Source of the DNA: a virus
IMG/VR virus record: IMGVR_UViG_3300034190_001140
Coordinates: 1 to 24,159 of that record
Length of the DNA: 24,159 nt
Direction: 5' to 3' (one strand)
The position numbers and the translations under genes were made by a program. This document shows, one piece after another, positions 1-24,159 of this stretch; position 1 is the first letter of the stretch, and every line of letters starts with the position of its first letter. Below the pieces are notes generated by a model. The model was not told where the DNA came from and searched no databases. It was given only the letters and a program-made list of their open reading frames with translations.

Positions 1-918
1 TTTATCAACAAGTTCAACGTCAATGATATTGTAATCAATAAAAGATTGTATGTCATTTTGATACCATTCTTTGAAAGTATCATATGGGTTTTTATCTTTC
101 TGTTCGCCTAACTCAACAAAGGCAATATGGTCAAGTGTATATCGTTCTTGGTTCTTAATTGTAAATTTGGCATACAATTGTAGATAGTCAAGTTGAGCAA
201 TACCTAGTAATCTAAAAAATGTAACTTGTCTACCATTGTGATATGCTGTGTCTTCATCAACTAAATCCCAAGGTGAATATCTTTTGATAACATGTTCACC
301 TAATACCTTCTTTGTTCTATTGATAAGATATGGCATGTCAAAGTATTTACTATTCCAACCTGTAACAACATCAGGTGTATATTCACGCCAAAACTTTAGA
401 AACTTGATAAGTAAATCTTTTTCATCTTTACATTTTACATAACTTACATTGTCTTTAGAGACTTTGTAATCTGCCATACCCCATACAAGAAATTGTTTTT
501 TGATTTGGTCTTTGATTGTAATACAAATCATTTTCTCGTCAGCGTCATCTACATGTGGAAAACCATACTCACTTTCAACTTCAATGTCAATTGTGTATAT
601 TCTTAATTTCTCTTTGTCATATTCAATTTCGCCAGGCCAATAGTCTGCCATGTATTGATATTGCCATCTATCTGTGCCATATAAAAAGTTAGGGTGGTCT
701 TCATATCTCTTAATCAGTATTCTTGCTTCTTTAACTGTCTTACAAGTTCTGGCAATAAGAGGTGTACCATCTAAGGATTTGTGTGTAGTTTTACCTTTGT
801 ACGGATGATATAGTTTTGGTGCATAACGAAGTCTGTCAGTAAATCTTTTACCGCCAGTGAAACCTCGTACCAATAATTCATCACCGTATGGTGAAACGTT
901 TGTATAAAATTCTTGCAT
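1..918 (-). CDS. gp43: DNA polymerase gp43, N-terminal part (runs off window)
   Basis: Replicative family B DNA polymerase of the T4 type, with proofreading 3'-5' exonuclease and polymerase domains. Only the first 306 codons lie in the window; the polymerase palm is beyond position 1. The exonuclease motifs are visible: Exo I as TIDIEVESE (D111, E113), Exo II in the GWNSKYFDMPYL stretch (D194), and Exo III as YNIID (Y296, D300). It should act at the fork with the gp45 clamp loaded by gp44/gp62, all encoded just upstream in the same orientation. The ATG at 918 is chosen because it yields the family-typical N-terminus and lies just downstream of a consensus sigma70 promoter (929-957). No Shine-Dalgarno fits in the 10-nt space between the -10 box and ATG, so the leader would be only a few bases long. 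Confidence 0.97.
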   Translation of the reverse strand, partial: MQEFYTNVSPYGDELLVRGFTGGKRFTDRLRYAPKLYHPYKGKTTHKSLDGTPLIARTCKTVKEARILIKRYEDHPNFLYGTDRWQYQYMADYWPGEIEYDKEKLRIYTIDIEVESEYGFPHVDDADEKMICITIKDQIKKQFLVWGMADYKVSKDNVSYVKCKDEKDLLIKFLKFWREYTPDVVTGWNSKYFDMPYLINRTKKVLGEHVIKRYSPWDLVDEDTAYHNGRQVTFFRLLGIAQLDYLQLYAKFTIKNQERYTLDHIAFVELGEQKDKNPYDTFKEWYQNDIQSFIDYNIIDVELVDK

Positions 919-928
919 TTAAAGTAAC

Positions 929-957
929 ATTATAACACAAAATGTGCTAAAAGTCAA
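929..957 (-). promoter_or_regulatory. sigma70-type early promoter for gp43
   Basis: On the minus strand, TTGACT (957-952) and TATAAT (934-929) are separated by exactly 17 nt, with an extended TGTGTTATAAT -10 region. The -35 is preceded by GGC, as in other promoters of this window. It sits directly after the stop codon of the 73-residue upstream gene. The predicted transcript start is within about 5 nt of the gp43 ATG. Confidence 0.85.
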
Positions 958-959
958 GC

Positions 960-1181
960 CTAATTTTCAAAATATTTTTCTATTATATCAAGTTGGTCTT
1001 GGTATTTGGCAATGTGGTCAATTTCTTTTTCAATTGTTTCCACAATATCAGAATGCTCGCCAATGCCAATGGCATTTCGTAGATAGATATCCACATTTGC
1101 TTTATGTTTATCTATATTGCCTTGAGCGCTAGACTTAAGCGCTTGAAGTAGTATCAGTTTGTTCTGTGGGTCTGGTGTCAT
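960..1181 (-). CDS. Small conserved-type hypothetical protein between regA and gp43
   Basis: A 73-residue protein I do not recognise. It is Lys/Asp/Ile-rich and probably helical, with a charged C-terminal half (ETIEKEIDHIAKYQDQLDIIEKYFEN region) that could form a short coiled coil. No catalytic motif is visible. The longest reading frame begins at a TTG at 1199, but I chose the ATG at 1181 because a GGAAAG sequence lies about 10 nt upstream of it. It overlaps the 3' end of regA by 47 nt in another frame, which fits translational coupling in the gp45-gp44-gp62-regA transcript. Its stop codon touches the gp43 promoter. A role in replication or its control is suggested only by position. Confidence 0.7.
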   Translation of the reverse strand: MTPDPQNKLILLQALKSSAQGNIDKHKANVDIYLRNAIGIGEHSDIVETIEKEIDHIAKYQDQLDIIEKYFEN

Positions 1182-1584
1182 TTTCAGGTTTCTTTCCAAT
1201 ATTATATTTAGGTTCCAGTATCCAATCGTTCTTCTCTTTAAAAGGTAAAACTTTTATTTGTGATAATGGTGCCTTGGTTTCAACAGGACTAATCAACTCA
1301 ATTAATCCCCAATCTGCTAATAACTGTGATATTGTATTTCTACGTTCAACATCATTAGCGGATATATTACTTTGCTTGCCGTCTAGGGCAAACAATTCTT
1401 TGAAATGGACAATAAAATACCTACCTTGTTTATGTAGTATGTGGCATGATTGGTATATCTTTCGTTCTTTTCTACTTGCTACACCAATTCTTGTAAGTGT
1501 TTCTCTTATCTTCAGAAAGTCATCAGGTTCTTTTAGACGAACCTCGAGCATATGCTCTGGCTTCCATTCTATATTTTCACTCAT
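1135..1584 (-). CDS. regA: RegA translational repressor
   Basis: A 149-residue RegA-family protein, longer at the C-terminus than the 122-residue T4 protein. In T4, RegA binds AU-rich initiator regions of early mRNAs, including clamp and clamp-loader messages, and blocks ribosome access. The family character is seen in the N-terminal half (WKPEHMLEVRLKEPDDFLKI, GVASRKERKIYQSCHILHKQGRYFIVHFKELF as separate conserved blocks) and in the RRNTISQLLADWGLI segment. The last 20 or so residues are polar and Thr/Ser-rich and probably disordered; they lie where the next small gene overlaps. Start and stop interlock with gp62 through an ATGA overlap at 1581-1584, so expression is probably coupled to the clamp-loader genes it may regulate. 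Confidence 0.93.
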   Translation of the reverse strand: MSENIEWKPEHMLEVRLKEPDDFLKIRETLTRIGVASRKERKIYQSCHILHKQGRYFIVHFKELFALDGKQSNISANDVERRNTISQLLADWGLIELISPVETKAPLSQIKVLPFKEKNDWILEPKYNIGKKPENDTRPTEQTDTTSSA

Positions 1585-1973
1585 TTTTTCCCACCCCTAT
1601 ATAATTTATTCTTTATATATTCAATCTGTTTTTTCGTAAGCAGTTCAAGTGCCTGTTTAGCCTTTTCATTGCTATATCCGTAATAAACTTTAACCAAGTC
1701 TAGGTTGCTAAGTTTTGACGCTTTTAGCCACTTACTAAACCTTTTTTTAGGTCTAATAGTATTTAGTAAAAACGAGAATTGCATGTGCTTGGAAGCGCCA
1801 TGTAATCTATTCATTTCATTAGCATACATTACGGTATCTGAAAAATAAGATAGGCCTTTATTGATTATATAAGGTGGGTATTTCTTCTCCCAATCTTTAT
1901 CGTCAGTATCTAGTAACTTTTCTTTTGACCAATTAATGGCCGTAAGGTACTTTGTTAAACTATAATCACTCAT
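1581..1973 (-). CDS. gp62: Clamp loader small subunit gp62
   Basis: A 130-residue protein of the T4 gp62 type, which joins four gp44 subunits to form the clamp-loader ATPase that opens and places the gp45 ring. It lacks any nucleotide-binding motif, as expected for gp62, and is rich in Lys and Tyr. Recognition rests on length, on the block around HMQFSFLLNTIRPKKRFSKW, and on the invariant gp44-gp62-regA order. Both ends overlap neighbours by four bases (ATGA with gp44 at 1970-1973 and with regA at 1581-1584). It is shorter than T4 gp62 (187 residues), as is usual in marine T4-like phages. Confidence 0.9.
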   Translation of the reverse strand: MSDYSLTKYLTAINWSKEKLLDTDDKDWEKKYPPYIINKGLSYFSDTVMYANEMNRLHGASKHMQFSFLLNTIRPKKRFSKWLKASKLSNLDLVKVYYGYSNEKAKQALELLTKKQIEYIKNKLYRGGKK

Positions 1974-2914
1974 TTAAACTTACACTCACCCATAATCTCT
2001 GTTAGGCAAGCGACCATGTTTAATTCAGGATCCGCCACAAAAGCATTCTTGTATTGATAGTCAGCCAAAAGAATGACCATTGCAGGAATAGTGTTAGGTT
2101 CTAATACACGGTATAAGTTATCATAGAGTTCTTTATAGAGACCAGCAGGGTCTTTATCTATATTATCAACAACCCACTTTCTCATATCAGGAAAGTTTCG
2201 TTTCTTTAACGCCGTATTGAGACCTTGTATATTCATATCTGAAATAGATACAAGTATGCCAGTATCAATCTTACCACTTACACTATAACGCTGTAGTTCA
2301 TTGATAGTTCGTCTAAAGTCTGGATAGAATTTAATAATTAATTCTGCCAATACCTTAGGGTCAAACTCAATGTTTTCTTGGTCAAGTATTTTAGAAAGGC
2401 GTGTATGAAATTGTCCTGCTAGTTTTTCTTTGTCTTTGTTTTGTATTGTAAAATTAATTACAGTACATCTACTGTGAATTGCAGGTATAATTTTGTTCTT
2501 GTAATTACATGTAAAGATAAATCTACAGTTACCACTAAACGTTTCTATAAAGTTTCTTAATGCAGGTTGAACACTTTCAGCATTCATGTAATCTGCTTCA
2601 TCAACAATTACTACTTTAGGTTTACCTGTTTCATTAAGTGATACTGTACTGGCAAAGTTACGAATTTGATTTCTTACAATGTCAATTGAACGGCCTTCAT
2701 CAGAACCATTAATCATCAGTACATCTAAACCTAATTCAGTACATAATGCTTTCGCTACAGTAGTTTTACCTGTGCCAGCAGTACCACTTAACAATAAGTT
2801 AGGTATCTCACCCTTAGATAGTAGTTGTTTAAATGTATTCTTAATCTCAACAGGAAGAATACATTCGTCAATCTTGGCAGGCCTATATTGCTCTACCCAT
2901 AAAAAGTTTTCCAT
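1970..2914 (-). CDS. gp44: Clamp loader ATPase large subunit gp44
   Basis: A 314-residue AAA+ ATPase of the RFC/gp44 family that loads the gp45 sliding clamp. Visible motifs are Walker A GTAGTGKTT (44-52), Walker B VVIVDEAD (101-108), sensor 1 around FTCNYKNK (134-141) and the SRC arginine-finger motif (148-150), in the expected order. A C-terminal helical collar domain follows (about 230-314). The ATG at 2914 is preceded by GAGGA about 9 nt upstream, a good ribosome site. It sits 18 nt downstream of gp45 and overlaps gp62 by ATGA, so all three replisome accessory proteins come from one message. Confidence 0.97.
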   Translation of the reverse strand: MENFLWVEQYRPAKIDECILPVEIKNTFKQLLSKGEIPNLLLSGTAGTGKTTVAKALCTELGLDVLMINGSDEGRSIDIVRNQIRNFASTVSLNETGKPKVVIVDEADYMNAESVQPALRNFIETFSGNCRFIFTCNYKNKIIPAIHSRCTVINFTIQNKDKEKLAGQFHTRLSKILDQENIEFDPKVLAELIIKFYPDFRRTINELQRYSVSGKIDTGILVSISDMNIQGLNTALKKRNFPDMRKWVVDNIDKDPAGLYKELYDNLYRVLEPNTIPAMVILLADYQYKNAFVADPELNMVACLTEIMGECKFK

Positions 2915-2932
2915 AATAAAATCCTCATCAAA

Positions 2933-3601
2933 TTAGCCAGTATATTTACTTGTATTCTCTAACGCAACCCAATACTGAATTGATTTAGATTTGTGTTTGA
3001 AATTACTAATTAATTTAGATGAGATTGCCACATCATAATCACCAGGTAACATTTTCAAATGTTCTGTTTTAAAGTGAAATACAAATGTCTTATCACTTGA
3101 ACCTACTTTAAGATTAAAGTTATTGGCAGTATCATTCTTTTTATCCATGGCAGACAATGTAATATCACCACCTTCACTTGATACAGCGATATCAGGTAGT
3201 TGTAACATTGCAGCCGCTTTCTTAACTTTTGTTAAGTCAGTTTCCGTCAAGGTAAAGTTTACCTCTGCTTCTGGCATTTTAACATCTTTTTGTGGTGTTG
3301 TTAAAATAGAGGCATCAGCAAAGTAATACTTTGACTTTGTTTTTGTACCTTCTTCACTAATTGACAATGACTTATCATCAAAAGCAAATGTAGGTTTGTT
3401 AAATAAAGACATTACACCTAAAAACTCAGATAGGTCATAGATAGCAATATCTTGTGGAAAGTCTTCTTCTACTTGCGCTGTGGCAAGTATATTCTTCATA
3501 GTAGAGATTGTTTTCAGTTCTTTACCTGGCGTAATCATCAAGTTAGGATTGATGTCAGAAAAGTTCTTTAATATCTCTTTGGTCGCTTCACTTAGTTTCA
3601 T
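2933..3601 (-). CDS. gp45: Sliding clamp gp45
   Basis: A 222-residue sliding clamp of the T4 gp45 type. The trimeric ring tethers gp43 and, in T4, also activates late transcription by binding the gp33/gp55-loaded RNA polymerase. There is no catalytic motif. The family is recognised by its length, by the acidic and beta-rich pattern, and by the C-terminal KSIQYWVALEN block. The start is clear: AAGGAG lies 6 nt before the ATG, embedded in the last codons of the upstream DUF3310 gene, whose stop overlaps the start as TAATG. With gp55 also in the window, the DNA-tracking late-transcription module is partly present; I saw no gp33. Confidence 0.95.
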   Translation of the reverse strand: MKLSEATKEILKNFSDINPNLMITPGKELKTISTMKNILATAQVEEDFPQDIAIYDLSEFLGVMSLFNKPTFAFDDKSLSISEEGTKTKSKYYFADASILTTPQKDVKMPEAEVNFTLTETDLTKVKKAAAMLQLPDIAVSSEGGDITLSAMDKKNDTANNFNLKVGSSDKTFVFHFKTEHLKMLPGDYDVAISSKLISNFKHKSKSIQYWVALENTSKYTG

Positions 3602-3963
3602 TATATCTCCTTATTATATTTTTCACTTGCAACACTTCTTAGCGGTGCATTTTTGCCAATATCATATTGTAATAAGTCTTGTTGTAAGTCTTCAAACAAA
3701 TTACCTTGCTGATAGTGGTCTTGGGACAATTGAATTACAGCATAATGTATAACTTTCATAAGGTCATTCTTATTCTTGCCATCTTTTTTGCCATAACGTT
3801 GAGCATATTTTAAAATATTGCCCATACAAAAACCTTCACCGTGTCCTTGGTCGATAATGATTTCAGTAGCCTGTTTTTTTGTAGATGAATAATGAGAACT
3901 ATATGTTTGGTCAATATATCTCTTTACATCATCTAATATAATATTTTCTTTAAATTTATACAT
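3601..3963 (-). CDS. DUF3310-domain protein
   Basis: A 120-residue protein with a central DUF3310 signature at about 44-75 (GFCMGNILKYAQRYGKKDG followed by NDLMKVIHY). This small domain is widespread in phages and often annotated as nucleotide-kinase-like. Its biochemical role is not established, and the gp45 neighbourhood gives only a weak hint of nucleotide or DNA metabolism. It is the first gene of the gp45-gp44-gp62-regA transcript. The upstream promoter (3970-3998) ends so close that the predicted transcript start coincides with the ATG, making this a candidate leaderless message. AGGA of the -10 region is the only SD-like sequence nearby. It overlaps gp45 by TAATG. Confidence 0.85.
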   Translation of the reverse strand: MYKFKENIILDDVKRYIDQTYSSHYSSTKKQATEIIIDQGHGEGFCMGNILKYAQRYGKKDGKNKNDLMKVIHYAVIQLSQDHYQQGNLFEDLQQDLLQYDIGKNAPLRSVASEKYNKEI

Positions 3964-3969
3964 AATGGT

Positions 3970-3998
3970 ATCCTATCATAATTAAGTTGTTTTGTCAA
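3970..3998 (-). promoter_or_regulatory. Early promoter with TAGGAT -10, for the DUF3310-gp45-gp44-gp62-regA operon
   Basis: The minus strand carries TTGACA (3998-3993), a 17-nt spacer and TAGGAT (3975-3970) preceded by TATGA. The -35 box lies inside the last codons of the upstream oxygenase gene. The non-standard -10 recurs with the same spacer at three other promoters in the window (7041, 9464, 10857), so it is not accidental. Confidence 0.75.
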
Positions 3999-4530
3999 GC
4001 CTCAAATTAAATGAGATTGAAATTCTTTCCTCTTTTTCGTTTAGATTTGGTAATACATAATGACTTAGCCAATTAGGAAATAAAAACAAATCATTCTCTT
4101 GTGGAATATATCCCATTACATTGGGTACATGGTCCCATTCAGTATTGTGTAATGGCGAAGGATGTTCAAAACATAAGTTGCCACAATTTTCAGGTGTTTG
4201 TACATAATACACACCACTCACATATGCACCACTATGTACATGTGGTCTGTTGTAATCTTTGTAACCATTAAAATTTACCCACATGTTATCAAGTTTAACG
4301 TGGTCTCTATTTACATATTGGGAATATTCATTACCATATTCATCTATGGCTTCAAATAAATCGTAAAGTTCAGGATGGTCGCCATATAAGTCTTCACTTT
4401 GCCAACCACCTATGTTGGAAACTTCTCTACCTTTGCCATGTATTCTTATGCCACGGCAATGATGTTTAATGACCTCTAGGTTAAGGTCTAAATGTTTGTG
4501 TAGTATATGTGTCTCAAAAAGTATGCTCAT
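3982..4530 (-). CDS. 2OG-Fe(II) oxygenase-like protein (TIGR02466 type)
   Basis: A 182-residue double-stranded beta-helix protein of the TIGR02466-type putative 2-oxoglutarate/Fe(II) oxygenases, common in marine T4-like phages. Visible are the first metal site RPHVHSGAYVSGVYY (H97, H99), the FPNWLSHYV block with the distal H157, and ERISISFN with R169 as the likely 2-oxoglutarate ligand. The substrate is unknown. The reading frame extends upstream to a GTG at 4560, but that start lies within the hairpin at 4542-4562, so the ATG at 4530 just after the hairpin is preferred; no clear SD is seen. Its last codons (RLDK) carry the -35 box of the next promoter. It lies downstream of hsp20. Confidence 0.8.
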   Translation of the reverse strand: MSILFETHILHKHLDLNLEVIKHHCRGIRIHGKGREVSNIGGWQSEDLYGDHPELYDLFEAIDEYGNEYSQYVNRDHVKLDNMWVNFNGYKDYNRPHVHSGAYVSGVYYVQTPENCGNLCFEHPSPLHNTEWDHVPNVMGYIPQENDLFLFPNWLSHYVLPNLNEKEERISISFNLRLDKTT

Positions 4531-4541
4531 AATATAGTAAT

Positions 4542-4562
4542 GGGTGGGCATAACGCCCACCC
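4542..4562 (-). terminator. GC-rich hairpin after hsp20 (possible weak terminator)
   Basis: GGGTGGGC and GCCCACCC form a perfect 8-bp stem around a 5-nt loop, 13 nt after the hsp20 stop. The following bases in the transcription direction are ATTACTATATT, a poor U-tract, so termination may be partial or the hairpin may act as an mRNA end stabiliser. It separates hsp20 from the oxygenase. Confidence 0.6.
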
Positions 4563-4575
4563 TATCATTTGTTCA

Positions 4576-5001
4576 TTATTTAATTTCAATAGTTCTAGGT
4601 TTCTTTTCCTCTGGTACTATTTTTTCCAAGTCAATTAAAAGCATACCATCTTCCATCTTAGCACCTTTTACCACAACATCATCTGCTACAGTAAATCGTC
4701 TAGTAAAATGTCTCTTTGATATGCCTCTATGAATAGTATCTTTTTCATCTTTATCACTATGTACGGACTTAACAGTTAATTGATTGTCAGCGTACTGGAC
4801 ATCAATATCACTTCTACTGAAACCGGCAAGTGCCATTTCAACTTGATAATTGAGGTCGTCAATTCTGTTAATGTTGTATGGGGGATAAGTTTGATTTTGT
4901 GACCTTGTATATTCTAACTGATTGTCAAAGTGGTCAAAGATACTATCAAAACCTACAGTAAATGGTCGTAGGTCATTCCATATTGATAGAGTTTTATTCA
5001 T
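4576..5001 (-). CDS. hsp20: Hsp20 small heat-shock protein
   Basis: A 141-residue alpha-crystallin-domain chaperone, a known common gene of marine T4-like phages. Such proteins hold unfolding clients in an ATP-independent way; in phages a role in virion protein folding or host stress is assumed but unproven. The alpha-crystallin domain spans about 42-128, with the conserved LAGFSRSDIDV and DGMLLIDLEK blocks, and the C-terminal IEI tail (about 138-140) matches the IxI oligomerisation motif. The ATG at 5001 has AGGAG 8 nt upstream; the frame continues upstream to 5139 but that part lacks family character. A perfect late promoter box lies 54 nt upstream, so late expression is likely. A hairpin follows the gene. 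Confidence 0.93.
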   Translation of the reverse strand: MNKTLSIWNDLRPFTVGFDSIFDHFDNQLEYTRSQNQTYPPYNINRIDDLNYQVEMALAGFSRSDIDVQYADNQLTVKSVHSDKDEKDTIHRGISKRHFTRRFTVADDVVVKGAKMEDGMLLIDLEKIVPEEKKPRTIEIK

Positions 5002-5028
5002 AGTTTTTCTCCTTTTAAGCGAGTTTAA

Positions 5029-5052
5029 AGTGTACCCATTATGGCGTACACT
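5029..5052. repeat. Inverted repeat at the hsp20 transcript start
   Basis: Two perfect 7-bp arms, AGTGTAC and GTACACT, flank a 10-nt centre. The predicted start from the late box at 5055-5062 falls near 5049, inside one arm. The element could therefore be an operator-like dyad or, if transcription starts further upstream, a 5' UTR hairpin. Confidence 0.5.
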
Positions 5053-5054
5053 AG

Positions 5055-5062
5055 TATTTATA
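5055..5062 (-). promoter_or_regulatory. T4-type late promoter box for hsp20
   Basis: A perfect TATAAATA on the minus strand lies 54 nt upstream of the hsp20 ATG, the gp55-dependent late promoter consensus of T4 and marine relatives. About 18 nt upstream is GGCTTGTAA, a degenerate -35-like sequence resembling the GGCTTGACA of the early promoters here, so a hybrid early/late promoter is possible. Confidence 0.7.
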
Positions 5063-5167
5063 TAGTTATGGTTTAATTTTTTACAAGCCCAAACCATAAA
5101 AAGGCTGAATATGTTGTCTTTACGAGAGGCAACATTCAAGTGGTCTTACGAATTGCCACATGACTAT

Positions 5168-5419
5168 TTATGCGGAAGCACCTTCTAACATAGCAAAACC
5201 TGCAGCCACTAACGCTTTTGAAGGTGTACCAATTCTGTAACTAGTACCTTTTGCTGTTTTATTGATGTACACGCAATGTCCATCTTCTCTTAATTTGTTA
5301 ACCACGCTTCTTGGTGATTTCAAATTAAATTTTTTCTGTGCTTCCGTCCAGGTTACACTAGCACCTCTTAACAATGCGTTAAGAAATTTTGTGCTGTTTG
5401 CTATTCTTTGTCGTCCCAT
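5168..5419 (-). CDS. Small winged-helix/HTH DNA-binding-like protein
   Basis: An 83-residue basic protein with a probable helix-turn-helix at about 23-48 (VTWTEAQKKFNLKSPRSVVN followed by KLREDG) and a beta-wing (CVYINKTAKGTSYRIG). This is the layout of small winged-helix domains. The C-terminal tail is Ala-rich. The ATG at 5419 is chosen because AAGGAG lies 7 nt upstream; the frame continues to 5467 without family features. It follows bS21 by 56 nt and precedes the hsp20 control region. A role as a phage transcription regulator is plausible but rests only on fold-like appearance. No ligand or catalytic residues are seen. Confidence 0.75.
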   Translation of the reverse strand: MGRQRIANSTKFLNALLRGASVTWTEAQKKFNLKSPRSVVNKLREDGHCVYINKTAKGTSYRIGTPSKALVAAGFAMLEGASA

Positions 5420-5475
5420 AATATACTCCTTTAGTTTATGGTTATTATTTTGTCGTGTCATCAACAAAAATTCTT

Positions 5476-5682
5476 TTAAAATCCTTCACGTTCTCTTTGC
5501 TTGTTTAATTTAGCAACACGTTTTAGATTTTCTTTGTGTCTTCTTTGTCTCTTTAATGTAGGCTTTTCGTAATACTGCCTTTGTTTTATTTCTTTTAGGA
5601 GACCTTCTTTTAGGACCTTTTTCTTTAAGGTTCTAATAGCTTTTTCTACGTTGTTATTTTTTACTATTACTGTTATTGTCAT
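5476..5682 (-). CDS. rpsU: Ribosomal protein bS21 (phage-encoded)
   Basis: A 68-residue bS21 homologue close to the bacterial length (about 70). Family features are the N-terminal VIVKNNNVEKAIRTLKKKV strand-helix, the hallmark YYEKPTLKRQRR block and a very basic C-terminus. bS21 sits on the 30S platform near the mRNA exit and anti-Shine-Dalgarno helix; phage copies are known and are thought to bias ribosomes toward phage messages. The ATG at 5682 gives the family length; a longer frame to 5748 would add an atypical extension. There is no SD before this ATG. The stop of a 51-codon ORF lies 7 nt upstream, so translation may depend on coupling. Confidence 0.93.
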   Translation of the reverse strand: MTITVIVKNNNVEKAIRTLKKKVLKEGLLKEIKQRQYYEKPTLKRQRRHKENLKRVAKLNKQREREGF

Positions 5683-5689
5683 ATTTTTA

Positions 5690-5845
5690 TTAGTTAGTTG
5701 GAGCGGATCCTTCGTACTGCCCGAAGTTCTTGTTAATGGAATTAACACACATTACTTTTATGCTTAACCCGCTCAAAGTAGATTTAGCGGTGGCGGGATT
5801 ATGAGTTCCGCCACCTACGAGGTCTACATTATGAATGAATTTCAT
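5690..5845 (-). CDS. Small ORF of 51 codons between the CobS-like gene and bS21
   Basis: An ATG-started ORF encoding 51 residues (beginning MKFIHNVDLVGGGTHNPATA, ending QYEGSAPTN). It fits exactly into the gap between genes: its start is 1 nt after the CobS-like stop and its stop is 7 nt before the bS21 start. That spacing is typical of real operon members here. GAGGA lies about 14 nt upstream, inside the last CobS-like codons. The sequence is more GC-rich than its surroundings and contains a perfect 8-bp inverted repeat (5789-5815). I recognise no family; the Gly/Asn/Ser-rich composition and lack of hydrophobic stretches argue against a membrane peptide. It could instead be non-coding leader RNA for bS21. 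Confidence 0.5.
   Translation of the reverse strand: MKFIHNVDLVGGGTHNPATAKSTLSGLSIKVMCVNSINKNFGQYEGSAPTN
5789..5815 (-). repeat. GC-rich hairpin inside the small ORF upstream of bS21
   Basis: GGTGGCGG and CCGCCACC pair over 8 bp around an 11-nt loop. No U-tract follows in the transcription direction (GCTAAATCT), so it is not a standard terminator. It may be an attenuating or stabilising RNA structure controlling bS21, or a by-product of Gly/Ala codons. Confidence 0.5.
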
Positions 5846-5846
5846 A

Positions 5847-7007
5847 TTAGATATTACTATCCTCTACTGTCTCATCATCATTGACATTTCCTGATAAGTC
5901 TTCCATATTAACGCCTGCGTCAACTTTGGAATACAAATCAAGGAAACTGTTTTTAGTATCATCATCAAATCTATTTACACACACTTGAACAGATTTTAAT
6001 TTGTTCTTAAAGATAGCATAAGCATTAATGATATGTACTAATCTACGAGTAGCGATAATCTCATCAACGCCACCATCATAGAAAGTCTTACGAATTACAT
6101 CAGCCCATTTAACTAGGTTTTCTGTAAACTTGTCATCTTTTAAGTTATAGGCATCCATAACGTTATCAAGTATTTTTTGTTCTACCTTGATAGGAGGATA
6201 CTGTTGCTCAAAAGTAACAGGAAATCTTTCAAGGAATGCTTCATTGAGTATGTTAGTACCAATAAATCTTCCGTCATCACTACCTTTACCTTTTGTATTG
6301 GCAGTAGCGATTACATTAAAACCAGGTTGTGGTTCTACAAATTTACCAATCTTTTTAAGGAACACACCGTTACCTTCTAAGATAGGTTGTAAACACATAA
6401 TCTTATTACTTGCTAAGTCAATCTCATCAAGTAAAAGAACAGCGCCACGTTTCATAGCGTCAACAACAGGACCGTCATGCCATACTGTAGCACCGTCAAC
6501 TAATCTGAAACCACCAAGTAAATCATCTTCGTCCGTTTCAACTGTTATATTAACTCTAATCAATTCACGTTTTAACTCAGCACAACTTTGAATTATGTTA
6601 AGTGTCTTACCATTACCAGATAAACCAGTAATGAAAGTAGGATAAAAGATACCAGACTTAACGATATTCTTAATATCTTTGTAGTTACCAAAAGATACAA
6701 AAGTTGCCTCTTTAGAAGGCACTAGATTGTCCGCCACACTTTCAGTAGTTTTAAGTGTAACCTTTTCTTGTGGTTCTACAGGTGACAATTTCTGTTTAAC
6801 ATTCTTAGATGGATTAACCATACCATTAACAGGTAATTTATATACACCACGACCCACTTTGTAGTCTCCTGAATTAACTAACCAACTGTTACCAGTTAGA
6901 TTAAATTTAGTCTCAATTTCTTGGACTTGCTTTCTTGTTACTGTATCAGTACCAAGTTCTCTGTAAGCAGTCTCTACAAATTGTTTTTGTTTATCATTTA
7001 ATTTCAT
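5847..7007 (-). CDS. cobS: CobS-like MoxR-family AAA+ ATPase
   Basis: A 386-residue AAA+ ATPase annotated as CobS in marine T4-like phages. Bacterial CobS works with CobT and CobN to insert cobalt into the corrin ring, but no CobN-like gene is in this window, and the phage function is unproven. Motifs in order are Walker A GLSGNGKT (128-135), Walker B VLLLDEID (190-197), sensor 1 NVIATAN (231-237) and an ERF arginine-finger-like site (260-262). An N-terminal region (about 1-57) looks like a small helical module followed by a Lys/Pro/Thr linker. It has its own promoter and a GAGG ribosome site. The AAA+/VWA pairing with the upstream gene argues for a chaperone-like remodelling complex. Confidence 0.88.
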   Translation of the reverse strand: MKLNDKQKQFVETAYRELGTDTVTRKQVQEIETKFNLTGNSWLVNSGDYKVGRGVYKLPVNGMVNPSKNVKQKLSPVEPQEKVTLKTTESVADNLVPSKEATFVSFGNYKDIKNIVKSGIFYPTFITGLSGNGKTLNIIQSCAELKRELIRVNITVETDEDDLLGGFRLVDGATVWHDGPVVDAMKRGAVLLLDEIDLASNKIMCLQPILEGNGVFLKKIGKFVEPQPGFNVIATANTKGKGSDDGRFIGTNILNEAFLERFPVTFEQQYPPIKVEQKILDNVMDAYNLKDDKFTENLVKWADVIRKTFYDGGVDEIIATRRLVHIINAYAIFKNKLKSVQVCVNRFDDDTKNSFLDLYSKVDAGVNMEDLSGNVNDDETVEDSNI

Positions 7008-7040
7008 AATGTTTTCCTCTTTATTTTTAATTATCTCTAT

Positions 7041-7069
7041 ATCCTATCATAGTTTTGCTGTAAAGTCAA
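7041..7069 (-). promoter_or_regulatory. Early promoter with TAGGAT -10, for the CobS-like gene
   Basis: TTGACT (7069-7064), a 17-nt spacer and TAGGAT (7046-7041), followed by ATAGAG, on the minus strand. A 33-nt AT-rich leader with GAGG separates it from the ATG at 7007. The sequence from this promoter to 7113 is closely similar to the promoter region of the CobT-like gene. Confidence 0.8.
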
Positions 7070-7113
7070 GTAAATAATACAATTTAAAACCTTTATTTTT
7101 CAATAGGTTATCA
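7041..7113 (-). repeat. Promoter-upstream block shared with 9464-9536, copy A
   Basis: Upstream of the -35 box, 44 nt align without gaps to the corresponding 44 nt upstream of the CobT-like gene, with 34 identities by my count. The shared landmarks are TGATAA, ATTGAAAAA and a TATTATTT run, at identical distances from TTGAC. This suggests a duplicated control region or a common activator or UP-element. Confidence 0.7.
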
Positions 7114-7147
7114 ATTAATTTACTTGACAACTTGTCGCAGCCACTCA

Positions 7148-9439
7148 TTATGCTACTCTTTCTACGAATTTATTCAATAAAACTCTGCTTGTTTTCTTTG
7201 TTTTCAGCGTTTTAAGAAATTGTTGTTTCATTTTTGCTGGTGTCATAGAAGGTTCAATATTCGCTTCTTCATCAACAATTTTTAAGTTCTTTTTAGGTAA
7301 GATAAACAATTCATCATAACCATTGCCAGTAATAGTACCAACTTTGTCTTTTCTCATTCTTTGTCTTACTGCTTCAACACCTTCGTTGCCTGCTTCAACT
7401 GGTAGAAAATTATTGATGTCGTAATAGGATACATTATTACGAGCAGATATATAAAATCCAATAACTTTACTACCAGTTTTTCTTTTAAACAAATCTAACA
7501 TAGGTTTATGTGTTGAGTTAAAACCATAACCATCATACGTTGTATTTGTTTTTGTTTCATTGTCTCTAATCACAATGTTGTGTTTGTAAGTATCTTCGTT
7601 AGATATGTTACCGTCATTCAATACAATATTTTGTAATGTGTGACCACAACCATCAGTTAAAAAGATTGTATTCATTTTTTGTATTCTATTCTTTGTAATA
7701 AATTCTTTTACAATAGTTGTAGCCGCAATGATACAAGGGTCTAACGGTGTACCACCAAGTCTCATACATTGTGGTGATTGTACCACGTTGTAATCTTCCT
7801 CAGATTGTGGTTCATAAGCACTTCTATAACTTCTACCACGTTGATGACTACCATAGCACTCACCTATACCAAAAAGGTTTTGCATACCTTCATTGTATTC
7901 TCTTGGTTTCATTCTACTTGATAGAAAATTAATAAGTGTAACATTCTCAACAAACAAGTCACCAGGTTTGTGATTGAATGGTGCAACGTCAATTGACTTT
8001 CTATCACTTCTCCAGAAATCATTTAATTCAGCACCAGGTTTAAAATATTTACCATTGATATCTGAAAAGGCATATACTTCAAAAGGTATTTGTACTGCCT
8101 TACAAAACATAACTAGGTTTAATGTTTGATTGATAGTATCCTCTAAGTTATCACTCATACTACCAGACCAATCAATAAACATAATCATACCATGATTTTT
8201 AGCACCTGGTTCTACTTGTAACTTCTTAAAGATATCATCATTATATTTGTAAGAATGTAATTTGTTCATATTTAAAGAACCAGATACTGCTTGTTGTGTT
8301 TTGTTATAGTTATCTGCCGCTTTCTTCATTTCAAATTCTTTTGCCATATAATGTACAGTTTTCATTTGTTTTCTTTTAAACTCAGCAAATCTTGTATTTC
8401 TTTTTGCAATATCTTTAATATTATAAGAGTATGACTTATCTGAATAAGTGGTAGATAGATACTCACTCATTTTGTTTGATACTTCTTTGTAATCAATAAT
8501 CACACTAGATTTAATACTTGGTAAAGTAACATATAAATTATCTTTTGTTTCTTCATTAGTATTAGATAGAGCAGATTTGTTTTCTTCAAAGGCAACATCT
8601 GTTTGTGCCACGTTAGTAGGTTTTGTTACACCAGCATTTATATCTGGGTTGTGACTACCTTTTTCACCTGTTGACGGTTTTGATTTTGTTTCTGCTTCTT
8701 CGTTGGTCGCAGGTTTATCATCTGGAGATGAGGTAGTATCGCCTTCATCATTATCTTGTTGGTTTTCTTCTTCGCCATTACTTTCACTCTCCTCTGTTTG
8801 TTCTTCTTCTTGTTCGCCTTCGCCATTCTCATTTTGCATTTGTACTTGCTGTAATGGGTCTTGTTCAGGATCGTAGTTTTCTTCTTTTGAGTATTCAAAG
8901 ATTTCTGTTGCTAATTTAATAACATCATCAAATGTAACAAGTTTTTGTGACTTGTTAAGAAATTCTTGTTCTTGTTCGTTAAATTCAATTGTTTGTTCTA
9001 AGTTACCAGATTTAGTAAAGATATTAAGTCTATCAATAAATCTCATAGAGTTAGCGTCTTCTTGGATATTACCAAAAAAGTCTCTTTCAACTAATTCTTT
9101 GTAACCATTGAAATAAGATTTTCTAAGACCAGGATATTTCTTCTTCATATTCATATCAATTCTAATGTCTTCTACAACATTAAAGTATGAATGAGGAATA
9201 TTCTTCATAGCTTCTTTTAAAACTGTTTCATCTTGTGGTGTATATAAAGCGTGACCAACTTCGTGTCCGCATAAAAGGTCATATAAATCGTTACTCATAT
9301 CTTCCCATATTGGAAGGCATAAAGTTCTAGTTTTAGGAATAAAATATGCTGTCTTAACTTTTCTATGTTCTATGTTAAGATTTTCTGTAGCAAGTAATCT
9401 TGCTAGATTTGATTTTTGTTCTTTACTAATTTGTTTCAT
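7148..9439 (-). CDS. cobT: CobT-like VWA-domain protein with N-terminal HExxH motif
   Basis: A 763-residue protein annotated as CobT-like in marine T4-like phages. The C-terminal von Willebrand A domain has a complete MIDAS: DWSGS (423-427), T563 in GGTPLDP, and D595 in FLTDG. The middle (about 190-270) is a highly acidic Glu/Asp/Gln/Ser linker, as in CobT and ChlD. The N-terminus carries GHEVGH (58-63) followed by NVVEDIRID (87-95), the layout of a gluzincin zinc-metalloprotease active site (HExxH plus a downstream Glu). It presumably partners the CobS-like ATPase encoded next. It has its own TAGGAT-class promoter and a CGAGG site 5 nt before the ATG. Whether it is a protease, a chelatase subunit or a remodelling factor is unknown. 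Confidence 0.88.
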   Translation of the reverse strand: MKQISKEQKSNLARLLATENLNIEHRKVKTAYFIPKTRTLCLPIWEDMSNDLYDLLCGHEVGHALYTPQDETVLKEAMKNIPHSYFNVVEDIRIDMNMKKKYPGLRKSYFNGYKELVERDFFGNIQEDANSMRFIDRLNIFTKSGNLEQTIEFNEQEQEFLNKSQKLVTFDDVIKLATEIFEYSKEENYDPEQDPLQQVQMQNENGEGEQEEEQTEESESNGEEENQQDNDEGDTTSSPDDKPATNEEAETKSKPSTGEKGSHNPDINAGVTKPTNVAQTDVAFEENKSALSNTNEETKDNLYVTLPSIKSSVIIDYKEVSNKMSEYLSTTYSDKSYSYNIKDIAKRNTRFAEFKRKQMKTVHYMAKEFEMKKAADNYNKTQQAVSGSLNMNKLHSYKYNDDIFKKLQVEPGAKNHGMIMFIDWSGSMSDNLEDTINQTLNLVMFCKAVQIPFEVYAFSDINGKYFKPGAELNDFWRSDRKSIDVAPFNHKPGDLFVENVTLINFLSSRMKPREYNEGMQNLFGIGECYGSHQRGRSYRSAYEPQSEEDYNVVQSPQCMRLGGTPLDPCIIAATTIVKEFITKNRIQKMNTIFLTDGCGHTLQNIVLNDGNISNEDTYKHNIVIRDNETKTNTTYDGYGFNSTHKPMLDLFKRKTGSKVIGFYISARNNVSYYDINNFLPVEAGNEGVEAVRQRMRKDKVGTITGNGYDELFILPKKNLKIVDEEANIEPSMTPAKMKQQFLKTLKTKKTSRVLLNKFVERVA

Positions 9440-9463
9440 AATACCTCGTTTAATTATTTCTAT

Positions 9464-9492
9464 ATCCTATACCATTTTGGTTCAAATGTCAA
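9464..9492 (-). promoter_or_regulatory. Early promoter with TAGGAT -10, for the CobT-like gene
   Basis: TTGACA (9492-9487), a 17-nt spacer and TAGGAT (9469-9464), followed by ATAGAA, on the minus strand. A short AT-rich leader with CGAGG leads to the ATG at 9439. Confidence 0.8.
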
Positions 9493-9536
9493 CAAAATAA
9501 TATAAATTAAAATCGTTGTTTTTCAATGACTTATCA
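9464..9536 (-). repeat. Promoter-upstream block shared with 7041-7113, copy B
   Basis: The partner of the block upstream of the CobS-like gene: TGATAA, ATTGAAAAA and TATTATTT occur at the same offsets from the -35 box, and ATAGAxATAATTAAA follows the -10 in both. The rest of the gap (9537-9586) shows no gene. Confidence 0.7.
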
Positions 9537-9586
9537 TTTTTGTACTGTTGTATTTTTGCAACAACTGTGGTGTTCGCTAAATGTTC

Positions 9587-10843
9587 TCATCTTCCAACCA
9601 TTTTTAGATACTTATTCTTTGTTTCTTCCCATGTTAGATGTATCAAGTCATCATAGTAAAGCGTCTCCATGTTCGTCCTAGACTGGTTAATCAATGATTT
9701 AATACGCTTACTAGCATACTTGTTTTTCCATACATTTACAAGTCCCTCAATACTACTATCAAATGATTTTTTTAATTTGTCTTCCGTAATTTCTTCTCTT
9801 AAAAATTCGCAAGTGTTATCATATAAGGTACTGAAATAGATACCACGACTATGAGCAGACTTTGTAATCTCTCTTGGTATGCCTAATTTACTGTAGGCAA
9901 ATGTGTGACTTCTATTTCTGTGGTCTCTCTTATAAGGTTGACCTGTAGGTTTTGTAGCACTATACCATTCAAAGAATTTTCTTGTATGATTTTCTTTTAA
10001 CCAATCTCGTATCATGGCAATTGTAGGTTTTGTTGCTTCATAAGATACACTACCTGAACTATGGCCTCTTTTCTTCCAGTATTTAAGATTTTGATACTGA
10101 CTAAAACTACCATATAGACTTGTTGTTGTTACACCTACCATTGTGTCACCATATTCTCTTTTCCATATTTCTTGTACTTTATCAGATAAACATAATAACG
10201 CCAATAATTTACCACCTGTATAATTAAACCCTAGTGGTTGTAGTGGCACAATCGTACTGCCTATTGCCGTATGATTAATCATCTTCTTTGTTTTACGTTC
10301 TCTATCCCAACCTATGTAATTGTCTCTTGGTGTTAAATCTAAGAAGTCACTGGAGATACAAATAACACCTAAGTATTTCTTTGTTGGTTTATCTCTTACA
10401 ATAAAGTTAAGGTTACGACCTATGTTGTTATTGTTTTTCATTGTACTTGCAAATGTTCTTATTGCATTCCACAATTGTGACCCATTGGGTATGTCTTTTG
10501 TATAGATTAACTCTGGTTCTAACTTTTCAAAGTCCATAGGGTCTTGTGGTGACCATATGTTATTCTTTACATGTACTAATAACTTATCTTTTGACAAATC
10601 AACCAATTGACTTTCTTCACCAAATAAAGTATTTACTTTCTGTGCAGGATATTTGTTTTTTACTTCACACCATTTTTGATATAGGGTGTATTCTTCTACT
10701 GACATATTGGCAGCATAAGTTAATTCTTTCGTTAGTCTATCTACCAGTTCATTCTCATCAACGTGACGATATGTCGCACTTGGGTTTTCTTTTTGAAAAA
10801 CCTTCCATTGCTCTTCTAGTAGCGGGTCTATTTTCTTTTCCAT
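9587..10843 (-). CDS. DUF4338 (DruA-like) protein
   Basis: A 418-residue protein whose centre resembles DUF4338, the domain of Druantia defence protein DruA. The match lies in the YLGVICISSDFLDL stretch (157-170), PRDNYIGWDRERK (172-184), the IVPLQPL segment (198-204), the GGKLLALL segment (210-217) and the YGDTMVGVTTTSLYGSFSQY stretch (231-250). The function of this domain is not established, and phage members occur outside any Druantia operon. The N-terminal 110 residues and the basic C-terminal region are unassigned. It is expressed from its own promoter (10857-10885), with the ATG only about 7 nt after the predicted transcript start and no SD. No other Druantia gene is nearby. The assignment comes from pattern recall and needs a profile search. 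Confidence 0.65.
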   Translation of the reverse strand: MEKKIDPLLEEQWKVFQKENPSATYRHVDENELVDRLTKELTYAANMSVEEYTLYQKWCEVKNKYPAQKVNTLFGEESQLVDLSKDKLLVHVKNNIWSPQDPMDFEKLEPELIYTKDIPNGSQLWNAIRTFASTMKNNNNIGRNLNFIVRDKPTKKYLGVICISSDFLDLTPRDNYIGWDRERKTKKMINHTAIGSTIVPLQPLGFNYTGGKLLALLCLSDKVQEIWKREYGDTMVGVTTTSLYGSFSQYQNLKYWKKRGHSSGSVSYEATKPTIAMIRDWLKENHTRKFFEWYSATKPTGQPYKRDHRNRSHTFAYSKLGIPREITKSAHSRGIYFSTLYDNTCEFLREEITEDKLKKSFDSSIEGLVNVWKNKYASKRIKSLINQSRTNMETLYYDDLIHLTWEETKNKYLKMVGR

Positions 10844-10856
10844 AATATAATTCTAT

Positions 10857-10885
10857 ATCCTATCATAATTCTAACAATTTGTCAA
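10857..10885 (-). promoter_or_regulatory. Early promoter with TAGGAT -10, for the DUF4338 gene
   Basis: TTGACA (10885-10880), a 17-nt spacer and TAGGAT (10862-10857), followed by ATAGAA, on the minus strand. The -35 and most of the spacer lie inside the last codons of the upstream glycosyltransferase-like gene (stop at 10863). Confidence 0.8.
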
Positions 10886-11873
10886 GCCTTGTCTTAAATA
10901 GTTGATAATACTCATCTTTTGATTTCAGAACATTCTTTTTATATTCTTCTTCTATGTCCATCAGTTTTTGACCCCATAAATCACCTTTGGCTCCATTTAA
11001 TTCTTCGTACTTTTCATAGAGTTCTTCTACACTTGACACTCGTTGCCATGGGTCAGCAACTATACTATTGTTTATATCATAGTTATGCCATACAAATGGT
11101 ATAAGACCACAGGCCAATGCCTCGTGGTATCTACTTGTTGTGGCTGTCTCACTCATCCAGTTAAAACACAATGTACCTTTACCACTCGTAAGATATGGTA
11201 ATATATGTACCATACGGTTTATCTTCATATTTCTTTCTATATTACTAAACTTACCAATCCAGTATGAGGACAACTTCTTTTCTTTGTATATTCGTTTAAA
11301 TACTTTGTGCCTAGGATCACCACTATCAACATTTTCTGTTGTCTTACGTTTATCTGTACCCCAATAGACAAAATCTATGTCTCGTGTTTCATCTAGTTTT
11401 GCCGGATAGTTTTCTGTAATAAAGTGATACTTCATGCCATGTAGGCCACCAGGTATATCCATTTCATCTAATGTACTAAACTTACCAATGGGTTGGTCTT
11501 TAAATGTTTTGTTACGATACAGTTCTTCATTGTCTGCTCTATCACTACGCCATATCATTACATGTTTGTTTGCCAGGTGTTCACCTATTTGTTTGACCAT
11601 TTCATCACTTCTTGCTTTGTGCCTTGGGTCAACAAAGTTTTTAATGTGTTGTGTAAATTCATTCTCACTTGGTATAATAATAACGTCACTATCTGGTATA
11701 TCATCTAACTTTTTTCTGTTTGCATGACCCCATCCAAAGTTATAAACACCATAAGTGTGTTGTGTATTTTCTTCCATGTATCGTCTGTATAGGTCATAGA
11801 AACTATCCATGATATCGTGTAGTGGTTCTTTATAATTTGTACCACTTCGTAATCTGGCAATTGTTATTTTCAT
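10863..11873 (-). CDS. Glycosyltransferase-like protein (GT-B type C-terminal motif)
   Basis: A 336-residue protein whose C-terminal part contains SRYHEALACGLIPFVWHN (247-264), the E-x(7)-motif-like donor-binding block typical of GT-B glycosyltransferases. N-terminal residues 1-75 alternate strands and helices (DVIIIPSENEF), consistent with a Rossmann-like half. The acceptor (DNA, capsid or host glycan) is unknown. It ends a long overlapped series and starts by ATGA overlap with the oxygenase-fold gene (11870-11873). The C-terminus reads RLDKLLEL because the next promoter's -35 box is embedded there. T4 DNA glucosyltransferases are not obviously similar to it by eye. Confidence 0.65.
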   Translation of the reverse strand: MKITIARLRSGTNYKEPLHDIMDSFYDLYRRYMEENTQHTYGVYNFGWGHANRKKLDDIPDSDVIIIPSENEFTQHIKNFVDPRHKARSDEMVKQIGEHLANKHVMIWRSDRADNEELYRNKTFKDQPIGKFSTLDEMDIPGGLHGMKYHFITENYPAKLDETRDIDFVYWGTDKRKTTENVDSGDPRHKVFKRIYKEKKLSSYWIGKFSNIERNMKINRMVHILPYLTSGKGTLCFNWMSETATTSRYHEALACGLIPFVWHNYDINNSIVADPWQRVSSVEELYEKYEELNGAKGDLWGQKLMDIEEEYKKNVLKSKDEYYQLFKTRLDKLLEL

Positions 11874-12574
11874 AATAAAAAATTTATCCTTTCTTCAATA
11901 AAGTTATCATACTGTTTATCATCTTGTATTCTGGAAACAGGAAACTTACCCTCTGGTGATATATCACTCATAAACAATAACATAGTTAATCTTTCCTCAT
12001 TCTCTGGTATGCCATTTAAACAATGATGTTCTTTTGTATCATAGGTAATCATTCTATTATATACGTTAGATATTCTCATTGTTTCTGTATATTTGTCATT
12101 GTGTTCTTTTAGTTCTTTCTTGTAATCATTTATATCTACATTGTCACCTCGATAATACAAATGTTTATAGTAATGTCTCTCGTATTTGTGGTGGTCTTCT
12201 ATTGAATGAAGTGAGGTGCCTGTGTTTATATCATTTACACCAGGATTCAAATAACATAGTCCTGCTAATTCAAAGTCTTGGTCAATATGAATCCAACCTT
12301 TGTTGAGTTCTTTATCACCTGTATCGTTGATTTTGTGAAAGTAAAGACTAGCATTCTCCCATGTAACGTTTGAATAAGCAAAGTCTGTATAGATAGACAT
12401 AATCTTTAACATAATACTCATAAACAATTCATAGTCTATTGTATGCAACTGTTCACTTCGTTGACCAGGCCATCTACCTTTATCATCAGGTGCATAATTC
12501 AAACTCAATGCCAGTTTTCTTATCAAGTCTGGATTGCGGAAGAAATTATCTACAACTACTGGAAAATATTTCAC
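11870..12574 (-). CDS. DUF6445-type 2OG-Fe(II) oxygenase-like protein
   Basis: A 234-residue protein with the layout of a 2-oxoglutarate/Fe(II) oxygenase fold: WIHIDQDFELAGLCYLNP supplies H96 and D98 as the HxD pair, EHHCLNG gives the distal His (183 or 184), and ERLTMLLFM gives R195 for 2-oxoglutarate. This resembles DUF6445 proteins. The substrate is unknown. The start is a GTG (12574), overlapping the gp46 stop as GTGA; no in-frame ATG fits better. The stop overlaps the glycosyltransferase-like gene by ATGA. It is the second of three oxygenase-fold genes in the window and is not closely similar to the other two, so it is not a recent duplicate. Confidence 0.75.
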   Translation of the reverse strand: MKYFPVVVDNFFRNPDLIRKLALSLNYAPDDKGRWPGQRSEQLHTIDYELFMSIMLKIMSIYTDFAYSNVTWENASLYFHKINDTGDKELNKGWIHIDQDFELAGLCYLNPGVNDINTGTSLHSIEDHHKYERHYYKHLYYRGDNVDINDYKKELKEHNDKYTETMRISNVYNRMITYDTKEHHCLNGIPENEERLTMLLFMSDISPEGKFPVSRIQDDKQYDNFIEERINFLL

Positions 12575-14283
12575 TCAACAATCCTTGTAAAGTTTTTGTA
12601 CTTTTCAAACCTCATTATGTTTTTAAACTTATCTGCCATCAGGTCTGTCTTATGTGATATGATAAACACATTCTCACCTTCTAGTGTATTTAATATCTTT
12701 AAAAAATCATCTGTGCCTTGACCATCTAAACTACTGTCAAATATTTCATCTAACATGAGTAGATTGGTAGATATACTGTTCTTCATTTTGGCAATGGCAC
12801 GCCATGTAAACAATAGTGCCAAATTTATTCTCATCTTTTCACCTTCACTAAAACTACTATAACTAAAGTCATCACGGAATCTACTTCTTATAATCTCTCT
12901 AAACTCATCATCTAATTTAAAGTTTACAAAGAAGTCCATAGACGCCAGATATTTGTTTATCAACTGGTTCATTATAGGCAAATATTGTTTTATCACTTTT
13001 GTTTTGATACCTGTATCTGCCAACATTACTCTTGCCGCCTGTAAATAATCTAGTTCTTCTTTTTTTCTTAACTGTTCACTCTCATGGTGTGCCATCATTT
13101 CTTGTAAGGATTCTAGTTTACCTTTTGCATTACCTGTTTCTTCACTTTGTTGCATAAGAGTATGTACTTGACTTTCTAATTTACGATTAATGTTGGAGAG
13201 TTCGTTACTAGATTGTTCAAACTTCGCAATATCTATTTCTGTTACTTTCATATTCTCATAGACACCTGCAATGGCCTGTAGTCTTCGTTGTTTGCTAGAT
13301 ATTTCTTTGGCGACATCTTCTAATGCCTGATTAAACTTTAACATCTGGTTGTTTTCGTTAGATATCTTTTCTGATTTAAACTGTGGGTCTATCGTCTGTT
13401 GACATGTAGGACAATTATCATGTGCTTCATAAAACTTTTTATGTTTTGTACATTCATTGACTTTTGTTTCAAACTGTGTCTCAAAGGCATTGAGTTTCTT
13501 TACCTGTTCTCGTACCTTGTTCTCATCTAGTATCTTTTCTTTTTCTTTGTTTAATACTTTTTCTAACTCTGCTTTATGGTCATTGTATTTGTTTAATGCG
13601 TCTTTGTTTTCTTGTATCTTCTTATTGTAATCATCTATCGTAGATTGTGTTTGCTTACCTGTTTGTTCAATATATCTTTCCTGTGTCTCTACTTTGTTTT
13701 TGGTAATATCAATCTCTCTATCAATATCTCGTAACTGGTCTTGTATTTCTTTTATTTGTATCTTTACTAACATATTCATTACAGAAAATATCTTTATGTC
13801 AAGTATATCTTCCACAACTTCTCGTCTATGTGGTGATTTTAATTCCATAAAAGGTACAAAGGCACTACTACCTAATATAACGACCTGTGTAAAACTACGG
13901 TAGTTAAACTTCAATATTTGTTGTTCTAAGTATTTTTGTTGGTCAGCAATAGAGGCATCCTGATTGACCAATTCACCATTGAGGTGTATTTCAAACACGT
14001 TAGGTTTAATGCCACGTTTAATTCTGTACTTATTATTAGAGATACTAAATTCTATTTCTATTTCTGTGCCACCTAGATTAACACTATTGACCATTTGTTC
14101 TTTCTTAATATCTCTAAAAGGTTTATTAAAAAGACCAAAACACAAGGCGTCAAGTATTGTTGATTTACCTGCACCATTGTGACCTACAATAAGTGTATCT
14201 TGGTGTTCGTTTAGTTTTACTTCTATACCAGTATTGCCAGTGGAAAGAAAGTTCTTCCACCTTATCGTTTCAAATATTATCAT
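12571..14283 (-). CDS. gp46: Recombination endonuclease subunit gp46 (Rad50/SbcC-like)
   Basis: A 570-residue SMC-like ATPase that with gp47 forms the nuclease processing DNA ends for recombination-dependent replication and host DNA breakdown. Visible are Walker A GHNGAGKST (34-42), a coiled coil on either side of the zinc-hook CPTC (291-294), the ABC signature FSEGEKMR (478-485) and Walker B LLMLDEIFD (508-516). The length matches T4 gp46 (560). The ATG at 14283 overlaps the stop of the oxygenase gene as TAATG, so gp46 is probably translated by coupling. Unlike T4, gp47 and gp46 are not adjacent here. Confidence 0.96.
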   Translation of the reverse strand: MIIFETIRWKNFLSTGNTGIEVKLNEHQDTLIVGHNGAGKSTILDALCFGLFNKPFRDIKKEQMVNSVNLGGTEIEIEFSISNNKYRIKRGIKPNVFEIHLNGELVNQDASIADQQKYLEQQILKFNYRSFTQVVILGSSAFVPFMELKSPHRREVVEDILDIKIFSVMNMLVKIQIKEIQDQLRDIDREIDITKNKVETQERYIEQTGKQTQSTIDDYNKKIQENKDALNKYNDHKAELEKVLNKEKEKILDENKVREQVKKLNAFETQFETKVNECTKHKKFYEAHDNCPTCQQTIDPQFKSEKISNENNQMLKFNQALEDVAKEISSKQRRLQAIAGVYENMKVTEIDIAKFEQSSNELSNINRKLESQVHTLMQQSEETGNAKGKLESLQEMMAHHESEQLRKKEELDYLQAARVMLADTGIKTKVIKQYLPIMNQLINKYLASMDFFVNFKLDDEFREIIRSRFRDDFSYSSFSEGEKMRINLALLFTWRAIAKMKNSISTNLLMLDEIFDSSLDGQGTDDFLKILNTLEGENVFIISHKTDLMADKFKNIMRFEKYKNFTRIVE

Positions 14284-14972
14284 TAATTGCTTATTCTTTG
14301 TGCTCCATAAAAGTAATCATTATATGGACTATGTTTTTCTTGGAAACTACCATTCCCACTTACAGATATTCTTACACCATCACTCTTAAATTGTGGCACA
14401 GAATGCCTTAATTGTGCCGGGAATATAAAGAAGTCACCTACTTTATTGGCAAAGTTTTGATTGATGACAGCATAGTTTTCAATTGTCATACCAACATTCT
14501 CACCATAAGAGAAGGTAATTGTACCTGGTGCAGGACCTCGTGTATCGTGGTTATCTCTTTCTTCTTCTAGTCCTGGTGGATTCTGTAAATAGATAACCCA
14601 ACTAAAATCACCTGCATGTATATGCTCTGGTTGATAATCACCTGGATGTTGATAATTAATCCATACGTTATCTATAATATATCCTCTTTTTTCTAATTCT
14701 GGATCAGCATGCCAACTTGCTCGCTGTTTTATATAATGTTCAAAGTTTAATCTCATGTGTTTACAAAACCATCTTTGGTCTTCTTCACTAAACTTCCACT
14801 CACCTTTTAAATCACCTGCTAAGTTCTTTTTCATATCAACCATATTCTGTGATTTATTCCCTATGGCTAATAAGTCTTTCACAAAGTTAGGGTCAACTCT
14901 ACCATGATGTAAATAAGGACCAAAATAGTATGTATTGTTATAATACAAGTGGTCTGGATAATCATTACTCAT
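14283..14972 (-). CDS. 2OG-Fe(II) oxygenase-like protein between gp47 and gp46
   Basis: A 229-residue oxygenase-fold protein with QPEHIHAGDFSWVIYLQNPPG (residues about 115-134; H117, H119, D122 as candidate metal ligands), FFIFPAQLRHSV with H190, and GVRISVSGN with R201. This resembles the TIGR02466-type putative 2OG-Fe(II) oxygenases of marine phages. The frame starts at a TTG (14978), but the ATG at 14972 is better spaced (9 nt) from a GGAGG ribosome site. It overlaps gp47 by 8 nt upstream and gp46 by TAATG downstream, so it is locked into the gp47-gp46 translational unit. The substrate is unknown. Confidence 0.8.
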   Translation of the reverse strand: MSNDYPDHLYYNNTYYFGPYLHHGRVDPNFVKDLLAIGNKSQNMVDMKKNLAGDLKGEWKFSEEDQRWFCKHMRLNFEHYIKQRASWHADPELEKRGYIIDNVWINYQHPGDYQPEHIHAGDFSWVIYLQNPPGLEEERDNHDTRGPAPGTITFSYGENVGMTIENYAVINQNFANKVGDFFIFPAQLRHSVPQFKSDGVRISVSGNGSFQEKHSPYNDYFYGAQRISN

Positions 14973-16011
14973 AATCAAATGCCTCCGTGTATAAACTTTT
15001 CATCAAGTTTTTTAATCTACCTTTATCTAAGGTAGTATCTGTTTGTTCTATATAGGTGTCCAGTAAAGTAGGTGTATCTTCACTTTGTTCCACTATATCG
15101 TCTGCCACACTCGTAGCGTCTAAGTCTGAATAGTCTTCTATTATCTTTAAGTCATAAGGTTTGGCCTTTTGATAGATGTTATCAACAAACTTATCAAACA
15201 TAAAGTAATCTGTTTTCTTTTCTACAATGAGTTTAATATATTTATGATTGCATGTATCATAATCAAAATTTGCATAGTTCGTTGTTTCATCATTGTAATA
15301 TATTTTAGAATGTATTGTCAAAGGGTTTCTTATGGCTTCTATTTCTCTTGTTTCTGTGTCCAGTACATGAAAGTGTTTAGGACAATTGTAATCTGACCAA
15401 GTCATTTCATATTGACTACCCAAATAGTATATATGGCCGTTGTCACTCTTTTTGTGAAAGTGACCAGATAATACTTTTTCATATCTACTGAATAATGATT
15501 GTTCTAAACCTGTATCACTTATATGACCATTGTGCATTTCAAAACCTTTGATTTCTAAATGACCTAGTACCATGTCAGCACTTTCTTGTTCTAACATCAT
15601 CTTCGTTTTATCATAGTTTTCAGGTGTTACCCAAGGTATCATTAACATGTTCATATCATCTATTGTCACCTTTGTTGGTTGACTATACACATGGTATTGA
15701 CTTAACAATTCTTGTGGTGCATTGACATTGTTTGTGTTCTTATAATAGGTGTCATGGTTACCTACAATGATATGTACATTATAGTCGTTTAATCTTTTGA
15801 CTATTCTTTCATTAAAATCTTGTAGTGTTTTAAAATTCACATACTTACGTCTATCTAACACGTCACCTAAATGTATGATTGTATCTATATTGTTTTGTTC
15901 TATATAAGGAAAAAACTGTTCTTCCCAAAACTTGTAGATATACTCATGGTAATTAGGATTATCATTTCTACAACCTAAATGGGTGTCGTTAATCAAGGCA
16001 ATTTTACCCAT
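14965..16011 (-). CDS. gp47: Recombination endonuclease subunit gp47 (Mre11/SbcD-like)
   Basis: A 348-residue calcineurin-like phosphoesterase, the nuclease partner of gp46. All metal-binding motifs are visible: NDTHLG (8-13), GDVLDRR (49-55), GNHD (84-87), GHLE (150-153) and GHFH (183-186). The length matches T4 gp47 (339). The ATG at 16011 has AAGGAG about 8 nt upstream and overlaps the halogenase stop by 8 nt. The C-terminal 80 residues are acidic with little motif content and would contact gp46. The complex acts on double-strand ends and feeds UvsX/UvsY-driven strand invasion. Confidence 0.96.
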   Translation of the reverse strand: MGKIALINDTHLGCRNDNPNYHEYIYKFWEEQFFPYIEQNNIDTIIHLGDVLDRRKYVNFKTLQDFNERIVKRLNDYNVHIIVGNHDTYYKNTNNVNAPQELLSQYHVYSQPTKVTIDDMNMLMIPWVTPENYDKTKMMLEQESADMVLGHLEIKGFEMHNGHISDTGLEQSLFSRYEKVLSGHFHKKSDNGHIYYLGSQYEMTWSDYNCPKHFHVLDTETREIEAIRNPLTIHSKIYYNDETTNYANFDYDTCNHKYIKLIVEKKTDYFMFDKFVDNIYQKAKPYDLKIIEDYSDLDATSVADDIVEQSEDTPTLLDTYIEQTDTTLDKGRLKNLMKSLYTEAFDYE

Positions 16012-17485
16012 GTATATTCTCCTTTAAAAATTTATATAATGTAAGTTCTTTTTTGGCATTATTTTTCCATCTATTCTTATTTGTATCAAATGTTGCCACA
16101 TATTTTTCATCTATTATATCTGTGTCTAGTTCATATTGTTTTGTTAATATATCTGTCATAGAGATAGGATCATAATTCATACCTGTGGCAATATAATGCA
16201 TACCACCATCTATTGTAAAATAATGGTCAATGTGTTTTACTTTCATTACTTTTTGCACTAGTTCTAACTCCGCAATACTTCTTTCTCTTACATCACGCCA
16301 ATATTGTGTATCGTCTCTATGTGATAAAGAATAATGCATCGCCACAAAGGCAACAAAGTTATCAAATATATCATTACATTCTAAATTGTGTGTATCTTTA
16401 TCAAACTGTGATACTTTGCCTCGTTCTAAATTCTTTACAAGTTTTAATAAAAATACATGTGTTTGAAGGAGACCTGTACTTTCTAAAGGTTCAATAAAAC
16501 CTGCAGCCAGTCCTATAGAGCATACATTCTTTTTCCACATATGTTTATGTCTACCTACTCTCATACCTGTTTTTTTATAATTTACATTCTTTGGTTTTCC
16601 CAAATAGTTATGAAAGTCTTCTAACGCTTGGTCATCATCAATATACTTACTTGAATAAACATAACCAGTACCAATCTTTTGCCATTGAGGTATATTCCAT
16701 ACCCAACCGTTTTCTATAGCGGTACAATTTGTATATGGTTCTAATTGTTTTTCTTTATCTGTATATTCTAATTTTGTTGACCATGCACTATCATTTGGTA
16801 AAATATGGTTCATGTGAATAAACTTACTATTTACTTCTTTCATTAACAAAGATTTAAAGCCTGTGCAATCTAAGTATAGGTCGGCAGTATGTTTATCGTT
16901 CAATGATATAATACCATGTTCATTTGTTTCTACGGTGTTTATATGTTCTTTTATATGTTTTACACCTCTTGGTAAACAATAATTCTCTTTTAGATATTTT
17001 GCAAAGAGTAAAGCGTCAAAATGATAAGCAGCGTCTTTGTGATAATCAAAACCATCAAAAGATTTTGCCATTTTGTTTGTATTCGCTAAGGCAATTTGTG
17101 GTGCCATACATTCAGCATAGTCAGATGTTTTACAATTCTGTAAATGTTTCTTTAAATACCATTTGTTTCGTGTATCATTAGAAATATAAGGTTCATAAGG
17201 TAAACCAAATGGGTAATGAAATTCTTCACCTTTTTTATAAAAGTCTGTAAACTTAATACTTAATTTATAGGAAGCACCTACATGAGGCATCCAGTCCTTA
17301 TCTTCTAGTTCTAAGAAAGATAACCAATCATTAATACTACCAATGGTACTTTCACCTACACCTACGGTGGGTGTATTAGGACTTTCTATTACGGTGATGT
17401 CTTTGTGAGGAAAGGCTTTGATAAGTGTTGCCGCTGACATCCAGCCTGCACTACCACCTCCTACAATTATAATCTTTTCTGTCAT
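16004..17485 (-). CDS. Flavin-dependent (tryptophan-type) halogenase
   Basis: A 493-residue FADH2-dependent halogenase. It has the FAD-binding GGGSAGW (9-15), the halogenase hallmark WVWNIP (261-266, WxWxIP), a Lys-rich ASYKLSIKF block (72-79) where the PrnA-type catalytic lysine is expected (K74 or K78), and EPLESTG (332-338) around the catalytic Glu. These enzymes make hypohalous acid at the flavin and pass it to the substrate via lysine. A related cyanophage enzyme, VirX1, has been shown to halogenate varied substrates in vitro with a preference for iodide. No flavin reductase gene is visible, so reduced flavin must come from the host. It overlaps gp55 (ATGA) and gp47 (8 nt). The natural substrate is unknown. 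Confidence 0.92.
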   Translation of the reverse strand: MTEKIIIVGGGSAGWMSAATLIKAFPHKDITVIESPNTPTVGVGESTIGSINDWLSFLELEDKDWMPHVGASYKLSIKFTDFYKKGEEFHYPFGLPYEPYISNDTRNKWYLKKHLQNCKTSDYAECMAPQIALANTNKMAKSFDGFDYHKDAAYHFDALLFAKYLKENYCLPRGVKHIKEHINTVETNEHGIISLNDKHTADLYLDCTGFKSLLMKEVNSKFIHMNHILPNDSAWSTKLEYTDKEKQLEPYTNCTAIENGWVWNIPQWQKIGTGYVYSSKYIDDDQALEDFHNYLGKPKNVNYKKTGMRVGRHKHMWKKNVCSIGLAAGFIEPLESTGLLQTHVFLLKLVKNLERGKVSQFDKDTHNLECNDIFDNFVAFVAMHYSLSHRDDTQYWRDVRERSIAELELVQKVMKVKHIDHYFTIDGGMHYIATGMNYDPISMTDILTKQYELDTDIIDEKYVATFDTNKNRWKNNAKKELTLYKFLKENIHG

Positions 17486-18039
17486 TGCATAAAGTATTCT
17501 AATTTCTTAGGTTCTTTCTTTCTTACCTTTTTCTCTTTTGGTTTTTCTGGTTCTGTTTCAATCATGTTCTTCTTTAAAAAGTCTGCATATTGATTTTGAT
17601 AATCACCATCATCACCGGCCTGTAAAACTAATTCATCTAGGCCTGATTTAAGAATAAGTTTCTGTTTGATTGTTGTTTGTTTCTTTTCTTTTTGTATTCT
17701 ACGAATAAAAGCGTAGTATATAATTTGTGTAAAGTAAGCAAAAGGATTGTTACTTTTTTCTGGATCAAAGTTTGATACATACTGTAGGCAATTCTCTATA
17801 CCATCAGATATCATATCTTCTTTGTATGTGTAGTTAATGAAGTTTGGTCTGTAAGATAGGTGATTGGCAATCTTTAAAAAACATTCACCTATGTAATCAC
17901 TTATAGGTGGTTGCCTTCTTCCTCTTTTCTCTGCAGCTAAACACTTCTTTTTGTATTCTTTCATTGCAACTAAAAAGTCCTTATTGGAAACATAATGTTC
18001 CTTTTTCTTAGGTGTTTTTAGTTTTACTGTTTCATTCAT
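17482..18039 (-). CDS. gp55: Late-transcription sigma factor gp55
   Basis: A 185-residue small sigma factor of the T4 gp55 type, which directs host RNA polymerase to TATAAATA late promoters, several of which occur in this window. The sigma region-2-like core is YKEDMISDGIENCLQYVSNF through FAYFTQIIYYAFIRRIQKEKK. N- and C-terminal tails are Lys-rich. The ATG at 18039 has AAAGGA about 9 nt upstream and a consensus sigma70 promoter (18068-18096), so the late sigma factor is itself an early product. It overlaps the halogenase start by ATGA and heads a long operon reaching to 10863. Confidence 0.93.
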   Translation of the reverse strand: MNETVKLKTPKKKEHYVSNKDFLVAMKEYKKKCLAAEKRGRRQPPISDYIGECFLKIANHLSYRPNFINYTYKEDMISDGIENCLQYVSNFDPEKSNNPFAYFTQIIYYAFIRRIQKEKKQTTIKQKLILKSGLDELVLQAGDDGDYQNQYADFLKKNMIETEPEKPKEKKVRKKEPKKLEYFMQ

Positions 18040-18067
18040 AATAAATTTCCTTTATTAAATTATATGT

Positions 18068-18096
18068 ATTATAACACATTTTTGATAAAAAGTAAA
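18068..18096 (-). promoter_or_regulatory. Early promoter for the gp55-halogenase-gp47-gp46 operon
   Basis: TTTACT (18096-18091), a 17-nt spacer and TATAAT (18073-18068) on the minus strand, with TGTGTTATAAT identical to the gp43 promoter's extended -10. About 25 nt of leader includes the gp55 ribosome site. Confidence 0.8.
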
Positions 18097-18123
18097 GCTT
18101 TAATAAATTAATTAAAAAAAGGC

Positions 18124-18152
18124 TTGACTTTATTGGTGGGTTAGTATATAAT
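18124..18152 (+). promoter_or_regulatory. Plus-strand sigma70-type promoter, opposite to all genes
   Basis: TTGACT (18124-18129), a 17-nt spacer and a perfect TATAAT (18147-18152). It is preceded by AAGGC, so it shares the GGCTTGAC core of the minus-strand promoters at 929, 3970 and 10857. Transcription would start near 18159 and run antisense to the Sm-like gene (stop at 18186). No plus-strand ORF of note follows. The rest of 18040-18185 holds the gp55 promoter and no gene. Confidence 0.65.
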
Positions 18153-18185
18153 AGGCGGTGTCCCTCCTTCAGATACAGGTATAGC

Positions 18186-18647
18186 TTAGTGTACTGTCTT
18201 CTTACCTTTTAGATGTTCAATCACATCAAAGTAGTCCTCATCACCAAGTTTATCAAGTAATCTGTTAAACTCGTCCTCACTAGGCATGGGTTTTAGTTTC
18301 TCCTGTGCAGGAATCTTTATATTCCCTAAACGTATATTATTATAGTAATCATTGATTTCTTTATTTGGCATGGCGATAGTCATTATATTATTTTTATGTA
18401 TAGAGAAGATTTTATCACTGGATTGCCACACCCAAGGTTTCATTGACATTCTTTCTTCCATATAGTATTGTGTAGGATCCATATCTAAATTATGTAATTC
18501 TATTTTATAAGGGTCAGATAAGCGTATAAAATCACTACCTTCCTGTACATACATGATACAGATAACCTGTTCACCTGTTGATAATTTTAACATTCTAGGT
18601 GTAGGTATTGTAACTGTCTTTGTTTTTATTTCTTTTTTATCTGTCAT
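18186..18647 (-). CDS. Putative Sm-like (LSm-type) small protein
   Basis: A 153-residue protein whose first part, MLKLSTGEQVICIMYV then FIRLSDPYKIELH (about 19-52), followed by MKPWVWQSSDKIFSIHKNNIMTI (about 69-91, in pieces), has the strand pattern of an Sm/LSm fold: a conserved L-x-(S/T)-G-E start, a five-strand spacing, and a final I-x-I strand. Similar proteins are common in marine T4-like phages. If correct it may bind RNA as a ring like Hfq, but no RNA-binding residue can be assigned by eye. The C-terminal 50 residues are acidic and probably helical. It overlaps uvsW by ATGA and ends the uvsY-uvsW series. A plus-strand promoter faces into its 3' end. Confidence 0.55.
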   Translation of the reverse strand: MTDKKEIKTKTVTIPTPRMLKLSTGEQVICIMYVQEGSDFIRLSDPYKIELHNLDMDPTQYYMEERMSMKPWVWQSSDKIFSIHKNNIMTIAMPNKEINDYYNNIRLGNIKIPAQEKLKPMPSEDEFNRLLDKLGDEDYFDVIEHLKGKKTVH

Positions 18648-20113
18648 ATAAGGTCCACATTAAAGATTTCATAGTCAAACTCTTGCTCACTATAGATATT
18701 TATCCTTTCTAGGAAATGGTTCATAGTAAAGTTCTTATAACTCTTATAGGTAAAATCATCAGATATATCATACAGCGTAGCAACGTCTTTATTACCACCA
18801 AGACGAAGACCCCTACCAATAGACTGGAGATTGCGAATTTTAGATTTAGAAGGACTAGCAAAAACAATGTTATGTAAATTGCGGATGTTAATACCGGTAC
18901 TGAACGTACCGTAGCTTGCAACGATAATAGCATTGTTCTCATTTTCTGTTATACTCCTGACTGTCTCTCTATCTTTTGTATCTGTACCACCATAAACAAA
19001 AAAGAGTTTTCGTGTGTGTGGGTCAATAGTATCACCAATCATTTGATGTAATATCTTACCATGTTTCTCTACATACTGAAATAATACCAAAGTATTACCA
19101 GTTTGTTTTTTTACTAAGTTACGAATAAACTTGTTTCTCTTTTCATGTGAAACTATAAAATCCATTTCTTCCTGGTACTTTAGACCTTTGACTTGAATAC
19201 AATCCTCTTTAGGATACTTCAACACAATACATTGTATCTTTAGGTCAGCAAGTTGTTTCCTGTCTATCAGCTCTCGTGTTGTCGTAACATGATGTACGGT
19301 GCCAAATAGACCTTCAAGTACAAGCTTGTGTGTCTTTGAATCATCTAAAGTACCAGTGGTACCTATTCTATATTTAGCGTTTATTAAAGCACCTAATATT
19401 TTCTGTAACTCTTTAGACTTAAATAAATGTGCTTCATCACCTATGACACAACCAAATTGGTCAAAGTATTTCTTATCAAAGGTGGCCAGTGATTGCCATG
19501 TAGAGACAACAACAGGTTTGCTTTCATCAATCTCATAACCATAATACTTTCGTTGTACATACTTCTCAGCGTCCCAACCATAATCAATAAAGTCTTTGTA
19601 CATTTGTTCTACCAAAGATGTGGTAGGTACAATTAATAAACACCTGTGACCTAAAACTTTCATCATTCTTATAATACAATAGATGATTAATGACTTACCT
19701 GAGGCAGTAGGTGATAGAAGTATTGTCTTTTTATTGTTCAATGCATGGGTCACCGCATTTAACTGATAATCTCTTATCTCTATGTCTTTTAACGATAATT
19801 TGTCTATAAACTTGGAAACATCATTGGTAGGAACGCCACCACCAATGGTTAAGGACTCGTCTAGTATGATTGTATGGCTGTTTTCCTTGCAAAAATGCTG
19901 TATATAAGGTAACAGTCCAGCATAAATTTTTCCTGTCGCCTTTGAAAAAAGACGTACTTTGCCGTCCCATCTTTTGGCACGGACTGATGGCATAAAACTG
20001 GCACCTGGTACAGGAAACGTAAAGAAGTCAGATAGAGACTGTAAGAGTCCTAAATCTTCACTTGTACATTTAATGTACGCTTCGTTAAATTTCGTTACGG
20101 CTAATTCGCTCAT
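18644..20113 (-). CDS. uvsW: UvsW RNA-DNA/recombination helicase
   Basis: A 489-residue superfamily 2 helicase close to T4 UvsW (about 500). Motifs are Walker A SPTASGKS (134-141), DEAH (226-229), TTGTL motif III-like (252-256) and motif VI QSIGRGLR (430-437). The N-terminal 100 residues form the UvsW DNA-binding domain (RAKRWDGKVRLF block). UvsW unwinds R-loops and branched intermediates, ending origin-dependent replication in favour of recombination-dependent initiation. The ATG at 20113 overlaps the upstream gene by 29 nt and the stop overlaps the Sm-like gene by 4 nt. Confidence 0.95.
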   Translation of the reverse strand: MSELAVTKFNEAYIKCTSEDLGLLQSLSDFFTFPVPGASFMPSVRAKRWDGKVRLFSKATGKIYAGLLPYIQHFCKENSHTIILDESLTIGGGVPTNDVSKFIDKLSLKDIEIRDYQLNAVTHALNNKKTILLSPTASGKSLIIYCIIRMMKVLGHRCLLIVPTTSLVEQMYKDFIDYGWDAEKYVQRKYYGYEIDESKPVVVSTWQSLATFDKKYFDQFGCVIGDEAHLFKSKELQKILGALINAKYRIGTTGTLDDSKTHKLVLEGLFGTVHHVTTTRELIDRKQLADLKIQCIVLKYPKEDCIQVKGLKYQEEMDFIVSHEKRNKFIRNLVKKQTGNTLVLFQYVEKHGKILHQMIGDTIDPHTRKLFFVYGGTDTKDRETVRSITENENNAIIVASYGTFSTGINIRNLHNIVFASPSKSKIRNLQSIGRGLRLGGNKDVATLYDISDDFTYKSYKNFTMNHFLERINIYSEQEFDYEIFNVDLI

Positions 20114-20906
20114 TGAGTTCTTCGTAAGAGATATTTTCCCAGTTCTTTCTGTCTGCTAATTCTTCTATAGGGTCACCAACATGGACAAACTTGTGGTCTT
20201 TGTCGTAGTGATTCAGTAATCTCTTTGTGTGCATTATCCAGTTATCTGGTACTATTGCTTGTGCATTTGTACCCACATAACCTTTTGTACCTTTGTACAC
20301 ATTGTTTACTGTTTTCTCTTTAGAGTAATAATCATAACCTAGTAGATATATAAGTTTATCTTTATCTGCCGCCATCTGTGCAATCAATATACCTGCATTT
20401 GTTTTCTCAGCTGCATATTTACCTAGACCCATTACTTTATCTTTTTTCTTTGTCCATGTAATGAGATAACCTTCTTGGTCTTCGCTGAGATATAACTTAA
20501 AGTCATCTTCGTTCCAGTCTTTTCGTTCATCTCTCATCTTTTTCATTACGTCTCTATTGTTTGCCCAACAAACAAAGAATTTTTTCTTCTCACCACGCCA
20601 TGCCCACTCATCAGTATATTCATGTGGGTCAATGTCTTGGCCAATAAACTTAGCCGCGGTTTCAGGATGAAATAGTTTTTCATACATGGTATGTGGATTT
20701 TTTTCCCATGTTTTTAAATATACAGGATGGTCAAAGGCATAACCACTACGATATATTTCGTGGCATATGTTATAGTCCATTGCCAGTAATATATCAGGTG
20801 TAAAATCTCTATACAGTCCGTTACAACCATATATCTTACCATATGGTCGTAGTGTTTCTAAATCAAAGTTCTTTCTGCTTTCGCCGTTACCTATACAAAA
20901 TATCAT
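20085..20906 (-). CDS. Unknown protein with Rossmann-like start, between uvsY and uvsW
   Basis: A 273-residue protein I cannot name. It begins FCIGNGESRKNFDLE (3-17), then YGCNGLYRDFTPDILLAMD: a short strand, a Gly-rich turn and a second strand ending in an acidic residue. This pattern recalls DUF115/MptE-like Rossmann proteins and some glycan-modifying enzymes of phages. A later LIYLLGYDYYS strand (about 195-205) fits the same fold. It is rich in Tyr, Trp and Lys and has no signal or membrane segment. It overlaps uvsY by TAATG and uvsW by 29 nt, so it is firmly part of the recombination operon, but function cannot be deduced. Confidence 0.75.
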   Translation of the reverse strand: MIFCIGNGESRKNFDLETLRPYGKIYGCNGLYRDFTPDILLAMDYNICHEIYRSGYAFDHPVYLKTWEKNPHTMYEKLFHPETAAKFIGQDIDPHEYTDEWAWRGEKKKFFVCWANNRDVMKKMRDERKDWNEDDFKLYLSEDQEGYLITWTKKKDKVMGLGKYAAEKTNAGILIAQMAADKDKLIYLLGYDYYSKEKTVNNVYKGTKGYVGTNAQAIVPDNWIMHTKRLLNHYDKDHKFVHVGDPIEELADRKNWENISYEELNERISRNEI

Positions 20907-21334
20907 TACATACTTCCTTCCGTAAATCTCTTCCAGTCAATGGCGTTCTTTATTTGAAAACCTCTGTTGTTGACTTGTTTCAATGTGTTCTCTAAATAAT
21001 GGCATACAGTTTTTAAATAAGAAACTTTTTGTTGTTGTTTAATAATTTCTTCGTCTGCTTCTATAAAAGTGCCTACGTCTTGTCGTAATACTTTCAGTTC
21101 AAAGTTTGTCTCTTTATATTCCTCTGGGTCTGCTTTACCTGTATAGAATACCCACTTTCTTTTATATAAAGAAGAATATTCGCTCTGTGCTTTTGTCAGC
21201 ATGAGACTATAGGTAGAGTAATGTTTGAGGTACTTGGCGTGTATGATTGGTGTATTTAAACTTTCTATATCAAGTTCAGTATCGTCAATCTTCAAATCTT
21301 TTTCAGCAGCCTGCTGTAATTCATCTAATGTCAT
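20906..21334 (-). CDS. uvsY: UvsY recombination mediator
   Basis: A 142-residue UvsY-family protein (T4 UvsY is 137). UvsY helps the UvsX recombinase displace gp32 from single-stranded DNA and nucleate filaments. The family block is SSLYKRKWVFYTGKADPEEYK (about 54-74) with the following LRQDVGTFIEAD segment. The remainder is helical and charged, as expected for the heptamer-forming protein. The ATG at 21334 has AGGA about 7 nt upstream. It lies in the same series as uvsW, and gp46/gp47 are nearby, so most of the recombination system is within 9 kb; UvsX is not in the window. Confidence 0.93.
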   Translation of the reverse strand: MTLDELQQAAEKDLKIDDTELDIESLNTPIIHAKYLKHYSTYSLMLTKAQSEYSSLYKRKWVFYTGKADPEEYKETNFELKVLRQDVGTFIEADEEIIKQQQKVSYLKTVCHYLENTLKQVNNRGFQIKNAIDWKRFTEGSM

Positions 21335-21362
21335 AATTTAATCCTAATAATATATATACGTC

Positions 21363-21938
21363 TTAAAAAGGCGTGGTATAACTGTGATACTTATAACCAA
21401 AGGTTACTGTCGCTTGTAAGTATTCTGTATCAGTTGCACCTTGATTGTAGTCTAAAGCACTTAATGATTTAGGGTAACAATCTACAAAACTTACCTCTAC
21501 TTTAGGTATGTTTCTATTTGACAAATGTATAAGTTTAGCGTCTGAATATATTGCACCATCAGGTGTGCTACCCTTTGTTGCATGTAATTGAGATAAAGGA
21601 AATCTATCTTTTCCCTCTGTTAATATATCTCTAAACTTATTATCACTATCTACTTGACCTAGACCTACCATCCAGTCATGTACTTTTCTATAATTAATGA
21701 GTTCATCATCTACAATAAATGTAATTGTTAAATCATCAAAGGTTATATCATTACCTGCAACCTTTAATTGTTGTAGTCTTGTAGGTTGGGTCATTTCTGT
21801 TAATGTAATACCAGGCACGTTTGCCGCCGTGGTATTGTACTCTACAGTAGGTAATTTGATTATCTGAAACTTAAATTTCGTAGGGTCAGCGTAATCTAAA
21901 GTAGTAGGTTGTTTCTCTGATAAACTTAAATCTGTCAT
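21363..21938 (-). CDS. Tail-tube-fold structural protein (gp19/gp54-like)
   Basis: A 191-residue protein with the strand pattern of T4-type tail-tube proteins: FKFQIIKLPTVEYNTTAANVPG near the N-terminus, a central LTITFIVDDELINYRKVHDWM (residues about 70-90), and a C-terminal VEVSFVDCYPKSLS plus LQATVTFGYKYHSY. The C-terminal part resembles T4 gp54 (ISFRMDSEACNYRAMQDW, then a CxPxS-type strand), the baseplate-tube junction, and also gp19. By genome position next to gp23 and uvsY a neck or tail-completion role is an alternative. The start is the ATG at 21938; no SD exists because a late promoter box lies only 5 nt upstream. It follows a hairpin that ends the BMP gene. Confidence 0.7.
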   Translation of the reverse strand: MTDLSLSEKQPTTLDYADPTKFKFQIIKLPTVEYNTTAANVPGITLTEMTQPTRLQQLKVAGNDITFDDLTITFIVDDELINYRKVHDWMVGLGQVDSDNKFRDILTEGKDRFPLSQLHATKGSTPDGAIYSDAKLIHLSNRNIPKVEVSFVDCYPKSLSALDYNQGATDTEYLQATVTFGYKYHSYTTPF

Positions 21939-21943
21939 ACTAC

Positions 21944-21951
21944 TATTTATA
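21944..21951 (-). promoter_or_regulatory. Late promoter box immediately before the tail-tube-fold gene
   Basis: A perfect TATAAATA on the minus strand ends 5 nt before the ATG. With T4 late spacing (box at -13 to -6), +1 would be the A of the ATG, a leaderless message. Its first base is shared with the hairpin arm at 21951. Confidence 0.65.
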
Positions 21952-21971
21952 AGGCGCCGTGAAGGCGCCTT
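21951..21971 (-). terminator. Hairpin after the BMP-family gene
   Basis: AAGGCGCC and GGCGCCTT pair perfectly over 8 bp with a 5-nt loop, 7 nt after the BMP-family stop. In the minus direction there is only TT within the stem and then the late box. In the plus direction TTTT follows, so it could also stop antisense transcription. Confidence 0.65.
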
Positions 21972-21978
21972 TTGTTAA

Positions 21979-23043
21979 TTATTGTGGTAGTTGTCCGTCT
22001 ATACCTTTTACGTACCAGTTCATGCCTAGTAACATACCGTCAGGTGCAACTTCACCTTCTGGCACCATTAGTTCGCCTGCCTGATTGTAAATAGGTCCTT
22101 CAAAGGAATGCATTTTACCATCTCTTAAAGAGTTCTCTATGGCAATCGCCTCATACTTTGTGTCTGGATGCATGTTGTTATATTGTGCCATTTGTACCAT
22201 GCCACTATCTAAACCTTTCCATGTATCAGTAGATTCCCATGTACCATCTGCTAGCGCTTTCGCTCTGGCAACATAGTAAGGTCCCCACTCATCAATGATT
22301 GCGGTTAGATGTGCCTCTGGACAAAACTTATATTGGTCACTTGCCTGACCAAATGCCTTAACACCATTCTCCTGTGCCACTCTACATGGTGCATATGTAT
22401 CAGTATGTTGTACTATAATATCTGCACCTTGATTGATTAACGTAGCCGCACTATCTGCCTCTTTTGCCGGGTCGTACCAAGTATATGCCCAAATAATTTT
22501 TAATTTAATATCTGGATTTACTTTAGAAGCTGCAAGATAAAATGCATTGATACCTCTGACAACTTCAGGTATTGGGAAACTGGCAATATAACCTATCACA
22601 CCAGTTTTACTTTCTTTAGCGGCAATATGTCCCTCAATAGTTCTACCTTCATAGAACCTTGATGAATATGTTGAAACATTGTCTAGTCTTTTGTAACCAG
22701 TTGCATGTTCAAACTTTATATCTGGGTATTGTTCTGCCACTTCTAAAGTTTGGTCCATGTAATTGAAAGATGTTGTAAATATCAAATCATGTCCAGAAGC
22801 TGCTAATTTTTGTATTGCTCTAGTAGCATCAGCGTTTTCTGGTACGTTTTCAATGTATGTGGTTTCAAAACCTAACTCAATTTCAATGTCTTGTCTACCT
22901 TGGTCGTGCATATAAGTCCAGCCGTGGTCGCCTGGAGGACCAATGTAGATGAAACCAATTTTAGGGTCTTTTGCTTGTGTAGTTGTAGATAATAAAATCA
23001 TGCCTGATACTACAATCAGGAATGAAGTCAGTTTTTTAAACAT
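21979..23043 (-). CDS. BMP-family (PnrA/Med-like) periplasmic substrate-binding protein
   Basis: A 354-residue secreted solute-binding protein of the basic-membrane-protein family, whose members feed ABC importers with purine nucleosides or related compounds. A signal peptide spans 1-24 (KK, then a hydrophobic core, ending in TQA). There is no lipobox Cys at that site, so a soluble periplasmic protein is expected. The mature part opens with KIGFIYIGPPGDHGWTYMHDQG, the family's first ligand-binding loop, and continues with ADIIVQHTDTYAPC and VKAFGQASDQYKFC, typical of type 1 periplasmic folds; the two Cys may pair. GGAG lies 5 nt before the ATG. It sits alone between two hairpins in the late structural region. 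No permease or ATPase is present, so it would serve the host importer. Confidence 0.92.
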   Translation of the reverse strand: MFKKLTSFLIVVSGMILLSTTTQAKDPKIGFIYIGPPGDHGWTYMHDQGRQDIEIELGFETTYIENVPENADATRAIQKLAASGHDLIFTTSFNYMDQTLEVAEQYPDIKFEHATGYKRLDNVSTYSSRFYEGRTIEGHIAAKESKTGVIGYIASFPIPEVVRGINAFYLAASKVNPDIKLKIIWAYTWYDPAKEADSAATLINQGADIIVQHTDTYAPCRVAQENGVKAFGQASDQYKFCPEAHLTAIIDEWGPYYVARAKALADGTWESTDTWKGLDSGMVQMAQYNNMHPDTKYEAIAIENSLRDGKMHSFEGPIYNQAGELMVPEGEVAPDGMLLGMNWYVKGIDGQLPQ

Positions 23044-23097
23044 ATATTCTCCATATCTCTAGCCTCACCTGCTAGTTGTTTAAGTTGATGACTATAC

Positions 23098-23105
23098 TAT
23101 GTATA
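23098..23105 (-). promoter_or_regulatory. Possible late promoter for the BMP-family gene (one mismatch)
   Basis: TATACATA on the minus strand differs by one base from TATAAATA. It lies just beyond the gp23 terminator and 54 nt before the BMP-family ATG, the same distance as the hsp20 late box. No good sigma70 promoter is visible in this gap. Confidence 0.4.
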
Positions 23106-23118
23106 AGGACAGGAGACC

Positions 23119-23146
23119 AAAAAAAAGGGCGCCAAAAGCGCCCTTT
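23119..23146 (-). terminator. Rho-independent terminator after gp23
   Basis: AAAGGGCGC and GCGCCCTTT form a 9-bp perfect stem with a 5-nt loop, followed by an uninterrupted run that totals eight T on the minus strand. It starts 23 nt after the gp23 stop. It is the strongest terminator in the window. Confidence 0.92.
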
Positions 23147-23169
23147 GATTTCATTGGAGGAAATGAATC

Positions 23170-24159
23170 CTACATTAAGTTTGTAACTTTTACCATTCTG
23201 TAGTAAATGTTTGATTGGTCAGTTCCAGTGTCAGTAGTCTGAGCACTTGATTCCGCAAATGGGTTTCTAATTAGACCGTATCTAGTTTTGAAACCAATTT
23301 TTGGTTGGAACGTGTTCTCACCAACCGCTCTCACCATTTGTAGTGGAACGTATGGGCAATAGAACATACCAGCATCGTAAGGTGAAGTTCCTTTATAACC
23401 TACTGTGTAGTATTGAGCAGCAGTATTGTTTGACGCATATGGGTCAATGTATACTTTAAATCTGCCGTTTAATGTACCAGCAAAAGTATTACCAGTATCA
23501 TCTACGTTTAGTGAGTTATTTAGAGCAGGAGTGTAATCTAATACACCAGCCATTTGTAAAGCACTTGCTACGTCTGATGAACAGATAACAATGTTACCTT
23601 TTCCTCTTCTTGTTTCTTGTGCAATTACGTTAGCGTCTCTTTCAAGTTGGAACATTAAACCTTTAAACTTCTCAACAGACCATCTACCATTAGAATCAGT
23701 ATCTAAGTCAAATGTACCTGAAGTAGTTGTGTTAATGTTTGCACCTTTTTTTGCTTTTTCGTAAATTGTTCTTACAACTTCACGGTTAATCTCAGCAAGG
23801 ATTTCAGCAGACAAGATGTTTGCAAGCTCAGTCTCAGCGTCTAGGCCGTGAATTGCTTTTAAGTCTTGTGCTAATTCCATTGTGTATTCTGCTTTTAACT
23901 GTCTAGTTTTAGCAGTTACAGTTGATTTCTCAATACTGAACGCCATTTCTGCAAAAGATGATGAAGCTTCTGCCGTAGCAGTTGCAATACCAGTACCAGC
24001 AGTAACGGAAGTTGTAGTATCGTTCATCAACCCTGGATTTAGAGAACTAGAATGAGTACCTGTTCCAGAGAAATCTGAATCAGCTTCATTGAATAGTGCT
24101 TCTGTACCTGAGTTTGAAGTAAATCTGGACTTCATTGCAAAGATTAGACCTGTTGGTCC
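23170..24159 (-). CDS. gp23: Major capsid protein gp23, C-terminal part (runs off window)
   Basis: The last 329 residues of the T4-type major capsid protein; the N-terminal part lies beyond 24159. The frame is open to the window edge and begins GPTGLIFAMKSRF, a conserved gp23 stretch, so the internal Met at 24135 is not the start. Further landmarks are ATAEASSSFAEMAFSIEKSTVTAKTRQLKAEY (about 60-92, in pieces), MELAQDLKAIHGLDAETELANILS, and the C-terminal QPKIGFKTRYGLIRNPF block. In T4, gp23 forms the hexamers of the capsid lattice after prohead protease cleavage near its N-terminus (not visible here). A strong terminator follows, as expected for a highly expressed structural gene. Confidence 0.97.
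   Translation of the reverse strand, partial: GPTGLIFAMKSRFTSNSGTEALFNEADSDFSGTGTHSSSLNPGLMNDTTTSVTAGTGIATATAEASSSFAEMAFSIEKSTVTAKTRQLKAEYTMELAQDLKAIHGLDAETELANILSAEILAEINREVVRTIYEKAKKGANINTTTSGTFDLDTDSNGRWSVEKFKGLMFQLERDANVIAQETRRGKGNIVICSSDVASALQMAGVLDYTPALNNSLNVDDTGNTFAGTLNGRFKVYIDPYASNNTAAQYYTVGYKGTSPYDAGMFYCPYVPLQMVRAVGENTFQPKIGFKTRYGLIRNPFAESSAQTTDTGTDQSNIYYRMVKVTNLM

Follow-up and report, generated by a model that had tools for sequence, protein, structure and literature searches.

Nearly all of the genomes compared here carry a putative antisense promoter of the host sigma70 type at the 3' end of the uvsY-uvsW-sm unit of Kyanoviridae, the marine T4-like phages. The comparison places this promoter at a fixed position behind the stop codon of the Sm-like gene (sm), with an invariant TGT at the expected transcription start and a covarying inverted repeat around it. 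From sequence comparison we tentatively propose that the promoter represses sm and uvsW in cis. The window (the whole stretch of 24,159 nucleotides that was analysed) is a 24-kb fragment of an HTVC008M-like T4-type pelagiphage in which gp55, the Sm-like gene, uvsW and uvsY were recognised by profile. The features of the locus are listed in Table 1.

Table 1. Coordinates of the antisense promoter, its start-site repeat and the neighbouring genes in the window.
Feature	Position	Strand	Remarks
-35 hexamer of the antisense promoter, TTGACT	18124..18129	+	1.9-2.0 bits at each of the first five positions (124 clustered relatives)
-10 hexamer, TATAAT	18147..18152	+	Preceded by a 17-nt spacer; kept in relatives
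5' arm of the start-site inverted repeat, AGGCGG	18153..18158	+	Directly after the -10; arms covary among relatives
Invariant TGT	18159..18161	+	Transcription predicted to start at its G (18160)
3' arm of the inverted repeat, CCCTCCTT	18162..18169	+	Includes CCTCCTT; covariation
Predicted antisense RNA	18160..18647	+	At least across the Sm-like gene; predicted from the promoter
gp55 late sigma factor gene	17482..18039	-	Own sense promoter at 18096-18068, minus strand
Sm-like gene (PF16243-like; PHROG 471 'methylamine utilization')	18186..18647	-	Element travels with this gene
uvsW-like helicase gene	18644..20113	-	Next gene for the antisense transcript; HTVC008M homologue annotated UvsW

The antisense promoter lies 34 nt beyond the stop codon of the Sm-like gene, in the uvsW operon, and upstream of gp55. 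The original prediction of a plus-strand TTGACT-17-TATAAT promoter was borne out at 18124-18152. Its hexamers are of the sigma70 type (TTGACA- and TATAAT-like, 16-18 nt apart), and the G of the TGT, the predicted start, is position 7-8 after the -10, a sigma70 start purine being expected at about 7 nt. Exact matches to TTGAC-N17/19-TATAAT numbered two in the window, with 0.18 expected from shuffles of the window; the second, at 929-957 on the minus strand, is oriented in the sense of the genes. The core said to be common with the minus-strand promoters was likewise recovered, GCTTGAC having three copies on the minus strand and one at the antisense promoter. The promoter faces into sm and uvsW, the layout of a cis-antisense RNA overlapping the gene opposite, and its predicted RNA opposes the 3' end of the Sm-like gene, as had been claimed. 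Opposite sm and uvsW, no plus-strand gene was recognised.

Homologous loci were gathered by gp55 and Sm-like similarity, independently of the promoter, with some added through promoter patterns. Altogether, these formed 182 distinct homologous intergenic junctions from pelagiphages and cyanophages. The best plus-strand site scored at least 10/12 in 180 of the 182 junctions and 12/12 in 54. Shuffled junctions reached at least 10/12 in 96 of 910 trials (~10%) and 12/12 once. The pattern TTGAC(A/T)-16/17-TAnAAT was kept at the same place in about 178 of the 182 junctions; this number is used rather than 180 because the best-scoring sites in some junctions, among them L310, L344 and L393, are spurious, and in these three the true element was seen by eye a few bases from the best-scoring site. 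Whether the -35/-10 pair is lost in relatives had been named in advance as the refuting test, and the promoter was strongly retained.

The element was visible, strong or weakened, in all 14 named genomes (12 cyanophages, Mosig and Melnitz). These included: Syn9, P-SSM2, P-SSM4, S-SM2 and Mosig. The hexamers were weakened in S. phage MA01, ACG-2014f and Melnitz. HTVC008M is about 70% identical to the window over the promoter region and has GCTTGACA-17-TATAATAGGCATGTGCCTCCTTCAGAG in the corresponding position; its 147-kb genome contains five perfect 12/12 sites, of which this is one. Two more of the perfect 12/12 promoters of HTVC008M, at 19462 and 23571 (minus strand), oppose plus-strand tail/baseplate genes.

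Information content across the 124 clustered relatives was confined to TTGACA, TA-AAT and TGT, with nearly all other positions at about 0 bits; the invariant parts of the element are thus only the -35, the -10 and the TGT at the expected +1. The TGT carried about 2 bits per position in the same set. Of 178 elements, 173 have the TGT at a distance of 5-6 nt from the -10, and the other five have TGC. The combined pattern of promoter and hairpin occurred once outside these junctions in the 2.8 Mb of DNA searched, and the other seven listed exceptions were located at the end of the same Sm-like gene. A distant relative (L213, ~5680) has a plus-strand TTGACT-TATAAT adjoining gp55, followed by CCTCCTT, without the inverted repeat.

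Genes are inserted between sm and gp55 in the junctions L040, L043, L089, L164 and L182. The element lies 38-45 nt behind the sm stop codon in those insertion phages that were measured, and gp55 keeps its own promoter. In L032, where gp55 has no adjoining sm gene, the element is absent beside gp55. The element thus belongs with the end of the uvsW-sm unit rather than with gp55, since it stays with sm in the insertion phages. A general divergent partner of the gp55 promoter was rejected, since the two come apart where genes have been inserted. The -35 of many cyanophages makes a palindrome, TTGACAAnnTTGTCAA, that it shares with the gp55 promoter, and in these phages the two promoters may compete. 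In HTVC008M the endonuclease V-uvsY-uvsW-sm block is preceded by an 11/12 sense promoter (position 76441).

Other features of the neighbourhood were also recorded. A minus-strand micro-ORF, AAGGAGGCACATG, of the HTVC008M clade was rejected: the window clade and L180 have lost its start codon, and it is truncated in L238, with the promoter kept in each case. Small hypothetical ORFs annotated over the junction in L002 (3551-3661), L003 (3343-3438) and L306 (1359-1469), from Mosig, Melnitz and ACG-2014a, are likely to be spurious. A tryptophan-halogenase-like gene (PHROG 2928) at 16004-17485 (minus strand) immediately follows gp55 in the direction of the genes.

The general layout of the start site is the -10, then 5-6 nt, TGT, and a stretch complementary to the first arm. 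Examples include: AACGG-TGT-CCGTT, AGGCA-TGT-GCCT, GGTCTA-TGT-AGACC, AGGGG-TGT-TCCCC, CCGGTA-TGT-CCGG and AACTC-TGT-AAGGGTT. The hairpin of the window is imperfect (AGG-C-GG with CC-T-CCT around TGTC), pairing 18153-18155 with 18166-18168 and 18157-18158 with 18163-18164 around one C/T mismatch. Among 102 distinct arm pairs the mean number of uninterrupted Watson-Crick pairs was 3.43, compared with 2.28 +- 0.10 when the 3' arms were redistributed among loci, a control that does not model the tree. The folding energy of the arms had a z of about -12.8, and control windows in the spacer and downstream gave about -0.7. Thinning to Sm-like identities below 60, 50, 45 and 40% left z at -10.9, -9.8, -8.3 and -7.5, the last from 27 loci, which makes inheritance unlikely as the sole cause of the complementarity. 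Compensatory changes that keep pairing, as expected of a structured nucleic-acid element, were found with relatedness only partly controlled. As the bases flanking the TGT vary freely yet stay complementary, the start-site hairpin appears to be under selection. Direct repeats in the arms were not above shuffles.

The inverted repeat is locked in register to the -10. As the TGT lies where +1 is expected, the RNA should begin downstream of the 5' arm, which favours a structure in the opened DNA rather than in the antisense RNA. The plus strand was the more stable in 79% of cases, with 69 +- 5% expected from composition. A plus-specific fold arising from G-T versus A-C pairs was rejected, as composition explained most of the preference in the re-dealt control.

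The proposed mechanism of cis repression is as follows. Host RNA polymerase would start at the G of the TGT while sigma70 promoters are active, and the antisense transcript would oppose first sm and then uvsW. Expression of sm-uvsW would then be kept down until late infection, either by antisense pairing or through collision of polymerases. An antisense promoter of such strength at the far end would allow uvsY to be made and keep uvsW and sm back. Cis repression appears to fit the position, orientation, strength and linkage of the promoter. In T4, UvsW is expressed late, from a late promoter of its own, and acts by unwinding the R-loops of origins (PMC3016281); it is late because it destroys these R-loops, and the late sm-uvsW expression proposed here would match that timing. 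Cyanomyoviruses are without alt, mod, motA and asiA (PMC2984593). In the absence of these modifiers an unmodified host sigma70 polymerase is expected, and the promoter should fire.

The hairpin does not follow from an antisense role. If formed in the opened DNA strand, it would tune promoter escape at a near-consensus promoter; promoter escape and R-loop stabilisation are its candidate roles. A broader joint claim, which we consider unlikely as a whole, is that the locus represents a new promoter architecture, a near-consensus sigma70 promoter with its start site in the loop of a DNA hairpin that is conserved in shape but free in sequence, in which the opened-strand hairpin would control promoter escape or R-loop formation and the antisense promoter would serve as a timer of the uvsW helicase. 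Hairpins close to the start site are also part of the promoters of the N4 virion RNA polymerase, a single-subunit enzyme of the phage itself. The present element differs from these in that its -35 and -10 are host sigma70 consensus and its arms have no fixed sequence.

Alternatively, the product of the promoter could be a small RNA that acts in trans, possibly as a partner to the Sm-like protein encoded opposite, and of which only the first 10-15 nt matter. We regard this as improbable. The element does travel with the Sm-like gene rather than gp55, and mild conservation was seen immediately after the hairpin, chiefly of TT at TGT+8/+9 (124 clustered relatives). The profile of the Sm-like family also agrees with such a partner, matching PF16243 Sm_like, the solved Sm-like-type protein PDB 3by7 (E 1.6e-15) and TIP60 cage proteins; against PF16243, 34 of 62 family members matched at E <= 0.001 (best 1.3e-44). 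However, the window protein alone had no match in PDB and scored 23.4 bits with the PF16243 profile, for which the curated cut-off is 29.4. The family is labelled 'methylamine utilization' in many phage records, a metabolic name that, from the profile matches, looks misleading.

The RNA itself also argues against a trans-acting role, for which an intrinsic terminator and a conserved body would be expected. Relatives had no conserved RNA body or structure downstream of about +12, and no conserved terminator was found for the antisense RNA, including in HTVC008M and Syn9. The stem-loop at 18173-18195 that had been suggested to end the RNA did not hold up: the folded RNA was no more stable than shuffles (z about 0), no plus-strand terminator was found there in the scan, and the ACAG...CTGT hairpin is missing in relatives such as HTVC008M. 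Extra synonymous constraint was not found at the sm 3' end, though a cis antisense RNA would not need it. Rfam gave no family at gathering score for the antisense RNA; a weak match to SNORD127 (E 0.04) was put down to chance, and no tRNA was found.

Farther along the plus strand, an exact late-promoter motif, TATAAATA, at 21944-21951 (minus strand) abuts a GC-rich inverted repeat at 21951-21971, with a T-run next to it on the plus strand. This repeat could stop a long antisense transcript from 18160; no equivalent was evident in HTVC008M or Syn9. A strong GC-rich stem with a T-run, usable as a terminator, lies at 23124-23146, upstream of the gene at 21979-23043 and just after the major capsid gene.

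An R-loop replication origin, a marine counterpart of T4 oriF/oriG, is equally improbable in our estimate. Here the RNA would prime replication and a hairpin in the non-template strand would stabilise or mark the R-loop. The T4 origins consist of a MotA-dependent promoter, whose transcript forms an R-loop, and a required A+T-rich unwinding element downstream (PMC3016281). The present element shares with them a promoter-driven RNA in a replication/recombination neighbourhood and the logic of the R-loop. Its repeat lies on both sides of the start, in a stretch where the non-template strand is single-stranded, and there is one element per junction, nearly universal in the set. It differs in having a consensus sigma70 promoter and an inverted repeat, with no A+T-rich stretch downstream (67-68% AT near the start versus 67.5% further in). 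GC skew did not change at the HTVC008M site; this counts for little, as recombination drives late replication in T4.

The pairs of the hairpin would form on the sense strand as well, and composition explains most of the strand preference. The structure could thus belong to the sense mRNA, ending or protecting the 3' end of the uvsW-sm message, with the promoter as a roadblock isolating gp55. This was judged to have only a slim chance of being correct. In L040, L043, L089 and L164 the inserted sense gene begins about 10 nt or less from the -35, leaving no room for a promoter of its own, so that sense transcription seems to read through. Furthermore, the sense strand has no U-tract and goes on AUUAUA, and the repeat stays in register with the -10.

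Finally, the original prediction had the RNA mimic the 16S anti-Shine-Dalgarno sequence and block phage ribosome sites, a very remote prospect and, as a general function, one that the comparison refutes. In the window and HTVC008M clades the start is followed by CCTCCTT, but CCTCC was found in only 18 of 180 elements, not as a conserved unpaired CCUCC-type seed, in the window clade its CCU is part of the covarying hairpin arm, cyanophages have GGGTT or GGAGG in its place, CCTCCTT (18163-18169) is at chance frequency in the window (1 versus 1.7 expected), and only 6 of 21 listed window genes have a strong Shine-Dalgarno sequence (GGAG or GAGG). Of the phage riboregulator first envisaged, the genuine conserved antisense promoter stood, and the anti-Shine-Dalgarno role and the terminator did not.

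Phage antisense RNAs are already known as a kind. The OOP RNA of lambda is a small antisense transcript from a host promoter that begins beyond the 3' end of the opposed gene, has a defined terminator and acts on cII. The predicted transcript resembles OOP in its start beyond the opposed gene's 3' end and its host promoter; it differs in that no terminator was found and in belonging to a different phage lineage. A further precedent is CfrI of cyanophage S-PM2 (Millard et al. 2010, as described in PMC2984593): an antisense RNA in a marine T4-like phage, lying over psbA and a homing endonuclease gene and suggested to regulate the genes it overlaps. The present element differs from CfrI in its location at sm-uvsW/gp55, in its presence in nearly all of the junctions examined and in its start-site hairpin. 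Family-wide conservation and the covarying repeat around +1, both from sequence comparison, appear to set it apart from the known phage antisense RNAs. The element was not annotated in the genome records examined, and no description was found in the literature searched, which did not cover the Syn9 start-site study; that study may contain the element's 5' end.

Among the viruses of ocean cyanobacteria and SAR11, Kyanoviridae are prominent. The near-universal element suggests an unrecognised antisense switch in this major ocean virus family. A regulatory element at one site in nearly all of these phages, whose hosts belong to three bacterial groups, would count as a component of their core programme, and it gives exact, testable start sites. 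The antisense promoter would offer a route for delaying UvsW that T4 does not use. It also poses a physical question: why the pairing around the transcription start is kept and the sequence is not.
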